DNA of 64,000 nt from assembly GCF_009909615.1 (NCBI RefSeq), contig NZ_WWNE01000007.1, forward strand, positions 229,669-293,668, given 5' to 3'. The notes below the pieces were generated by a model, which made no database searches, was not told the DNA's origin, and saw only the letters and a list, made by a program, of their open reading frames with translations. Below, piece by piece: positions 1 to 64,000 of this stretch. The stretch's first letter is position 1. Each line of letters opens with the position of its first letter. Both the position numbers and the translations under genes were made by a program. This stretch comes from Acidiluteibacter ferrifornacis. GTDB lineage: Bacteria > Bacteroidota > Bacteroidia > Flavobacteriales_E > Vicingaceae.

Positions 1-78
1 AAAACCACCCAGATTTATGCCAAAATCATTGACGACAAGAAGAAAGAAGCTGCGAACAAAATCAAATTAGACCTATGA
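1..78 (+). CDS. Tyrosine recombinase/integrase, C-terminal fragment
   Basis: Only the last 25 codons and the TGA stop are inside the window; the 5' part lies upstream. The fragment begins KTTQIYAKI, the usual context of the catalytic tyrosine (residue 6 of the fragment) in Bacteroidota phage-type integrases, and ends in a Lys/Ala-rich tail. The stop overlaps the next start (ATGA at 75-78), so the two genes are probably translated together. An integrase pointing into the accessory genes suggests that one attachment end of an integrative element lies just upstream of the window. The family call rests on a short but very typical motif. Confidence 0.8.
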   Translation, partial: KTTQIYAKIIDDKKKEAANKIKLDL

Positions 79-1100
79 GCAATACATTATTCAGCAGTTT
101 TAGAGACTTCATTCACAATGGTAAAGAGCCTTGGAAGGCAAACTTCACAAAAGCCAAATACAATGAACAAGTCCTTGCATTGGCTATTCCTACCTACAAC
201 ACACAACCATTATATGAACTCACCTTTCCAGACCCATTGACTGAAAAGGCCAACTATTACAAAAAGCTCATAGATCAATACGCAGTTCAAGAGTTGAACA
301 GCTTTCACAGCATTGTTTCTGAATCCAAAGACAAAGCGAGACTTTACCAAGTGTATTTCCCACTCTCCCGAACATTACCAGGTCTAATGAACGACCTCAA
401 CAATACGCTTGAAACATTGGATCTCACCAATCCAAAATATGAACCTGATGCAAACGGTAGAATCAACCTGACTGATGAATACGATAACTCGTATATCCTC
501 CACTACTTAAAGCATGAACTCATTCGCATTTACCTTGAAGTCATTGAACACTATCCTGATTATGCGAAAGATGCTGAGAAGGATGTAAACAAGCTGTATA
601 TCAAATTCTATAAGCACGTTCAACCTCCTGTGCCGGTTATCACAGATGCTCCTACCCTTGAGATTGAAAAACCAATAGCTGAGCAAAAGGTAAAGGCTAC
701 CGATAAAGCCTTACAAGTAATGAAGCGAGACTTTAGAACCGAGAAGGATTCTATTCTCAGCTACAAAGAAGTAGTTAAGGACGGCAGCAAATTCGCCCTA
801 TTTGAAGAGAAGCTATTCCAAAGTGGCTTTATTGATTCAGAGTACAATGCCATTGAATCGCACGGCTCTAAAGGGAAACTAGCAGCGATCTATCACAGGA
901 TTATTGAGAAAGGATATTTCAATGAAAGAACCTTTCAGCCCATGAAGCCAATCCAACCCACTGACATTCGGGCTTTCTTGGATTACCGCTACAATACCAA
1001 CCTCAGTCAGCAATTCAGGAGATACAAACAGAACGAAGAAAAGCACAAGGAATACCTCGACAGCCAGTATTGGTTAGACAGCCTTCCGACCCTTCGTTAA
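75..1100 (+). CDS. Hypothetical protein of the integrative element
   Basis: A 341-residue soluble protein that I do not recognise with certainty. It has no signal peptide or membrane segment. Residues about 1-180 look helical and charged, followed by a proline-rich linker (about 181-200, PPVPVITDAP) and a second helical domain ending in an Arg/Lys/Glu-rich tail. It starts inside the stop codon of the integrase, so it belongs to the integration module. Some Bacteroidota elements carry RteC-like regulators beside their integrase and this could be a distant relative, but I see no decisive motif. Confidence 0.6.
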   Translation: MSNTLFSSFRDFIHNGKEPWKANFTKAKYNEQVLALAIPTYNTQPLYELTFPDPLTEKANYYKKLIDQYAVQELNSFHSIVSESKDKARLYQVYFPLSRTLPGLMNDLNNTLETLDLTNPKYEPDANGRINLTDEYDNSYILHYLKHELIRIYLEVIEHYPDYAKDAEKDVNKLYIKFYKHVQPPVPVITDAPTLEIEKPIAEQKVKATDKALQVMKRDFRTEKDSILSYKEVVKDGSKFALFEEKLFQSGFIDSEYNAIESHGSKGKLAAIYHRIIEKGYFNERTFQPMKPIQPTDIRAFLDYRYNTNLSQQFRRYKQNEEKHKEYLDSQYWLDSLPTLR

Positions 1101-1129
1101 TCCGCTTCATTTTGTCCTGATTTTTAGTA

Positions 1130-1234
1130 TGGTAAAGTCGCTCGATTTTACCAATACAAATTACCACTTCATTTCATAACATTCTGTTATTCAATGGTTT
1201 TTGCTGTGTCAAATTACCATTGAGCACCTTACCA
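1130..1234 (+). promoter_or_regulatory. Operator-like region with palindrome and repeated TTACCA
   Basis: The gap before the first HTH gene contains a near-perfect 24-bp palindrome (1130-1153, arms TGGTAAAGTCG and CGATTTTACCA, 10 of 11 pairs). Further TTACCA words occur at 1161-1166, 1214-1219 and 1229-1234. The same hexamer five times in 105 bp, counting the inverted copy at 1130-1135, suggests a multi-site operator or recombination-accessory region. The adjacent excisionase-like HTH proteins are the obvious candidate binders, which is inference. Confidence 0.45.
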
Positions 1235-1324
1235 TTTGCCTTTATTTTCCTTTGGTCTTGTCAACGGAAATCGTTGGTGACTTTAGCGCTGAAGTCTTTT
1301 TCAAATTTTCAAAATCCAATAAAA

Positions 1325-1624
1325 ATGGAAGAGATTTTAAAAAGACTAGAAATAATAGAAAAACACGTATTAGACCAAAATCTAATACTAAAGAATGTGC
1401 TCAATTTTAATGAAGCTGCAAAGTTCATTGAAGTATCGCATTCGCACCTGTACAAGCTCACCAGCTCGGGTAAAGTGCCATTCTATAAACCGAATGGCAA
1501 GAAGATCTACTTCAACCGACAAGAGCTAGAAGAATGGTTGCTACGCAACAGAAATGAAACGGACGCTGAGATAGACCAAAGAGCAGCAGATTATCTAATC
1601 AAAAAAGGGAGAGTGAAGCTATGA
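1325..1624 (+). CDS. Helix-turn-helix domain protein, excisionase-like
   Basis: A 99-residue protein starting at the internal ATG 1325 (MEEILKRLEIIEKHV); a longer in-frame start upstream would add unrelated sequence and is less likely. After a short coiled N-terminus it has a MerR/excisionase-type winged helix (residues about 30-80: FNEAAKFIEVSHSHLYKLTSSG, then KKIYFNRQELEEWL). Such HTH_17 proteins act as excision factors or regulators in Bacteroidota mobile elements. Its stop overlaps the start of the next gene (ATGA at 1621-1624), implying one transcript with the replication genes. Confidence 0.75.
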   Translation: MEEILKRLEIIEKHVLDQNLILKNVLNFNEAAKFIEVSHSHLYKLTSSGKVPFYKPNGKKIYFNRQELEEWLLRNRNETDAEIDQRAADYLIKKGRVKL

Positions 1625-1917
1625 GTGAGTTGATAGACATGATCCTGAAGCTCTCTCAGGAAATCAAATGGATTAGAGCCTACTTAGGTCAATTTCAGAA
1701 GAGCCAATTGGAGCATTTCAAAGATGCTTGGATTGATGGACAAGATGTAATGATGGCTTTGCATATCAGCAAGCGCACACTACAGACTTTGCGTGACAAT
1801 GGAACACTGCCATACAGCCGAATCAATGGCAAGTTCTACTACAAGGTTTCTGACTTAGAGAAACTACTTGAATCCAATTACTCAACCTTTAAAAGCAAGA
1901 GCCATGGAAATAAGTAG
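1621..1917 (+). CDS. Second helix-turn-helix (HTH_17) protein
   Basis: A 98-residue protein with a helical N-terminus and an excisionase-like winged helix at about residues 38-85 (DGQDVMMALHISKRTLQTLRDNG, then KFYYKVSDLEKLLES). Pairs of such small DNA-binding proteins in front of primase/helicase genes are common in Bacteroidota integrative elements, where they control excision or mobilization. It overlaps the upstream HTH gene by 4 bp and the downstream primase-like gene by about 14 bp, so all are probably cotranscribed. The exact DNA target is not visible. Confidence 0.75.
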   Translation: MSELIDMILKLSQEIKWIRAYLGQFQKSQLEHFKDAWIDGQDVMMALHISKRTLQTLRDNGTLPYSRINGKFYYKVSDLEKLLESNYSTFKSKSHGNK

Positions 1918-2833
1918 AGAGTCAGTCCTAGAGAGAACGCACTACGGGCTTAATATCTACGCCCATGTGCTTCGCAAATACTATCCGGGTGAAACAGTCC
2001 TTTCCCTTGCGGGAAGGGACTGCAAGCCTGCAAAGAATCCTTTCAACAACTCAAAGGCTACCCTTTGGATAAAGATTGTAGAAGGAATGGCCACCCATGT
2101 AGATACCGAAAGAGCCATTGAAAACGGTGATGCGTTTGACTTTGCGGCACTTCATTTCAAAGTCCAGGGACAAGCCCTATACGATTTATTGAATGAAGAA
2201 ATGCACCTGCGAATTGACACCAAGCACCCGTTCTATGACTATAAGGAATTTGACAAAGAGAAAGAGCCAGTAACTAAGAAGGAAGAAATCAAGATTCCTG
2301 TATTCAGCTACTTCAAAAAGCCAATTACCAATGTCAATCCTTATGGAACCAAGAGCTTACTTGAAGTTTACGAACTGATTAAAAGCGATACTTTCAAAGC
2401 TCACACAGCAAAGCTGCGTTCGCTTACTGATGTAAAAGAAGCACGCAAATACAAAGCCTTCAGCTTTGATTACGTGACCTTCTCAGGCGCATTCTCTTCG
2501 AGAAGCGACAAAAACCTGAAAGCACATTCAGGATTGATAGTGATTGACTTTGACCACCTTGAAGACCTAAACGGTCTCAAGGAGCAATTACTGAACGATA
2601 AGCACTTTGATACAGAACTACTCTTTACCTCACCCTCAGGTGATGGGTTGAAATGGGTCATTACTATCGACATTCAGGAAGCCGATCACCAAACATGGTT
2701 CAAGGGCATAGCCAACTACCTCAACGCAACTTACCAGTTGCAAGTAGATGAATCAGGCAAAGACATTTCAAGAGCCTGTTTCCTACCCCATGACCCAGAG
2801 ATATTCATTAATTCAAAATACTTAGGACAATGA
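1904..2833 (+). CDS. VirE N-terminal/BT4734-type primase-like protein
   Basis: A 309-residue protein from ATG 1904 (MEISRESVLERT); an alternative in-frame start at 1868 would overlap the upstream gene further. The N-terminal ~110 residues hold a CHC2-like patch (KPAKNPFNNSKATLW). The C-terminal half matches the BT4734/VirE_N fold, with GLIVIDFDHL (acidic metal-binding pair) and FTSPSGDGLKWVI, the pattern of archaeo-eukaryotic primase-type domains of mobile elements. It probably primes DNA synthesis during element transfer or replication. It overlaps the next gene by 4 bp and the pair likely works as primase plus helicase. Confidence 0.75.
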   Translation: MEISRESVLERTHYGLNIYAHVLRKYYPGETVLSLAGRDCKPAKNPFNNSKATLWIKIVEGMATHVDTERAIENGDAFDFAALHFKVQGQALYDLLNEEMHLRIDTKHPFYDYKEFDKEKEPVTKKEEIKIPVFSYFKKPITNVNPYGTKSLLEVYELIKSDTFKAHTAKLRSLTDVKEARKYKAFSFDYVTFSGAFSSRSDKNLKAHSGLIVIDFDHLEDLNGLKEQLLNDKHFDTELLFTSPSGDGLKWVITIDIQEADHQTWFKGIANYLNATYQLQVDESGKDISRACFLPHDPEIFINSKYLGQ

Positions 2834-4587
2834 GAGAGAAATTCAATTTGAACGATTGGGTAGATACACCCAAGCAACAAGCAATAGATACAGAACCAAA
2901 ACAAGAAAGCACCATTAAAACAAGTAAAGCACAAGCCAAGCAAGAAGCACCTAAGCAGTCGGTTGAGCTTACTGAAGTAGAAACAGTAGTTGCTAAACTT
3001 GAAGAAGCACAGCAAGACATTACAGGCACTTACAGCGATTGGCGAAACGTTGGTTTCGCTTTCGCTGATGAGCTAGGCGAATCAGGTCGAGACCTGTTTC
3101 ACCGTGTCAGTAGGTTTCATGGAGACTACAATCAGAAAGAATGTGATGAGCAGTTTGACAAATGCCTACAATCTAAAGGGCATGGAATCAATATCAGCAC
3201 CTTCTTCTATTTGGCGAAACAGGCAGGAATCAAGATAGGCAAAGCAGAAAGCACCATTGAAGTTAAGCCAATGGATATGCCAACTATTCCTGATTCGGTA
3301 TTTCCGCAACTTCCTGAGTTTCTGCAAAACGTTACCATGTACGCCAATTCTAGTGAAGAAAGAGACATTCTCCTATTGGGTGCAGTGGTTTGTTTAAGCG
3401 CATGTATGCCCAATGTTTACGGTATTTATGGCAATAGCAAGGTTCACCCCAATCTGTTTGTATTTGTTACAGGAAGAGCCTCAGCAGGTAAAGGCGTATT
3501 GAATCATTGCAAGCACTTAGTAAATCCAGTACACCATGATTTGAGAGAACAGGCCGCCAGAGCCAAACAGGAATACGAAATAGAATTGGCAGCTTACAAC
3601 CAATCCAAAGGATCTGACACCAGTGTACAGAAACCAGCTAAACCACCTGAAATGATGCTCTACATTCCTGCCAACAATAGCAGTACAGGAGCCTATCAAC
3701 TATTGGCCGACGGTGGCGGCAAAGGATTGATATTTGAAACAGAAGGCGACACGCTTGCCCAATCTTTCAAATCAGATTATGGAAACTACTCAGACGGATT
3801 CAGGAAAGCCTTTCACCATGAAACCATTTCCTATTTCCGCAGAACCGATAAGGAGTTTGTAGAGATTGAAAAGCCTTGCATTTCTGCAATGCTATCAGGT
3901 ACACCCAAGCAAATCACCAGTCTTATTCCTAGTTCTGAAAACGGCTTATTCAGCCGCTTTATGTTCTATTACATGAATACGAAATATGAGTGGTTAGATG
4001 TATTCGCCAACACGGAAAGCGGAGCATTGGAAGACTATTTCAAAGGGCTTGGCGATACCTTTTATGAATACTACAAATACCTGAAAGCCACACCGCCAAT
4101 TTGTTACAAATTGTCTCCAGGGCAGCAAAAAGAGTTCAATCAATACTTCGCTCAGATGCAACAGAAATATCTTGCTTTGCTCGGTGATGATTTCTTAGGC
4201 TCTATTAGGCGTTTAGGTTTAATCACCTTTCGCTTATCCATGATTTTCACTGTCCTCAGGAGCTTTGAAACAGGTGAAGCTGCAAACCCTTTGGTTTGCG
4301 CTGATGAAGATTTTCAAGCTGCGCTTTCAATCATTGCAGTATTGATGAAGCACTCTAGCCATATCTTTTCAGAATTACCAGAAGAAACCCAATTGCCTAT
4401 TCATAAGACCACCAAAGAACAATTCTTTGATGCCTTGCCCCCAACCTTCAATAGGCAAGCCTATTTGAAGTTGGCCGAAACATTGGGTATCAATCCAAAA
4501 ACGGCAGAAGGCTACATAGGGCAATTCAAAAAGAAAGGATTGATTCACCACCCCAGGCAAGACCACTACACCAAATCAGGAAAGTAG
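2830..4587 (+). CDS. PriCT-2 / DUF3987 helicase-like replication protein
   Basis: A 585-residue protein. After a Lys/Gln-rich linker it has a primase C-terminal-2 type segment at about residues 50-130 (SDWRNVGFAFADELGE ... GHGINISTFFYLAK), then a DUF3987 NTPase module with a Walker A-like GRASAGKG near residue 218 and a Walker B-like LIFETEGD around residue 303. A small winged-helix-like tail closes it. Proteins of this type accompany VirE_N primases in Bacteroidota mobile elements and are thought to unwind or load at the origin. The gene runs directly into the iteron-like array, and the first AGGAA word lies inside its last codons. Confidence 0.75.
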   Translation: MREKFNLNDWVDTPKQQAIDTEPKQESTIKTSKAQAKQEAPKQSVELTEVETVVAKLEEAQQDITGTYSDWRNVGFAFADELGESGRDLFHRVSRFHGDYNQKECDEQFDKCLQSKGHGINISTFFYLAKQAGIKIGKAESTIEVKPMDMPTIPDSVFPQLPEFLQNVTMYANSSEERDILLLGAVVCLSACMPNVYGIYGNSKVHPNLFVFVTGRASAGKGVLNHCKHLVNPVHHDLREQAARAKQEYEIELAAYNQSKGSDTSVQKPAKPPEMMLYIPANNSSTGAYQLLADGGGKGLIFETEGDTLAQSFKSDYGNYSDGFRKAFHHETISYFRRTDKEFVEIEKPCISAMLSGTPKQITSLIPSSENGLFSRFMFYYMNTKYEWLDVFANTESGALEDYFKGLGDTFYEYYKYLKATPPICYKLSPGQQKEFNQYFAQMQQKYLALLGDDFLGSIRRLGLITFRLSMIFTVLRSFETGEAANPLVCADEDFQAALSIIAVLMKHSSHIFSELPEETQLPIHKTTKEQFFDALPPTFNRQAYLKLAETLGINPKTAEGYIGQFKKKGLIHHPRQDHYTKSGK

Positions 4588-4749
4588 GAATCTTAGGAAG
4601 TTAAGGAAACCAAGGAAGTAAAAGCCGTTTCGGCTTTACTTCTGTAGGTTCGACCATTCCATAAAGAATAAACACTTATGGTCACTTTAAGGAATTTGTT
4701 CCTTGATTTCCTGAGTTTCCTTAAAATCCTTATCACTTACCGAGTGATA
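4578..4749 (+). repeat. Inverted arrays of 9-bp iteron-like repeats with central hairpin
   Basis: AGGAA occurs at 4578, 4586, 4595, 4604 and 4613, the last four exactly 9 bp apart (AGGAATCTT, AGGAAGTTA, AGGAAACCA, AGGAAGTAA). A hairpin follows at 4614-4641 (about AAGTAAAAGCCG against CGGCTTTACTT). Then TTCCT occurs at 4699, 4708 and 4717, with ATCCT at 4726, again exactly 9 bp apart but inverted; AGGAA at 4690 pairs with the first of these (AAGGAA TTTG TTCCTT). The block ends with a perfect 7-bp inverted repeat, TATCACT at 4731 and AGTGATA at 4743. Phased iterons next to primase/helicase genes suggest a replication origin; an operator for the XRE protein is the alternative. Confidence 0.6.
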
Positions 4750-4806
4750 TTTCTTCTTTTTCTTAGCCTTTCTCTTCTCTTAATTTCTTAAATTGGCCAA
4801 ATATTG

Positions 4807-4830
4807 ACAAGTCATAAATTAACAGGTCAT
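4807..4830 (+). promoter_or_regulatory. Direct repeat overlapping the XRE gene start
   Basis: Two near-identical 9-mers, ACAAGTCAT (4807-4815) and ACAGGTCAT (4822-4830), are spaced 15 bp apart and the second runs into the ATG of the XRE regulator at 4829. Controller proteins of restriction-modification systems autoregulate from repeated boxes at their own promoter, so this is a plausible autoregulatory site. No strong minus-7 element is obvious. Confidence 0.4.
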
Positions 4831-5128
4831 GCAATTTGGTGAACGGATAAAAGAGCTACGTGAGAGTAAAGAACTTTTGCAACGCCAACTAGCCGCTAGT
4901 TTAGAAATAGATACTCCTATGTACAGTAAACTAGAACGGGGTGAAAGACGAGCCAAAAGAGAACAAGTGCTCTTGCTTGCAGACCTCTTAGATGCTGATG
5001 TTCACGACCTTCTAACCATTTGGTTGGCAGATCAGGTGTATGACTTGGTAAAGGATGAAGAAGATGCTCAAAAAGCCCTTAGAGTGGCGGAAGAGCGGGT
5101 AACATATAAAACTCAAAAGAAACGATAA
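4829..5128 (+). CDS. XRE-family regulator, restriction-modification controller-like
   Basis: A 99-residue protein with an N-terminal Cro/CI helix-turn-helix (residues about 1-60: [20 protein letters not shown], then [24 protein letters not shown]) and a helical, charged tail. It is the first gene of the type III restriction-modification operon: its TAA overlaps the Mod ATG at 5128 (TAATG). That placement fits a C-protein-like controller which delays endonuclease expression after entry into a new host, although classical C proteins are known mainly from type II systems. It may bind the direct repeat at its own start or the repeats upstream. Confidence 0.8.
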
Positions 5129-6993
5129 TGCAGCTATTTGAGCATGTAAAAGAAGTACTATCTAAGAACGAGTCATTCTGTAAAGATGGTAAGCTATTTA
5201 AGAACAATGTGGTAGAAGCCGCCTTAAAATTAGATGCTGAACTACTCACTATCTTATTGAAGGATGACACCACCAAAAAGCATTTTTTCACCACCGTTGA
5301 AGGTGTCCAGGTGTTTGATAAAGTGAAGTTCCAACAGTTTGTATCCAACAAACAGTTCTTACCCGATAGTTACACTACTTTCAAAAACAAGATTGGCCTT
5401 ACTGCAAATGGTGAATACCTAACAGAAGCCAATGAAGTAGTACTTGATTTTCCATATAAAGACTGTGTACTAGAAGGCGGCCAAACCAAAGAAGACCAAA
5501 AGAGAAAAGAGATATTTTGGAATGAAACCTTAGCAGGTGATGAAATAGACCGATTGTTTGAGCCAAAAGTCTTGACCAATTGGAAGAGATACGACAAGAA
5601 GGGTGAACATGCGCCAACGTCAGTTTCTGACAAGGATAACCTTATGATTAAAGGCAATAACCTGATTGCTATGCATTCACTAGAAAGTAGGTTCAAAGGA
5701 AAGGTGAAATTGATTTATATTGATCCACCCTACAACACAGGTAAAGATGGATTCCAGTACAATGACAGGTTCAGCTTATCAGCATGGTTAGCATTTCTTT
5801 CAAATAGACTTGAAATAGCTAAAAGACTATTATCAAATGAAGGAGTAATTTTCATTCAAATAGATGATAAATACAAAGATTATTTGAAGGTACTGCTTGA
5901 TGGATTATTCAAAAGGGAAAACTTTATTTGTAATATTATTTGGAAAAAAAGGGGCGGGGCACCCAATGATAAAATTATAGGTTCAACACATGAAAATATT
6001 TTACTATACTGTAAAAGCCCAAACTATTCCTTAAATAAAAAACCTCGTTCAGAAAAGCAGTTGAGCCGATATGGAAACCCTGATAATCACCCTAAAGGAA
6101 AATGGGCTTCAGATAACTTGATGGCAAATGTAAAAGGGGGAAGATTTGTTCAGTCTCTTCATTTTCCTATTAAAAACCCTAATACAGGTGAAGAATTTCT
6201 ACCCTCTTCAAATGGGAATTGGAGATTCAATAAAGAAAGAATTGATGAATTACTAAAAAATGATGAAATCTATTTCGGAGCAGATGGAAAAGGTCGCCCA
6301 AAACTTAAGCGTTTTTTAAGTGATTTAAAGGATGATGGAGTGTCAGTAGCCACAATATGGGATGATGTGCCTCAAAACAATACAGCCTCTTCCGAAATTG
6401 AGAAGCTATTTGGATCTGTAAATGAATTCGACACACCGAAACCTGAAGGATTGATAGAGAAAATCATAACTATTGGTTCTAACGAAAATGACATAGTACT
6501 TGACTTCTTTGCCGGTAGTGGAACAACAGCTGCAGTTGCACACAAAATGAAAAGGCAGTTTATCACGATTGAGCAAATGGACTATGTAGAATCGGTGACC
6601 AAATTGAGATTGAAAAAAGTAATTGAAGGCGAACAAGGGGGTATTTCAGAAAAGGTCAATTGGAAAGGTGGTGGCTCATTTGTTTATGCGGAATTAGCTG
6701 AAAATGCAGCAAGCTACATTTCTAAAATAGAAGAACTTAAAAGCAGTAAAGATGCGGTTGCCTTATGGAATAAATTAAAAGAAGAACCCTTTATTTCCTA
6801 CCGTGTATCACCTTCTGAATTTGATGCCAACATTGATTCTTTTGAACAATTAGAGCTTGATGACCAGAAGAAATTATTGATCTCTACCATTGACAAGAAT
6901 CACTTGTACATAAACTACGCAGATATTGAAGACAAGACCTACAATATCTCAGATGCAGACAAAAAGTTGAACCTTCAATTCTATAATCGATAA
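5128..6993 (+). CDS. mod: Type III restriction-modification DNA methyltransferase (Mod)
   Basis: A 621-residue beta-class N6-adenine methyltransferase. Motif IV DPPYNTG is at residues 199-205 and the SAM-binding motif I FAGSG at 461-465, in the order expected for beta-class enzymes. The segment between (about 260-450) is the target recognition domain and looks more A+T-rich and differently coded than the flanks, as seen when specificity domains are exchanged. Mod recognises and methylates one strand of an asymmetric site and also supplies site recognition to Res. Length is normal for the family. It sits between the XRE regulator and dinD in one operon. Confidence 0.93.
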
Positions 6994-6996
6994 GCT

Positions 6997-7854
6997 ATGA
7001 AACAAGACATAATTTCAGGTCTTACACAGACTTTTGAAGACTATGCCAATAAAACGGATAGCGGTATTGAGTTTTGGCTAGCGAGAGATTTACAACACTT
7101 GTTGGGCTATTCTAAGTGGGACAACTTCTTAAAAGTCATTCACAAAGCAAAGACTTCATGTGAAGCCAGTGGCAACGATATTGACGACCATTTTGCTGAA
7201 GTCGGGAAAATGGTCAATCTAGGTTCAGGTTCTCAACGTGAAGTTCAGGATTTTATGCTTACACGCTATGCCTGTTACCTCATTGCTCAAAACGGAGATC
7301 CAAAGAAAGAAGCGATAGCATTTGCACAAAACTACTTTGCAGTACAAACCCGCAAGTTGGAGATAATAGAGCAAAGAATAAAAGATTGGGAACGTCTGCA
7401 AGCAAGAAGCAAACTCTCTTTGTCTGAAAAGGAGTTGAGCACCCTAATCTTTGAAAAAACAGGTAGCGACAGAAACTTCGCTCTTATCCGAAGCAAAGGC
7501 GATACTGCCCTATTTGGTGGCAACTCTACCAAGCAAATGAAAAAACGTTTGGGCGTTCCTGACAATAGACCACTTGCAGACTTTCTACCAACCATTACCA
7601 TTAAAGCTAAAGACTTTGCTACTGAGATTACCATTTTCAATACAAAAGAAAAAGGACTTTCCAGTGAAAGAAGTATTTCAGCAGAACACATTACCAACAA
7701 CCGCTCGGTAAGAAAAATACTCTTAGATAGAGAAATTGTACCAGAGAACTTACCGCCCGAAGAAGACATTAAGAAGTTGGAACGCAGAGTTAAATCTGAA
7801 GAAAAGAAATTAGGCAAAAGTCAAGGCTCCTTAAAAGACAATAAAGATGAGTAG
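6997..7854 (+). CDS. dinD: DNA-damage-inducible protein D (DinD) family
   Basis: A 285-residue protein with an N-terminal BRO-N-like domain (residues about 20-110: FWLARDLQHLLGYSKWDNF, then FMLTRYACYLIAQNGDP) and a charged helical tail, as in DinD. Escherichia coli DinD inhibits RecA filament strand exchange; here it lies 3 bp after mod and overlaps res by 8 bp, so it is embedded in the type III operon. Embedding suggests a role in handling DNA breaks or recombination during restriction, but that is inference. Confidence 0.88.
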   Translation: MKQDIISGLTQTFEDYANKTDSGIEFWLARDLQHLLGYSKWDNFLKVIHKAKTSCEASGNDIDDHFAEVGKMVNLGSGSQREVQDFMLTRYACYLIAQNGDPKKEAIAFAQNYFAVQTRKLEIIEQRIKDWERLQARSKLSLSEKELSTLIFEKTGSDRNFALIRSKGDTALFGGNSTKQMKKRLGVPDNRPLADFLPTITIKAKDFATEITIFNTKEKGLSSERSISAEHITNNRSVRKILLDREIVPENLPPEEDIKKLERRVKSEEKKLGKSQGSLKDNKDE

Positions 7855-10459
7855 TCAAACCCTAGAACAAAAGATTTCAGCAGGGTTTGAAATGGGCGTT
7901 CCTCGTCCTGAAATTCCTGCATATATAACCACGAATCTTAATCCAAAGTTTGAGCTTCGCCCCTATCAAGAAGAAGCCTTTTCAAGGTTTATCTTTTATA
8001 CCGAGAAATATCCGGGAAAGATTTTACCTACTCAGCTATTGTTTCACATGGCTACAGGTAGCGGCAAAACCATGATGATGGCAGGCTGTATGCTTCACCT
8101 ATATGAGTTAGGCTACAGAAACTTTATATTCTTTGTAAACAGCAATACCATTATTGAGAAGACCAGAGATAACTTCTTGAATGATGCTTCCACAAAATAC
8201 CTCTTTGCAGAAACGATTTCTATTGCGGAACAAAAGATCAATGTCAAAGAAGTAGATTCATTTGAAGGGGTAAATGAAGACGATATAAACATAGTCTTCA
8301 CCACCATTCACGGTTTACATTCAGACCTGAACAATCCCAAGGAAAACAGTCTCACCTATGAAGATTTTGAAGACAAGAAAATTGTCCTGATTTCTGATGA
8401 AGCCCACCACATAAACGCAGATACCAAAAACAGTAAGAAGCTGACCAAAGGAGAGTTGGAAGACAAGTTGAGTTGGGAAAAGACTGTGACCAAAATCTTC
8501 AACGCTTCAAAGGATAATTACCTCTTAGAGTTTACTGCAACAGCAGACTTGGCCAATGCAGCCATTGCAGAAAAGTATAAGGATAAACTCATTTTTGATT
8601 ACCCATTAAAGCAATTCAAGAAGGATTTATATTCCAAAGAAGTAAAGATTCTACAAGCGGAGATAGATCCCTTTCAAAGAGCATTACAGGCTATTATTCT
8701 GAACCAGTACCGCAGAAAAGTATTTGAAAAGAATGGTTGGCACATTAAGCCAGTTGTACTCTTCAAATCCAAAAAGATTGATGAAAGTGCAGCTTTCTTT
8801 GCAGAGTTTGTGGAAGGGATTAAATCCCTGTCCAAATCAGATATTGATAAAGTCTATGCTGCCAACACGAACAACGCCATAACAGAAGCAAAATCATATT
8901 TTGAATCCAATGGGGTTACTATTGCAAACCTGATTCAAGAGTTGAAAGAAGACTTCTCAGAAGACAAATGTATTTCTGTTGACAGCAAGTCTGATTCAGA
9001 AGAAAAGCAGCTCATAATCAATAGCCTAGAAGATGAAAACAACGAATACCGTGCGGTATTCGCTGTTGACAAACTCAATGAAGGTTGGGATGTACTCAAC
9101 CTATTTGATATTGTAAGGCTTTATGATTCCAGGGATGCTGACACAAAAACAGGAAAAGTTGGAAAGACTACCATGTCAGAAGCACAGCTAATTGGTCGTG
9201 GTGCTCGTTACTGTCCTTTTAAGTTGTCAGAAGACCAAGACAAGTACAAAAGGAAATATGATAAGGACCTTACCAACCCACTCCGTATTTGTGAAGAGCT
9301 GTACTATCATGCAGCCTACAATCCTCGTTACATTTCTGAACTGAATAAAGCACTTGAAGACATTGGCCTAAAAGACACAAAAACCAAGCAGGTAGAATTG
9401 TTCCTGAAACCTGAGTTTAAAGAAACAGACTTCTACAAGAGCGGCCTAGTCTATGTGAATGAAAAAGTGCCTAACCAACGTGAAGAAGTAAAAGAACTGC
9501 CAAAACACCTGAGAGATAAGGTTCATAAGGTAAAACTCGCTACAGGCTACACCAGTGTAAGCATTGCTTTTCAATCTTCAACTGACAACCTTCAAAGAGA
9601 CCAAAAGACCTACAAGCTCAGTGAGATTGATTATAGAATCAGACTGAAAGCATTGAGCAAGCTCAAATTCTATCGCTTCAACAACCTAAAGAAGCACTTT
9701 CCTCATTTAGATTCAGTTGAGCAGTTTATTACAGATGATAGCTATGCCAATACCATTTCAGTTGAGCTATCCGGCACAAAAGAACAGGTAGAGTCTCCTA
9801 CTCCAGATATGTTCCTTGAAGCCTGTATTCAAGCCTTTGATGATACCGCCAAACAGATTCAAAGCAATGCCATTGATTTTGTTGGTTCTAAATCCTTCAA
9901 GCCTAAAGGCTTGCCGTATTTGTTCAAGGACAAAGTATTGAATATTACTGTAAATGAAGATGGTGATGCAGAATATGGCCGTTCACAGAAAGAACCTAGC
10001 AATGCAGACCTTCTCATTGATTTAGGGCAAGAAGAATGGTACGCACACAATGATAACTACGGTACTTCAGAAGAGAAATACCTTGTCAAGTTTATCAAGC
10101 AAGCACATACAGAACTATCAAAGGAATATGAAGATGTGTACCTACTCAGAAATGAAAGATTCTTCAAGCTGTTTGCCTTTGATGATGGCCGTGCAGTAGA
10201 GCCTGATTTTGTGCTTTACCTGAAAAAGGAAGTTGAAAAGAAGTACCTATTCTATCAAATATTCATTGAACCAAAAGGTCAGCACCTTATCAAGAATGAT
10301 GAATGGAAGCAGGAATTTCTAACACAGATAGAAGAAGAATACGAACTCGAAACAGTTTTTGAAAATAAGGAATACAAATTGGTGGGAATGCCATTCTACA
10401 ATGAGACTTTGACAAGGACAGATTTTGAGAAGAAACTACAAGAGTACTATGGAAAATAG
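7847..10459 (+). CDS. res: Type III restriction endonuclease subunit (Res)
   Basis: An 870-residue SF2 helicase-nuclease. Walker A ATGSGKT is at residues 69-75 and the DEAH box (SDEAHH) at about 184-187. The late helicase motifs include DKLNEGWDVLN and QLIGRGARYCPF. The C-terminal nuclease has a PD...ExK pattern, EPDFVLYL near residue 784 and IEPKG near 807. Res forms a complex with Mod and cleaves unmodified DNA after ATP-dependent translocation. Length and motif spacing are normal and all key residues I can check are present, so the system looks intact. It overlaps dinD at its start and the RhuM gene at its end. Confidence 0.93.
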   Translation: MSSQTLEQKISAGFEMGVPRPEIPAYITTNLNPKFELRPYQEEAFSRFIFYTEKYPGKILPTQLLFHMATGSGKTMMMAGCMLHLYELGYRNFIFFVNSNTIIEKTRDNFLNDASTKYLFAETISIAEQKINVKEVDSFEGVNEDDINIVFTTIHGLHSDLNNPKENSLTYEDFEDKKIVLISDEAHHINADTKNSKKLTKGELEDKLSWEKTVTKIFNASKDNYLLEFTATADLANAAIAEKYKDKLIFDYPLKQFKKDLYSKEVKILQAEIDPFQRALQAIILNQYRRKVFEKNGWHIKPVVLFKSKKIDESAAFFAEFVEGIKSLSKSDIDKVYAANTNNAITEAKSYFESNGVTIANLIQELKEDFSEDKCISVDSKSDSEEKQLIINSLEDENNEYRAVFAVDKLNEGWDVLNLFDIVRLYDSRDADTKTGKVGKTTMSEAQLIGRGARYCPFKLSEDQDKYKRKYDKDLTNPLRICEELYYHAAYNPRYISELNKALEDIGLKDTKTKQVELFLKPEFKETDFYKSGLVYVNEKVPNQREEVKELPKHLRDKVHKVKLATGYTSVSIAFQSSTDNLQRDQKTYKLSEIDYRIRLKALSKLKFYRFNNLKKHFPHLDSVEQFITDDSYANTISVELSGTKEQVESPTPDMFLEACIQAFDDTAKQIQSNAIDFVGSKSFKPKGLPYLFKDKVLNITVNEDGDAEYGRSQKEPSNADLLIDLGQEEWYAHNDNYGTSEEKYLVKFIKQAHTELSKEYEDVYLLRNERFFKLFAFDDGRAVEPDFVLYLKKEVEKKYLFYQIFIEPKGQHLIKNDEWKQEFLTQIEEEYELETVFENKEYKLVGMPFYNETLTRTDFEKKLQEYYGK

Positions 10460-11489
10460 CCTCACCCCAAATCAAAGTGAATTTCTACTCTACGTTTCCC
10501 AGAGCGGTGATGTAAAGGTAGATGTATTGCTACAGGATGAAACCGTATGGCTTACCCAAAAGGGAATGCAGGAGTTGTTTGAAAAAGCCAAGTCCACCAT
10601 TTCCGAGCACATTACCAATGTATTTGAAGAAGGTGAGTTGGAAGAAGAAGTGGTTGTTCGGGATTTCCGAACTACCAGTCCACATGGAGCCATAAAGGGT
10701 AAAACTCAGGAAAATACCGTAAAGTATTACAACCTTGATGTGATTATCTCAGTAGGCTATCGGGTAAAGTCTCAAAGGGGTACACAATTCCGCATTTGGG
10801 CAACTAAGATATTGCGAGAGTATATTATCAAAGGCTTTGCCATGGATGATGAACGCCTCAAGCAAGGTTCTGCCCTATTCGGTAAAGATTACTTTGATGA
10901 ATTGCTTGAACGTATCCGTGAGATACGAGCCAGTGAAAGACGATTTTATCAAAAAATCACGGACATATATGCCCAGTGCAGCATTGATTATGACCCCAAA
11001 GCGGAAATTACCCAAACCTTTTATAAGACGGTTCAAAACAAACTGCATTGGGCTATTACAGGCCACACCGCAGCGGAGCTAATCAAAGGTCGAGCGGATT
11101 CCAAAAAGCCAAAAATGGGTTTGACCACATGGAAAAATGCTCCCAAAGGCAAGATTCTAAAAACAGACGTTTCAGTAGCAAAAAACTACCTGAGTGAAAA
11201 GGAACTGAAAGAACTCAACCGAATCGTGACCATGTACCTTGACTTTGCCGAGCTACAAGCCGAAAAACAAAACCCCATGAAAATGGTGGATTGGGTCAGC
11301 CGCTTAGATGCCTTCTTGCAGTTCAATGACTACAAGGTGCTAAAAGATGCAGGTAAAATATCGGCTTCCATTGCCAAGCAATTAGCTGAAAAGGAATACA
11401 GCAAATACCGAGTAGTACAAGACAAGGAGTTTGAATCTGACTTTGATAAAGAAGTGAAGCGAATCACCAAAAAGGGAAAGAAAAAGTAA
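10449..11489 (+). CDS. RhuM-family protein
   Basis: A 346-residue protein starting at ATG 10449 (MENSLTPNQSEFL), overlapping the res stop by 11 bp; an upstream in-frame start at 10425 would overlap further. It has the RhuM N-terminus (VWLTQKGMQELFEKAKSTISEHI, a helix-turn-helix-like segment), the middle TVKYYNLDVIISVGYRV and a Lys-rich tail. RhuM was named from a Salmonella pathogenicity island; its biochemical role is unknown, and relatives are often carried in mobile elements and beside restriction systems. Position between res and the Argonaute gene argues for a defence-linked role. Confidence 0.88.
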   Translation: MENSLTPNQSEFLLYVSQSGDVKVDVLLQDETVWLTQKGMQELFEKAKSTISEHITNVFEEGELEEEVVVRDFRTTSPHGAIKGKTQENTVKYYNLDVIISVGYRVKSQRGTQFRIWATKILREYIIKGFAMDDERLKQGSALFGKDYFDELLERIREIRASERRFYQKITDIYAQCSIDYDPKAEITQTFYKTVQNKLHWAITGHTAAELIKGRADSKKPKMGLTTWKNAPKGKILKTDVSVAKNYLSEKELKELNRIVTMYLDFAELQAEKQNPMKMVDWVSRLDAFLQFNDYKVLKDAGKISASIAKQLAEKEYSKYRVVQDKEFESDFDKEVKRITKKGKKK

Positions 11490-11495
11490 ACGCCT

Positions 11496-13562
11496 ATGCA
11501 GAAGAACCAAGAGCTATTTTTCAATGTACTTAAATTCGATTGGCCTACAGAAGCACTAAAATTTCACTTCTTCGGAGATGAAATACCAGGAGCAGAACGA
11601 ATCTTCCATTCGGTAGTTCCTGATGAAATCAAAGAGCAATTTCCAAACCTTGGCAGCCAAGAGCAAGAACACCTTTACACCACCTATACGGTGGCTAATG
11701 AAGGTTCTGTAAGCGTTTCGCTCAATCTAAGCGAGAGCAAATACAGTTTCGCAAAGCGATACTTCAATTGGCTCATTCGCAATCACTTTTTGAGTAAAGA
11801 AGATACTTTGGTTCGCTCTACTTTCATTTCAGATACCAATGTTTGGATTCCTGCAACCAAACAGCCCTACACCGATTTTACAGTCTATGAAAAGTACACG
11901 CTCAAGGTTCAAATCAAGCACTTTAGCGGTTACCCTGAAATCCTGCTTTCCTTTGATGGCAGGTCAAAAGTCTTTAAACAGCCAGCCAATGAGTTAATCC
12001 ATTCTGTAAGTGCCGCAGCTTTCAATTGGGTGATGTATGATGGGGCTATTCAGAAATGGGATGATTTACAAGAAGCAGATGAAGACATAGACAATGCAGA
12101 AGTGTTTCCGGTACTCAATGCAGATATTGAAAACGCCATGGGTTATCCTTATGAACCGATCAAACCTACCAACAAGTATTCTGATTATTTAGACCTGATT
12201 GTTAAGTTCTACAAGCAGTATATCAATGTTGAAGACTTCAAAAAGGTCATAGACCTGCACAAGAGTGGCTTTATCAAAGTAAAGCCCACTTCTATTGATT
12301 CCACCTCAGAAGAAAGTAATGAATTGCTCTTTGGCAATGGCAATACCGAGAAAGTACCCTACACAGGAATCAAGCTGCATAAACCCTACAAGAAAAGCCC
12401 CCATTCAGCCGTCAACCTATTCTATATCTTCCATGAAGATGATTACGAAACAGTCAAAGACCTTAACAGTCGTTTCAAAAATGGTTTCGGCTTCTTTAAA
12501 GGCTTAGAGCGGTTTGCCAAAATCATGTTCCATACGCAGGAAGGGTTCAGCATTCGTTTTAAGGACAGGGATAATCCAATTGAGCAGATAGAAGAAATAC
12601 TAACCAAGAGAACCTTTGACCCTGCGGTACAATACATAGCAGTTTATATCACACCATTTGGCAAGTTTGATACTGACAAGCAACACCGAGAAATCTACTA
12701 TCAGGTCAAAGAACTCTTGCTCAAAAGGAACATTACTTCTCAGGCCATAGACCCTGCCAAGATGGAAGAACAAGGTGAAGATTGGGTATATAGCTTACCC
12801 AACATTTCAATTGCCATGCTCGCAAAGCTCAATGGCATTCCTTGGCAACTCAAACAGACAGAACAAAGTGAATTGATTGTAGGTATTGGAGCTTTCCTTC
12901 ATAAAGAAGAAAACATTCAGTACATAGGTTCGTCTTTCAGCTTCACCAATCATGGCCGCTTCAATCGCTTTGAGTATTTCATGAAAAATGAGATTGATGT
13001 ACTTGCAGGTTCAATAGCTGATTCAGTTCGTCAGTATGCAGCGGCACATGGCGAACCTTCCAGGCTCATAATCCACTTCTACAAAACCATGAGTAGAGCG
13101 GAAATTGAACCCATACAGCATGAGCTAAAGAATCTTGGCTTAGACATTCCGGTATTCATTATCACAATCAATAAAACCGAATCAAGAGACATATTAGCAT
13201 TTGACAAGAAATGGAACGGTAGAATGCCTATGAGTGGCACGTTTATCAATTTGGGCGGTAAGCAGTATCTGTTGTTCAACAGTACCAGGTATGCCACTTC
13301 ATTACCCAAGCCCAAAGACGGCTATCCATTTCCCGTAAAGCTCAAAATTGATTGTACAGATAGGGAAGAATTGAAAGATACGAAAGTGATTAAGAACCTG
13401 ATAGAACAAGTCTATCAGTTCAGCAGAATGTATTGGAAATCGGTACGCCAACAGAACTTACCAGTTACGATCAAATACCCTGAAATGGTGGCTCAAATCG
13501 CCCCACATTTCAACGCAAACGACATTCCCGAATATGGTAAAACGAATCTTTGGTTCTTATGA
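11496..13562 (+). CDS. Prokaryotic Argonaute (MID-PIWI) protein, catalytically degenerate
   Basis: A 688-residue protein with a recognisable MID-PIWI C-terminal half. The MID region (about 375-450) has a Y401/K405/Q416 pattern like the guide 5'-phosphate pocket, then AKLNGIPWQL. PIWI (about 455-688) shows VGIGAF at 462-467, MSGTFINLGGKQYLLF near 579-594, SRMYWKSV at 643-650 and LPVTIKYPEMVA at 655-666, ending in the typical hydrophobic LWFL. The first catalytic aspartate position is G465, and the RDG-like motif reads YKTM at 529-532, so slicing is unlikely. The N-terminal 370 residues may hold N, L1 and a reduced PAZ domain. It follows RhuM by 6 bp in the type III operon. Guide-directed sensing with another effector is the inferred role. 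Confidence 0.85.
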   Translation: MQKNQELFFNVLKFDWPTEALKFHFFGDEIPGAERIFHSVVPDEIKEQFPNLGSQEQEHLYTTYTVANEGSVSVSLNLSESKYSFAKRYFNWLIRNHFLSKEDTLVRSTFISDTNVWIPATKQPYTDFTVYEKYTLKVQIKHFSGYPEILLSFDGRSKVFKQPANELIHSVSAAAFNWVMYDGAIQKWDDLQEADEDIDNAEVFPVLNADIENAMGYPYEPIKPTNKYSDYLDLIVKFYKQYINVEDFKKVIDLHKSGFIKVKPTSIDSTSEESNELLFGNGNTEKVPYTGIKLHKPYKKSPHSAVNLFYIFHEDDYETVKDLNSRFKNGFGFFKGLERFAKIMFHTQEGFSIRFKDRDNPIEQIEEILTKRTFDPAVQYIAVYITPFGKFDTDKQHREIYYQVKELLLKRNITSQAIDPAKMEEQGEDWVYSLPNISIAMLAKLNGIPWQLKQTEQSELIVGIGAFLHKEENIQYIGSSFSFTNHGRFNRFEYFMKNEIDVLAGSIADSVRQYAAAHGEPSRLIIHFYKTMSRAEIEPIQHELKNLGLDIPVFIITINKTESRDILAFDKKWNGRMPMSGTFINLGGKQYLLFNSTRYATSLPKPKDGYPFPVKLKIDCTDREELKDTKVIKNLIEQVYQFSRMYWKSVRQQNLPVTIKYPEMVAQIAPHFNANDIPEYGKTNLWFL

Positions 13563-13564
13563 AA
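13506..13564 (+). repeat. 59-bp direct repeat, copy 1 (Argonaute 3' end)
   Basis: The last 57 bases of the Argonaute gene plus two more bases, running into the first codons of the AraC-type gene. It matches 25056-25114 at 58 of 59 positions; the only difference is G13530 against A25080. This copy is in its native coding context, so it is the likely source. Confidence 0.95.
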
Positions 13565-14131
13565 CAAAATGAACTATTACACATCAAAAACATGGTTTGT
13601 CCCCGCTGCATAATGGCAGTAAGGGACGAGCTCAACGAACTCGAAATTCAATTTCAGGATGTTCAATTAGGTCAGGTCATTCTTTCAGATCCTATTGACA
13701 AGCAAAAACTCAAATCGCTTAGCAATCAATTGAATGCTTTAGGATTTGAGTTGCTCGAACCAGGAAAGTCAGTACTGATCTCTAAAATCAAAACCGTAAT
13801 TATTGAACAAATTCATCACGAGCAAGAACCCCTTTCCATCAACTTTTCTTCTTTAATTTCGGATGAACTGAACCATGAATACACATACTTGAGCAGGCTA
13901 TTCTCCTCCGTTGAAGGGATTACCATTGAGAAATTCATTGTCCTTCAAAAAATTGAAAAGGTCAAAGAGTATTTGATTTACAACCAAATGACCTTATCAG
14001 AGATTGCCCTAGAAATGAACTACAGCAGTGTAGCGCATCTTTCTGCTCAGTTCAAGAAAGAAACGGGAATGACCCCTACTAAATTCAAAGGTCAATCGAG
14101 TCACCATAGAAAGCCCTTAGATAAGATCTGA
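13559..14131 (+). CDS. AraC-family regulator with HMA-like metal-sensing N-terminus
   Basis: A 190-residue protein. ATG 13559 overlaps the Argonaute stop (ATGA). The first ~80 residues resemble a heavy-metal-associated domain with one CxxC pair (NMVCPRCIMAV). The C-terminus is an AraC helix-turn-helix (about 115-180: FIVLQKIEKVKEYLIYNQM, LSEIALEMNYSSVAHLSAQF, KKETGMTPTKFK). This architecture is typical of Bacteroidota copper regulators that activate HMA and RND efflux genes. The two near-identical 24-bp motifs upstream of the next transcription units are its probable binding sites. It is the first gene of the copper module. Confidence 0.85.
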   Translation: MKQNELLHIKNMVCPRCIMAVRDELNELEIQFQDVQLGQVILSDPIDKQKLKSLSNQLNALGFELLEPGKSVLISKIKTVIIEQIHHEQEPLSINFSSLISDELNHEYTYLSRLFSSVEGITIEKFIVLQKIEKVKEYLIYNQMTLSEIALEMNYSSVAHLSAQFKKETGMTPTKFKGQSSHHRKPLDKI

Positions 14132-14143
14132 GCATAATTTCAT

Positions 14144-14167
14144 AAACCAAAGTCAATATTGTGTAAC
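14144..14167 (+). promoter_or_regulatory. Putative metal-regulator operator, copy 1
   Basis: A 24-bp motif beginning AAACCAAAGTCAA and ending TGTAAC, 52 bp upstream of the HMA gene. It matches 14955-14978 at 21 of 24 positions. Both copies precede genes of the copper module and lie close to the AraC-type regulator gene, so they are likely its binding sites. Confidence 0.6.
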
Positions 14168-14218
14168 GTTCAAAGACAGCTGATTTCCCAATTTTGTGAT
14201 CCCAAAAAAGGATAAGCA

Positions 14219-14485
14219 ATGCATAGTAGAACATACAAAATTGAAGGAATGACCTGCGGTGGATGTGTAGCAAGTGTAAAAAATCAATTGTTGACAGCTT
14301 CTGAAATCAAAGAAGCTCATGTTCAGCTTGATTTCCCACAGGCACAGTTGAATTTAAATGAACCCATTGCTCTTGAATTTCTACAAGCACTTGTCAAGAA
14401 AGCGGGAGATTATTCCATATCGGAAACTCCTTCTGTGCAGGAAAAAACAATAGATCAACTTCCAAATAAGTCTACAAGTACATAA
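14219..14485 (+). CDS. Heavy-metal-associated (HMA) domain protein, probably the front half of a split HMA-MauE gene
   Basis: An 88-residue protein with one HMA domain: the metal-binding MTCGGC motif at residues 10-15, the usual beta-alpha-beta spacing, then a hydrophilic linker. In many Bacteroidota this domain is fused through such a linker to a MauE/DoxX-like membrane domain. Here TAA at 14483-14485 interrupts the linker, and the same frame continues at once as KPLLLIVSFIAAV. It can still work as a small cytosolic copper chaperone. The operator at 14144-14167 lies upstream. Confidence 0.8.
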   Translation: MHSRTYKIEGMTCGGCVASVKNQLLTASEIKEAHVQLDFPQAQLNLNEPIALEFLQALVKKAGDYSISETPSVQEKTIDQLPNKSTST

Positions 14486-14956
14486 AAGCCACTATTGCTT
14501 ATTGTTTCATTTATAGCAGCCGTTACTGCACTCTCACAGTTTCCTTTCGCCTCATTTTCAACAATGCTATGGATGCGTCATTTTATGGCGGGCTTTTTCA
14601 TTGTCTTCGCCTTTTTTAAACTATTAAACCTAAAAGGCTTTGCAGACTCCTACAAAATGTATGACATAATTGCTGCTAGATGGTCGGCTTGGGGATATAT
14701 CTACCCCTTCGTGGAATTAACCCTTGGAGTTTTATATTTAATTAACCTGGCACCACTTGCAACGAACATCAGTACTGCCATTATTTTAGGAGTAAGCAGT
14801 ATTGGAGTTATAAAGAGCAACCTTGATAAGAAAAAAATCAGATGTGCCTGCCTTGGAGATGTATTTAACTTACCCATGAGTACTGTAACCATTGTCGAAG
14901 ATTTAACCATGGTAGGAATGGCCGTATTTATGCTTTTTAGTTACCAAATCTTGTAA
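14486..14956 (+). pseudogene. MauE/DoxX-like membrane domain, separated from HMA by an in-frame stop
   Basis: This stretch stays in the frame of the HMA gene, directly after its TAA, and encodes about 156 residues with four hydrophobic segments. SYKMYDIIAARW and YPFVELTLGVLYL are typical of MauE-like membrane proteins, and IRCACLGDVFNLP carries a CxC pair. It has no ATG at the front; the first usable start is a TTG at 14495, inside the first membrane segment. The simplest reading is a nonsense mutation in a fused HMA-MauE gene. Independent translation from TTG or stop readthrough cannot be excluded. Confidence 0.65.
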
Positions 14957-14978
14957 ACCAAAGTCAAAATTCTGTAAA
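14955..14978 (+). promoter_or_regulatory. Putative metal-regulator operator, copy 2
   Basis: Second copy of the 24-bp motif (AAACCAAAGTCAA ... CTGTAAA). It overlaps the end of the MauE-like reading frame and lies 26 bp upstream of the HYC_CC_PP gene. A good Bacteroidota minus-7 element, TATCTTTG, follows at 14999-15006, so the motif spans about the minus-30 to minus-55 region, as expected for an AraC-type activator. Confidence 0.6.
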
Positions 14979-15003
14979 ACACTCAATTTGTAATTTCGTA
15001 TCT

Positions 15004-15432
15004 TTGAAAATCTTGAAAAAAGTAATTGCCATATCACTCGCTTTACTCATGTTGGTTTCCAACATTGGTTTTGCTATGAATACACATTTTTGTGGCGGTC
15101 AAGCGGTAGAGACTACTTTTACCCTGGGCTTAGGAAATCCTGACTGCGGCATGGAAGATATGGAACAGGAATGCGAGAACATGCCATCTGAAGAAGAGCA
15201 GATTAAAGCTAAGCCTTGCTGTGAAAATCAGCATCAAGTCATTCAAACAGATGACATTGCAAAAACTCAGCCCTCTACATCTGTAGTTAATCCTTTTTTC
15301 TTTGCTGCCTTTGTTCAGGTTTTTATACAACCTCTGTTCTTTGTTGACAAAGGGCAATCACTATATCCAGAATATCCCCCTCCCTTCTTTGAAAGAGACG
15401 TTCAAGTTCTTTTTCAAACCTTCTTGATTTAA
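15004..15432 (+). CDS. HYC_CC_PP family metal-associated periplasmic protein
   Basis: About 142 residues from a TTG at 15004 or about 139 from a TTG at 15013; no ATG gives a complete signal peptide. The N-terminus is a signal peptide (KKVIAISLALLMLVSNIGFA), followed by NTHFCGG, a Cys/Met/Glu-rich middle, the pair KPCCEN and a C-terminal YPPPFFER. That H-C / CC / PP pattern defines a family found beside copper and other metal efflux genes in Bacteroidota; its function is unknown but metal binding is likely. The minus-7 element TATCTTTG overlaps the TTG at 15004, which favours the start at 15013 and a very short leader. It is the first gene of the efflux operon. Confidence 0.7.
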   Translation: MKILKKVIAISLALLMLVSNIGFAMNTHFCGGQAVETTFTLGLGNPDCGMEDMEQECENMPSEEEQIKAKPCCENQHQVIQTDDIAKTQPSTSVVNPFFFAAFVQVFIQPLFFVDKGQSLYPEYPPPFFERDVQVLFQTFLI

Positions 15433-15437
15433 GCCAT

Positions 15438-15536
15438 TAATACAATTTGAAACTCTCGGTCAATAGATCGCTGAGCAATTTGGCATTTCTTGCCATTGAA
15501 CATTCCTTTTCTGTTCAATCAACATTAATTGTATTA
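15438..15536 (+). promoter_or_regulatory. Structured intercistronic leader before cusA
   Basis: The 103-bp gap folds on inspection. TAATACAATT (15438-15447) is exactly complementary to AATTGTATTA (15527-15536), the latter ending on the A of the cusA ATG. Inside are TGGCA/TGCCA (15481-15485 and 15491-15495) and TTGAACA/TGTTCAA (15496-15502 and 15512-15518). A structure that takes in the start codon could limit CusA translation, or the 99-bp block could be a small inverted-repeat element. Confidence 0.45.
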
Positions 15537-18500
15537 TGCTTAATAGAATCATTAAATATTTCTTGGAGAACAAGTTGGTTACTGTTCTTGTCCTTACAGG
15601 TTTTGTGGCCTGGGGTATCATCACCGCACCTTTCGGTTGGCAGGTGGGCGTTCTCCCGTCTGACCCTGTACCCGTTGATGCTATACCTGATATTGGCGAA
15701 AACCAGCAAATCGTATTTACCCAATGGCAGGGTCGATCACCACAGGATATTGAAGATCAAATCTCCTATCCTTTAACCACCTATTTGCTTGGTATACCTG
15801 GTGTAAAATCCATTCGTAGCTCATCCATATTCGGTTTTTCAAGCATCTATATCATCTTCTCGGAAGATGTAGAGTTCTATTGGTCACGTTCTCGTATCCT
15901 TGAAAAACTGAGTTCATTACCATCAGGGCTATTGCCCGATGGAGTTCAGCCAAGCTTAGGTCCTGACGCTACAGCTTTAGGTCAGGTGTACTGGTACACC
16001 ATTGAAGGAAGAGACAAAAACGGTAACCCAACTGGTGGTTGGGATTTACACGAAATCCGCACGGTTCAGGACTTCTATGTGAAGTATGGACTCAATGCAA
16101 CAGAAGGAGTTTCAGAAGTAGCCTCTATTGGTGGATTTGTGCAAGAGTATCAAATAGACGTGAATCCTGATGCACTCAAAGCTTACGACATCCCTTTGCA
16201 CAGAGTAATGCAGGCAGTTCAAAAATCGAATAAAGATGTAGGAGCAAAAACCATAGAGATCAACCAAGCAGAATACTTAGTACGTGGTTTGGGCTATGTT
16301 AAAAAAGTCGAAGACATTGAAAAGGCCGTTGTTGCTGTGCAGGACAATGTGCCTGTACGAATAAAAGATATTGGCGTGGTTTCGCTCGGCCCTGCTACCC
16401 GCAGGGGCTTGCTAGATAAAGATGGTGCAGAAGTAGTAGGCGGAGTAGTTGTAGCACGATATGGTGCGAATCCCTTGCAGGTCATCAACAATGTAAAAAA
16501 GAAGATAAAAGAAATAGCACCTGGGCTTCCAAAGAAAACTTTAGCAGATGGCAGAGAATCTCAATTAACCATTGTGCCCTTTTATGATCGTTCGGAATTG
16601 ATTTACGAAACCTTAGGCACCCTAGAAGAAGCCATTTCACTGCAAGTACTCATTACCATTTTGGTAGTAATTGTAATGGTGTATAATCTTAGGGCTTCTT
16701 TTCTCATTTCAAGCATACTACCTATTGCTGTGCTCATGGTATTTATCGCCATGCGTTACTTTGGCGTAGATGCCAACATTGTAGCCTTATCAGGTATTGC
16801 CATTGCCATCGGAACGATGGTTGATTTAGGCGTGATTCTCTCAGAGAATATCATCAAACACATTGATGAAGCCCCACCTAAGCAGAAACTGATTACCACC
16901 GTTTACAATGGCGCTTCTGAAGTGGCTACAGCAATACTCACAGCCGTTTCTACCACCATTGTGAGTTTCATTCCTGTATTCACCATGCAAGCTGCCGAAG
17001 GAAAGCTATTTGGGCCTTTGGCCTTTACCAAGACCTTTGCCCTGATTGCTGCACTGCTGGTGAGTCTGCTAATCATGCCTACCCTGGCACATTGGTTTTT
17101 CGGCTTCAAAATCAAGAACAATCTACTCAAAAAGTACGGTAGCTACGTACTTGTCATCATTGGGGTAGTCGCACTGGCTTTTGGTCAGGTTTGGGGTGGA
17201 GTAATGCTATTTCTCTTTGGTGTAATAGGCATTCTCAAACAATTCTTAAATGCTAACAGCAAGAATTTTCCGAAACCCGTTCTCTTTTTATACCAATACG
17301 CAGAGTTAATCATCGTATTAATAGGCGTTACCTGGCTCTTGGCAAAATACTGGTTACCACTAGGGGCATCACAGTCTCTCCTCGTCAATTTCGTATTTGT
17401 GGCAATACTAGTGGCTGTAATCTTGGGCAGCTTCACCCTACTAGAATATCAATACAAAAGGTTTTTGCATTGGTGCCTTGATAATAAAACAAAGTTTCTT
17501 GTCATTCCTTCTTTGCTTATTCTGTTGGCTGCCAACATTTGGTTAGGCTTCAACACCGTTTTCGGTTTTGTTTCTAAAGGATTTGAATCCGTAGGCTGGA
17601 ACATCAACAAGACTAAAGTTTGGTCTGAATTGGCGCATACTTTTCCAGGAATTGGTAAGGAGTTCATGCCTTCGCTCGATGAAGGCAGTTTTCTACTTAT
17701 GCCCACCTCCATGCCACACTCAGGTATGGAGTACAATCGAAGAGTGGTCGGGCAATTGGATATGTTGCTAACCAATATACCTGAAGTGGAATTGACGGTA
17801 GGTAAATTAGGACGGGTAGAATCTGCTCTTGACCCTGCACCCATTTCGATGTATGAAAACATCATCAATTACAAGTCCGAATACATTCTCAACAAAAAAG
17901 GTCATCGACAAAGGTTTAAGGTAGATGACAACAATCACTTCATTACCATTTCGGGCGATACCTTGAGTAATCAAGAAGGACTAGACCTAGGAATTAATGC
18001 GAGCGATTTAATTGTTGATGATAATGGTAAATACTATCGTAATTGGCGTAAAGTGATTAAGTCTCCAGATGACATCTGGAATGAAATTGTCAAAGTCACT
18101 AAGATTCCAGGGGTTACTTCAGCCCCTAAGCTTCAGCCTATTGAGACGCGTTTGGTGATGCTTCAAACAGGGATGCGAGCTCCTATGGGCATAAAAGTTT
18201 ATGGCCCAGACCTGAGAACGATAGAAGACTTTGGCTTACAAGTCGAAAGCATACTGAAAGAAGTTCCATCGGTAAAAAAAGAAGCGGTCTTTGCCGACAG
18301 GATAGTGGGTAAACCTTACCTACATCTAAATATCAATCGCGATGAAATTTCACGCTATGGGCTAAACATAGAAGATGTCCAACAGACCATCGAAACCGCT
18401 ATTGGTGGTATGAAGATTACCTCAACGGTAGAAGGACGTGAGCGTTTCCCTGTCAGGGTTCGCTATCCAAGAGAACTTAGGGATGACCCTTCAGCTCTTG

Positions 18501-19360
18501 GCAAAATATTAATGGCAACACCTACAGGCGCCCAAATCCCGCTATCACAAATTATAGATTTTGAATACGTAAGGGGGCCTCAAGCCATCAAGAGTGAAGA
18601 AACCTTTTTGGTTGGTTATGTTCTGTTCGATAAAAGGGATGGTTTCTCTGAAGTAACTGTGGTAAATGATGCGCAGCAAGCTATTCAGAAAAAGATAGAT
18701 TCAGGAGAATTGACTGTGCCTTCGGGAGTGAGCTATAAGTTTTCGGGGAGTTATGAAAACCAGGTCAGAGCTGAAAAACGTTTATCAATCATTGTACCTC
18801 TGGTATTAGGTATTGTTTTTCTCATACTCTATTTCCAGTTCAAATCGGTCTCTACTTCGTTCATGGTATTTACAGGTATTGCCATGGCCTTTAGTGGTGG
18901 TTTCATTATCCTTTGGTTGTACGGTCAAACATGGTTTGCCGACTTTTCCATATTCGGCACCAATTTTAGAGACCTATTCCAAATTCACACCATCAATCTC
19001 AGTGTAGCAGTTTGGGTCGGTTTTATAGCCCTATTTGGTATCGCAACTGATGATGGCGTTTTGATGGCCACTTATTTAGATCAGAGTTTTAAGCGAAACA
19101 AAACAGACCACCTTAAAGGTATTAGAGCAGCCACTGTAGAAGCAGGTCAGCGAAGAATAAAACCTGCTGTGATGACTTCTGCCACTACCATTATTGCCTT
19201 GCTCCCTATCCTCACTTCAACAGGCCGTGGGTCTGATATCATGATACCCATGGCAATACCCGCCTTTGGCGGGATGCTATTTGCGGCTATCACATATTTC
19301 ATTGTTCCAGTGCTTTACTGTTGGAGAGAAGAACGCAAAATCAAAAAAGCTCAATCATGA
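15536..19360 (+). CDS. cusA: CusA/CzcA-type heavy-metal RND efflux permease
   Basis: A 1274-residue inner-membrane RND pump that drives metal from periplasm or cytoplasm out through a CusB-like adaptor and TolC-like channel. Typical features are the N-terminal transmembrane helix, the VPVDAIPDIGENQQIVFTQW segment and TM4 with AIGTMVDLGVILSEN. A single acidic residue there is the copper/silver (HME4-like) pattern rather than the zinc/cobalt type. The protein is about 220 residues longer than E. coli CusA; the extra sequence (roughly 525-650) adds hydrophobic segments and occurs in other Bacteroidota members. The reading frame is intact. Its stop overlaps the next start. Confidence 0.92.
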   Translation: MLNRIIKYFLENKLVTVLVLTGFVAWGIITAPFGWQVGVLPSDPVPVDAIPDIGENQQIVFTQWQGRSPQDIEDQISYPLTTYLLGIPGVKSIRSSSIFGFSSIYIIFSEDVEFYWSRSRILEKLSSLPSGLLPDGVQPSLGPDATALGQVYWYTIEGRDKNGNPTGGWDLHEIRTVQDFYVKYGLNATEGVSEVASIGGFVQEYQIDVNPDALKAYDIPLHRVMQAVQKSNKDVGAKTIEINQAEYLVRGLGYVKKVEDIEKAVVAVQDNVPVRIKDIGVVSLGPATRRGLLDKDGAEVVGGVVVARYGANPLQVINNVKKKIKEIAPGLPKKTLADGRESQLTIVPFYDRSELIYETLGTLEEAISLQVLITILVVIVMVYNLRASFLISSILPIAVLMVFIAMRYFGVDANIVALSGIAIAIGTMVDLGVILSENIIKHIDEAPPKQKLITTVYNGASEVATAILTAVSTTIVSFIPVFTMQAAEGKLFGPLAFTKTFALIAALLVSLLIMPTLAHWFFGFKIKNNLLKKYGSYVLVIIGVVALAFGQVWGGVMLFLFGVIGILKQFLNANSKNFPKPVLFLYQYAELIIVLIGVTWLLAKYWLPLGASQSLLVNFVFVAILVAVILGSFTLLEYQYKRFLHWCLDNKTKFLVIPSLLILLAANIWLGFNTVFGFVSKGFESVGWNINKTKVWSELAHTFPGIGKEFMPSLDEGSFLLMPTSMPHSGMEYNRRVVGQLDMLLTNIPEVELTVGKLGRVESALDPAPISMYENIINYKSEYILNKKGHRQRFKVDDNNHFITISGDTLSNQEGLDLGINASDLIVDDNGKYYRNWRKVIKSPDDIWNEIVKVTKIPGVTSAPKLQPIETRLVMLQTGMRAPMGIKVYGPDLRTIEDFGLQVESILKEVPSVKKEAVFADRIVGKPYLHLNINRDEISRYGLNIEDVQQTIETAIGGMKITSTVEGRERFPVRVRYPRELRDDPSALGKILMATPTGAQIPLSQIIDFEYVRGPQAIKSEETFLVGYVLFDKRDGFSEVTVVNDAQQAIQKKIDSGELTVPSGVSYKFSGSYENQVRAEKRLSIIVPLVLGIVFLILYFQFKSVSTSFMVFTGIAMAFSGGFIILWLYGQTWFADFSIFGTNFRDLFQIHTINLSVAVWVGFIALFGIATDDGVLMATYLDQSFKRNKTDHLKGIRAATVEAGQRRIKPAVMTSATTIIALLPILTSTGRGSDIMIPMAIPAFGGMLFAAITYFIVPVLYCWREERKIKKAQS

Positions 19361-20589
19361 AGAAATTTATCTTAATCATATGCATTGCAATGGGCTTTCA
19401 CTTATCAGGAAATGCTCAAACACTAGAAGACTATTTCCAAATAGCCGCAGAAAATAACCCTGGGCTTTTGGCTAAATACAAAAACTTTGAAGCGACCATG
19501 CAAAGGGTCACTCAGGCGAGCAGCTTACCCGACCCTAATTTATCTTTTGGCTACTTCATCTCTCCTGTAGAAACGAGAGTGGGCCCTCAACAAGCCAGAT
19601 TCTCAATGACACAAATGTTTCCTTGGTTCGGAACGCTAAATGCCCAAGAAAATACTGCTTCTTTACTGGCTGAAGCAAAATATCAGGAATTTCTGGATGC
19701 AAGAAACAAACTCTATTATCAGGTAGCTGCCTCTTATTATCCGCTTTATGAACTGGAAAAACTGATTTCGATTGAAGAAGAAAATCAACGCATTCTATCT
19801 TCTTACAAGGAGATAGCCACTGTTCAGTTTCAAAATGATAAAGGGTCTATGGTAGATGTGCTGCGTGTTGACATCATGCTAAAAGATGCAACTACTGACT
19901 TATCTATTCTCAACCAAAAGAAAAAGCCTCTTGAAACCCGTTTTAATAAGCTATTAAATCGAAATGAAAACGAATCCATTGAAATAATTGACACGCTTCT
20001 CTTAAAAGAAATCACACAAGAATTTAGAAAGGATTCAATGTTGGTTGCAAATCCGTTGCTTGAAGAATTGAATCTAAAGGTTCTAGCAAGCCAAGCCCAA
20101 GAAAGAACGGCAATCAAGCAGGGATTGCCAAAGTTTGGTATTGGTTTGGATTATGTAATTGTAGGCGAACGTACTGACATGACTCTGGAAGACAATGGCA
20201 AAGATGTATTAATGCCTATGGTCACCATGAGCCTGCCTATTTTTCGTGGTAAATACAAGGCTGCTCAAAATGAAGCGCAGTTGATGCAGGAGTCCTATGA
20301 GCTTCAAAAGGAAGAAGTAGCTAATCGGCTGATAAGCTCCTATGAAATGATTTGGTACAAGATTCAGAAACAGACTGAACTCATTGTTTTGTACGAAGCG
20401 CAAATTCAAGAATCAGAGCAATCCCTCAACCTGCTGTTCTCGGCCTATAGCAATTCAGGGAAAGACTTTGAAGAAGTGCTGCGGATGCAACAGCAAATTT
20501 TAAAGTATCAACGAATGAAAGCCACTGCCCTGTCGGATTATCATATCGCTTTGGCTGAGTTGGACTATATAACGGCAAAAACGAAATAA
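19357..20589 (+). CDS. TolC-family outer membrane efflux protein (CusC-like)
   Basis: A 410-residue protein from ATG 19357, overlapping the cusA stop by 4 bp (ATGA). It has a signal peptide ending near GNAQ, then two outer-membrane efflux repeats rich in long helices (about 25-200 and 215-405), including SLPDPNLSFGYF and GLPKFGIGLDYVIVG. It forms the exit channel of the CusCBA-type pump. The order permease, channel, ATPase, adaptor differs from the classic cusCFBA order but the parts list is complete. Confidence 0.88.
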   Translation: MKKFILIICIAMGFHLSGNAQTLEDYFQIAAENNPGLLAKYKNFEATMQRVTQASSLPDPNLSFGYFISPVETRVGPQQARFSMTQMFPWFGTLNAQENTASLLAEAKYQEFLDARNKLYYQVAASYYPLYELEKLISIEEENQRILSSYKEIATVQFQNDKGSMVDVLRVDIMLKDATTDLSILNQKKKPLETRFNKLLNRNENESIEIIDTLLLKEITQEFRKDSMLVANPLLEELNLKVLASQAQERTAIKQGLPKFGIGLDYVIVGERTDMTLEDNGKDVLMPMVTMSLPIFRGKYKAAQNEAQLMQESYELQKEEVANRLISSYEMIWYKIQKQTELIVLYEAQIQESEQSLNLLFSAYSNSGKDFEEVLRMQQQILKYQRMKATALSDYHIALAELDYITAKTK

Positions 20590-20591
20590 TT

Positions 20592-22619
20592 ATGGAACAT
20601 CAACACGATCATAAACAGCACGAACACTCACATGATAATCATGATTCACATGGCGGTCATCATGATCACCATGCCCATATGATAGAAGACTTTAAAAAGC
20701 GCTTTTATATCAATACTGCGCTCTCCGTACCTGTTTTAGCCTTTTCTGAAATGATTCAAGGCATATTGGGATTTTCAATCAGTTTTCCAGGCATGGGCTA
20801 TGTAGCAGCCGCTCTAGCAACATTCATATTCATTTATGGTGGCTGGCCATTCCTTAAAGGATTAAAGGATGAACTTTCTCAAGGCGGTCCTGGAATGATG
20901 ACCCTAATAGCCATTGCCATAACCGTAGCATGGGCTTACAGCACGGCAGTAGTATTCGGGCTGGAAGGTAAAGTGTTCTATTGGGAGCTAGTTACGCTCA
21001 TTGACATTATGCTTTTAGGACATTGGCTAGAGATGCGTTCCATTATGGGAGCATCTAAAGCATTGGAAAAATTAGCTGAATTGATGCCTTCAGAAGCTCA
21101 CAAAATAGATGGTGACAAAATTCATGACGTGAAAATAAGTGACCTCAAAAAAGGTGATCTGATCCTCATTAAACCAGGTGAAAAAGTACCTGCTGATGGC
21201 AAAATTGTGGAAGGCGATAGTGAGTTGAACGAAAGTGCTTTAACTGGAGAGAGTAAACCAGTTCAAAAAACAAAAGAAGATGAAGTAATTGGTGGAGCCA
21301 TCAATGGAGATGGAAGCCTAAAAGTTAAAGTTAAGTCATCTGGTGAAGATAGCTACCTGAACAAGGTCATCAAATTGGTAGAAGAAGCTCAGCAAACCAA
21401 ATCTAAAACACAGAACTTGGCCAATACAGCGGCTGGATGGCTTGCTTACGTTGCAATTGGCATAGGAGCAATCACCTTCATCGCCTGGGCTTTCTTCAGC
21501 TCACAGGGAATGGACTTTGCACTTGAGCGCATGGTAACGGTGATGATCATCGCTTGTCCTCACGCTTTAGGTTTGGCCGTACCCTTGGTGGTAGCTATTT
21601 CTACTGCGCTATCGGCCAAGAATGGATTGTTGATTAGAAACCGAACAGCTTTTGAGACCAGCCGCAAAATTACGGCTATCGTATTTGATAAAACAGGAAC
21701 ACTGACGGAAGGAAGTTTCGGAGTAAACCGAGTAGTCTCATTAAACGATAAATCAGAAAATGATTTGCTTTCAAAAGTGGCTGCTATCGAGCAAAGTTCC
21801 GAGCATCCCATTGCCAAAGGCATTGTTAAGGAAGCTAAAAGCCGTGATCTTAAACTGCCTTCAATTTCCGATTTCGGTTCCACGAAGGGAAAAGGCGTAA
21901 GTGCAAAAATTGAAGGGATCACTTATCACATAGTAAGCCCTGGATACCTAAAAGAAGAAGGTATAGACTTACCGAAAGAAGCCAATTCAGACCAGGCAGA
22001 AACTGTGGTGTTCATTCTCAAAGAAGGCAGCTTGGTTGGTTTCATTGCTTTGGCAGATCAAATCAGAAAAGAAAGCAAATTCGCCATTGATAACCTAAAA
22101 GCAAAGGGCATCAAAGTACTGATGGCAACTGGCGATAATGAACAAACCGCCAAAGCAGTAGCGAAAGAATTAAAGCTCGATGGTTACTACAGCCAGGTAC
22201 TTCCTCATGAAAAGTCTGAACTGATTGAGAAGCTTCAAAACCAAGGTGAGTTTGTCGCCATGACTGGCGATGGAGTAAACGATGCACCTGCCTTAGCCAA
22301 AGCAGATATAGGTATTGCCGTGGGTTCAGGTACAGATGTAGCCGCAGAAACAGCCGACATCATTCTTACCGAAAGCAGCCCATCCGATATAGCTACTTTG
22401 ATTCTGTTCGGAAGAGCAACCTATAAAAAAATGGTTCAGAACCTCGTTTGGGCAACTGGCTATAATATAGTGGCTATTCCACTTGCAGCGGGAGTTCTAT
22501 TCTATCAAGGCATTATGATTAATCCCGCATTAGGTGCCGCTCTCATGAGCTTAAGCACCATTATTTGTGCCGCAAATGCGCAGCTTCTGAGATTAAAATT
22601 TAAAAAAGACTTACAATGA
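20592..22619 (+). CDS. copB: CopB-type copper-exporting P1B ATPase
   Basis: A 675-residue heavy-metal P-type ATPase. The N-terminus has no CxxC domain but a His-rich stretch (about 1-30: HQHDHKQHEHSHDNHDSHGG), as in the CopB/P1B-3 class. Diagnostic residues: TGES in the actuator, the CPH membrane motif (IIACPHALGLAVPL) instead of CPC, DKTGTLTEG phosphorylation loop and MTGDGVNDAPA hinge. CPH enzymes export copper, often Cu(II) or silver, from the cytosol. It begins 2 bp after the channel gene and overlaps the adaptor gene by 4 bp. Confidence 0.93.
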   Translation: MEHQHDHKQHEHSHDNHDSHGGHHDHHAHMIEDFKKRFYINTALSVPVLAFSEMIQGILGFSISFPGMGYVAAALATFIFIYGGWPFLKGLKDELSQGGPGMMTLIAIAITVAWAYSTAVVFGLEGKVFYWELVTLIDIMLLGHWLEMRSIMGASKALEKLAELMPSEAHKIDGDKIHDVKISDLKKGDLILIKPGEKVPADGKIVEGDSELNESALTGESKPVQKTKEDEVIGGAINGDGSLKVKVKSSGEDSYLNKVIKLVEEAQQTKSKTQNLANTAAGWLAYVAIGIGAITFIAWAFFSSQGMDFALERMVTVMIIACPHALGLAVPLVVAISTALSAKNGLLIRNRTAFETSRKITAIVFDKTGTLTEGSFGVNRVVSLNDKSENDLLSKVAAIEQSSEHPIAKGIVKEAKSRDLKLPSISDFGSTKGKGVSAKIEGITYHIVSPGYLKEEGIDLPKEANSDQAETVVFILKEGSLVGFIALADQIRKESKFAIDNLKAKGIKVLMATGDNEQTAKAVAKELKLDGYYSQVLPHEKSELIEKLQNQGEFVAMTGDGVNDAPALAKADIGIAVGSGTDVAAETADIILTESSPSDIATLILFGRATYKKMVQNLVWATGYNIVAIPLAAGVLFYQGIMINPALGAALMSLSTIICAANAQLLRLKFKKDLQ

Positions 22620-24397
22620 AACAGTTGAATAAAACAACCCTAATTCTAGCACTGAGCACACTTGTGATAGGTGTCATAATGGGCTGGCTGATATTCGGTC
22701 GCGCCAATACGAACGTGATTAACGAAGTTGGCCATGCTATTGCTGAAGATACCGAGACCATATGGACCTGTTCTATGCATCCACAAATCAGAAAAGGTGA
22801 GCCAGGCGATTGCCCTATTTGTGGGATGGACTTAATTCCGTTGGAATCGGAACAAAACGAAGAACTAAACCCCATGGCAGTAAGTATGTCTCCCACAGCT
22901 ATGCAGTTGGCGCAGGTTCAAACGCTCACGGTGGGTAAGGGAAGTGTCACAAAATCCATTCAACTGAATGGCAAAGTGCAGGAAGATGAACGATTACTGC
23001 ATACACAATCTTCCCATGTATCAGGTCGTATCGAAGAACTAACTGTAACGTTTACAGGAGATTTTGTGTCAAAAGGTAAGATCATTGCAAGGCTTTATTC
23101 GCCCGAATTAGTGACAGCTCAGGAAGAACTTCTCGAAGCACAAAAAATTGCCACGACACAGCCTGCTCTATTCAATGCAGCCAAGGAAAAATTAAAGAAG
23201 TGGAAGCTCACAGATAAGCAAATAGATCAGGTGCTGACTTCAGGTCAGGCTATTGAGTCATTTCCTATTCTTGCAGATGTATCGGGATATGTTACTGAAA
23301 AAATGGTCAACCTTGGAGATTACGTAAGGCAAGGTGAACCCATATATCAAATAGCAGATTTATCAAAAGTCTGGGTATTGTTTGATGTGTATGAGACGGA
23401 CATGGGTTTTATAAACAAAGGGGATAAAGTCGAATACACTATCCAATCAATACCAGGTAAAACATTCAGTGGTACAATCAGCTACATCGACCCTGTAATA
23501 GATACCAAAACAAGAGTGGCTAAAGCAAGAGTAGAACGAAACAATGCCGACTTAATGCTAAAGCCTGAAATGTTCGTCAGTGGAACCGTAGAAGCAAGTA
23601 CTTCAACAAAGAAGCCATCATTGACGGTTCCAAAATCAGCCGTTATGTGGACAGGCACTCGTTCTGTTGTTTACGTCATGCAAACCAGCTCACAAGGCGT
23701 TAGTTTCATAATGCGAGAAGTTACGCTAGGTCCCGAATTAGGAGATAGTTACGTAATTGAGTCAGGTTTAGAAGCTGGGGAAGAGATTGCAGTTAACGGC
23801 ACCTTCAGCATTGATGCAGCAGCACAATTAGCTGGTAAACCAAGCATGATGAACCCTCAAGGCGGGGTAGCTATGACAGGGCACAACCATGGTGGTCTAA
23901 AAAATTCTGCAATGGAGAATAAGCCCTCTGCCATTAAGAAGACTTCCTTATCTACCTCTGCAAAAAAATCCATAGAGCCTCTTTTCGAGTCTTATTTTAA
24001 CTTCAAAACTGCCCTTGCATCTGACGATTTTAAAAAAGCAAAGCAATCAGGCTTGGCACTGAAGTCTGCACTTGCTAATGTGGATATGACCCTTTTCAAA
24101 GGCGATGCTCATGCTGTTTGGATGGAGTTATCATCTTCCCTGAAAAATTCTTTACAACACATTGAACACGAAGAAAACATAGCCGCCCTGAGAGAAAGCT
24201 TTATCCATATTTCAAACGGGATGATAGCAATTGCAGAGTCTTTTGAACCAAATATATCTCCAATTTATATTCAGCATTGCCCGATGGCAAACTCAGATAA
24301 AGGTGCAGATTGGCTGAGCCAATCAAAAGAAATACGAAACCCCTACTTCGGTGAGTCTATGCTGACCTGCGGAGAAGTAAAAAAAGAAATCAACTAA
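22616..24397 (+). CDS. cusB: CusB-type adaptor with HMBD and C-terminal DUF3347 domain
   Basis: A 593-residue membrane fusion protein. An N-terminal anchor (about 7-25) is followed by a heavy-metal-binding motif (WTCSMHPQI, then PGDCPICGMDLIPL), barrel-sandwich and helical-hairpin segments (about 105-400), and a C-terminal DUF3347 domain of ~150 residues containing YIQHCPMA and YFGESMLTCGEV. The two CPM/TCG-type motifs suggest extra copper sites. It links the RND pump to the channel in the periplasm. The adaptor-DUF3347 fusion is common in Bacteroidota. Confidence 0.9.
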   Translation: MKQLNKTTLILALSTLVIGVIMGWLIFGRANTNVINEVGHAIAEDTETIWTCSMHPQIRKGEPGDCPICGMDLIPLESEQNEELNPMAVSMSPTAMQLAQVQTLTVGKGSVTKSIQLNGKVQEDERLLHTQSSHVSGRIEELTVTFTGDFVSKGKIIARLYSPELVTAQEELLEAQKIATTQPALFNAAKEKLKKWKLTDKQIDQVLTSGQAIESFPILADVSGYVTEKMVNLGDYVRQGEPIYQIADLSKVWVLFDVYETDMGFINKGDKVEYTIQSIPGKTFSGTISYIDPVIDTKTRVAKARVERNNADLMLKPEMFVSGTVEASTSTKKPSLTVPKSAVMWTGTRSVVYVMQTSSQGVSFIMREVTLGPELGDSYVIESGLEAGEEIAVNGTFSIDAAAQLAGKPSMMNPQGGVAMTGHNHGGLKNSAMENKPSAIKKTSLSTSAKKSIEPLFESYFNFKTALASDDFKKAKQSGLALKSALANVDMTLFKGDAHAVWMELSSSLKNSLQHIEHEENIAALRESFIHISNGMIAIAESFEPNISPIYIQHCPMANSDKGADWLSQSKEIRNPYFGESMLTCGEVKKEIN

Positions 24398-24421
24398 TTA
24401 TTCACTTCAAATTCAAATACA

Positions 24422-24979
24422 ATGAAATCAACAACTCAGAAATTCAACACAAAAACAAATAATCCGATGATGAGAACATTTCTTGGATTACTTGTATCCA
24501 TCGGGTTAACAACTACCCTTTATTCTTGTAATAACTCACAGAAAAGCGATGAGAAAAATAAAACAGAGCAATCCACTATTGATGCTGGTCAAGCTTCTGG
24601 CGTATTAGATAACTATCTTAAAGTGAAAGATGCCCTCGTGCAATCTGATGGATCAGCAGCTAGCAAAGCGGCAGGGAAACTTATACTCAGCATTCCTGAT
24701 GGTCAAGATGAACTAATGAAAAAAATACGCTTTGATGCTCAGCATATAGCTGATACGGAAAACGTAGATCACCAACGAGACCACTTCAATACCCTTTCAG
24801 ACAACATTTACGCGTGGGTAAAAGAATCTAATGTAAATGATCAAAAGCTTTACAAACAATACTGCCCTATGGCATTCAACAACGAAGGAGCCTACTGGCT
24901 CAGTGCCGAAAAAGAAGTAAACAATCCTTATTTTGGTGATAAGATGCTGCATTGTGGAAGTGTAAAGGAAGAATTGTAA
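24422..24979 (+). CDS. DUF3347-domain periplasmic lipoprotein
   Basis: A 185-residue protein whose signal peptide ends in a lipobox-like LYSCNN (Cys near 37); MMRTFLGL is an alternative start. The remainder is a stand-alone DUF3347 domain closely resembling the tail of the preceding adaptor, including YKQYCPMAFNN and YFGDKMLHCGSV. It probably binds copper in the periplasm as a chaperone or buffer for the Cus-like pump. It is the last gene of the copper module; a hairpin-like CCTCAAGT/ACTTGGGG lies shortly downstream. Confidence 0.8.
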   Translation: MKSTTQKFNTKTNNPMMRTFLGLLVSIGLTTTLYSCNNSQKSDEKNKTEQSTIDAGQASGVLDNYLKVKDALVQSDGSAASKAAGKLILSIPDGQDELMKKIRFDAQHIADTENVDHQRDHFNTLSDNIYAWVKESNVNDQKLYKQYCPMAFNNEGAYWLSAEKEVNNPYFGDKMLHCGSVKEEL

Positions 24980-25032
24980 CTAGAATCAATTAATGCCTCA
25001 AGTGTAATACTTGGGGTATTAAACCCTTTCTA

Positions 25033-25062
25033 CGCCCATGTCGTTTCAGTAGGGGCATTTCA
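25033..25062 (+). repeat. Module-end motif resembling the start of the 29.1-kb non-coding block
   Basis: These 30 bp, just in front of direct-repeat copy 2, match 29158-29187 without gaps at 23 of 30 positions. The shared part ends in GCATTTCA, and CATTTCA is also the first 7 bases of the 59-bp repeat. In both places the motif lies shortly after the last gene of a metal module. Confidence 0.5.
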
Positions 25063-25114
25063 ACGCAAACGACATTCCCAAATATGGTAAAACGAATCTT
25101 TGGTTCTTATGAAA
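25056..25114 (+). repeat. 59-bp direct repeat, copy 2 (displaced Argonaute 3' end)
   Basis: Duplicate of 13506-13564 with one mismatch (A25080). It carries the last 18 codons of the Argonaute frame but no upstream part of that gene, so it is a remnant of duplication. The Fur-family gene starts at the ATG inside it, just as the AraC-type gene does in copy 1. Confidence 0.95.
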
Positions 25115-25519
25115 GATGTAATCGAAAATAAATTAAAACTCAGGTCAGTTAAACCTACGGCCATGCGCCTTTTGGTTTTACAATGCTTAATGGAACAAAA
25201 TCGTGCTTTAAGTTTGAATGAACTTGAAGCACTTTTTGAAAATGCTGATAAGTCAACCATTTTCAGGACGCTCAAAACATTTCAAGAAAACTACTTGGTA
25301 CACAGAATCAATGACGGTAGTGGAGCAATCAAGTATGCCCTTTGTGATGATGACTGTATTTGCAGTTTGGAAGATAACCACATTCATTTCTTGTGTACTA
25401 AATGCGAAAAAACCTATTGCCTAAAGGATACCCCTATCACAACTCCGAATTTACCAAATGGCTTTAGAGCAAACTTTGCCAATTATCTGATTGAAGGCAT
25501 TTGTTCTACATGTACCTAA
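25109..25519 (+). CDS. Fur-family metal-responsive repressor
   Basis: A 136-residue protein; ATG 25109 lies inside the 59-bp repeat. The N-terminal winged helix (about 5-75: KPTAMRLLVLQCLME, then LNELEALFENADKSTIFRTLKTF) matches Fur-family repressors. The C-terminal dimerization part has HIHFLCTKCEKTYCL and a terminal GICSTC, giving the two structural CxxC zinc pairs, plus unusual additional cysteines (CDDDCIC, about 86-92). The metal cannot be decided from sequence. A 7-1-7 palindrome just downstream, in front of the receptor gene, is the probable operator. Confidence 0.88.
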   Translation: MKDVIENKLKLRSVKPTAMRLLVLQCLMEQNRALSLNELEALFENADKSTIFRTLKTFQENYLVHRINDGSGAIKYALCDDDCICSLEDNHIHFLCTKCEKTYCLKDTPITTPNLPNGFRANFANYLIEGICSTCT

Positions 25520-25523
25520 ACTT

Positions 25524-25538
25524 TGCAATGGCATTGCA
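25524..25538 (+). promoter_or_regulatory. 7-1-7 palindrome, probable Fur-family box
   Basis: TGCAATG G CATTGCA, a perfect 7-1-7 inverted repeat, lies in the 60-bp gap between the Fur-family gene and the TonB-dependent receptor. Fur, Zur and PerR boxes have this geometry. It overlaps the expected minus-33 region of a weak promoter (TTTG at 25522, about 20 bp before ATAGTTTG at 25546-25553), so a bound repressor would block transcription. Confidence 0.65.
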
Positions 25539-25579
25539 CTCCTTAATAGTTTGCTTTGTGTTCGAATTAAAACTTGAAC

Positions 25580-27748
25580 ATGAAGCACGCATTTCTATCA
25601 CTTTTCATTCTACTTAGCGTATCTGCTATTGCGCAAAACAACATTTACTTTCAGGTAAATGATGAAGAAGGTGAAAGCCTCATTGGTGCAACTATTGTTA
25701 TTGATGGAACGACAAATGGTGGTACAACAGATGCGGAAGGCAAGTATCACTTTCAAAATATTCCAAACGGCTCAATCAACTTTGTTATAAGCTATGTTGG
25801 ATATGAACCGCAATCCAAAACACTCCTTTTTCCTGAATCAGATGGTAAAACGATTGATATTGTCATGGAATCCGGTGAAGAGCTTGAAGAAGTAATTGTG
25901 TCTGCTACACGTTCTTCAAGAACAATAGAGACCATTCCAACACGGATAGAAGCTGTAACTCTAGAAGAGCTTGGAGAGAAAGCCGTAATGAACTCAAGTA
26001 ACATAAGCATGGTACTTAGAGAGTCTCCAGGTATAATGATGCAACAAACCTCTTTGAGTTCAGGAAACATGAACATACGTATTCAGGGACTTGATGGTAG
26101 ATATACCCAAATGCTCCGTGATGGAGCACCTATATATGGCGGCTTTGCAGGTGGGCTATCAATCTTACAGATCCCGCCACTTGACTTAAAGCAATTTGAA
26201 ATCATTAAAGGTGGAAATTCAACACTCTACGGGGGTGGTGCCATTGCAGGTATCGTAAACTTGGTTTCCAAAACCCCAGAAGAAGAACCTGAACTTACCA
26301 TAATGATTGACCAAACAAGCGCATTGGGAACTACAGGAAATGTCTTCTATGCACAGAAGTATGGAAAGTTGGGACTAACCATGTATGGGTCAGGAAACAA
26401 TCAAATAGCATACGATCCAGATGATGATGGTTTCTCGAACATGCCTCAATCACAGTCTCTCACTCTAAATCCACGATTATTTTATTATCCCAGCAACAAC
26501 ACAGAAGTTTCGCTTGGTGTAGGTGCAACCCTTGATGAAAGAACAGGTGGAGATATGAAAGTGATTGACGGCAATCCCGAGATAGAAAATGTCTTTACGG
26601 AGGTAAATAAATCCGAAAGGTATAATTCTCAATTTCTTTTGAAGAACCGGAAAGATAACCGTGAGATAATATTAAAAAACAATATTAGCCTGTTCAACCG
26701 GGAATTAACTATTCCCGACTATCTATTTGACGGACAGCAGCTATCCAGTTTTTCAGAAGCATTTCTAAAACTCAACAAATCAGATGAAAACGAATGGCAC
26801 TTAGGAGTGAATCATTATTACGAGTCTTTTACAGACAACAATCCTGATAGCCTTGGCTCTCAGGGTTACACATTCAATACGTTTGGTGCTTTCGTCCAGA
26901 ACACAAGGAATTTAGGTGAAAGATTTGTTTTTGAAGGTGGCTTACGTACCGATTACAACATTGAACATGGCCCCTTTGTACTGCCAAGACTTGCTCTACT
27001 TTACAAGCACAGTAATAAGTTTTCTTCAAGGATAAGCGGTGCAATGGGTTATAAACTCCCAACGCTATTTACAGAAGATGCGGAGCGTATTTATTATAAA
27101 GATATAGCACCGATTAGCACAAGTTCACTCAATCCCGAAACCTCCATTGGTGGGAATATTGACTTCAACTATAAAACTATTGTACTAGACAAATTCACGT
27201 TTGCCATTAACCAACTCTTCTTTTTCACACAGCTCAACCAAGCATTAGTCCTAAGAGAAGATGTACCAAGCAGCACATACTTTTATGAAAATGCCGATGG
27301 CCCAATTCAAAGTTCAGGTTTTGAAACTTCGATTAGAACCACATACGAAGACTTTAAATTATTTATGTATTACACCTATACCAACACACAACTGAAATAC
27401 GACAATATAAATAAGCAGCAGCCCTTAACCCCTGAGAGTATGGCAGGTTTCATTCTGATGTATGAATTAGAAGACAATTGGTCAGTTGGCTACGAACTCT
27501 ACTACACAGGCCAGCAATTTGATAACAGCTTTGATCAAAAACCTGACTATTGGACAATGGGTTTTATGGTGATGAAGCACTTTGAACACATTACCCTATT
27601 TGCCAACTTCGAGAATTTCACCAATACAATACAAACCAATTTTGAACCACTTGTAAATGCTCCAATTTCCAATCCAACCTTTAATGATATATGGGCACCC
27701 ACTCCAGGCTTTGTATTTAATGGTGGTGTGAAGATTAACATTTTCTAA
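25580..27748 (+). CDS. TonB-dependent outer membrane receptor
   Basis: A 722-residue receptor from ATG 25580. Signal peptide ending near SAIAQ, a carboxypeptidase-like regulatory domain (about 22-105: GESLIGATIVIDGTTNGGTTDAEGKY), plug domain (about 115-225: ESPGIMMQ, IRIQGLDGRYTQMLRDG, STLYGGGAIAGIVNL) and a 22-strand barrel to the C-terminus. It imports a metal chelate or similar ligand using TonB energy. The Fur-family gene and palindrome upstream, and a CDF-like gene downstream, point to a metal ligand; I cannot tell which. Confidence 0.92.
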   Translation: MKHAFLSLFILLSVSAIAQNNIYFQVNDEEGESLIGATIVIDGTTNGGTTDAEGKYHFQNIPNGSINFVISYVGYEPQSKTLLFPESDGKTIDIVMESGEELEEVIVSATRSSRTIETIPTRIEAVTLEELGEKAVMNSSNISMVLRESPGIMMQQTSLSSGNMNIRIQGLDGRYTQMLRDGAPIYGGFAGGLSILQIPPLDLKQFEIIKGGNSTLYGGGAIAGIVNLVSKTPEEEPELTIMIDQTSALGTTGNVFYAQKYGKLGLTMYGSGNNQIAYDPDDDGFSNMPQSQSLTLNPRLFYYPSNNTEVSLGVGATLDERTGGDMKVIDGNPEIENVFTEVNKSERYNSQFLLKNRKDNREIILKNNISLFNRELTIPDYLFDGQQLSSFSEAFLKLNKSDENEWHLGVNHYYESFTDNNPDSLGSQGYTFNTFGAFVQNTRNLGERFVFEGGLRTDYNIEHGPFVLPRLALLYKHSNKFSSRISGAMGYKLPTLFTEDAERIYYKDIAPISTSSLNPETSIGGNIDFNYKTIVLDKFTFAINQLFFFTQLNQALVLREDVPSSTYFYENADGPIQSSGFETSIRTTYEDFKLFMYYTYTNTQLKYDNINKQQPLTPESMAGFILMYELEDNWSVGYELYYTGQQFDNSFDQKPDYWTMGFMVMKHFEHITLFANFENFTNTIQTNFEPLVNAPISNPTFNDIWAPTPGFVFNGGVKINIF

Positions 27749-27751
27749 ATC

Positions 27752-28351
27752 ATGGACTTTTACCAAATCATAACTCCAATTATCACCGTTGCGTATTTGC
27801 TCATAGTCTTTGTGCTTCGCTCAATCATAGTATGGCGGCAATCGGGTGTTAATCCTTTTGTTTTCAGTTCAACCGAGAAAGCACATGACTACCTCGGTTT
27901 CATTTACAAAATGGCCGTTCTTTTTATGGCTATAACAATTGTCTGCTACTCCTACCTACCAGCTGTTTATCAGTTTTTGAATCCTATCACTTTTTTATCA
28001 CAGGACTCAATACAAATGGTCGGTATAGCCCTCCTGCTAATCTCATTTCTTTGGACATTAATCGCTCAAGTTCAAATGTCAGATTCTTGGCGTATTGGAA
28101 TAGACTATGACGAAAAGACTGAATTAGTTGATAAAGGGATATTTACTATCTCAAGAAATCCAGTATTCCTAGGCGTAGTGGTATTTTACATTGGCATTTT
28201 CCTAATTCTTCCAAACACCCTGAGCTTTACATTGGTAGTAGTGATCTTAATAACCGTACAAGTCCAAGTAAGATTAGAAGAAGTGTACCTACTTGAAACA
28301 CATGGTGAAGCATATCAAGCATATAAAAACAGTGTGAGACGATGGATTTGA
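27752..28351 (+). CDS. Isoprenylcysteine carboxyl methyltransferase (ICMT)-like membrane protein
   Basis: A 199-residue protein with five or so membrane helices. The C-terminal catalytic-like stretch contains DSWRIGIDYDEKTELVDKG, FTISRNPVFLG and the acidic LEEVYLLETHGEAYQAYK, the pattern of bacterial ICMT/PEMT-like methyltransferases. Such genes often sit beside metal efflux or resistance genes, where their substrate is unknown. It starts 3 bp after the receptor stop and touches the next gene, so the receptor, methyltransferase and transporter form one operon. Confidence 0.85.
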   Translation: MDFYQIITPIITVAYLLIVFVLRSIIVWRQSGVNPFVFSSTEKAHDYLGFIYKMAVLFMAITIVCYSYLPAVYQFLNPITFLSQDSIQMVGIALLLISFLWTLIAQVQMSDSWRIGIDYDEKTELVDKGIFTISRNPVFLGVVVFYIGIFLILPNTLSFTLVVVILITVQVQVRLEEVYLLETHGEAYQAYKNSVRRWI

Positions 28352-29148
28352 TGCGAAAAGCAATATTCCACATTTCTAAAATGGACTGCCCTTCGGAAGA
28401 GCAAATGATTCGTATGAAGCTTTCCGATTATGATTCCATACAGCACCTTGATTTTGAAATTCAAGACAGAAAACTAACTGTAATGCACCTTGGCAATTCA
28501 ACTGAAATATTGAATCTGCTAGAAGAGCTGAAATTGGATACAAAGTTGGTTTCCGAATCAAAAACGACAGAGTCAATAAACTACTCTACAGACTCCAAAA
28601 AAGAGCGAAAACTACTATGGGCAGTACTACTTATTAATTTCTCATTTTTTGTAATTGAGATACTCTTTGGTTGGATTTCAAAATCAATGGGGTTAGTGGC
28701 TGATTCATTAGATATGTTAGCTGATTCAATTGTGTACGCACTCAGTTTAATGGCAGTGGGGCAATCTGCTATCCGCAAAAAGAACGTTGCGAAATGGAGT
28801 GGATATTTTCAATTACTCCTAGCCCTAATAGGATTAGTTGAAGTGATAAGACGTTTTATAGGATCGGAAGAAATGCCTGTATTTCAAACCATGATTATAA
28901 TCTCATTTCTTGCCTTAATAGCCAATGGTCTTTCGCTATATCTTATTCAAAAATCCAAAAGCAAAGAAGCTCACATGCAGGCTTCAGCGATTTTTACTTC
29001 CAATGATATTATTATAAATATTAGTGTGATTGTAGCAGGCACCCTTGTCTATTTTACCAGCAGTCAGATTCCTGACCTTGCAATTGGTTCGATAGTCTTT
29101 TTGATAGTCATTCAGGGTGCTTTCCGAATACTTAAATTAGCAAAGTAA
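28351..29148 (+). CDS. CDF-type cation transporter with HMA-like N-terminal domain
   Basis: About 265 residues; ATG 28351 overlaps the previous stop (TGATG), and an ATG at 28342 is the alternative. The first ~70 residues look like a degenerate HMA domain (HISKMDCPSEEQMIRMKL, one Cys). Then come six hydrophobic segments with CDF-type metal sites: LVADSLDMLADS in helix 2 and FTSNDIIINISVI in helix 5. The cytoplasmic C-terminal domain of larger CDF proteins is missing. It probably exports a divalent cation; the operon is under the Fur-family repressor by position. Confidence 0.85.
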   Translation: MRKAIFHISKMDCPSEEQMIRMKLSDYDSIQHLDFEIQDRKLTVMHLGNSTEILNLLEELKLDTKLVSESKTTESINYSTDSKKERKLLWAVLLINFSFFVIEILFGWISKSMGLVADSLDMLADSIVYALSLMAVGQSAIRKKNVAKWSGYFQLLLALIGLVEVIRRFIGSEEMPVFQTMIIISFLALIANGLSLYLIQKSKSKEAHMQASAIFTSNDIIINISVIVAGTLVYFTSSQIPDLAIGSIVFLIVIQGAFRILKLAK

Positions 29149-29986
29149 TCCCTCCCACGGCCATGTGCCTACGGTAGGTGCATTTCATTCGTTCCTCATT
29201 CCATTTACCAACCTTTAGCACCGCACAGCAAGAGAAGCCCGTTATTCCATTCCGCAAGGCTACATTCCATATCGTGCTACACTTGCTTTTTGCCAACGCA
29301 CAACCCCAACGCAGGTAAAGCGGTATTCGTCAATCGCTCCATTTAGTTTCACAAAAACATATCTGCAAGGGTAAATGCACTCCCTACGGTCGCCCTTGCA
29401 TATACCACTCACTACCTTTCAGTTTGCGCTCCAGTGGGTGCTCACTTCAAGTCGTTCATTTGTTTTGTTTCACACATTCCACTCAATCCTCATTCGCAGC
29501 TTTTCTATCCCCCCAAACCCCGATTAAGGTGTTCGCTAAACTCACATATATTTAATTGGGGGGCTATCGCTGCTTGTTGTTTTGCTCGCCTGCGGGTCGC
29601 TGCGGGCTAATCGGGCTGTCATGCTTTTTGCTTACCTCCACGGCTACAGGCGCTGCGTTTCAGTCGATTCTTTTCAATCCACTCCTTCAACTTAGCCCCT
29701 TTCACCTCCGCTCACAAGAGCAGTTCACTCATTTCAATTCATTCCTTGTGCCTCGTCATTCCTTTCAATTCGTTCACTACACTTGCCTTTCCCGACACGG
29801 TTGCAAAAAATCACGCCAGCCCTGTGTAGTTCCTACATAGGCGTAGGTCGCCTTCACCCTAAAGGGATTCAGGCTTTTTCCTACACCACCCTTGCTCCGC
29901 TCGCAGGCGGCTCGCGAAATCGGCTTCGCCTTAGTTTACCTGCGTTTCCCCACTCCTAACCAAGAAAGACAGTTGTAGATTTAATG
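29149..29986 (+). other. Long non-coding, strand-asymmetric, G+C-richer block
   Basis: About 840 bp without a convincing gene. The plus strand is rich in C and T with recurrent words such as TTCATTC, CATTCC and TTCAATTC, so C greatly exceeds G over much of it, unlike the flanking genes. Inverted repeats: TGCAAGGG/CCCTTGCA (29364-29371, 29393-29400) and CCCCCCAA/TTGGGGGG (29509-29516, 29556-29563). Its first 30 bp resemble the end of the copper module (25033-25062). It could be a transfer-origin or single-strand region, a decayed gene, or a conserved spacer of this element family; nothing decides. Confidence 0.45.
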
Positions 29987-30053
29987 TTTAAGTATTTGCT
30001 TAAATAATAAACTTCTTTTCTTTTATTTGCGTTAATTTAAGCAATCACTTAAA
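29987..30053 (+). promoter_or_regulatory. Two ArsR/SmtB-type operators before the mercury operon
   Basis: Two inverted repeats of identical design: TTTAAG TATTTG CTTAAA (29987-30004) and TTTAAG CAATCA CTTAAA (30036-30053), with identical arms, 6-bp spacers and starts 49 bp apart. They bracket the region where the promoter of the ArsR-type gene (ATG 30065) must lie. Such arms are typical of ArsR/SmtB binding sites, so autorepression released by metal is likely. Confidence 0.75.
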
Positions 30054-30064
30054 TACGCTCAATT

Positions 30065-30433
30065 ATGGTAAAATCATGTATCAGGGTTTATGCTAATCAG
30101 GCACAAATAGATGACTGTAAACAAAGCATTGAAGATGTCTCAGCGTCAGTAACACGTATTTCAAAGGCATTAAACCTTGCAGGTAATGAAGTTCGTTTAA
30201 AAATCTTATTCCTATTGGACAAAGAATCCCAAATGTGCCCTTGTGATTTAAGTGATGTCCTCGGTATGACTGTACCTGCAATCTCTCAGCATTTAAAAAA
30301 ACTCAAGGAAGCGGGAATAGTGAAGTATGAAAAAATTGGACAAACAGTTTTTTATTCACTTGCAGAATCCAATAGCCACATACTCAATCCAATATTCAAT
30401 CTATTGGCTTCAGAAAAACAACTAGCTATATGA
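30065..30433 (+). CDS. ArsR/SmtB-family metal-sensing repressor of the mercury operon
   Basis: A 122-residue winged-helix repressor: ALNLAGNEVRLKILFLLDKE, the CPCDLSDVLGMTVPAISQHL recognition region, then GIVKYEKIGQTVFYSL. The CxC motif at the start of the recognition region plus an N-terminal Cys pair (Cys5, Cys18) are thiol ligands suitable for Hg(II), Cd(II) or Pb(II). It overlaps the merTP gene by 4 bp. Two matching operators lie just upstream, so it probably represses its own operon until a thiophilic metal binds. Confidence 0.87.
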   Translation: MVKSCIRVYANQAQIDDCKQSIEDVSASVTRISKALNLAGNEVRLKILFLLDKESQMCPCDLSDVLGMTVPAISQHLKKLKEAGIVKYEKIGQTVFYSLAESNSHILNPIFNLLASEKQLAI

Positions 30434-31041
30434 AACCTAATAAATCAAAATCCTTGGCCTTAACAAGCGTCCTGACTGCCGTCAGTGCTTCACTCTGCTG
30501 TATCACACCTGTACTAGCTCTTATTGCAGGGTCTAGCGGCATAGCAGCTTCCTTTTCATGGTTAGAACCCTTTCGTCCATGGTTAATAGCAATAACACTG
30601 CTAGTTCTAGCATTTGCATGGTATCAGAAACTAAAACCTCAGTCAAAAGAAGAAATTGAATGCGCTTGTGATGATGTCGAAAAACCAAGCCTTTGGCAAT
30701 CGCAAAGATTCCTTGGCATTGTTACAGTATTTGCCGCAATTATGCTTGCATTTCCATACTATGCCGACTCCTTTTTTCCTGAGACAAAGTTTTCAAATTC
30801 CGTTGATAGAACCCTTGAATCTAACTATCAAATCTCAATTAAAGGTATGACCTGTACAGGATGCGAAGAACACGTCAAGGTAGAAATTGGTAAGCTTCCG
30901 GGTATTACACAATTAGAAGTTTCCTATGAAGATGAGAATGCCGTAGTATCCTTTGATGAATCTCAAACGAATATTGAAGAAATTAAATCGGCAATCGGTA
31001 ATACAGGTTATAAAGTTAAATCAGTGAATAAATTAAAATGA
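30430..31041 (+). CDS. merTP: Mercuric transport protein MerTP (MerT-MerP fusion)
   Basis: A 203-residue fusion. The N-terminal membrane part has three hydrophobic segments with the MerT-type vicinal cysteine pair SLCCITPVLALIAG and a cytoplasmic CxC (ECACDD). The C-terminal ~70 residues are a MerP-like HMA domain with GMTCTGCEEHV. MerTP takes Hg(II) from the periplasm and passes it inward to a reductase. Here no mercuric reductase follows within the window. Its ATG overlaps the repressor stop and its TGA overlaps the next start. Confidence 0.9.
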   Translation: MKPNKSKSLALTSVLTAVSASLCCITPVLALIAGSSGIAASFSWLEPFRPWLIAITLLVLAFAWYQKLKPQSKEEIECACDDVEKPSLWQSQRFLGIVTVFAAIMLAFPYYADSFFPETKFSNSVDRTLESNYQISIKGMTCTGCEEHVKVEIGKLPGITQLEVSYEDENAVVSFDESQTNIEEIKSAIGNTGYKVKSVNKLK

Positions 31042-31265
31042 GCGAAATAATCCTACAATCGACAATTACTTGCCCTGAATGTGGTCACAAGAAAGAAGAA
31101 ACCATGCCTACAGACGCATGTCAATTTTTCTATGAGTGCGAGAACTGTAAGAAAGTACTGAAACCTCAACAAGGTGATTGTTGTGTTTACTGCAGTTATG
31201 GCTCAACTCCCTGTCCACCTATTCAAAATGATAATGGGAGTTCATGTTGTCAAACAAAAAAATAG
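31038..31265 (+). CDS. Small GDCCVxCSYG-motif cysteine-rich protein of mercury clusters
   Basis: A 75-residue protein with a zinc-ribbon-like TCPECGHKK, a second CENCKK, and the strongly conserved-looking GDCCVYCSYGSTPCPP, ending in SCCQTKK. Small proteins with this GDCC motif follow merT genes in many bacteria; their role is not established, but thiol-based mercury or copper binding is likely. It overlaps merTP by 4 bp and ends the operon. Confidence 0.8.
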   Translation: MSEIILQSTITCPECGHKKEETMPTDACQFFYECENCKKVLKPQQGDCCVYCSYGSTPCPPIQNDNGSSCCQTKK

Positions 31266-31399
31266 AAAAGCAAATTTAAGTGGGTCGTTAGCACTAGGTA
31301 TTGTTTCACAAGGTCAAGCCCTGCGGGTTTTGAATAAAATCTCCACCCTTCGGGTAGTATTTGATCCAAAAACCTTGTTCACAATCCCTCCCCACATTC

Positions 31400-31447
31400 A
31401 AAGAGAGCTTTCTCTTTTCTTTTTTTCCCTTTTTTCTTTTCTCTTTT
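31400..31447 (+). terminator. Hairpin and mirror-symmetric polypyrimidine tract after the mercury operon
   Basis: AAAGAGA (31400-31406) pairs with TCTCTTT (31411-31417) and is followed by a T-rich run, which could terminate the mercury operon. From 31408 to 31447 all 40 bases are pyrimidines. Around the central CCC (31427-31429) the run lengths mirror each other: T7 C T4 C T C T3 to the left, T6 C T4 C T C T4 to the right. Such mirror repeats can form intramolecular triplex DNA. Confidence 0.55.
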
Positions 31448-31496
31448 AAAAATGTCTGTGCGAAGCGCAGCGAGCATAATTCTAATGGCTTGCTAT

Positions 31497-31913
31497 ATGA
31501 AAACGCTTCTGCTAAAGACACACAGACCGACAACCACCTACACACAACCCCATTTCTTTATACTGAATAAAGGATTGAATAGCGGTAAACCATTGAAAGC
31601 ACCCTGCCCGAATTGCTTTGTTTGCCTCCTCGAAAACCCTGATTCAGTTGACCAGGTGTATTGGATAGCATACGCACTTTGGAAGTCAAGACAGCTTGAA
31701 ATGTTTCTACGTGGTTCAGTGATTCCATTCATAACCATTGGAGAATACAGAAAGCATTTTCTAAGGACCATAAAGGCTGCTGAAGAGAAAGAACAACAAC
31801 TTGAAAAACTCATTCAGAGCTTCAAGCTCTTAGAGATTCAAGAACAAAAAATCCATGTTTCATTAAAAATGATTGAAACCGCAAGAATGGCATTTTTCAG
31901 GGAGTTGCTATGA
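31497..31913 (+). CDS. DUF6943-like hypothetical protein of Bacteroidota elements
   Basis: 138 residues from ATG 31497 (MKTLLLKTHRPTT); a longer frame begins at 31452. Recognisable pieces are FILNKGLNSGKPLKAPCPNCFVCL, VYWIAYALWKSRQLEMFLRGSVIPFI and a helical, Lys/Glu-rich C-terminus. I associate this pattern with DUF6943 proteins that occur in Bacteroidota integrative elements. The function is unknown. It is the last gene I would assign to the mobile element. Confidence 0.6.
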   Translation: MKTLLLKTHRPTTTYTQPHFFILNKGLNSGKPLKAPCPNCFVCLLENPDSVDQVYWIAYALWKSRQLEMFLRGSVIPFITIGEYRKHFLRTIKAAEEKEQQLEKLIQSFKLLEIQEQKIHVSLKMIETARMAFFRELL

Positions 31914-32089
31914 CCTGCATTCCCTTTTGTCATAGGCGTTTAAGCAAACCGAAGCAAGAAAGAGCTAAGAAACCGAAAGAAACCACTTTGCCCAATTATT
32001 GACGTAATCTTGGTGGAAAGTGACAAGGCCGTACCAAGTCCGAGTCAAGTCCAAGTAACTAATGTTTAACCCCTAAAAATTTAAAGATC

Positions 32090-32728
32090 ATGGGTAAAAT
32101 TTCACAAGGTGTCTTAGGCGGCTTCTCCGGCAAGGTCGGAAATGTCGTAGGTGGTACATGGAAAGGTATTGATTACATGAGAATCAAGCCTGCCAATGTA
32201 TCGAATCCAAGAACTGCAGGTCAAGTTGACCAACGTTCTAAATTCTCAACTACTCTTAAATTCTTGCAGTCAATGACTGACTTCTTGAGAGTAGGTTTCA
32301 AGTTGTACGCAAACAAGATGACGCAGTTCAACGCTGCAATGTCTTACAACTTGAATAACGCAATCACGGGATCATATCCCAACTTCACTATTGACTACGC
32401 CAATGCGCTCGTTAGTCGTGGTGGATTAGTAGGCGCAGCAAACGCAGCTGTTAGTTCTTCAGGTGGATTGGTTGAGTTCACATGGGACGACAACACAGGC
32501 AGCGGAAACGCTCAGGCAACTGACAAGGCGTTGCTAGTTGTTTACAACCCAACCAAGGACGAATCAATCTATGATTCCGCAGGAGCTGTAAGAAGTGCCA
32601 CTTCTCAGAACTTAGGAATGCCTGCAAGCTATGTAGGTGATGATGTAGAAGCCTTCATTGGTTTCTTATCAGAAGACGGTAAAGAAGTCGCTAACAGCGT
32701 TTATATCGGTTCTGTAACAGTTGCTTAA
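32090..32728 (+). CDS. DUF6266 family protein
   Basis: A 212-residue protein opening MGKISQGVLGGFSGKVGNVV with VGGTWKGIDYMRIKP and NPRTAGQVDQRSKF, the hallmark N-terminus of DUF6266 proteins, which are common and often multi-copy in Bacteroidota. No signal peptide. The second half is Gly/Ser/Asn-rich beta structure (VEFTWDDNTG, FIGFLSEDGKE). The function is unknown. It stands alone with a strong terminator after it and no partner genes. Its G+C and codon use look higher than the AT-rich genes immediately to the right, consistent with high expression. Confidence 0.8.
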   Translation: MGKISQGVLGGFSGKVGNVVGGTWKGIDYMRIKPANVSNPRTAGQVDQRSKFSTTLKFLQSMTDFLRVGFKLYANKMTQFNAAMSYNLNNAITGSYPNFTIDYANALVSRGGLVGAANAAVSSSGGLVEFTWDDNTGSGNAQATDKALLVVYNPTKDESIYDSAGAVRSATSQNLGMPASYVGDDVEAFIGFLSEDGKEVANSVYIGSVTVA

Positions 32729-32748
32729 TAGCAATTGGTTCTCTCTCG

Positions 32749-32780
32749 AAAACCGCTCTAATTCTAGGGCGGTTTTTTTA
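32749..32780 (+). terminator. Rho-independent terminator of the DUF6266 gene
   Basis: A 12-bp stem AAAACCGCTCTA (32749-32760) with TAGGGCGGTTTT (32765-32776), one G-T pair, a 4-nt loop and a run of seven Ts, 20 bp after the stop codon. Confidence 0.85.
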
Positions 32781-32987
32781 TTCCCTTACCTTTGTGTTTG
32801 CACTTGTTTAGCGGTTAATTAGCTCTATTTCAGGACTTTTTGTTACTGATTTGTACCTAGAAGCACATAACTAACTGATAATCAATAGTGCTTTAGATAT
32901 TGTATCGGAAAGTAAGTAGCTAACAATTAACTAGTTAACTTCTCTCAATTACCATCCACAACAAGCTTTTATCATTAATCCAAAAAA

Positions 32988-34511
32988 CTAAAGCTCAAGT
33001 AATACTCCACATTTGTTGATTTTATCATGATTAGGAATGAAATGTAGCTCATTATTTAATCGCTCTATTTCCTCTATATTCAAGACGAGGTCATTCAAAA
33101 ATATAGCTTGTTTGTAATTATTATTTTTCAACCATATCATAATTTCCTCTCTGATTTTTTGATTACCCCAATAAAATCGCATAGTAGGAGTAGATGTTGC
33201 ATACTCTATGGTACCAGTTTTTAACTCCCCCCATACAACATCATAGGTTTCAAAACACTCCTTTAAGTCTTGAATTTCCAAAGAAGTAGGAATCTCTTTT
33301 ATCGACTTATACTTTGAATAATTAGTAATAAATATTGCTAATAAACCAACTAAAGCGATAAAGTTTAAAGCTGGAAATAATATTTTTTTCTGTGGATTTA
33401 ATGTAGATACCTTTTGGATAATCACTCCTATCATTATTAAAGATAGTCCGTAAGGGTAATAAGGTGTTTTTGCCGCATGAAACAAAAAGAAAAGATAAAT
33501 AAACAACAAGCTAAAGGAAAAGGAAAGGTATGTTTTCTTTTTATCATTGAAATTTAAGAAACAAAGAACCATTAACGATAAAAAACTAACTATCAGCCAC
33601 TTATTTTCATTTATAAAATAATACTTAAAATTAAGGATAGCCATTTCTAAATTTGCGGAAGCTTGATCAATCGAAGAATAGGTAGAAGCCAGAAAACTAT
33701 CTACCAATAATTTAGTATAGAGAGAATAAGGTAAAATTCCAATCACCAAAAGAATTATTAGAGTCTGTGAAACCGACCTCGCTAAGTCATTAAAGTTTTT
33801 TGTTTCCACATATTGCAATAACTGATGTATTAAAATAGGACTTATAAGCAGAACATTGGCTAGTCTGAAATTTACAGTAATTGCAATTAATAATGCGGCG
33901 ACTCTCCAGTTTCTAGAATAACAAACACCCGCTGCTAATAAAAACCCAAATGTAGGAGCTACTGAGTTTACACTAGTGTATTCTGTTAAAAATGGTGCAA
34001 TTAGAATACTAAGTAATATAAAAATCGTAATCAGGGTAAATTGCTTTTCTCTGGTTCGTCTATCCTCTTTTAAACCAACTAAAAATGTTAAGGTATAGAT
34101 TAATAAGACCACAACAACTGGAAAGAGATATTGACGATATAACTTTGGAATAAAGGACATTAAAAGAGAAGTCCCTATGGGATATTGATTAATAACTTTA
34201 TTAGAGTGCTCATCTAAATGGTAAGCATGTGGCAGCATTACCCAGGTCATCTCCTTGGTTGTATATCCCTGATTCAACAAATGTTGCTTCAATTCATTAA
34301 AAAATGGTCTTTTTGTATGGCTTTTCAATAAATTACCATTACTAATTGCTTCAGACATATGCAAATAACCAAATTCATCACATCCTTTGGGCAATTCATG
34401 ATGGTTTTTATAAAACCTTACGTAAACAGATATTACTAATAGAAAAAATAAAGACATTTGCAGGATTCTAATAGCTGTGCTTTTCTTAAACGCCATCTCA
34501 TTATAATTCAT
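32988..34511 (-). CDS. Multi-pass membrane protein, GT-C glycosyltransferase-like
   Basis: About 507 residues from the start at 34511; a second start at 34496 (MAFKKSTAIRIL) is equally plausible. It has roughly 10-12 hydrophobic segments and an N-terminal extracytoplasmic motif KGCDEFGYLHMSEA that resembles the acidic catalytic loop of GT-C/PMT-type enzymes. The C-terminal ~100 residues are soluble. It may transfer sugars from lipid carriers in the envelope, but I cannot name a substrate. Its start overlaps that of the divergent plus-strand gene at a single CATG. It is A+T-rich. Confidence 0.6.
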   Translation of the reverse strand: MNYNEMAFKKSTAIRILQMSLFFLLVISVYVRFYKNHHELPKGCDEFGYLHMSEAISNGNLLKSHTKRPFFNELKQHLLNQGYTTKEMTWVMLPHAYHLDEHSNKVINQYPIGTSLLMSFIPKLYRQYLFPVVVVLLIYTLTFLVGLKEDRRTREKQFTLITIFILLSILIAPFLTEYTSVNSVAPTFGFLLAAGVCYSRNWRVAALLIAITVNFRLANVLLISPILIHQLLQYVETKNFNDLARSVSQTLIILLVIGILPYSLYTKLLVDSFLASTYSSIDQASANLEMAILNFKYYFINENKWLIVSFLSLMVLCFLNFNDKKKTYLSFSFSLLFIYLFFLFHAAKTPYYPYGLSLIMIGVIIQKVSTLNPQKKILFPALNFIALVGLLAIFITNYSKYKSIKEIPTSLEIQDLKECFETYDVVWGELKTGTIEYATSTPTMRFYWGNQKIREEIMIWLKNNNYKQAIFLNDLVLNIEEIERLNNELHFIPNHDKINKCGVLLEL

Positions 34512-35671
34512 GAGTTTTATACCCAAAAGTAATAGTTCTAAAACACTTGTTAGTATTTTAATTGTTGTATCAATTGTTTTATTAAGGTTTGCTTGGGGAA
34601 ATTTTGACTGGACATACTTCATAGTTTTAGGGGATAACTTCGTATCTGAACAAATAATAGGAGAAGAAGTAATTATTCAAAAGGGACCAGGATATGATGG
34701 TCAATTCTATTATGCTTTAGCAAAAGACCCCTTTTCATTTGAAAAAGTAAAAGGTGGCGTTATTGTAGATCATCCTCCGTATAGACATCAGCGAATTTTG
34801 TATCCCTTATTGGCTCACATTGCTGCATTTGGAATTCCCTCCTTTATACCATTTATGCTGGTGTTGATTAATATGATTTCTTTAATCATTATTAGTTTTA
34901 CTGTATCGAATTTCAAATTTATTGCCTCAATAAAATGGAGTTTTTACCTACCATTTTTAATATCAGGACTCTGGATGAGTTTAAGCCGTGATTTAACTGA
35001 ATGCATAGAAGTTTTATTACTCGTATTGGCATTGAAATCCCTATTTGAAAATAGATTATACCTCTTCGTTTTTTTGTCTAGTCTTGCATTATTAACCCGA
35101 GAAACCACTATCATATTTATAGGAGCAATGACGGCTATTTGGTTTTGGCGAGATATGTCCTCACCTCAGTTATTAAGATACAAGATTCAAAATTCATTAT
35201 TACTAACAGTCCCATTCCTTTTACTCTCCTTTTGGAAATTAATTCTATTACACTCATACCCAAGTAGCGAATTAGTTTCGGCAAGCTCAAACATTACTTT
35301 CCCTTTCAATGGTCTTTACATGAGCTTTAAAATCTCCAAAAAGCTATATAGAATTTTTGGTTTGGATCGTTTTTCTCATTTGGCAATTTTGCATATTTGG
35401 TCTAGGAATTAATGCTATGACTTTCAAATTTAAGTCCCAATTTGTTGGCAGTACTTTATCTGTATTAGGGGTAATAGGAATAAGTTTTGCATCTGTCTTT
35501 TCAATCTCTATCTATATTGACGATTGGGCATTTCTCAGAATCCTTTCATCGCTTGACTTGTTTCTTTTTTTATTAATCCTTAATCAGAAAAAGGCACTTC
35601 CAAACTGGTTTTCGATTGCAACTATTTTTCTTGCGCTTTTGACAATTGCCAGAATTATCTTTAGGGTTTAA
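34510..35671 (+). pseudogene. GT-C-like membrane protein with a frameshift
   Basis: The frame from ATG 34510 encodes 300 residues of a membrane protein with the lumenal motif GPGYDGQFYYALAKDP and DHPPYRHQRILYPLLA, seen in GT-C-type glycosyltransferases. It ends abruptly at 35412. The +1 frame continues the hydrophobic pattern from about 35357 (LVWIVFLIWQFCIFGLGIN) to 35671. Removing one T from the T5 run at 35354-35358 would join them into about 386 residues. It is therefore either a pseudogene or a sequencing error. It diverges from the neighbouring GT-C-like gene. Confidence 0.65.
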
Positions 35672-35772
35672 ACCGTTACTAACAGTTTGAGCACAGAAAA
35701 TCTCTTAACACATTAAACCACAAAAATTCACTTTAATTAAACCTACCTTCGCCATTCATTAAAAATCCAATT

Positions 35773-36603
35773 ATGAGTGCGAACGATATCAATCAAATTT
35801 TAGCAAAAGGTCAAATAAGGAATTTAATCATTGTAGTAGGTATACTCTTAATCCTATTTCTTTTGAAACCTTGGGCTCAAGTCGATGCCGGTCAAAGAGG
35901 TGTGGTTCTCAATTTTGGAGCTGTTCAAGATATTGTTCTTGATGAGGGCATACACTTTAGAATTCCAATTATGCAAGAAATCAAAACAGTAGATGTGAGA
36001 ATCCAAAAAGTAGTAACAGATGCAGCTTCTTCTTCATCAGATCTTCAAGATGTAGATATGTCAGTTGCTTTGAATTATAATATAATACCAGACAAAGCAA
36101 ATGTAGTAGTACAAACAATTAATTCTGATTATAAATCCACCATTATCGACCCTGCTATACAAGAGGTAATGAAAGCTGTTTCAGCAAGATATACCGCGGA
36201 AGAATTAATTACCAAACGACCAGCCGTAAGTAGTGAAATGAGAGAAGCACTAAAACGTCGCCTTTTGGAGTCAAACATCACTGTGACAGGATTTTCCATC
36301 ATTAACTTTAGTTTTTCTCAGACGTTTACTGATGCAATTGAAGCCAAGCAAACCGCCGAACAAAATGCCTTAAAGGCGAAAAGAGACTTAGACCGTATTA
36401 AAGTGGAAGCAGAACAAACTATAGCTGCTGCAACTGCCGAAGCCGAAGCTTTACGACTACAGAAAATGAATATTTCTCCTGACCTAATTGAATTAAGAAA
36501 AATTGAAGCGGAGCTTAAAGCAATAGACAAATGGAATGGAGTTCTTCCAGGTGTGACCGGTTCGGGGGCAATTCCTTTTATCGGTGTTGGGGGAAATAAG
36601 TAA
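35773..36603 (+). CDS. Prohibitin-family (SPFH/band 7) membrane protein
   Basis: A 276-residue protein with one N-terminal membrane helix (about 17-34), the SPFH domain (about 35-200: VDAGQRGVVLNFGAVQDIVLDEGIHFRIPI, DVDMSVALNYNI) and a coiled coil rich in Ala/Glu/Lys (about 190-240). Prohibitins form ring scaffolds in the inner membrane and modulate membrane proteases such as FtsH. It stands alone between the frameshifted gene and the convergent greA-like gene; its length and order are normal. Confidence 0.9.
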   Translation: MSANDINQILAKGQIRNLIIVVGILLILFLLKPWAQVDAGQRGVVLNFGAVQDIVLDEGIHFRIPIMQEIKTVDVRIQKVVTDAASSSSDLQDVDMSVALNYNIIPDKANVVVQTINSDYKSTIIDPAIQEVMKAVSARYTAEELITKRPAVSSEMREALKRRLLESNITVTGFSIINFSFSQTFTDAIEAKQTAEQNALKAKRDLDRIKVEAEQTIAAATAEAEALRLQKMNISPDLIELRKIEAELKAIDKWNGVLPGVTGSGAIPFIGVGGNK

Positions 36604-36659
36604 TAAATCCTATAAAATAGCAAACTTTAGAATGACTAACTTTTAGGTTAAGGTGTTAT

Positions 36660-37163
36660 TTACACATACTCTATGTCTATTACTTCAAATTTTCTTTCAC
36701 CATTTAATAGTTTCAATATCGCTTTCTCTCCAACTTTTTTGCCCATCAATAAAAGCGCAATTGGAGAGTTAAAAGCCATTTTCTTTTTGGAAATATCGGC
36801 TTCATCTACTCCCACAATATGATAACGTTGAACTTGATTAGCTTTTCCAATTTTCAATGAAACGGTTGCTCCAAATCGGACTTCATCCTTTGGCTGTTCT
36901 GATAAATCTATGATCTGTGCACTAGAAATCCGTTCATTGAGCAATTGAATTTTAGCATGAATTAAATTGGAAGCTATTCGCCTTTCTTTTTCGTTAGCAC
37001 CCTCTAAATCTTCTCGTTCCTTAATCAAAGCCTCTTTCTCAGCTAATAATTCATCATAACCCTTTGATGTAACATAATTCATTAACCCCTCAGGCAAATC
37101 GGCTCGAGGCGGAACCATAGGAGTTTCCTCTTGATCATCCTCTTTTACAAATCCTCTACTCAT
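36660..37163 (-). CDS. GreA/GreB-family transcription elongation factor-like protein
   Basis: A 167-residue protein with an acidic N-terminal tail, a coiled-coil part (about 35-90: YDELLAEKEALIKEREDLEG, IHAKIQLLNERIS) and a C-terminal Gre FKBP-like domain (about 90-167: RYHIVGVDEADISKKKMAFNSPIALLLMGKKVGEKAIL). It should rescue stalled RNA polymerase by stimulating transcript cleavage. The extra ~30-residue tail suggests a Bacteroidota-specific paralogue rather than the housekeeping GreA. It converges with the prohibitin gene. Confidence 0.85.
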   Translation of the reverse strand: MSRGFVKEDDQEETPMVPPRADLPEGLMNYVTSKGYDELLAEKEALIKEREDLEGANEKERRIASNLIHAKIQLLNERISSAQIIDLSEQPKDEVRFGATVSLKIGKANQVQRYHIVGVDEADISKKKMAFNSPIALLLMGKKVGEKAILKLLNGERKFEVIDIEYV

Positions 37164-37399
37164 ATCTTTTAGATTTAGTTATCTAAGTTATGAAAGTCTA
37201 TTTAAATGATTTAGTGTAGAAGATATTGAATAGTTAAAACACAATAAGCAATTTGCTAATAGCATACTTTTCACTCGATTTTAATAAAATTCTTTCAACC
37301 CCCAATATAATTATCCGAGCTGTATTTACTTTTAAGTATAAATCCGCTCTAATCCGTCAATTAATAATTACTTTGCAGTCTGCTATTGCTTTAGATAGA

Positions 37400-37951
37400 A
37401 TGAGAACAGAGCTAATTAGAAAGATTAAAACAAACAAGGGTTATGTTTACCTTATCGACTCCGACCTATATAACATTGATCGTAACCAATTTCGATCTAA
37501 AAAAGACTTCCAAGCACAAGTTGTTCGTTTGTTCCTAACTGCTAAAATTGGTGATCATGTTCTAAATCATAATGATAGTGGGGCTCCTTTTCTAGTAGAT
37601 TCTAATTACCACCTTTCTATTTCACACTGCGATCATTTATTCGCAATATACCTCTCGTCTTTTGAATTCATAGGTGTGGATATTGAGGTTATAAAAAAAG
37701 ATATTCAAAAAATCATACCCTACTTTATCAATCAACAGGAACGAAATACCAATTGGACCTTTGAGCAATTATACATTATATGGTGCACAAAAGAAGCCGT
37801 TTACAAATCTAAAAAAGGAAATATACAGGATTTAGCGGCTGAAGTAACTGTTAAGAGCATCGCTAATAATGAAGTAATATATACTTTCAAAAATCAGGTT
37901 GAAAAATTGACCTATGAAATCACTGACAATTGGGTATTGACCTACAATTAA
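37400..37951 (+). CDS. 4'-phosphopantetheinyl transferase superfamily protein
   Basis: 183 residues from ATG 37400 (MRTELIRKIKTNKGYV); an upstream in-frame start at 37253 adds an unrelated hydrophobic stretch. Motifs: LSISHCDHLFAI (P2-like), FIGVDIEV with the metal-binding aspartate, and the WCTKEAVYKSKKG signature with W-x-x-K-E-A. It transfers phosphopantetheine from CoA to carrier proteins. The protein is shorter than Sfp-type enzymes. It converges with the peptidase gene downstream. Confidence 0.87.
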   Translation: MRTELIRKIKTNKGYVYLIDSDLYNIDRNQFRSKKDFQAQVVRLFLTAKIGDHVLNHNDSGAPFLVDSNYHLSISHCDHLFAIYLSSFEFIGVDIEVIKKDIQKIIPYFINQQERNTNWTFEQLYIIWCTKEAVYKSKKGNIQDLAAEVTVKSIANNEVIYTFKNQVEKLTYEITDNWVLTYN

Positions 37952-37982
37952 AAACAAGCAATTGTTCCTTTTGATTTCTATA

Positions 37983-38660
37983 CTAGGAAAGCAATTGCTC
38001 GAAGAATCCTCCAATTTTTAATACTGGGTCTATAAAGTGAATTTCATAAATCCAATAACGCTCATTGCCATTTTTGTCTTTTTCACTCATCAATATATCA
38101 TTATTGGGGTGAATATAATTGACTTCTTCCTCTCCTGCGATTTGTTCATGTGGGAATTTCCCAATCAAATGTCCGCAATGAATGTTACCAAACTGCCAAC
38201 CGTATTTCTGAGCCAATCCTTTGGTATAGTTGTAGAATTCCGCCCCGGTTAAAGTGTCCTTATTTTTATCGAAATATACTTTTCCTTCTTTCCATGCATC
38301 TTCTACATCCTGCTTTAATTTTAGTTTTAGATTGTGTTTCCCAATCACATAGGTTTTACCCATATCAGCTTCCCATTCTTCAAAAACAGGCCCAAAGTCA
38401 AAAAATAAGATATCATCCTCTTGAATGGTCAAGTTGGGTGGATTTTCTTTGTATGGGAATAAAGTATTTGTCCCTGTCCTCACGATTCGCTTGTGCCAAT
38501 ATTGTCGAATTCCAAATAGTTCAAAAGCCAACTCATAAACTTGTGTATTGAGCTCTTTTTCAGACTTTCCTGCTTTCACTAGTCTGCGATTTTCAATTTC
38601 CTGAAATAATAATTCAGCCTTTTTTTCTGCTTCTATTAACTGTCTCAATTGATTGCTCAT
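37983..38660 (-). CDS. M24-family metallopeptidase (aminopeptidase-like)
   Basis: A 225-residue protein with the pita-bread fold of M24 peptidases: an FFDFGPVFEEWEADMGKTYV segment carrying the two metal-binding aspartates, GHLIGKFPHEQI with the metal-binding histidine, and acidic metal-site candidates near the end (YWIYEIHFIDP). It probably cleaves N-terminal residues from peptides or hydrolyses a related amide; the lack of an N-terminal creatinase-like domain places it with the short M24 group. It lies just downstream of the S41 peptidase gene on the same strand. Confidence 0.83.
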   Translation of the reverse strand: MSNQLRQLIEAEKKAELLFQEIENRRLVKAGKSEKELNTQVYELAFELFGIRQYWHKRIVRTGTNTLFPYKENPPNLTIQEDDILFFDFGPVFEEWEADMGKTYVIGKHNLKLKLKQDVEDAWKEGKVYFDKNKDTLTGAEFYNYTKGLAQKYGWQFGNIHCGHLIGKFPHEQIAGEEEVNYIHPNNDILMSEKDKNGNERYWIYEIHFIDPVLKIGGFFEQLLS

Positions 38661-38669
38661 ACTTCCTAC

Positions 38670-39683
38670 CTATTTATTAATTTCAAGCTTTGCACGCTCA
38701 ATCACCTCATCTTTAGTTCGATCAGATAAGTTAGTAATTACTCTGATATCTGGTGGCACACCACTTTCGTATTCATTATTCAGATTTGCATCTAAGGTTT
38801 GAGTAATGGAAAAACGATAAGTCCATCCATTGGGCAATTGTCCACCATTAGGCAACCCCAATCCACCACCTGTGGTATCTCCTATTAACGTTATACTCGG
38901 CATAGCCTTAGTAGACAACGCTGTAAATGATCCTGCGCTATAAGTTCCACGATCAATTAACATCATTACCTTTTGATTATATATTGGTGAAACCGGTGAA
39001 ATAAAAGTAGGTTGATCTTCTGAAAATGCAGTGTGCGCTTTACCATTCTTCAGTCTACTGTAATAAACAAGTGTTTTCTGATTAATGAAGCGCTCTAGAA
39101 GAGCAAATACATCACTTACTGCCCCTCCTCCATTTTCTCTCAAATCAATTATCAACCCTTTCGTGTGCTTATACCTATTGAGAATAAAATTCAAATTAGT
39201 AGAATTAATCATTCCAGTAAATTGTGAAAACCTAATGTATCCAATTTCTTGATTCGAATTCAGTAAAAAGTCGTGCACAAAGGGTCCAGATATATAATAG
39301 TCGGAAGGTAGGTAATGATCAGTAACGATTCTCCAGTCAAAATTGTCAGGTCCTAAATTTTGAGTTCCATAAAATGCGACATTAAAAGTGGAGCTTAAGT
39401 TGGTATGATCGTCTTTAAGTTCTCTCAACAATCCTCCCAATACATTAAAAAGGGAGTCATCAGACATTTCAGGATAAAGTTTGGAACTGTACTCGGTATA
39501 CTTTTCATCCCAATCAATTTCTTTTAAATCGAAGTAAGCATATTTCTCATCACATTGTTTCCACAAATAATCAAAATTGACTTGAGGGTCTAAAGAACTT
39601 AAGTCTTCTTCAAACAAATAACCTTCGCAAGCCATTAGAAAAGGAATAAATACGGCCAACATATACTTTATACTCTTCATCAT
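38670..39683 (-). CDS. S41-family peptidase lipoprotein (tail-specific protease-like)
   Basis: A 337-residue lipoprotein (signal with lipobox LMACEG, Cys near 19). An N-terminal helical region (DYLWKQCDEKYAYFDLKEIDW) is followed by an S41 catalytic domain: GLIIDLRENGGGAVSDV, MLIDRGTYSAGSFTALS with the candidate nucleophile serine, and GDTTGGGLGLPNGGQLPNGW. I see no clear PDZ domain. It probably degrades or processes periplasmic proteins. Its start overlaps the upstream gene by 4 bp, so the two form a unit. Confidence 0.87.
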   Translation of the reverse strand: MMKSIKYMLAVFIPFLMACEGYLFEEDLSSLDPQVNFDYLWKQCDEKYAYFDLKEIDWDEKYTEYSSKLYPEMSDDSLFNVLGGLLRELKDDHTNLSSTFNVAFYGTQNLGPDNFDWRIVTDHYLPSDYYISGPFVHDFLLNSNQEIGYIRFSQFTGMINSTNLNFILNRYKHTKGLIIDLRENGGGAVSDVFALLERFINQKTLVYYSRLKNGKAHTAFSEDQPTFISPVSPIYNQKVMMLIDRGTYSAGSFTALSTKAMPSITLIGDTTGGGLGLPNGGQLPNGWTYRFSITQTLDANLNNEYESGVPPDIRVITNLSDRTKDEVIERAKLEINK

Positions 39684-40552
39684 CGATTGGTTTTAAATAA
39701 TAACGCTACACTTATCAGGTGATTACTCATCTCAAAAACATCCAAATCTCCTCCAGTTTTATAAGCCTCCCAGTCATATGCAAGCTTTACTCTATTACTA
39801 TTGTTCAAAGAAATTTCATAGGCAAGGCTGCTAGATATCTTTGCTCCTGAAAACACCCTCAACTCATGGTTGTCGAATATGTTCCATCCATCCCTATTGG
39901 TAATTGCACCTTGACTTAAGTATGCGTAGCCGTTTCTATATGAACTATTCACCACTCCTACATTGAATTGATACGTTAGACTTCTTGATCTTGGAAACAA
40001 AGAGTACTTGATGAACAAAAACTTTTTATTCTTCTGCTCAGTTCTCGAGATATCTAAAATCACTTTGGCCGCCACTTGCAAATTAATAAAAGCCTCAATT
40101 CCTAGGTTATTATTCATTAGGGCCTCATTAAACCTATAGTTTCCCATGGCAGAAAGCATTCCTCCGACTAAGAATTTACACTTTGCAGTGTTCCAATTTC
40201 TAATACCTCTTAAATAAGAATAGTTAAGGGTAAATGTATTGATCGAACTGTAATGAACTTCATTCTCAATCAAGGAAGAGTAGCTTCCCGCGGCCATTAT
40301 AAAATTCGCATCTGTTTCAAAAATGTTATTTTTTTTATTTCTACCAATTTTTGCATGAATTCCTGGACCGCTGTAAATTAATGGCGATGTGGCAAAATCT
40401 CTAAATGTTCCTAATTTGACTCCAACTCCCAATTCTAAAAATGTAGCTCGGGCGGAAGTGTCTCGTGCAACCCATCCTGACTGTTCTAATTCTTGGGCTA
40501 AAGTTCCGAAGCTAAGAATCATCAGTAGAGGAAATATGACTTTAAATTTCAT
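39680..40552 (-). CDS. Secreted beta-rich hypothetical protein, possible outer membrane protein
   Basis: A 290-residue protein with a signal peptide (VIFPLLMILSFGTLAQ) and alternating hydrophobic strands rich in Tyr, Phe and Asn, ending in VALLFKTNR. This is the texture of a small outer-membrane barrel. No family motif is recognised. The 4-bp overlap with the S41 peptidase lipoprotein suggests a functional pair, perhaps protease and envelope partner. A possible minus-7 element, TACCTTTA, lies just upstream on this strand. Confidence 0.65.
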   Translation of the reverse strand: MKFKVIFPLLMILSFGTLAQELEQSGWVARDTSARATFLELGVGVKLGTFRDFATSPLIYSGPGIHAKIGRNKKNNIFETDANFIMAAGSYSSLIENEVHYSSINTFTLNYSYLRGIRNWNTAKCKFLVGGMLSAMGNYRFNEALMNNNLGIEAFINLQVAAKVILDISRTEQKNKKFLFIKYSLFPRSRSLTYQFNVGVVNSSYRNGYAYLSQGAITNRDGWNIFDNHELRVFSGAKISSSLAYEISLNNSNRVKLAYDWEAYKTGGDLDVFEMSNHLISVALLFKTNR

Positions 40553-40832
40553 TCTTATTTTTTTAAAGGTATTATCGAAATCTTCAATTAAATTTTATAT
40601 TAAAAATAAGTCTATCACACAATCAACAAAAAGTTTAATTCTTTCATCTTCATCAACTATATAGTTTCAAAAGTAAACATATAGATAGACGTTAAATACC
40701 ACTTAAAAAAATTACCCCACACAATGGATATTAAAAATATGACTGCTTGTCTATTTAAAACCTCCTCTAATCGAAAAAAGATGACTCACTGTCGGATTCT
40801 AATTAATTTTAGCAATTAGTAACATCCCAACT

Positions 40833-41312
40833 TTGACTAAACATATTCTCTTTTTCTTATTATTGGTTTTCTCCTTTTCAGTCAATTTAGTTTGTCAGCA
40901 ATTGGTAGGGGAAAAAGAAAATTCAGTAATAGATTCTTCAAATACCTCTCTACTTCTATTTATAACCGATGAAGAGCTAGAACTTATGTCCTACGTTTCC
41001 AGTAAAATAGAGTTTTATCCCAATACTTATGTATTAACTCTGGAAGCAATTGAAGCCATTGAGCTAATTGCGGACCTTCTAGAACAAAAACCTGCATACA
41101 ACTTAGTTATTTCAGGTCATTATTTTGAAAGTTTCAGTAAAAAGCGCAACCTAAAGCTTTCTTTACAGCAAGCTGAAGCGATTAAGCATTATTTTATGTC
41201 TGCTCAATTAGATGAATCCAGAATACGCATTAATGGATATGGCGAAAAACAGCCACTTTCACTAACTAATTTGAAAGTTAATACTCGAATCGACCTTTCT
41301 ATCAACTTTTGA
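40833..41312 (+). CDS. Short OmpA-domain periplasmic protein
   Basis: About 159 residues from a TTG start, giving a proper signal peptide (KHILFFLLLVFSFSVNLVCQ). The rest is an OmpA-like peptidoglycan-binding domain: IEFYPNTYVLTLEAIEAIELIADLL, LVISGHYFES, and IRINGYGEKQPLSLTNLKVNTRIDLSINF. It should anchor to peptidoglycan. Family members usually have NRRVE near the end; here the corresponding segment is NTRID. It precedes a four-helix sensor-like gene on the same strand. Confidence 0.75.
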   Translation: MTKHILFFLLLVFSFSVNLVCQQLVGEKENSVIDSSNTSLLLFITDEELELMSYVSSKIEFYPNTYVLTLEAIEAIELIADLLEQKPAYNLVISGHYFESFSKKRNLKLSLQQAEAIKHYFMSAQLDESRIRINGYGEKQPLSLTNLKVNTRIDLSINF

Positions 41313-41387
41313 GTAGTTAATAGGAAAAGAAGTTTGACTAATTGGGACTTCCTGAGTAAATTTAGCTTTCACCTTTACTCAACTACC

Positions 41388-42038
41388 ATGAAGTGGCCCT
41401 ATAGTTTAAAAAATAAGTTATCTGTTTCGATTATTCTCACTATCATAATTCTATTGATACTATTAGTCAATATTCAGAATCGACAGCGATTTGAACAATT
41501 GGATCATTCTATGTCGAGTATTTATGAAGATCGACTAATGGTGCAAAATTATTTATTCAAATTATACGATAATCTTCAAAAGGAAGAAAAACTAAGGAAT
41601 AGCACTTCCAATTCTATTATAAAAGATTTGGACGAATTGAAAGAGGAGCGGCAACAAATTATTTCGAAATATGAAGAGACCTATCTTACCGAAAAGGAAA
41701 GAAAAGAGTTTGCAAACTTTTTAAATCACCTGAATAAAAAAGACAAACTTGAGCAACAAATACTTGAAAGTAAAGACTCTACTACTCGAGTTAATTTACA
41801 CGAAGCTTTTGAAACCAATACTGCGAAAACGCTAAACTCGATGCGTAATCTCTCAAATATCCAAACTCAAGAAGGCAAAGCTCTTCAGATAAGTTCACAT
41901 AAAATAGTCCTAGGTAGTTTATCCATTTCTCAGCTGGAATTAGCGATACTTATTGTTTTAGCTTTAGTAATTCAAGTCCTCATATTTACCTCTAAAACCT
42001 TAAAAATCAAAACCCACACACCTCATCACTTAAACTAG
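41388..42038 (+). CDS. Membrane-anchored four-helix-bundle (4HB_MCP-like) protein
   Basis: About 216 residues from ATG 41388 (MKWPYSLKNKLSVS). An N-terminal membrane helix (about 11-28), a long extracytoplasmic helical segment (about 30-180) typical of chemoreceptor-like four-helix bundles, and a C-terminal membrane helix (about 185-203) with a short cytoplasmic tail. No HAMP, signalling or kinase domain follows, so it is a sensor-type module without an output domain. A similar membrane gene without known function is common in Bacteroidota. Confidence 0.6.
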   Translation: MKWPYSLKNKLSVSIILTIIILLILLVNIQNRQRFEQLDHSMSSIYEDRLMVQNYLFKLYDNLQKEEKLRNSTSNSIIKDLDELKEERQQIISKYEETYLTEKERKEFANFLNHLNKKDKLEQQILESKDSTTRVNLHEAFETNTAKTLNSMRNLSNIQTQEGKALQISSHKIVLGSLSISQLELAILIVLALVIQVLIFTSKTLKIKTHTPHHLN

Positions 42039-42141
42039 ATGATGGTTTTTACACAATTCCTTTTATCGGGAATTTGATAGCTTTTAACTTTAAAAGCCCC
42101 TACCTCAACGAAGATTAAATTTAATACGCTTCCTTCCCCTC

Positions 42142-42149
42142 TACTTTTG
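42142..42149 (+). promoter_or_regulatory. Minus-7 element of the OmpA/TSP3 gene
   Basis: TACTTTTG matches the Bacteroidota minus-7 consensus TAnnTTTG, 28 bp before the ATG at 42178. The minus-33 element is weak. Confidence 0.6.
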
Positions 42150-42177
42150 TCCTTGAATTGTATTATAAATAATTAGG

Positions 42178-43638
42178 ATGAAGAAAATTTTATTATCTAT
42201 TGTTGCCACTACGTTAATATCAGTTGGCGCATCAGCTCAGAGCAAAACAAATGAAAACAGCATTGGTATTCATTTTGGAACCAAGGAATATGCAGGAGAT
42301 TTAGGATACGAAATGTATCGATTTGAAAAGGTTCATGCTGCTTTCGGAGTGTCTTATAGCAGATACATTAACCGATCTTTTGATGGAATGTTATCGTTTT
42401 CTTACGGTCAAATGCGTTTTTCAAAAGGAGCTCGTTCTTTCAAAACCAACCTTGGAGATATTAAACTAGAGGCAAAATATAAATTAAATAATGGATACCT
42501 ACTTAAAGAAGATGCACTTATTGCACCATTCGTTCATGCAGGTATTGGAAACTCTATGTATTCTGGTGCTCATGTAAATGGAACTGTGTTTAGGTTAGGT
42601 TTTCCTATGGGTGCAGGAACCATGATCAACGTTCATGAGAATTTCGCGCTTTCTTTAAACTCCACCTTCACTTATATGGTTGATGATAAAATGGATGGTG
42701 TAGACAATAGAGATAAGTCTGAAAATTTATTGGATCGTTTTTTATATTCGGCTGTTGGAGCGCATTATAACTTTTCTACAGGAAAGGATACTGATGGAGA
42801 TGGAATTCTTGATAAAAATGATGAATGTCCTGAAGTTGCAGGAACTCTTGAAAACGGAGGATGTCCTGATACTGATGGCGATGGTGTAATCGACAAATTA
42901 GATGCTTGTCCTACTGAAGTTGGAACAGCTGTATTAGGCGGTTGTCCCGACACGGATGGTGACGGAGTAGCTGATAAGGATGATACTTGCCCGAAAGTAA
43001 AAGGTTTAGTTGCCTTAAAAGGTTGCCCTGACACAGACGGTGATGGTATCGCTGACAATGAAGATGCTTGTCCTGAGATAGCAGGAGTTGCTGAATTCAA
43101 TGGATGCGTTGATACAGATAAAGATGGCATTGCTGATAACTTAGACACTTGTCCTAAAGTTGCCGGTTCTAAAGAAATGAACGGATGTCCTGATACGGAT
43201 AAAGACGGTATCGCTGACAACTTGGATAAATGTCCAACAGTAGCAGGAATTGCAGCTAACAAAGGTTGCCCTGAGATTAAAAAGGAAGATGCAAAAGTGA
43301 TGGAAATGGCGATGAAAGGTTTATTCTTTGAATCAGGTTCAGCTAAAATAAAAGCTTCATCTCTTAAAGTATTGGACAATATTGCTAAAGTTATGAACGC
43401 CAACAAAGCTTATAACCTAATGATAGAAGGCCATACAGATGCATCAGGTGATGAAGCGAAAAATTTAATCTTATCAAAAGATAGAGCTAAAGCAGCAAAA
43501 GACTATCTAATTGCAAAAGGTATTGACGCTAGCAGATTGACTTCTGAAGGCTATGGAATTACTAAGCCAGTAGCAGATAATAATACTGCTGCAGGTAGAG
43601 CAAAAAATAGAAGAGTAGAATTTAACATCAAGTTTTAA
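42178..43638 (+). CDS. OmpA-family outer membrane protein with TSP3 repeats
   Basis: A 486-residue protein: signal peptide (ending ASAQS), an eight-strand-like outer-membrane barrel (about 25-200), five or six thrombospondin type 3 repeats (about 203-365; unit DTDGDGIxDxxDxCP) that bind calcium, and a C-terminal OmpA domain (about 375-486: FFESGSAKI, MIEGHTDASGDEAKN, RRVEFNIKF) binding peptidoglycan. It is probably an abundant envelope-stabilising protein: it has a strong promoter and terminator. The repeated DNA from 42784 to 43270 is this coding repeat, not a CRISPR. Confidence 0.92.
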   Translation: MKKILLSIVATTLISVGASAQSKTNENSIGIHFGTKEYAGDLGYEMYRFEKVHAAFGVSYSRYINRSFDGMLSFSYGQMRFSKGARSFKTNLGDIKLEAKYKLNNGYLLKEDALIAPFVHAGIGNSMYSGAHVNGTVFRLGFPMGAGTMINVHENFALSLNSTFTYMVDDKMDGVDNRDKSENLLDRFLYSAVGAHYNFSTGKDTDGDGILDKNDECPEVAGTLENGGCPDTDGDGVIDKLDACPTEVGTAVLGGCPDTDGDGVADKDDTCPKVKGLVALKGCPDTDGDGIADNEDACPEIAGVAEFNGCVDTDKDGIADNLDTCPKVAGSKEMNGCPDTDKDGIADNLDKCPTVAGIAANKGCPEIKKEDAKVMEMAMKGLFFESGSAKIKASSLKVLDNIAKVMNANKAYNLMIEGHTDASGDEAKNLILSKDRAKAAKDYLIAKGIDASRLTSEGYGITKPVADNNTAAGRAKNRRVEFNIKF

Positions 43639-43672
43639 CACTACACCTAGAACAAACGACCAAAACTCTGAG

Positions 43673-43702
43673 AGAGCGTTTCGAAAGAAACGCTCTTTTT
43701 TT
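43673..43702 (+). terminator. Rho-independent terminator of the OmpA/TSP3 gene
   Basis: A perfect 10-bp stem AGAGCGTTTC (43673-43682) and GAAACGCTCT (43687-43696) with loop GAAA and a run of Ts. Confidence 0.92.
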
Positions 43703-43706
43703 GCTT

Positions 43707-44912
43707 TTATACTCTCCCTATGCCTTTCCTCCAATTGTTACTCAACAACAAAATCAAGGAAAGTGGCAACAAAATAGAAACAACAAACATCAGTAAATAG
43801 TAGTTGGGAATACTTCCCCACTTCATCCAAATTAAAACACCTTGGAAAAATAGAATGGTTTCTGAAAACACAAACCCAAGAATAAAAATTTGAATTCCGA
43901 TACCGGAAATTAGTTTTCGGATTCGTTGTCTAAGAATTAAAAATATAAAACCTGACACTACTCCAAGCATGGTTAAGTGAATGTAACCAATCATAAAGTT
44001 TCGAAGCTCGGTGGACACTGTAGCTACTTCAGGAATCAACAATAATGTTTGCAGCACGATTTTAAATAGCAAAGAACTAACTCCAAATATGATCAAGATT
44101 TTATTTAATCTCGATTTTGTGAGAACCACTGATCTAACTTCTTTCCAATTGGATTGAAATAAAAGAATGAAGCCTAAAAGTTGTGCTAAGACTCCAATTC
44201 CGTTGATCCAATTGTAATAGTCAGCTTTAAACGCCCAAGCCAAAACATGCGCAAAAGTGGCTATTAATCCCACCCAATAAAGTAGAAAGAAATGCTTGAA
44301 AGTTTTGGCTTTTAACTGAACTCCCCATTGACTCAACAAGAATAAAAACAATCCAAAAATGGCCATCAAAAACCAACCGTTGAATTGAAAATGCAAGTAA
44401 AACTGCACCACAATGTGGTACCAAGGTGTAGCTTGCATTCCCTTTCCAATGACTGCGCCCATGGCCCAAATTCCAATAGTAGAAATCACCATCGTCATTA
44501 ATGCAGATTTAACCAATTGTTGAATTGGAGGATTTTTAATTTCCATATCACGCCACAGCAGTCGAGCAAAAGAATAGGAAGCAAAAATGTGCAAGGAAGA
44601 AAAAGTAATGGAAACGGCTCCATACCCTTGAAACGGAAAACTAAATAGCATTCCCACTACGGTAATCTGCGTGAACCAAAATAGCCTATTATAGATGGGT
44701 TTTCTTTTGCGAGATTCAGGGATAAAACAATCCACCAACAAGGCATACAAAATCAGGTAAACCCAACCTAATGTGGCGACATGAGAATGGGTGTGCAGTA
44801 AATTTTTATAGTCGAAGTCGAAGTGCCACACAAATGCACCCCTCAAAAGTAAGCCTAATGAAGCTGCAATTAAAAAATTAATCAGCGCTGTGTTTACCCA
44901 AGATTTTCGCAT
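43707..44912 (-). CDS. Haem-copper-oxidase-subunit-I-like membrane protein of the denitrification region
   Basis: A 401-residue protein with about 12 membrane helices. Histidine patterns HTHSHVATLGW (about 40-50), WYHIVVQFYLHFQFNGW (about 166-182) and GYIHLTMLG (about 289-297) resemble haem- or copper-coordinating helices of oxidase subunit I or NnrS-type proteins, but no complete oxidase motif set is present. It lies just downstream of ric and the nos cluster on the same strand, so a role in nitric oxide or haem/copper handling is suggested. No dedicated NO reductase is visible nearby. Confidence 0.55.
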   Translation of the reverse strand: MRKSWVNTALINFLIAASLGLLLRGAFVWHFDFDYKNLLHTHSHVATLGWVYLILYALLVDCFIPESRKRKPIYNRLFWFTQITVVGMLFSFPFQGYGAVSITFSSLHIFASYSFARLLWRDMEIKNPPIQQLVKSALMTMVISTIGIWAMGAVIGKGMQATPWYHIVVQFYLHFQFNGWFLMAIFGLFLFLLSQWGVQLKAKTFKHFFLLYWVGLIATFAHVLAWAFKADYYNWINGIGVLAQLLGFILLFQSNWKEVRSVVLTKSRLNKILIIFGVSSLLFKIVLQTLLLIPEVATVSTELRNFMIGYIHLTMLGVVSGFIFLILRQRIRKLISGIGIQIFILGFVFSETILFFQGVLIWMKWGSIPNYYLLMFVVSILLPLSLILLLSNNWRKGIGRV

Positions 44913-44943
44913 AAAATTCTATCGTGTGAGAAGACTCAAAACT

Positions 44944-44983
44944 AAAAAAAAATGCCCACAGCTATCAAATATAGCTATGGGCA
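44944..44983 (-). terminator. Rho-independent terminator of ric
   Basis: A 13-bp stem TGCCCACAGCTAT (44953-44965) with ATAGCTATGGGCA (44971-44983), one wobble pair, followed on the minus strand by a nine-base T run (A run at 44944-44952). Confidence 0.88.
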
Positions 44984-45006
44984 ACTTTACAACATACAAA
45001 TCAATT

Positions 45007-45738
45007 TTAAACTAAACTACCTAACTTCGCTTCTTCTGCTTTTACAGCCCAAGGAAACAAAATATTATTTTCTAAGTGGATGTGACGGTGCAAATCTTGT
45101 TCAAATTCTTTTAGCATAGAAAAAGCCACCGTATAAGTACTACACGCATCAGATGGTGGAATATAACCGTTAGTCAACTTCTCTATTTTTTCAAAGCGAT
45201 CTCCTTCATTTTCATGCTCACTCATCATCATCGCAATTGGATTTTTAACTGTTCCGAAATGTGGTGTATCTAGTTCACCTCCGCCCATTTCATTTTTTAC
45301 CATCTTACGAATGTGAGGGAACAATACCAGTTCCTCTTTCTTCATGTGCTTTGTTAACTCTCCAGCTGAAGCAATGAATAATTCGTTCACCTCAATCAAT
45401 TCCGGATGACGATCGCCATGAACGGCTGCGATTTTAGCCAAATACTGCTTCAAAATTGGAATTCGCTCTTCCACATATCGGTGGTGCTTTTTCTCGATGT
45501 AATCCACCAATAAATCTTTTGGCCAAGCTGTAAAATCTACATTTTCTCCACTCGATGTTTTTAGCACATTGTCTAATGCATTTAATACATCAGTTGGGTT
45601 AATCATTTTCTTTTCGCATGCATCTTCTATGCTGCGATTTCCTTTGCAACAAAAATCTATTCCGTATGATTCAAATACTGTTGCAGCTCTATAATCTTCT
45701 GCAACCAACTCTCCTATTATGCTATCTTTAGTTCTCAT
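45007..45738 (-). CDS. ric: Iron-sulfur cluster repair di-iron protein (RIC/ScdA/YtfE)
   Basis: A 243-residue protein with an N-terminal ScdA domain (about 1-60: AATVFESYGIDFCCKGN) and hemerythrin-like metal sites KKHHRYVEERIP, HMKKEELVLFPHI, SEHENEGDRFEKI and HRHIHLENNILFPW supplying His and Glu ligands for a di-iron centre. RIC repairs iron-sulfur clusters damaged by nitric oxide. A TAACTTTG minus-7 element and a 28-bp palindrome lie upstream, so it has its own promoter, probably responding to nitrosative stress. It separates nosY from the oxidase-like gene. Confidence 0.93.
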   Translation of the reverse strand: MRTKDSIIGELVAEDYRAATVFESYGIDFCCKGNRSIEDACEKKMINPTDVLNALDNVLKTSSGENVDFTAWPKDLLVDYIEKKHHRYVEERIPILKQYLAKIAAVHGDRHPELIEVNELFIASAGELTKHMKKEELVLFPHIRKMVKNEMGGGELDTPHFGTVKNPIAMMMSEHENEGDRFEKIEKLTNGYIPPSDACSTYTVAFSMLKEFEQDLHRHIHLENNILFPWAVKAEEAKLGSLV

Positions 45739-45768
45739 ATGTAACTAGTTTATGGTTATTTTCTGAAT

Positions 45769-45815
45769 CAAAGTTAGGCAACTTTTATTAATTCGGACAA
45801 ATTTATCCGAATTAA
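45769..45815 (-). promoter_or_regulatory. ric promoter with 28-bp palindromic operator
   Basis: On the minus strand TAACTTTG (plus coordinates 45769-45776) fits the TAnnTTTG minus-7 consensus. The palindrome at 45788-45815 has arms TTAATTCGGA and TCCGAATTAA around an AAATTT centre; only one of its 14 base pairs is broken (45798/45805). It covers about minus 22 to minus 50, spanning the minus-33 element, as expected for a repressor such as an Rrf2/NsrR-like NO sensor, or for a promoter-overlapping activator. The binding protein is not in the window. Confidence 0.7.
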
Positions 45816-45823
45816 ATTATCCA

Positions 45824-46606
45824 TTAAAAGTCCTTCTTCATCGCGATGCGTTGCATAATGAATGTAGGTACGATAAACCAAACCGTCAACATGAATAGTG
45901 ACAAGAAAAAACCGAGTCTAGTTCCGAAAAATTGTTGAAACACAGCTCCTGTATAACCCAATAAAGCGGAGATGTCTAGCTTCAATAAAATCAATACTCG
46001 AGATAGATCAACGGGATTTAGTAAAGTGGCGATCAATGAAAATTTGTCCAGTGGATAATCTTCAAAAAACATCAACGACATTAAGAACAAACCATCGTAA
46101 ATAACCGCCATAAATAGCCACAGCAAGATGGCATATCCAAACCCTTTAATCTTGTTTTCGTTTTTTAATGCGATCACAAACGCCAAAGAAGTAAAGATTA
46201 AAGTCAACATACTTCCACTCACTAAAAGCAATCCAAAATCCCAAATTGCAACACTGGTATTGATACCGTAAACAAAAAATGGGATTCCTAAACCTATCAC
46301 TAAACTCATAGAAAGCGAAAGTGCAACTCCGAGGTATTGCCCCATAAAAATGGAACTTCGTTTGATGGGCTGTGCCAATAGCAATTCTGTAAACTCTTTG
46401 GAATTGTAGTAATACATTATTCCAAAAATGGTTCCGATGAGTGGCACCAATACGATGATGATATTCATTAAAGTAATGACTGCTTTTGAAAGGTCATTGT
46501 TCAAAAACAACAAGACAAATCCCATTAAAAGGTAGAATAGAAAATAAACGTAGCTCCATCGGCTGCGTATTAAATCGTAAAAACTGTATTTTAATATCTT
46601 AAGCAT
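45824..46606 (-). CDS. nosY: NosY-type ABC transporter permease
   Basis: A 260-residue ABC-2-type permease with six hydrophobic segments and the intracellular NSKEFTELLLAQPIKRSSIF loop typical of NosY. With NosF it forms the transporter that supports copper-centre assembly of nitrous oxide reductase through NosD. Its start overlaps the end of nosF by 8 bp, so nosD, nosF and nosY are translationally coupled. It is the last gene of the nos transcription unit before ric. Confidence 0.9.
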   Translation of the reverse strand: MLKILKYSFYDLIRSRWSYVYFLFYLLMGFVLLFLNNDLSKAVITLMNIIIVLVPLIGTIFGIMYYYNSKEFTELLLAQPIKRSSIFMGQYLGVALSLSMSLVIGLGIPFFVYGINTSVAIWDFGLLLVSGSMLTLIFTSLAFVIALKNENKIKGFGYAILLWLFMAVIYDGLFLMSLMFFEDYPLDKFSLIATLLNPVDLSRVLILLKLDISALLGYTGAVFQQFFGTRLGFFLSLFMLTVWFIVPTFIMQRIAMKKDF

Positions 46607-47309
46607 AACTAGCGGTTAAAATGGATGCAATGGCGTGTTCAAAGTCAGACTCGTTGGTCTTACTTTTCAATTCAGGGATGGTTCCTTTGAAATAGATTTT
46701 TCCTTCTAAAATAAATACAATCTGGTCAGAAATTTCTTCTACAAAACTCATAATATGCGAGGTAATCAATATTGTTTTCCCTTTCGCCTTCTCTTCATTA
46801 ATCAACTGTTTTAATCGGATGTGAGCAATGGGATCCAACCCTGTGGTGGGTTCATCTAAAATAATCAATTGACTGTCAAACATGAAAGTCAACACTAGAT
46901 TCACCTTTTGTTTGGTACCTCCAGATAGGTTACTCAACTTCTTATTCAAAAAGGGTTCTAGTCGAAACAACTCAATTAGCCGCTGATCATCGGCGTTTTT
47001 ATTCGACCGTAAATCTTTGATCATATTGATTAACTCCTGCACAGATAAGTTCCCAGGGAAGTTGGCAATCTGTGGCAAATAATCAATGTTATTTCTATAG
47101 TTCCACTCCCCTTGTATGGCTTTTCCATCAAGGTGGATACTGCCTTTATCGGGAATCACCATTCCCAAAATGCTTTTAATTAGGGTCGTTTTTCCTGATC
47201 CATTTGGGCCTAGAACGGCAAAGATTCCTTTGGTATCAATTGTTAAGTCGATTCCTTCAAGAACCTTATTTTGTCCGAACTTCTTATGTATATCTTTTAC
47301 TTCAATCAT
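46599..47309 (-). CDS. nosF: NosF-type ABC transporter ATPase
   Basis: A 236-residue ATP-binding protein with Walker A GPNGSGKTTLIK (about 35-46), signature LSNLSGGTKQKVNL, Walker B QLIILDEPTTGLDP and the His switch ITSHIM. In N2O reduction clusters NosF energises the NosDFY complex that helps mature the NosZ copper sites. It overlaps nosD by 8 bp and nosY by 8 bp. Confidence 0.92.
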   Translation of the reverse strand: MIEVKDIHKKFGQNKVLEGIDLTIDTKGIFAVLGPNGSGKTTLIKSILGMVIPDKGSIHLDGKAIQGEWNYRNNIDYLPQIANFPGNLSVQELINMIKDLRSNKNADDQRLIELFRLEPFLNKKLSNLSGGTKQKVNLVLTFMFDSQLIILDEPTTGLDPIAHIRLKQLINEEKAKGKTILITSHIMSFVEEISDQIVFILEGKIYFKGTIPELKSKTNESDFEHAIASILTASYA

Positions 47310-48555
47310 TTTTAATAGGTTTCATTTGTGGATTAGTGTCAACTAAATCATCAGGAGTAAATACTGGGGATACTTTCTCTGCAAAGTCGATTATGTCCAT
47401 GAACAAACTTCTCAGCAGAATAATGGTTTCAGGTGTTCGGTTGACGATATATGAAAACAACTTTACAGGACGGTAAGGCACATCTCCCACTCCATTCTTA
47501 TTCAGGTCGTAGCCGGAGTAACTGCTCCAGTAGTTTCCATCAAACTTATTGTCATTCAAGTTGCTATTGTAAGAAATATCAAATGAATTGTACAAAAAAT
47601 TGTTACTTATAAAATGGTTCTCATAGCAAGCCCCTCTAACTTTTACAGCCCATCCATTCCTTTTAAAATTATTGTTTCTATAGTTCACTCGATTGGACCC
47701 TTCTATGGTAATTCCCACAGTATTGTCCTCAAAAGTATTTTCGTAAATCTCGGAGTCGTTGATCTCTTTCAATAAAATCCCAAAGGCTGCAGTGCCCCAA
47801 TTTTTTCTAAAAATATTTCGATGCATGATGATACGTTTGGAGAACATCACAGCCACTCCTGCCCCATTGTTTTCAAATACATTATCACGATAGGTATCGT
47901 CGTTTGAAAACATAAAATGCAATCCATAGCGTACATTGTTGGTACTCGTATTTTTAAGAATTTGAATGCTATCTGAAAATTCTAAGTAGATCCCATCGCG
48001 CACATGTTGCACTATATTGTGTTCCACCACGATATTATTGCAATACCACAATTGAATGCCATTTCCTGAATTAAATTCCTCTACTGCATCTCCTATAATC
48101 TTATTGTGATAAACCCTTCCATGAGAAGATTTCTCTAAATAAATGCCAAAAAATAGCTTTTCAAGAACTACGTTTTGAATTAAAAAATGCTTGCTTTTAA
48201 CCACCCGAATTGCTGCGAAATCAGTGGTATAACTCGTTCCTACATTGATGATAAACAATCCATCCACGGTAACTGAATCTGAAACAATGGTAATGATTTC
48301 ACCTTGATCCTCTCCATCAATTGTAGGAAACAATTCCCCTTTTAAGGTCAGTGGTTTATCTATCGCAATATTGAATTCCTTATAGTATCCCTGCTTTACT
48401 AAAACGGTATCGTGGGGAGACGCAAGCGCAATCCCCGTTTTCAAGGATTTAATCGATCCATTTTTACTGACAATAATAGTTTTAGAATAAGCATTCGTAC
48501 TTAAAAGAAAAACTAATGCATTGACCAATATAGCTGTTATTACTTTCAAAATCAT
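47302..48555 (-). CDS. nosD: NosD periplasmic right-handed beta-helix protein
   Basis: A 417-residue protein with a signal peptide (VITAILVNALVFLLSTNAYS), then a parallel beta-helix built from CASH/PbH1-type repeats rich in Asn and Asp (for example VVEHNIVQHVRDGIYLEFSD, NVFENNGAGVAVMFS). NosD is the periplasmic partner that, with NosFY, delivers copper or sulfur for CuZ maturation. It begins 6 bp downstream of the NosL/barrel gene and overlaps nosF. The length is typical of the family. Confidence 0.92.
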   Translation of the reverse strand: MILKVITAILVNALVFLLSTNAYSKTIIVSKNGSIKSLKTGIALASPHDTVLVKQGYYKEFNIAIDKPLTLKGELFPTIDGEDQGEIITIVSDSVTVDGLFIINVGTSYTTDFAAIRVVKSKHFLIQNVVLEKLFFGIYLEKSSHGRVYHNKIIGDAVEEFNSGNGIQLWYCNNIVVEHNIVQHVRDGIYLEFSDSIQILKNTSTNNVRYGLHFMFSNDDTYRDNVFENNGAGVAVMFSKRIIMHRNIFRKNWGTAAFGILLKEINDSEIYENTFEDNTVGITIEGSNRVNYRNNNFKRNGWAVKVRGACYENHFISNNFLYNSFDISYNSNLNDNKFDGNYWSSYSGYDLNKNGVGDVPYRPVKLFSYIVNRTPETIILLRSLFMDIIDFAEKVSPVFTPDDLVDTNPQMKPIKND

Positions 48556-48561
48556 CTACTT

Positions 48562-49965
48562 TTATAGTATTGCATACTTAAGGCCTGCATTTATCAAGTA
48601 CTTTTGATTCATTTGAATACCCGTAACATTTTGATAAATTGGCACTCCAGCCTCTAAACCGAATTTAACCTTATTCCAATTTGATGAAGCGCTGAAAGCA
48701 TAGTTTAATCCAAGAAAACCATTCATTTGATGACCTCCATAATTCGCTGTATTTGCCGCAGGAGCCATCATTGGCTTTAAATCTACATCGATTCCAGATA
48801 TATTTTCATTTATAAGCCATTGAACACGACTAGAAATAGAAACACAACTGTTCAAATTAAGAGCTCCCCAAACATTTAATTGCCCCATATCTCCAAGCTG
48901 ATATCCTTCTGTATTATTACCAGTTCTTAATACTCCAGATAACTGAGCTCCAATAGAGCCACTTGTAAAAGTCTTTTTATAGGTAGCGCCTAATGAGAAA
49001 TCGACCGTTCCGCTACCCAACTGCATGGCGTAAGGTAGTTTTGCATTCTCCTTCATCGGTGTATCGTCCTTTTGGCTGACACTCCCTATGGGAAAGCTAA
49101 TCCCTGTATTCAAATGCATAGAACTACTTTGATTTGCATATAAAGCGATTAAAACACTTGCCTTTAAATCGCCTAAGCCTCTAGACTGCGTAGAAAAATT
49201 TTCTTTCATTTTCATTCCATCCATCATGGTCATGCTGTGTGTTAGGTCCATTTTATTACTTAAATAGTTTTGCATCAACATTAAAGTTACTTTATCAGTT
49301 GGTGCATACATTACACCCAACATATGCATTTGCATTGTCATGGTTTGAGGCGCATTCATATAGCTGTTAAAGATTTGTTCATCTGTTATCGCTTCAGTTC
49401 CAGATAAATTTCCTTCCATAGACATGTACATGGCCTTATAGGAAAACATTAATCCGCCTTGAGGGTGCATGTGATCACCTGAAACACCAATTGGTGCGTG
49501 AGAGTCGGGTCTAAAATGATTGTGATGAAAATGGTTTGATGCATCTGATTTCTCATCAGAAAAAAGCGCTTTCAGCTCTTCCCAATTGTATACCGCTCCA
49601 CCGTTTTTCTTTTTATAATTGTTCGCTACTTCTTCACTTTCAAAAGCAGACAAATTCGCTCCCATCGGACTCTGAATCTTTTTACTTTTGAGGTAATAGG
49701 CTGTTTTTGCATCCACCAATTTCGAAGTAGAATAATCAGCAACAGCTAATTTTGAATGCTCTTTGTTTGGCTGTTCTTTTAGGTAATTAACCAAGCACTC
49801 TATCGCATCAAAATGACTGATTTTGCCATTTTCTTCTATTGTCGCATTGTGTTTTAAGTCTTTAATAGTCATATTGCAGTGAGTGCAACTGCTATTTTTC
49901 TGAGCGTTTGCTGCCATTGCTAGGAATAATATCGTAGCAAACAGCATGATTTTTAAGGTTTTCAT
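48562..49965 (-). CDS. NosL-domain protein fused to an outer membrane beta-barrel
   Basis: A 467-residue protein with a cleavable signal (ending ANAQ). Residues about 26-135 form a NosL domain with the copper-binding CTHCNMTIKDLKHNATI, FDAIECLVNYL and SPMGANLSAF motifs. A His-rich linker (about 147-172: NHFHHNHFRPDSH, GDHMHPQGG) leads to a Met-rich outer-membrane barrel (about 175-467: YMSMEGN, MTMQMHMLGVMYAP, ending LKYAIL). Ordinary NosL is a ~180-residue lipoprotein and is encoded next door. A NosL-barrel fusion could pass copper across or at the outer membrane. Confidence 0.75.
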   Translation of the reverse strand: MKTLKIMLFATILFLAMAANAQKNSSCTHCNMTIKDLKHNATIEENGKISHFDAIECLVNYLKEQPNKEHSKLAVADYSTSKLVDAKTAYYLKSKKIQSPMGANLSAFESEEVANNYKKKNGGAVYNWEELKALFSDEKSDASNHFHHNHFRPDSHAPIGVSGDHMHPQGGLMFSYKAMYMSMEGNLSGTEAITDEQIFNSYMNAPQTMTMQMHMLGVMYAPTDKVTLMLMQNYLSNKMDLTHSMTMMDGMKMKENFSTQSRGLGDLKASVLIALYANQSSSMHLNTGISFPIGSVSQKDDTPMKENAKLPYAMQLGSGTVDFSLGATYKKTFTSGSIGAQLSGVLRTGNNTEGYQLGDMGQLNVWGALNLNSCVSISSRVQWLINENISGIDVDLKPMMAPAANTANYGGHQMNGFLGLNYAFSASSNWNKVKFGLEAGVPIYQNVTGIQMNQKYLINAGLKYAIL

Positions 49966-49987
49966 GTTTTATGGTTTTAGCTGAACA

Positions 49988-50422
49988 TTACTTGGCGAAT
50001 TGCCGGTTCAATTCTTCCCAATTGAACAATTCTCCACCGTTCTCTTGTTGAATTTCTACTGCCTTCTGTTGAGATTCAAATCCCGAAAGATAAGCTCCCA
50101 TAGGACTTGGGATATTTTCACTAATTAGATAGGTTGCTTTAGTGGCATCGATTAGATCGCCCGAGCCATTAAAATCATTGATGAGAAATAGAGCAACTTG
50201 CTGTTCCTGATTTTGATTATTGTAATTCAAAAGGCATTCAATGGCATCGAATTTAAATGCTTTGCCTTTCTCGGTGACTATTTGAGCGCCATGCTGTTTA
50301 TCAACGATTGTCATCTTGCAGAAGCTACATCCATCTTTCCCGTAGTTGATGGGCTGAGGACTAATGCTGCATGCAGATAAAACAACAGTTAAAATGGCGA
50401 AGATTAACACGGTCTTTTTCAT
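49988..50422 (-). CDS. nosL: NosL copper chaperone lipoprotein
   Basis: A 144-residue lipoprotein (lipobox LSACSI, Cys near 18). The copper-binding region reads CSFCKMTIVDKQHGAQI, followed by FKFDAIECLLNY and SPMGAYLSGF, then FNWEELNRQF at the end. NosL donates Cu(I) to apo-NosZ in the periplasm. Its sequence closely parallels the NosL domain of the adjacent fusion, so the two arose by duplication. The gene lies between the membrane protein and the fusion. Confidence 0.92.
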   Translation of the reverse strand: MKKTVLIFAILTVVLSACSISPQPINYGKDGCSFCKMTIVDKQHGAQIVTEKGKAFKFDAIECLLNYNNQNQEQQVALFLINDFNGSGDLIDATKATYLISENIPSPMGAYLSGFESQQKAVEIQQENGGELFNWEELNRQFAK

Positions 50423-50440
50423 GATTTTTTGATTTAAATT

Positions 50441-51052
50441 TTAAGTGGTGGTGGCTGATTTACGACCAACAAAGAATGCTAGAACTGTAAGCGACATTCC
50501 GACGAACATCATATATGCACCTACATTCGGCAGGGATTCTACATCAAAGTTGAGTAGTTTTTGAAACCCAAACAATGGTGGTTTATAGGTCATTGGATTG
50601 CCATCGGCATCCATTAATTTCATAATTGCATTGGGGTCTAAATTGGTTCCATAATCATACATCCAAAGGTTGAAATCATACATACCCAATATTCCAAGAA
50701 TCGACATTGCGACAAACCAAATAAGCGCCCAATTGTGACTTATTTTCTTCATGGCCATTAGTATTCCTATAATGACACCTAGAGAAACAATGGCTATTAA
50801 TATTTTGGGGAAAGCTTGAAATTCCCACATTTCATCAGCGGTTGGTAAAACTTTCATACCGATATAGTGATTTAAACCGTTGATATTTTGAACATCAAAT
50901 TCACTCACCCCTCTAATGCCATTTACGAAGATGTGCATTCCAAGAGGTTCAGGATATTGTGGTGCTCCAAGCATGATGGTCCATAATGGAAATTGGAATA
51001 ACCCAAGTAACAGTAGTGAACCAACAATCATAATTATACCAGCATTTTTCAT
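50441..51052 (-). CDS. Four-helix membrane protein of Bacteroidota nos clusters
   Basis: 203 residues from ATG 51052 (MKNAGIIMIVGSLLLLG); a longer frame beginning at 51100 would start inside the terminator hairpin and is rejected. There are about four to five membrane helices and an extracytoplasmic segment (PQYPEPLGMHIFVNGIRG, NINGLNHYIGM) with conserved-looking His. I associate this protein with clade II nosZ clusters, between nosZ and nosL, with no known biochemical role. Being directly behind a strong terminator with only ~20 bp of spacer, it must be expressed by readthrough. Confidence 0.7.
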   Translation of the reverse strand: MKNAGIIMIVGSLLLLGLFQFPLWTIMLGAPQYPEPLGMHIFVNGIRGVSEFDVQNINGLNHYIGMKVLPTADEMWEFQAFPKILIAIVSLGVIIGILMAMKKISHNWALIWFVAMSILGILGMYDFNLWMYDYGTNLDPNAIMKLMDADGNPMTYKPPLFGFQKLLNFDVESLPNVGAYMMFVGMSLTVLAFFVGRKSATTT

Positions 51053-51074
51053 TTTGCTTTGGTTTAGAAGTTTT

Positions 51075-51108
51075 AAAAAAAGGCGGGAGAAATCAACCAA
51101 CTCCCGCC
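51075..51108 (-). terminator. Intrinsic terminator between nosZ and the accessory nos genes
   Basis: On the minus strand a perfect 8-bp GC-rich stem GGCGGGAG/CTCCCGCC (51101-51108 and 51082-51089) is followed by seven Ts (A run 51075-51081). It lies 50 bp after the nosZ stop and 23 bp before the next start. No promoter fits in the remaining gap, so downstream nos genes depend on readthrough. Confidence 0.9.
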
Positions 51109-51157
51109 TCGGGAAAATGAATTTTTTAACCGTTTTCTATTTTCCCATATAAACTGA

Positions 51158-53122
51158 TCAATCTTCGCCTAAAGACCAGCTTAATTCAATATCAGAGTCT
51201 GCAGGAGAAACTCTAATGTATCCTTGCATTTCTTGATGCAATGCTGAACAAAAATCCGTACAGTAGAACGGCCATACCCCTACTTTCTTAGGCTCCCAAG
51301 TATTGGTTTTGGTTTGACCTGGCATGATTAATAATTCAGAAGAATTCTGACCTATCATAGAGAAACCATGAGGTACATCAAAATCTTGTTCGTGGTTCGT
51401 AATATGGAAATACACTTTATCACCAACCTTCACACCTTCAATGTTATCCGGAGTAAAGTGACTTCTGATAGTTGACATATAAATGTGAACTTCGTTTCCT
51501 TTTCGCTCTACTTTTGCTTGATCAGGGCTAGTGATGGCGTAAGGGTGCTTGTTTTCATCTAAACGATAGATTTTCTTCGCATTATTTTTCAATAATTCAG
51601 CAGGACAACCTGCAGCATAGTGAGGCTCACCATGAGTTGGGAAATCATAAATCAATTCCATTTTCTCACCTGAGATGTCATAAATCTGTGCAGAGTGCTC
51701 CATTTCAGGACCTACTGGTAAGTATCTATCTTTTGTGATTTTATTCATGGCAACCACATATTTACCAAATGGCTTTCTTGAGTTTCCTCCAGGAATCATT
51801 AAGTGACCAACAGAATAGTAAGTTGGTTTTCTATCAATTACTTCCCAAGTACCTAACTTCCATTTTACCACTTCAGAAGAGATAAAGAAAGTAGTATATG
51901 CGTTTCCTTTTCCATCAAACTCAGTATGCAATGGTCCTAATCCTCCACTCTTAACAGTACCTGCTAATACATCTTCGAACTTTAAAATTGGAATACCATA
52001 CGCTTCTCCGTCAAATTTCTCTGCTTCAATAGCAGCAATCATCTTATCAAATGAGTGAACCGTTAAGTCTGCAGATAATTTACCGTTTCCAATAATGTAT
52101 TGACCAGAAGGATCAACATCACAACCGTGAGGAGATTTAGGAGTTGGTAAGAAATAAACTGCACCTGGAACTTTTAATGGATCAACTGTCAGCACTTCCT
52201 TTTTCATAGTAGTAGTCGCAGTATGTGTACTTTCATCATATACATTGTGTGCATAATTTGCTGGCATCATTGTTCCACCACCATTGTTCACATATTCTTC
52301 GATCTTTTTCCAGTTTACTGCTGCAATAAAATCTTTATCGTTTTGTGAAGCATTCACTTCCAATAAAGAGTTAGCCTCTTCAGTGTTGTAAGTAGTAAAG
52401 AAGAACCAACCGTGAGACTTGTCTCTACCAGGGTGAGATAAATCGTAGTTAAAACCAGGCATCATCAATTGAAATTTAATATCCATGTGACCATGCTCAG
52501 GATCTACACTAATGAAAGACAAAGAACCCTTAAAATTTGATTTATAGTCTTTAATCGGCATATCTTTCTGAGGAATTGGCACAGAGAAACGCGTTCCTGC
52601 AACTACATATTCTGTATTCTCAGTAATGAAAGAAGAACTGTGGTTTCCCGCACTGTTTGGAACTTCGATAATTTCTTCTGTCTCAAACGTGGTTAAACTA
52701 ATTCTCGCAATCCTAGGGGTGTTGTTACCATTGATAAAGATCCAACGACCGTCCAACTCTCCATTGGTTTGAGAAATGTCTGGGTGATGAGCATCATCCC
52801 ACGGCACAAAACCAAAAGAGGTATTCAACATTGGTTTTGTTTCTTCGGAATAACCATAACCTGAAGTTGGAAACTGAGAGAATACAGGAATCTCTTTGAA
52901 CATTCTACCTGATGGCAAACCGTAAACGGTTAAGTTTCCACTATATCCACCTGACATAAAGGCATAAAACTCATCGTGCTCTCCTGGAGCTACATATACC
53001 TTTTCGGCAGCACTAGATGCCAATGCACCTTTATTCGACTTGCCTCCTGACTCGCTGTTGCTACAACTGATTGCAGTTCCCACTAGAGCCAACACAATTA
53101 AACTATTGATTAACTTTTTCAT
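51158..53122 (-). CDS. nosZ: Nitrous oxide reductase, clade II (lipoprotein-type NosZ)
   Basis: A 654-residue enzyme reducing N2O to N2 in the periplasm. The signal is of Sec/lipoprotein type (VGTAISCSNSE, Cys near 20) instead of a twin-arginine signal, which marks clade II NosZ. CuZ histidine motifs include DDAHHPD, NHSSSF, LSHPGRDKSHGW, KSPHGCDVDP, LHTEFDG and THGEPHYAAGC. The CuA site near the C-terminus is complete: YCTDFCSALHQEMQG. Length is normal. It follows cytochrome c and fasciclin lipoprotein genes, which probably share its promoter, and a terminator lies directly after it. Confidence 0.96.
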   Translation of the reverse strand: MKKLINSLIVLALVGTAISCSNSESGGKSNKGALASSAAEKVYVAPGEHDEFYAFMSGGYSGNLTVYGLPSGRMFKEIPVFSQFPTSGYGYSEETKPMLNTSFGFVPWDDAHHPDISQTNGELDGRWIFINGNNTPRIARISLTTFETEEIIEVPNSAGNHSSSFITENTEYVVAGTRFSVPIPQKDMPIKDYKSNFKGSLSFISVDPEHGHMDIKFQLMMPGFNYDLSHPGRDKSHGWFFFTTYNTEEANSLLEVNASQNDKDFIAAVNWKKIEEYVNNGGGTMMPANYAHNVYDESTHTATTTMKKEVLTVDPLKVPGAVYFLPTPKSPHGCDVDPSGQYIIGNGKLSADLTVHSFDKMIAAIEAEKFDGEAYGIPILKFEDVLAGTVKSGGLGPLHTEFDGKGNAYTTFFISSEVVKWKLGTWEVIDRKPTYYSVGHLMIPGGNSRKPFGKYVVAMNKITKDRYLPVGPEMEHSAQIYDISGEKMELIYDFPTHGEPHYAAGCPAELLKNNAKKIYRLDENKHPYAITSPDQAKVERKGNEVHIYMSTIRSHFTPDNIEGVKVGDKVYFHITNHEQDFDVPHGFSMIGQNSSELLIMPGQTKTNTWEPKKVGVWPFYCTDFCSALHQEMQGYIRVSPADSDIELSWSLGED

Positions 53123-53147
53123 ATTCTTGTATTTTGGTTGATTGATA

Positions 53148-53723
53148 TTAATTTTCAGGTAAAATCACTTTGTCGACTACGTGTACGATTCCGTTTCCGG
53201 CTTCTACACTGGCTATTATTTTGGCTCCTCCGATGAATACCTCATCTCCAACAACTTCCACTTTCACGCTTAAATCACTGGCTTGGCCTAGCTTCTTAAA
53301 CTTCTTCAAAAAGTCTTTAGAGTAATTACCTGCCGTTACATGATGTTTTAAAATCTGAGCTAGCTGCTCCTTATTCTCAGGCTTCAGTAAGTTCTCTACA
53401 GTGCCAGCTGGTAATGCTTCAAAAGCTGCATTTATCGGTGCAAAAACCATCAGTGGACCGGCATTTACCAATGCATTTTCTAGCTGTGCAGCCTGAACCG
53501 CAGCTACTAATGTAGAATGATCAGGTGAACCTATAGCAATGTCCAAAACAGTGGGTTGAGATTCATCATCTTTGATAAAGGCCTGCCCTTGTTTTTCAGT
53601 TTTTACTTCAGTCGTATTCGATGTCGCATCTTGCTCGACAGTTTCCGAATTCGGATTGCCGCAGCTCGCTATTGAAATTGCAACAGCTGCGCACAATATT
53701 CCTTTGTTTAAATTATTTTTCAT
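53148..53723 (-). CDS. Fasciclin-domain lipoprotein of the nos operon
   Basis: A 191-residue lipoprotein (SIASCGNPNSE, Cys near 21), a Thr/Glu-rich linker, then one fasciclin (FAS1) domain (about 60-190): DIAIGSPDHSTLVAAVQAAQ, LMVFAPINAAFEALP, LKHHVTAGNY and NGIVHVVDKVILP. FAS1 domains mediate protein contacts. Its location between the cytochrome and nosZ suggests it scaffolds the electron donor or NosZ on the membrane. Such fasciclin proteins recur in Bacteroidota nos operons. Spacing to its neighbours is 25-29 bp. Confidence 0.9.
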   Translation of the reverse strand: MKNNLNKGILCAAVAISIASCGNPNSETVEQDATSNTTEVKTEKQGQAFIKDDESQPTVLDIAIGSPDHSTLVAAVQAAQLENALVNAGPLMVFAPINAAFEALPAGTVENLLKPENKEQLAQILKHHVTAGNYSKDFLKKFKKLGQASDLSVKVEVVGDEVFIGGAKIIASVEAGNGIVHVVDKVILPEN

Positions 53724-53752
53724 GGCGGTTTGGTTTATGGATTAAATTGAAT

Positions 53753-54232
53753 TTAATTAAGTGTTCTAAAGTATTCTAGAATATCACGTGCTTCAGCCTC
53801 AGTTAAATTTTGATTAGCCATTGGAGACCCATTGTGATCAATCAACAATTGACGTGCTACTGGATCTTTCTCCACCATTTCCACAGGATTCAGAATCATA
53901 TTCATAATCCACTCAGGAGACCTTCTTTCTGTTACTCCTTTAATAGCTGGCCCTATAAACTTCTTCTCTACTTTATGACAAGCCTGGCATTTAGTATTGA
54001 ATAGCTCTGTTCCTCTTGCTACCATTGCAGCGTCTATCGCTTCAGCAACTTCTACATTCTTAACGGGCCCGACACCTTTATTTACTTCTGGCTCAGCCTC
54101 TACTATTTCTACTTTGTCCTTTTTGGGCGTTTCTACCTTTTTAGATTCTACTTTTTTCTCTTGTGCTCCACCACCGCAGCTATATAGAACTAGCGTGGCC
54201 ATTACGATTAGGGTTTTGATTGTGTTTTTCAT
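53753..54232 (-). CDS. Monohaem c-type cytochrome lipoprotein, probable NosZ electron donor
   Basis: A 159-residue lipoprotein (LVLYSCGGG, Cys near 19), a charged Lys/Glu/Val linker, then a class I cytochrome c domain with haem motif CQACHK (about 97-102) and a distal methionine in NGSPMANQNL, ending in EARDILEYFRTLN. It is the first gene of the nos operon and the natural periplasmic electron donor to NosZ, as Bacteroidota lack NosR. The promoter and palindrome just upstream control it. Confidence 0.92.
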   Translation of the reverse strand: MKNTIKTLIVMATLVLYSCGGGAQEKKVESKKVETPKKDKVEIVEAEPEVNKGVGPVKNVEVAEAIDAAMVARGTELFNTKCQACHKVEKKFIGPAIKGVTERRSPEWIMNMILNPVEMVEKDPVARQLLIDHNGSPMANQNLTEAEARDILEYFRTLN

Positions 54233-54257
54233 CTTTGATTGATTTTTAATTTCTATT

Positions 54258-54301
54258 CAAAGGTATCTCTGCTTATCTCCTAAGAAAATGACATTTGTCA
54301 T
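54258..54301 (-). promoter_or_regulatory. nos operon promoter with Crp/Fnr-like palindrome at about minus 41
   Basis: On the minus strand TACCTTTG (plus coordinates 54258-54265) matches the TAnnTTTG minus-7 element. Upstream lies the perfect palindrome ATGACA TT TGTCAT (54288-54301). The two centres are about 33 bp apart, placing the palindrome near minus 40/41, the position of class II Crp/Fnr-type activators. This fits oxygen- or NO-dependent activation of nosZ; the activator gene is not in the window. Confidence 0.7.
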
Positions 54302-54505
54302 ATTTTCGGACTTTTTTATCCTTTATTTGAAAAACAAACAACAAGCAGCTATATTCGAAATACTTATATCTGAGAAATACACAAAAAATTATTCCAATTG
54401 AAGAATAGAATTACAGCTCAGTAAGCAGATTACATTCTTTAAATGAACCCTATTTATGAATCATAATATTTTGAAATAGAAAGAAATTTCAATCTAAAAA
54501 AACGT

Positions 54506-54513
54506 TAAATTTG
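54506..54513 (+). promoter_or_regulatory. Minus-7 element directly before the HYC_CC_PP gene
   Basis: TAAATTTG matches TAnnTTTG and ends only 7 bp before the ATG at 54521, implying a very short or absent 5' leader. Confidence 0.55.
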
Positions 54514-54520
54514 GGAATCA

Positions 54521-54925
54521 ATGAAAGCGATATTATCCATATTCTTAATGCTAGAAGTTTTGTTCAGTTCCATGAGCATCACTGTCAATATGCATTACTG
54601 CTTAGGAGAATTGGCTGATATTGCTTTTCTAGAAGAGGCTGAGGTTTGTTCATTCGAGAAGTACTTTGGAACTTCTACCCCGAAAGATGGATTAGCTTTT
54701 AAAAATAAATCATGCTGCGGAAGTGAAAGTTATGTGATTCATGGACAAAACCACGAAACCACATTAAAAAGTGAAACAAAAACTGCTGACTTTGCAATTG
54801 CCATTCGCGATCTACCGCATTTATTAGAAAATATCAGAGAAAGTCTAATACTAACCCCCAACCACTTAAATTCAGTTTTGATTGAATCTTCCATTTTTCT
54901 GCGGATTCAATCTTTTCGATTATAG
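54521..54925 (+). CDS. HYC_CC_PP family metal-associated periplasmic protein
   Basis: A 134-residue protein with a signal peptide (LSIFLMLEVLFSSMSIT), then the family pattern NMHYCLGELAD and NKSCCGSES. The terminal PP motif of the family is absent, and the C-terminus is a short hydrophobic tail. It is a paralogue of the protein encoded at 15004-15432 in the copper module. Being first in the plus-strand unit with MbnP- and MbnH-like genes, divergent from nosZ, it probably takes part in periplasmic copper handling. Confidence 0.72.
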   Translation: MKAILSIFLMLEVLFSSMSITVNMHYCLGELADIAFLEEAEVCSFEKYFGTSTPKDGLAFKNKSCCGSESYVIHGQNHETTLKSETKTADFAIAIRDLPHLLENIRESLILTPNHLNSVLIESSIFLRIQSFRL

Positions 54926-54991
54926 CTTTTTAATTTTAGACAAAAAACATTATCAATCAAAAAATTAACACACCACATTAACAATCGAATC

Positions 54992-55936
54992 ATGAAAAAA
55001 TTTAGACTACTTTTAATATTAGCAGTTAGCGTTATATCTGCTCAAGCTCAGCAGGATATCTATTTTAAAATCAATCACAAATTAGGTTCTGCCAATTTCG
55101 CATACAACCAAACAGCTACCAATAATATTTCCAATTCTTTCAACCTACAACGGCTTGAATACTATATTTCTGAAATCACATTAAAGTATGATGGTGGACA
55201 AGACACCACTTTAGACACCTATATCTTAGTGGATGCAGGAACCACCACCAATGTATTTTTGGGAACTTTCAACATTACGGCCATAGAGAGTGTTTCATTT
55301 GGCACCGGTGTAGATGCAGCTGTAAATAATGGAGACCCAGACCTATGGCCAATGACGCACCCTTTAGCACCTAAATCTCCATCCATGCACTGGGGATGGG
55401 CAGCAGGTTACCGTTTTGCCGCTTTCGAAGGAATGACCGGAGCCAATATGACTACTGCTTGGCAAATTCATGCGTTAGGCAATAGAAATTACAATACCCA
55501 AACAATTGCAACCACAGGATTTACTAATGGCAATACAACTACAATAGAGTTAAATGCTGATTATGCTCAGGCATTAAACAACATTACTATAAATGGTAAT
55601 TTATTCAATCATGGTGAAACAGGTGAAGCAGCGACGTTATTGAGTAATTTCAATACGAGCGTATTTTCTGCAGGGGCTGTTGGTATTAAAGAAAATCAAC
55701 TCACCTCTTTTAGCATTTCGCCCAATCCAAGTGCTCAAGACATTACCCTTCAATTTGAAGACAACCAAAATGGGAATAGGTTAACTGTTTCTTCTATTAA
55801 CGGTCAATTAATCAGCCAAAAAACCATCACTTCAGGTAACCAAGTAAAGGTCTCTATTGATAACAAAGGAACTTATCTGGTTAATATTTATAAAGAAGGA
55901 AAACTAATCGGCTCTGAGAAGGTAATCATACAGTAA
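54992..55936 (+). CDS. MbnP-like copper-associated protein with T9SS sorting domain
   Basis: A 314-residue secreted protein. Signal peptide ends ISAQAQ. The MbnP-type domain (about 20-225) contains DIYFKINHKLG, LQRLEYYISEITL and HPLAPKSPSMHWGWAAGYRF. The His/Trp-rich motif matches MbnP, the methanobactin-associated protein whose tryptophan is oxidised to kynurenine by MbnH for copper binding. The C-terminal ~75 residues (SISPNPSAQDITLQF ... GSEKVIIQ) are a type A T9SS sorting domain, so it is exported to the surface. It lies 2 bp before the dihaem gene. Confidence 0.85.
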   Translation: MKKFRLLLILAVSVISAQAQQDIYFKINHKLGSANFAYNQTATNNISNSFNLQRLEYYISEITLKYDGGQDTTLDTYILVDAGTTTNVFLGTFNITAIESVSFGTGVDAAVNNGDPDLWPMTHPLAPKSPSMHWGWAAGYRFAAFEGMTGANMTTAWQIHALGNRNYNTQTIATTGFTNGNTTTIELNADYAQALNNITINGNLFNHGETGEAATLLSNFNTSVFSAGAVGIKENQLTSFSISPNPSAQDITLQFEDNQNGNRLTVSSINGQLISQKTITSGNQVKVSIDNKGTYLVNIYKEGKLIGSEKVIIQ

Positions 55937-55938
55937 TT

Positions 55939-57045
55939 ATGGAAAAATCAAACCTCACAAAAGGTTTGCTTTTTTTATGTTTCGTTTTATTTTTCTTTCA
56001 AAGTTGTCAAAATGACAATGATGAAATTGGAAATGAAACGTTATTATATGATGGCACACCTTATCAGATAAAAACAGGGAGTTTAGAACAACCTGCCATT
56101 TCGGGTGACAACAAACTAACTGTTCAAGGAGTAAAATTGGGGCGCATGCTTTTTTATGAAAAAAAATTATCTGCCACCCAAACTCAATCTTGTGCTAGTT
56201 GTCACCGACAAGAACATGCATTTACAGACACTGCACGATTCTCTGAGGGAGTCAGAGGTCTTCAGGGTAAACGAAATGCAATGGCTATATTCAACATGGC
56301 GTGGAATACCAATGAATTCTTTTGGGATGGTCGAGCCCATTTATTGCGTCACCAATCTTTAATGCCCATTCAGGACCCTCTAGAAATGGATGAAAGTTTG
56401 GCAAATGTGGTCAATAAATTGAAAGGCGAAAAATCCTATCGAGATCAATTTTTTAGAGCTTTTGGAACAGAAGAAATTACACCTCAAAGAATTTCTTTAG
56501 CCTTGGAGCAGTTTATGAATTCCATCGTTTCAGTGAATAGTAAATATGACCGTTTCGAAAATGGTACTGCTATATTAGACAGTTTAGAGGAGAGAGGTAG
56601 ATATTTATTTTTTGCTGAATTCAATCCGAGTTTCCCATCACTTTCAGGAGCGGATTGTGCCCATTGTCATTCTACCAAAAATTTTGAAAATGATAAGTAT
56701 TTAAACAATGGATTGGACTCTGATGCCGATATGGCAGATGACGGACGCATGAAGGTCACCAATGATCCAAATGACAAAGGCAAGTTCAAAATAACGTCGT
56801 TGCGGAATATTGAATTGACAGCGCCATACATGCACGATGGCCGTTTCAAAACACTAGAAGAAGTTGTGGAACATTACAACTCAGGTCTAAAAAATTCGTC
56901 TACTCTAGACCCAACATTAATTTACCCACTGAACAATGGAGGTCTTCAATTATCATCTGATGATAAAAAAGCATTGATTGCATTTCTGAAGACCTTAACT
57001 GATGATGATTTAATGACGAACTTAGAGTATTCAAACCCATTTTAA
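55939..57045 (+). CDS. MbnH-like dihaem cytochrome c peroxidase family protein
   Basis: A 368-residue lipoprotein-like protein (FFQSCQNDND, Cys near 23) with two haem c motifs, CASCHR (about 88-93) and CAHCHS (about 238-243), and the PYMHDGRFKTLEEVVEHYNSG motif of bacterial cytochrome c peroxidase/MauG relatives. Directly following an MbnP-like gene, it most likely is the MbnH-type enzyme that modifies MbnP's tryptophan rather than a detoxifying peroxidase. The call of MbnH over CcpA rests on gene context. Confidence 0.87.
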   Translation: MEKSNLTKGLLFLCFVLFFFQSCQNDNDEIGNETLLYDGTPYQIKTGSLEQPAISGDNKLTVQGVKLGRMLFYEKKLSATQTQSCASCHRQEHAFTDTARFSEGVRGLQGKRNAMAIFNMAWNTNEFFWDGRAHLLRHQSLMPIQDPLEMDESLANVVNKLKGEKSYRDQFFRAFGTEEITPQRISLALEQFMNSIVSVNSKYDRFENGTAILDSLEERGRYLFFAEFNPSFPSLSGADCAHCHSTKNFENDKYLNNGLDSDADMADDGRMKVTNDPNDKGKFKITSLRNIELTAPYMHDGRFKTLEEVVEHYNSGLKNSSTLDPTLIYPLNNGGLQLSSDDKKALIAFLKTLTDDDLMTNLEYSNPF

Positions 57046-57076
57046 ATTGAATAATCGAAAACACAAAGTAAATACA

Positions 57077-58081
57077 ATGCGACTGTTGGCAGCGTCAATG
57101 GTCGTATTTATTGTTTATGGGTTTCGCATATTTTCCGATACCAAAAGTGTTGATGCCTTAATTAAACATCCACTCGGTTTTCCCCCGATGGAATTTCCTA
57201 CAGGAAATGAATTTAGCAGAGCGCGTTGGGAATTGGGGAAAAAGCTATTCAATGACTCTATACTGTCTATTGATAAAACGATAAGTTGTGGCAGTTGTCA
57301 TTATCCACATTTGGCTTTTTCAGACTCTGTAGCATTGAGTCCAGGTGTGTTTAAACGTGCCGGCGTTCGGAATGCTCCATCATTAGCCAACATTGGTTAT
57401 CACCCTTACTTTCTCAGAGAAGGAAGCGTTCCTACGATTGAAATGCAGGTTTTGGTGCCTATTCAGGAGCACAATGAATTCAATCACAACATCGTAGACA
57501 TAGCTAGAGAATTGGATAAAGATTCTATTTATGTAAAAATGAGCTTGGAAGCTTACAACCGCCGACCTGATCCGTTTGTAATTTCCAGAGCACTCGCTAA
57601 TTATGAGCGAACATTCATGAGCGGAAACAGTCGCTATGATCAATACACTTTTCAAGGTAAAAAGAAGGCGCTTAATCCAACAGAAAAGAAAGGGATGAAG
57701 CTCTTTTTCAGTGAACGATTAAAATGTGTCAACTGTCATGGTGGCTTTAATTTCACCAATTACGCCATTGAAAATAATGGGCTCTCAGAAAAATACGAAG
57801 ATCCAGGTCGATTTCGACTGACATTAGATTCTATTGATTATGCAAAGTTTAAAGTGCCTTCTTTAAGAAATGTAGAATTGACTGCTCCTTACATGCACAA
57901 AGGCCAGTTTGCAACTTTAGAAGAAGTGATAGAGCACTATAACAAAGGAGGTAAAAATCATCCTCAAAAAAGCGAGTTGATACAACCACTAAACTTGACT
58001 GAGAAAGAAAAAAGTGAGCTCCTCGCCTTCTTAAAAACATTAACTGATTATGATTTTGTGACGAATAAAAATTGGCGATAA
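57077..58081 (+). CDS. Second dihaem cytochrome c peroxidase family protein
   Basis: 334 residues from ATG 57077 (MRLLAASMVVFIVYG); an in-frame TTG at 57047 lies right after the previous stop. It has an N-terminal anchor/signal, two haem motifs, CGSCHY (about 74-79) and CVNCHG (about 217-222), and PYMHKGQFATLEEVIEHYNKGG. It is a paralogue of the upstream MbnH-like protein. Tandem members may act on different substrates, or one may be a true H2O2 reductase. Confidence 0.85.
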   Translation: MRLLAASMVVFIVYGFRIFSDTKSVDALIKHPLGFPPMEFPTGNEFSRARWELGKKLFNDSILSIDKTISCGSCHYPHLAFSDSVALSPGVFKRAGVRNAPSLANIGYHPYFLREGSVPTIEMQVLVPIQEHNEFNHNIVDIARELDKDSIYVKMSLEAYNRRPDPFVISRALANYERTFMSGNSRYDQYTFQGKKKALNPTEKKGMKLFFSERLKCVNCHGGFNFTNYAIENNGLSEKYEDPGRFRLTLDSIDYAKFKVPSLRNVELTAPYMHKGQFATLEEVIEHYNKGGKNHPQKSELIQPLNLTEKEKSELLAFLKTLTDYDFVTNKNWR

Positions 58082-58130
58082 AGGATTAATTTTGGCAAAG
58101 AAGACGGTCCATACTCTTCTTTTCTCTGCC

Positions 58131-58745
58131 ATGATTAAACCATTATTTCTGCTTTGTTCACTACTCTTCACTACCGATTTTTTGGCATTAGCTCCAATTG
58201 AAAATCAATGGAAATTGGTCAATGAAGAAGATGGATTCAAAGTCTACACCAGTGAAAATGCTTTTTCTCCTATTCATGAAATTAAAATATTATACACTGC
58301 TACCTCCACTTTAGACAAAGTCTCTATCACACTTGATAATGTACCTAATTATAAAAATTGGGTGTACAAATGTGTAGACTCCAAACGTGTATCGATAAAA
58401 AACAAAGACGATTTTCATTACTATATACTAACTGATTTTCCTTTTCCTTTGTCTGACCGTGATTTGGTAATACATACGCAACAAACGATGTGGCCAAATG
58501 GAAAAGGCTACTCCTCTGTTTCCAAACTATTTCCTTCTGAATATAACAAAAGCGAAGACCGTGTGAGGATGGCTTACTTCGAATCGAAATGGGAAGTAGT
58601 GAAAGTCAATTCCACCACCATTAGTATCGACTACCGAGTAGTGGCTGATCCAGCAGGAGACATTCCATCATGGTTAGTCAATATGGCGATTACAAAAGGC
58701 CCAGTTGAAACAATGCGGAAGTTTAAAACAATGATAGAGAAGTAA
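58131..58745 (+). CDS. START-domain lipid-binding-like protein
   Basis: 204 residues from ATG 58131 (MIKPLFLLCSLLFTT), which gives a clean signal peptide; a longer frame from 58092 does not. The mature part is a START domain (about 25-204): WKLVNEEDGFKVYTSEN, NYKNWVYKCVDSKRV, YYILTDFPFPLSDRDLVI and the C-terminal helix ITKGPVETMRKFKTMI. START domains bind lipids or sterols in a deep pocket; in Bacteroidota these periplasmic forms have no known ligand. It ends the plus-strand series. Confidence 0.85.
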   Translation: MIKPLFLLCSLLFTTDFLALAPIENQWKLVNEEDGFKVYTSENAFSPIHEIKILYTATSTLDKVSITLDNVPNYKNWVYKCVDSKRVSIKNKDDFHYYILTDFPFPLSDRDLVIHTQQTMWPNGKGYSSVSKLFPSEYNKSEDRVRMAYFESKWEVVKVNSTTISIDYRVVADPAGDIPSWLVNMAITKGPVETMRKFKTMIEK

Positions 58746-58794
58746 ATGGCAGACAACTCAATCCACCTACTTTCAAGTATTCATTAAAAAGAAA

Positions 58795-58831
58795 ACCACA
58801 AAGCACACTAAGTTTTTCGCAAAGTTCACAA
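58795..58831 (+). repeat. Short dispersed repeat, copy 1
   Basis: A 37-bp unit beginning ACCACAAAG and ending CACAA, which recurs gap-free at 58882-58918 with mismatches mainly in the loop-like middle. It is in the gap between the START gene and the converging ABC gene. Confidence 0.5.
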
Positions 58832-58881
58832 TAAGAAAGAAAAGCATTTATTGAATTCATTCACATCATAACACAATTCTA

Positions 58882-58918
58882 ACCACAAAGGCTGCTAAGG
58901 TTTCCACGAAGGTCACAA
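58882..58918 (+). repeat. Short dispersed repeat, copy 2
   Basis: Second 37-bp unit (ACCACAAAG ... GTCACAA), 87 bp after the first. The CACAAAG-type words resemble intergenic repeats common in Bacteroidota genomes. Genome-wide copy number is not visible here. Confidence 0.5.
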
Positions 58919-58981
58919 AGAAATTACGAAGTAATATATTAATACTTTGAGTATTGACATATTCATATAATTACAAAGCAA

Positions 58982-60796
58982 TTATATCCTCGCCTGATAC
59001 GTATACAAATCAAAGTAACGCCCTTCAGATTGAATCAACTCTTCGTGGTTTCCTCGCTCTACAATTCGTCCATCTTCAATGACTAATATTTGGTCTGCTT
59101 TTTTGATGGTGCTCAATCGGTGAGCAATCACGAAAGTGGTTCTTCCTTTCATCAGTTCATTCAAACTTTTCTGAATCAATGCTTCACTTTCATTGTCGAG
59201 ATTAGAGGTCGCTTCATCTAAAATTATAATCTTAGGATCGGCCAAAATCGCTCTTGCAATCGCAATTCGCTGGCGCTGTCCACCTGAAAGCTTCACCCCT
59301 CTTTCCCCGATTAAGGTATCTAAACCTTCATCAAAACGATCGGTAAATTCATTCACATATGCTGAGTTTACAGCATTCTGTAATTGTTCTTCAGTAGCAT
59401 TTGGTCGTGGGAATAATATATTTTCACGAATAGTTCCCTCAAACAAAAACTCATCTTGTAAAACAACGCCTAAATTTCTTCTATAATGGTTCAATTTCAC
59501 TTTAGATAAATCTTTTCCATCGATGGTAATCATTCCTGACTTTGGATTTAAGAAAGTGGCAGACAATCCAGCAATAGTAGATTTTCCAGAACCAGAACTT
59601 CCCACTAAAGCGGTAACTGTTCCCGAAGCAGCTTCGAAACTTATATTATGAATCACTTCTTTTCCTTTTTCGTAAGCAAATGAGACATCCTTGAATTCAA
59701 TATTTCCAATCACATTGGGCAGTTCTTCTGTTCTATTTCCAGCATCTTCTTCGGCTTCCATATTCATCAACTCCTCTGTGCGGTCTAAGCCTGCCATGGC
59801 CTCGGTCAATTGACTCCCGATATTGCTCATCTGAACAATCGGTGCAATCATAAAACCTAATAAAAGCGTAAAGGATAAGAAATCTCCAACGGTCAGGTCT
59901 CCAGTCATAATTTTATATCCGCCGATTCCCATTATTCCTGTAGAAGCTAATCCCAATAGAAAAGTAGACGAACTGGTCATAGCGGCCGTGGCTGTTAAAC
60001 TTCTTTTCACATTGTTGAATAACCGCTCTACTCCTTCTTCAAAGGTTTTATTTTCCTGTTCCTCTGCGTTGAATGCTTTAATGACTCGAACTCCTGCTAA
60101 CGATTCTGTTAATCGTCCAGTCACTTCGGCGTTAATCACTCCACGTTTTCTAAAAATCGGTCGAATGTATTTGAAAGCCTTTAACGCAACGACGCCAAAT
60201 ATGGCCACTGGCACCAATACAAAAAGGGTCATAGATGGACTAATTTTAATCAACAACACCAATGATATTACTGCCGTAATCGTTCCTCCAACCATTTGAA
60301 CCAGCCCAGTTCCAATTAAGTTTCGGACTCCCTCTACATCAGTCATAATCCGAGAAACCAACACTCCTGACTTTGTATTATCAAAAAAACTAATCGGCAA
60401 GGAAAGTACTTTTTTCTGCACTTTTGCTCGCAATTCTGAAATCAAATACTGCGCCTGTACACTCAATATTTTGGTCAATAAAAAGGACGTGACTGCTTGA
60501 ACCAAAATTGCAATTCCCACTATCAACAATAGACTATACAGCTGATCATAATCCTTATTAGGGATTACATCATCCAACAGCGCTTTACTTTTCCAAGGCA
60601 ACACCAAACTAGCCAATCGGCTCAAAACAATTAAAAATAATCCGATAAAAACCAACTTCCTTCGTGGCCAAATTATCGTTTTAAAAGCTTGGGCCTTGGT
60701 TACCTTAGAATGCTTTGCAGGCTGCCCTCCTTCTGCCTTGGTATTAAACTTAATCTTTGGGGTCTTCTCCTGAAATCGGTTAAATTTTTTCATCAC
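58982..60796 (-). CDS. MsbA-like ABC exporter (fused permease-ATPase)
   Basis: A 604-residue half-transporter that works as a homodimer. A basic N-terminal extension precedes six membrane helices (about 45-330); the ATPase has Walker A VGSSGSGKST, Q-loop, signature LSGGQRQRIAIARA, Walker B IIILDEATSNLD and the IAHRL switch. Such exporters flip lipid A precursors, lipids or drugs outward. The length is normal. It stands alone, converging with the START gene and divergent from arsR. Confidence 0.92.
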   Translation of the reverse strand: MMKKFNRFQEKTPKIKFNTKAEGGQPAKHSKVTKAQAFKTIIWPRRKLVFIGLFLIVLSRLASLVLPWKSKALLDDVIPNKDYDQLYSLLLIVGIAILVQAVTSFLLTKILSVQAQYLISELRAKVQKKVLSLPISFFDNTKSGVLVSRIMTDVEGVRNLIGTGLVQMVGGTITAVISLVLLIKISPSMTLFVLVPVAIFGVVALKAFKYIRPIFRKRGVINAEVTGRLTESLAGVRVIKAFNAEEQENKTFEEGVERLFNNVKRSLTATAAMTSSSTFLLGLASTGIMGIGGYKIMTGDLTVGDFLSFTLLLGFMIAPIVQMSNIGSQLTEAMAGLDRTEELMNMEAEEDAGNRTEELPNVIGNIEFKDVSFAYEKGKEVIHNISFEAASGTVTALVGSSGSGKSTIAGLSATFLNPKSGMITIDGKDLSKVKLNHYRRNLGVVLQDEFLFEGTIRENILFPRPNATEEQLQNAVNSAYVNEFTDRFDEGLDTLIGERGVKLSGGQRQRIAIARAILADPKIIILDEATSNLDNESEALIQKSLNELMKGRTTFVIAHRLSTIKKADQILVIEDGRIVERGNHEELIQSEGRYFDLYTYQARI

Positions 60797-60865
60797 TAGT
60801 TTTAGAATGTTCGAAGTTAAGCAGGTTATTATTTTATTGAGAAATTAATCCAAATAAATAAAATT

Positions 60866-60899
60866 CATCGTAATATTGCAATATAATATTATACCGATG
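60866..60899 (+). promoter_or_regulatory. Palindromes at the arsR start, probable autoregulatory operator
   Basis: A perfect 12-bp palindrome ATATTGCAATAT (60873-60884) lies inside an outer pair CATCG (60866-60870) and CGATG (60895-60899), the latter containing the arsR ATG. ArsR-type repressors bind such A+T-rich dyads at their own promoter. Confidence 0.6.
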
Positions 60900-61226
60900 G
60901 GAATCACAAAGTCTACACTTTTTACGGAAGAACAAAACGCACTAGCTAAATTGGCGAAAGTCTTAGGACATCCAGCAAGAATAGCAATTATTGAGCACCT
61001 ACTTGCGGCAAATGCTTGTATTAATAATGATTTAGTCCAAGAGTTAGGATTAGCACAAGCTACAATAAGTCAACACTTAAAAGAGCTCAAGCAAATTGGA
61101 ATTATTCAAGGAACCGTTGAAGGCGTTTCCATGAGTTATTGTATTAACCCTGAAAAATGGGCTGAATTAAGTTCCCTTTTTAATCACTTGTTCAATCAAT
61201 ATCAACCTAAAAATAACTGTTGTTGA
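60897..61226 (+). CDS. arsR: ArsR-family repressor of the arsenic operon
   Basis: 109 residues from ATG 60897 (MGITKSTLFTEEQNALA). A winged helix with LAKVLGHPARIAIIEHLL and the recognition helix LGLAQATISQHLKEL. There is one cysteine, Cys33 (NACINND), and a terminal NNCC pair, candidate As(III) ligands but not the classical ELCVCDL motif. It heads the arsR, DUF6428, arsC-like, acr3 series and is divergent from the ABC exporter gene. Palindromes at its start suggest autorepression. Confidence 0.88.
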   Translation: MGITKSTLFTEEQNALAKLAKVLGHPARIAIIEHLLAANACINNDLVQELGLAQATISQHLKELKQIGIIQGTVEGVSMSYCINPEKWAELSSLFNHLFNQYQPKNNCC

Positions 61227-61297
61227 TACTAATTAATCTATAAATGAATAGAATAGTTATTTAATCATACAATTAATACGGTAAAAAAATAGAAATT

Positions 61298-61771
61298 ATG
61301 AAGATATCAGAAATTAAGAATCACTTATCGAATAGCAATCAAATTGCTTTTCAATTGCCAAACGGCGAAATAGTTCCTTCTCACTTTCATGTAACCGAGG
61401 TAGGAGTTGTCTCTAAACACTTCATAGATTGTGGTGGAACTGTTCGAAAAGAAGAAAAAGCCAACTTTCAATTGTGGGAAGCAGATGACTACGATCACCG
61501 CTTGCATCCTGAAAAATTGACCAACATTATCGAGCTTTCTGAAAAAGTGCTAGAAATGGGAGATTTAGAAATTGAGGTAGAATACCAAGGAGACACTATC
61601 GGAAAATACGACCTAGACTTTGATGGTTCAAACTTTTTACTGCTCTCAAAAACTACTGACTGCTTAGCGAAAGATAAATGTGGTATTCCGGAACAGAAGC
61701 CAAGAATCAAAATGAGCGCAATTGGTAATTCAACTGAAACATCTTGCACGCCAGGTGGTGGATGTTGCTAA
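61298..61771 (+). CDS. DUF6428 family protein of arsenic operons
   Basis: A 157-residue soluble protein: QLPNGEIVPSHFHVTEVGVV, FIDCGGTVRKEEKANFQLW, then a Cys-containing tail (CLAKDKCGIP, SCTPGGGCC). I associate this pattern with DUF6428, regularly found between arsR and the arsenate reductase gene in Bacteroidota. The function is unknown; the conserved His/Cys and the GGGCC end suggest arsenic or metal binding. It lies 13 bp before the arsC-like gene. Confidence 0.78.
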   Translation: MKISEIKNHLSNSNQIAFQLPNGEIVPSHFHVTEVGVVSKHFIDCGGTVRKEEKANFQLWEADDYDHRLHPEKLTNIIELSEKVLEMGDLEIEVEYQGDTIGKYDLDFDGSNFLLLSKTTDCLAKDKCGIPEQKPRIKMSAIGNSTETSCTPGGGCC

Positions 61772-61784
61772 ATACAAAAACTAA

Positions 61785-62426
61785 ATGATAACAACACAAC
61801 CTATATTATTTTCTGATATAGAAGCTTCTTTTAGTGGATACAACCACCAAGAAATTTCAGAAGATAGAAAAGCAGTTTTACAACCACTGATCGACTTTAT
61901 TCAAACGAAAGTAGAAAATAAGCAGCCAGTTAGAATCAATTTTATTTGCACCCACAACTCGCGAAGAAGTCATCTGACGCAAGTGTGGGCGCAAACGATG
62001 GCGAAAAATTATAACATCCCGGATGTGGCATGCTATTCTAGCGGGACAGAAACCACTGCCCTATTTCCAAAAGTGGCAGAAACATTAGAAAATACTGGCT
62101 TCAAAGTAAGCAGACTTTCCGATGGAGAAAACCCGATTTACAGTATAAAGTTTGCTGATAATGAATTACCGATTATCGCATTTTCGAAAAAGTTGGATAG
62201 CGAGTTTAATCCAAAAAATGGTTTCGCAGCTGTTATGACTTGTTCACAAGCTGATGGAGCTTGCCCTTTTGTTGTTGGTGCTGAAAAGCGAATTCCAATC
62301 ACTTTTGAGGACCCCAAAATATTTGACAATACACCTCAACAGTCAGAAAAGTATTTAGAACGGAGTATGCAGATTGCCAACGAAATGAACTATGTATTTA
62401 TGACAATAAACCAAAACTTAAAATGA
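61785..62426 (+). CDS. arsC: Low-molecular-weight phosphatase-type arsenate reductase
   Basis: A 213-residue protein with the P-loop [11 protein letters not shown] (CX5R, Cys near 50) of the low-molecular-weight phosphatase/ArsC family, [25 protein letters not shown] carrying further cysteines for the disulfide relay, and [14 protein letters not shown]. It reduces arsenate to arsenite for export. It is longer than classic thioredoxin-coupled ArsC (~130 residues), as usual for the Bacteroidota form. Its stop overlaps the acr3 start by 4 bp, so they are coupled. Confidence 0.9.
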
Positions 62427-63448
62427 AAAAGCTAAACTTTATTGACAAAAACCTAACGTTGTGGATCTTTCTAGCGATGTTAATTGGGGTGGCAATTGGT
62501 TATTTTTATCCTAACTCTGCTGACTTTATCAACTCATTTAGTTCGGGCTCTACCAACATTCCAATCGCTATTGGTTTGATTTTAATGATGTATCCACCGT
62601 TGGCAAAGGTCAATTATGCACTTTTGCCCAAAGTTTTCCAAAACGTAAAAGTTCTTTCTGTTTCCTTGCTGCTAAACTGGGTAATTGGACCCATTTTAAT
62701 GTTTGCATTAGCCCTAATTTTCTTGCAAGATCACCCAGGCTATATGATTGGGCTAATTTTAATTGGACTCGCAAGATGTATTGCTATGGTTTTGGTATGG
62801 AACGACTTGGCAGAAGGAAGTCCAGAATATGGAGCAGGGTTGGTCGCATTAAACAGTATTTTTCAAGTATTTGCATATTCATTTTACGCTTGGTTGTTCA
62901 TCACAGTGCTTCCACCCTATTTCGGATTTGAAGGCGCTTTGGTTGACATTTCAATCCGCACCATTGCCGAAAGTGTAGCGATCTATTTAGGTCTACCATT
63001 TCTGATGGGACTTTTGAGTCGATTGATATTGGTGAAATTAAAAGGTGAAGAATGGTATACTAACCGATTCATTCCATTTATTTCTCCATTGACTTTAATT
63101 GCGTTATTGTTCACCATTATCGTAATGTTTTCATTGAAAGGAGAATTGATCGTCCAAATTCCTTTTGATGTATTATTGATTGCTGTTCCACTGATGATTT
63201 ACTTCATCATCATGTTCTTAATTGGATTTTTTGTCAGTAAAGCGACTGGAGCAACCTACGATAAAAATGCAGCCATTTCATTTACTGCAGCCGGCAATAA
63301 TTTCGAATTGGCCATTGCAGTCGCCATAGCCGTTTTCGGACTTAACTCCGATCAAGCTTTTGTTGGTGTGATAGGACCTTTAGTAGAAGTTCCGGCGTTG
63401 ATACTGCTGGTGAGAGTAGCGTTTTGGTTGAGGAAGAAATATTATTAG
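62423..63448 (+). CDS. acr3: ACR3-family arsenite efflux permease
   Basis: A 341-residue permease with ten hydrophobic segments and ACR3 signatures: [18 protein letters not shown] at the start, [23 protein letters not shown] with the conserved essential cysteine, and [21 protein letters not shown]. It exports As(III), the product of the preceding reductase, using the proton gradient. The operon is complete for arsenate resistance. Confidence 0.94.
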
Positions 63449-63512
63449 TTTCTCCTCCATTCATTTACTGATAGATTGTATTTTTATACGCTAATCAAAC
63501 TACAGCCATAGC

Positions 63513-63995
63513 ATGAATCAAGAAGATACACCAAGACAAGTAAATCCGATTCATTTAATTTTCGTCATTCTAGGATTTATCTGTTTGGGATACTTGGCTA
63601 TTGAATACTTCAATTCTCCAAAAGAAGATTTAAATACTACTACACAAGCACCTGACTCATCTGATTCTTTTGAAAACGATTCTATCTATGACAAAGCTGA
63701 CCTGATGCCTGAATTTAAAGATGGTAAATTAAGTTTGTCCAAATATGTCGGATCTCATGTAGTTTATCCTCCTGAAGCAATAGACAAAGACATTACAGGT
63801 CGAGTGTTTGTGACTTTCGTAGTTAACAAAAATGGAAAAGTTGGAAGTGTAGAATTACTGAAAGGCGTACATCCTTTGCTAGATGAAGCTGCTTTAGAAT
63901 GCGTTAGAAACTTACCTCGTTTTTATGCTGGCGAACAAAACGGAGAAAAAGTAAGGGTTCGAATAAACATCCCGATTAACTTTACGTTGAAGTAA
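63513..63995 (+). CDS. TonB-like energy transducer protein
   Basis: A 160-residue protein with one N-terminal membrane helix (about 13-30: IHLIFVILGFICLGYLAIEYF), an acidic Ser/Asp/Thr-rich linker and a C-terminal TonB domain (about 75-160: YVGSHVVYPPEAIDKDITGRVFVTFVVNKNGKVGSVELLKGVHPLLDEAALECVRNLP, broken here for reading as one region). It should energise outer-membrane receptors with ExbB/ExbD, or act as a stand-alone member. The short linker, without the usual Pro-rich stretch, is unusual for a periplasm-spanning TonB. It has its own transcription start after acr3. Confidence 0.83.
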   Translation: MNQEDTPRQVNPIHLIFVILGFICLGYLAIEYFNSPKEDLNTTTQAPDSSDSFENDSIYDKADLMPEFKDGKLSLSKYVGSHVVYPPEAIDKDITGRVFVTFVVNKNGKVGSVELLKGVHPLLDEAALECVRNLPRFYAGEQNGEKVRVRINIPINFTLK

Positions 63996-64000
63996 AAAGC

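Follow-up and report, generated by a model that had tools for sequence, protein, structure and literature searches.

Inverted 9-bp iterons behind a DUF3987 gene, a probable replication origin of an integrated island in Acidiluteibacter ferrifornacis

Results

Genes and ends of the island

In the window (the whole stretch of 64,000 nucleotides of contig NZ_WWNE01000007.1 analysed here), two sets of short phased repeats, or iterons, lie in opposite orientation directly behind a gene coding for a PriCT_2 and DUF3987 protein. Upstream of this array, Pfam identified two HTH_17 proteins, a BT4734-like primase-family protein and the PriCT_2 and DUF3987 protein itself; about 1.6 kb ahead of the window, mnmE (a name given from its sequence) is followed at its 3' end by an HTH_17 gene and a tyrosine recombinase. 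The features of the locus are as follows.

L104:13348-13361, about 1.6 kb before the window: candidate attL TTGTATCGGAAAGT, 3' end of mnmE
1868-2833, + strand: BT4734-like_N primase-family protein (Pfam, E 1.7e-21)
2830-4587, + strand: PriCT_2 and DUF3987 protein, 585 aa, MCM-like ATPase with P-loop GRASAGKG, putative initiator helicase (Pfam, fold)
4405-4584, + strand: predicted C-terminal winged helix of the DUF3987 protein, residues about 526-585, putative iteron binder (model)
4586-4617, + strand: left iteron set, four AGGAA with 4-bp spacers, 9-bp phase (pattern and relatives)
4618-4694, no strand: variable 77-bp insert at the dyad between the sets, holding most of the 4614-4641 hairpin
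4699-4730, - strand: right iteron set, inverted, three AGGAA and one AGGAT on the - strand, 9-bp phase
4741-4824, no strand: AT-rich and pyrimidine-rich tract, GC 0.24-0.34, candidate unwinding region
4829-5128, + strand: XRE-family regulator, start of the cargo (Pfam, alignment)
32900-32913, no strand: candidate attR TTGTATCGGAAAGT, repeating the mnmE 3' end (repeat match)

The 14 bp of the mnmE 3' end (TTGTATCGGAAAGT) recur at window position 32900, where the GC content drops, and a 15-bp repeat (TTTGTTACTGATTTG) is found close inside both ends (window 32839 and L104 13429). Together, these repeats suggest the limits of an island of ~34.5 kb at mnmE, which is in the integrated state in this genome. 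Downstream of the XRE gene lie type III modification and restriction genes, separated by a Bro-N gene, and a RhuM gene; an Argonaute (Piwi) gene with a strong pAgo match (11496-13562) adjoins the RhuM and type III restriction genes, and farther downstream are genes reading as metal resistance. Ahead of the XRE gene, TTGACAAGTC (4804-4813) is strictly conserved in all six aligned loci and is probably where the XRE/cargo unit has its operator or promoter.

The left half of the island also occurs at mnmE in two other Bacteroidia genomes, with other cargo. The island core stands at mnmE in loci L012 and L013 and, as read from the ORFs (from 8200 onward in each), has an Argonaute-like gene behind the XRE gene in the former and apparent type I restriction genes in the latter.

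Anatomy of the array

The AGGAA cores of the left set begin at 4586, 4595, 4604 and 4613, the first of them within the TAG stop codon of the DUF3987 gene, and the inverted cores read TTCCT at 4699, 4708 and 4717 and ATCCT at 4726, both sets in exact 9-bp phase; the positions and phasing given in an earlier, sequence-only reading of this DNA are exact. The same reading had aligned the left array with the reverse complement of the right one; complementarity between the arms, 4586-4617 and 4699-4730, is 78% over 32 nt. When the window was searched with the pattern AGGAANNNNAGGAANNNNAGGAA, admitting up to two mismatches, four matches were retrieved, all inside the array (0.29 expected), and none of 100 dinucleotide shuffles of the window reached this number. 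The pattern without mismatches did not occur outside the array in the 3.5-Mb genome and the 77-bp insert is also single-copy in the genome, thus ruling out a repeat family or a MITE.

Conservation in close relatives

The DUF3987 proteins of L012 and L013 are 96-97% identical to that of the window, and in both loci the two iteron sets are kept close together, with phasing and inversion intact; the 9-bp phasing, whose persistence in close relatives had been proposed as a check on the array, is therefore conserved. Both loci lack the 77-bp segment, the hairpin at 4614-4641 and the 7-bp inverted repeat (window about 4732-4750). The last two had been noted earlier together with the iterons and are present in the window but, judging from the alignment, they are peripheral and stand outside the core of the array, since they are not conserved in relatives. 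The 77-bp insert is missing in four of the six aligned loci (L012, L013, L039 and L045), where the iteron sets nearly touch, and L046 has a different insert in its place. The left set is conserved in L012, L013, L039 and L046, and degenerate in L045. The AT-rich tract beside the array has a low GC content in L012 and L013 too. In L046 the left iteron set falls inside the coding end of the DUF3987 gene and, as 9 bp correspond to three codons, it is translated as a repetitive tail (KETQDLTEIKKG).

Among the window, L012 and L013, the 5-bp cores are identical at 110 of 120 pairwise positions, versus 46 of 72 for the 4-bp spacers, and the spacers of the two arms are complementary at 15 of 36 positions in register versus 23 of 48 when slid by 9 bp. 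Selection thus appears, from these comparisons, to act on the iteron cores and not on a stem. This bears on the possibility that the array is an RNA element, namely a long hairpin in the transcript past the stop codon, with a role in terminating transcription, shielding the mRNA or controlling the next gene. The array does sit between genes of the same strand, and its predicted RNA fold (-64.4 kcal/mol) is much better than that of shuffles (z -6.65). Inverted iterons, however, necessarily fold, the strength of the prediction being due to the inverted cores and the insert hairpin; moreover, the spacers are no more complementary in register than out of it, and the 9-bp phase is kept while the letters change (see below). 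The RNA element was rejected on the spacer test and for having no Rfam match, and we consider it improbable.

Arrays behind DUF3987 genes of Bacteroidia

The PF13148 domain was present in 52 of 396 sampled Bacteroidia genomes, and 57 non-redundant DUF3987 genes, from PF13148-positive Bacteroidia and nearer genomes, were surveyed. In their 3' flanks we counted the 5-mers that recur at a given lag and have an inverted copy as well, a plain 18-bp lag statistic being weaker. Over the 57 loci, 168 such pairs were found at lag 9, against 9.4±3.9 in shuffles (shuffle maximum 24); lags 8 and 7 gave 95 and 64 pairs, respectively, and the 19 pairs at lag 10 equalled the shuffle maximum. Pairs were at or near background in control regions taken within the gene or 400 bp farther downstream, and likewise behind 155 other genes of these loci, with 0.32 lag-9 pairs per region, versus 3.0 behind DUF3987.

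The array was individually significant (p<0.05) in 34 of the 57 loci, and the median distance from the DUF3987 stop codon to the first pair is +12.5 bp, with repeats extending into the coding end in some loci. In the remaining ~40% of surveyed loci no individually significant array was detected; some of these are truncated, one-sided or spaced at 7-8 bp, and several array-less DUF3987 loci are fragments, frameshifted or distant. The repeats occur in 9-bp phase and in both orientations, and their letters vary by lineage: TGGCATTTG in L051, TAGGATTTG in L102, TTTGCAGTC in L080, CACTTTG in L087, TTGTCGGTT in L035 and, with 8-bp spacing, GATAAGGT in L077. Comparison with related elements, as suggested by the sequence-only reading, therefore finds the phasing kept, with other letters, behind most surveyed DUF3987 genes. 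On this survey, the downstream 9-bp array is a trait of the DUF3987 family in Bacteroidia.

The survey also weighs on the proposal that the XRE regulator, or the HTH_17 proteins, use the array as an operator to control the cargo genes. Phased repeats can be repressor sites, and the XRE gene begins 99 bp past the right set. Nevertheless, in 30 of the 34 loci whose array is significant no relative of the window's XRE gene lies within 1.2 kb, which links the array to the DUF3987 gene and led us to reject the operator; besides, the XRE gene start has the conserved TTGACAAGTC of its own, and the repeats adjoin the DUF3987 stop codon and, in some loci, enter its coding end. This proposal is even less probable than that of an RNA element. 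The least probable is a partition or incompatibility (centromere-like) site instead of an origin. Phased direct repeats are also typical of such sites, but none of our results points to one; the genes examined beside the array include none recognised as ParA/ParB-type, and the repeats follow the helicase gene in diverse contexts.

Plasmids having DUF3987 as sole Rep were also sought. Five PLSDB matches are labelled as plasmids (46-237 kb), and the four records inspected look like chromosome pieces (capsule, rsx and metabolic genes), being uninformative on autonomy. Phage records with DUF3987 are mostly short unannotated contigs; a scan of viral contigs with a single DUF3987 protein gave no match, and with an alignment as query five loci were retrieved, most of them without a clear array at the gene end. 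Three Parabacteroides loci labelled as plasmids (L105, L107 and L112) show BT4734-DUF3987-DUF4248-HU-amidase clusters in chromosomal-looking contexts, with 8-9-bp repeats near the DUF3987 end, seen by eye in one orientation only.

The DUF3987 protein and iteron recognition

The model of the window DUF3987 protein was built on six sequences and is of moderate confidence (mean pLDDT 72). Its C-terminus comprises two helices (residues 542-551 and 556-568) and two strands (572-576 and 579-582), with pLDDT of about 70-87, and the same region gave weak winged-helix matches in Pfam, MCM_C among them. A PDB sequence search with the protein retrieved no related chain. In a Foldseek search of the PDB, MCM subunits ranked first (best E 4e-5, with a low TM of about 0.3) and the SCCmec helicase Cch was matched at E 0.018. 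The model points, with moderate confidence, to a ring subunit of MCM-like AAA+ type, ending in a winged helix.

Co-variation between protein and iterons was analysed by partial Mantel tests on 45 non-redundant loci, comparing the last 85 residues with the ATPase core. The sharing of iteron 5-mers correlated with C-terminal identity when the core was held fixed (partial Mantel 0.18, p=0.0005), and less with core identity when the C-terminus was held fixed (0.06, p=0.04). The co-variation is statistically clear, although modest in size, and its direction fits a C-terminus that reads the iterons. Model and co-variation indicate the C-terminal winged helix of the DUF3987 protein as the likely iteron binder.

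Comparison with known origins

The initiators of SaPI and SCC elements bind, with their C-terminus, iterons that immediately follow the initiator gene (PMC7581432) and, in E. coli PICIs, two iteron sets flank an AT-rich region and a cloned rep-ori plasmid replicates (PMC6092414). The present locus resembles the SaPI/PICI pri-rep-ori organisation in being an integrated island with an initiator helicase having a C-terminal DNA-binding part (here predicted), in the position of the putative origin directly behind the initiator gene and in the two oppositely oriented iteron sets (PMC6092414, PMC7581432). On the contrary, the candidate initiator of the window is a DUF3987 protein with a separate BT4734-like primase, the iterons are spaced at 9 bp (at 8 or 7 bp in some lineages), and in most aligned relatives the sets nearly touch, the AT-rich tract lying beside them, on the right, and not between. 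Furthermore, the island, of about 34.5 kb, carries defence and metal cargo (type III RM, RhuM, pAgo and metal genes), no phage-packaging genes being recognised among the ORFs examined. Sequence homology of the initiator to SaPI/SCC Rep was not found, Cch being matched by fold only. Because of the missing AT-rich spacer between the sets and of the missing initiator homology, the array was not filed as a SaPI/PICI origin.

In SCCmec, AAGTG iterons directly downstream of cch2 are bound by the Cch2 C-terminal domain, and binding needs the direct repeats only, the inverted ones being dispensable (PMC7581432). By arithmetic only, its three iterons of 5 nt within 23 bp could be arranged as 5+4+5+4+5, with the 9-bp phase found here. 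Cch2, however, is a helicase of D5 type from a different host phylum.

The archaeal plasmid pRN1 needs for replication a 100-bp stem-loop downstream of the replication gene, which was described as a stem-loop and not as iterons; symmetry mattered in one mutant, and specific binding to the stem-loop was not detected (PMC4234260). The likeness lies in an inverted structure of about 100 bp behind a primase-helicase-winged-helix gene, with a sequence that varies among relatives (PMC4234260). We found two 5-bp units per arm at 9-bp phase in the stem arms of pRN1 and pHEN7, versus four per set in the window, and no clear units in pDL10 and pSSVx. In detail, pRN1 (L111) has TGTCCatagTGTCC after 5030, with its inverted partner in the published stem-loop origin, and pHEN7 (L113) has TGTCAccacTGTCA after 3295, also with an inverted partner and two 9-bp-phase units per arm. 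An origin of pRN1 type, with a long perfectly paired stem, was discarded for our array, the spacers not being complementary in register in the window, L012 and L013.

Plasmids of Lactobacillales coding for D5-type primases (L123-L125, L128 and L130) likewise have, immediately after the helicase gene, short repeats of both orientations, but with mixed spacing (9, 11, 12 and 14 bp) and in another helicase family. A classical theta iteron plasmid (Rep_3/RepE) was rejected, as the gene adjoining the array is PriCT_2 and DUF3987 by Pfam, with no Rep_3 match. By analogy, the array would work like the SaPI/PICI and pRN1 origins and the repeats behind D5-type plasmid primases, with no assignment to the SaPI/PICI class.

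Discussion

The array is best read as the replication origin of the integrated island, recognised by the DUF3987 protein, a reading to which we give a probability of roughly 0.83. It is favoured by the array being a family trait, by the tracking of the iterons by the C-terminus, by the predicted fold and by the SaPI/PICI/SCC precedents. The origin proposed by the sequence-only reading thus gains support from the phasing in relatives and from the linkage to the DUF3987 gene, replication itself being a prediction. While the anatomy of the array, its conservation, the DUF3987 linkage and the C-terminal co-variation are observed, we infer binding, unwinding, priming and replication of the excised island. 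In the proposed mechanism, the tyrosine recombinase would excise the island from mnmE, and each AGGAA core of both iteron sets would be occupied by one DUF3987 protomer, held by its C-terminal winged helix. The opposed sets would load onto the DNA a pair of oppositely directed MCM-like helicase rings, the adjoining AT-rich tract would melt, and the co-encoded BT4734-like primase would lay primers.

More tentatively, and with the odds somewhat against it, inverted iterons in a register of ~9 bp behind the initiator gene might be a plan common to self-loading ring helicases that are very distant from one another or unrelated (DUF3987, D5/Cch2-type and archaeal pRN1), the register being set by the spacing of protomers on DNA. 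If so, the pRN1 'stem-loop' would be a pair of inverted iterons.

DUF3987 is a family of 'function unknown', and our literature search, conducted largely outside subscription journals, retrieved no origin described for DUF3987 elements. With the reading proposed here, a family common in Bacteroidia gains a testable role as origin-binding replicative helicase, and an origin can be predicted for many DUF3987 elements. The natural initiator/iteron pairs, dozens in number, would form a data set on site selection by winged helices, and may be of use in predicting incompatibility between islands and for small vectors in laboratory strains of Bacteroidota.
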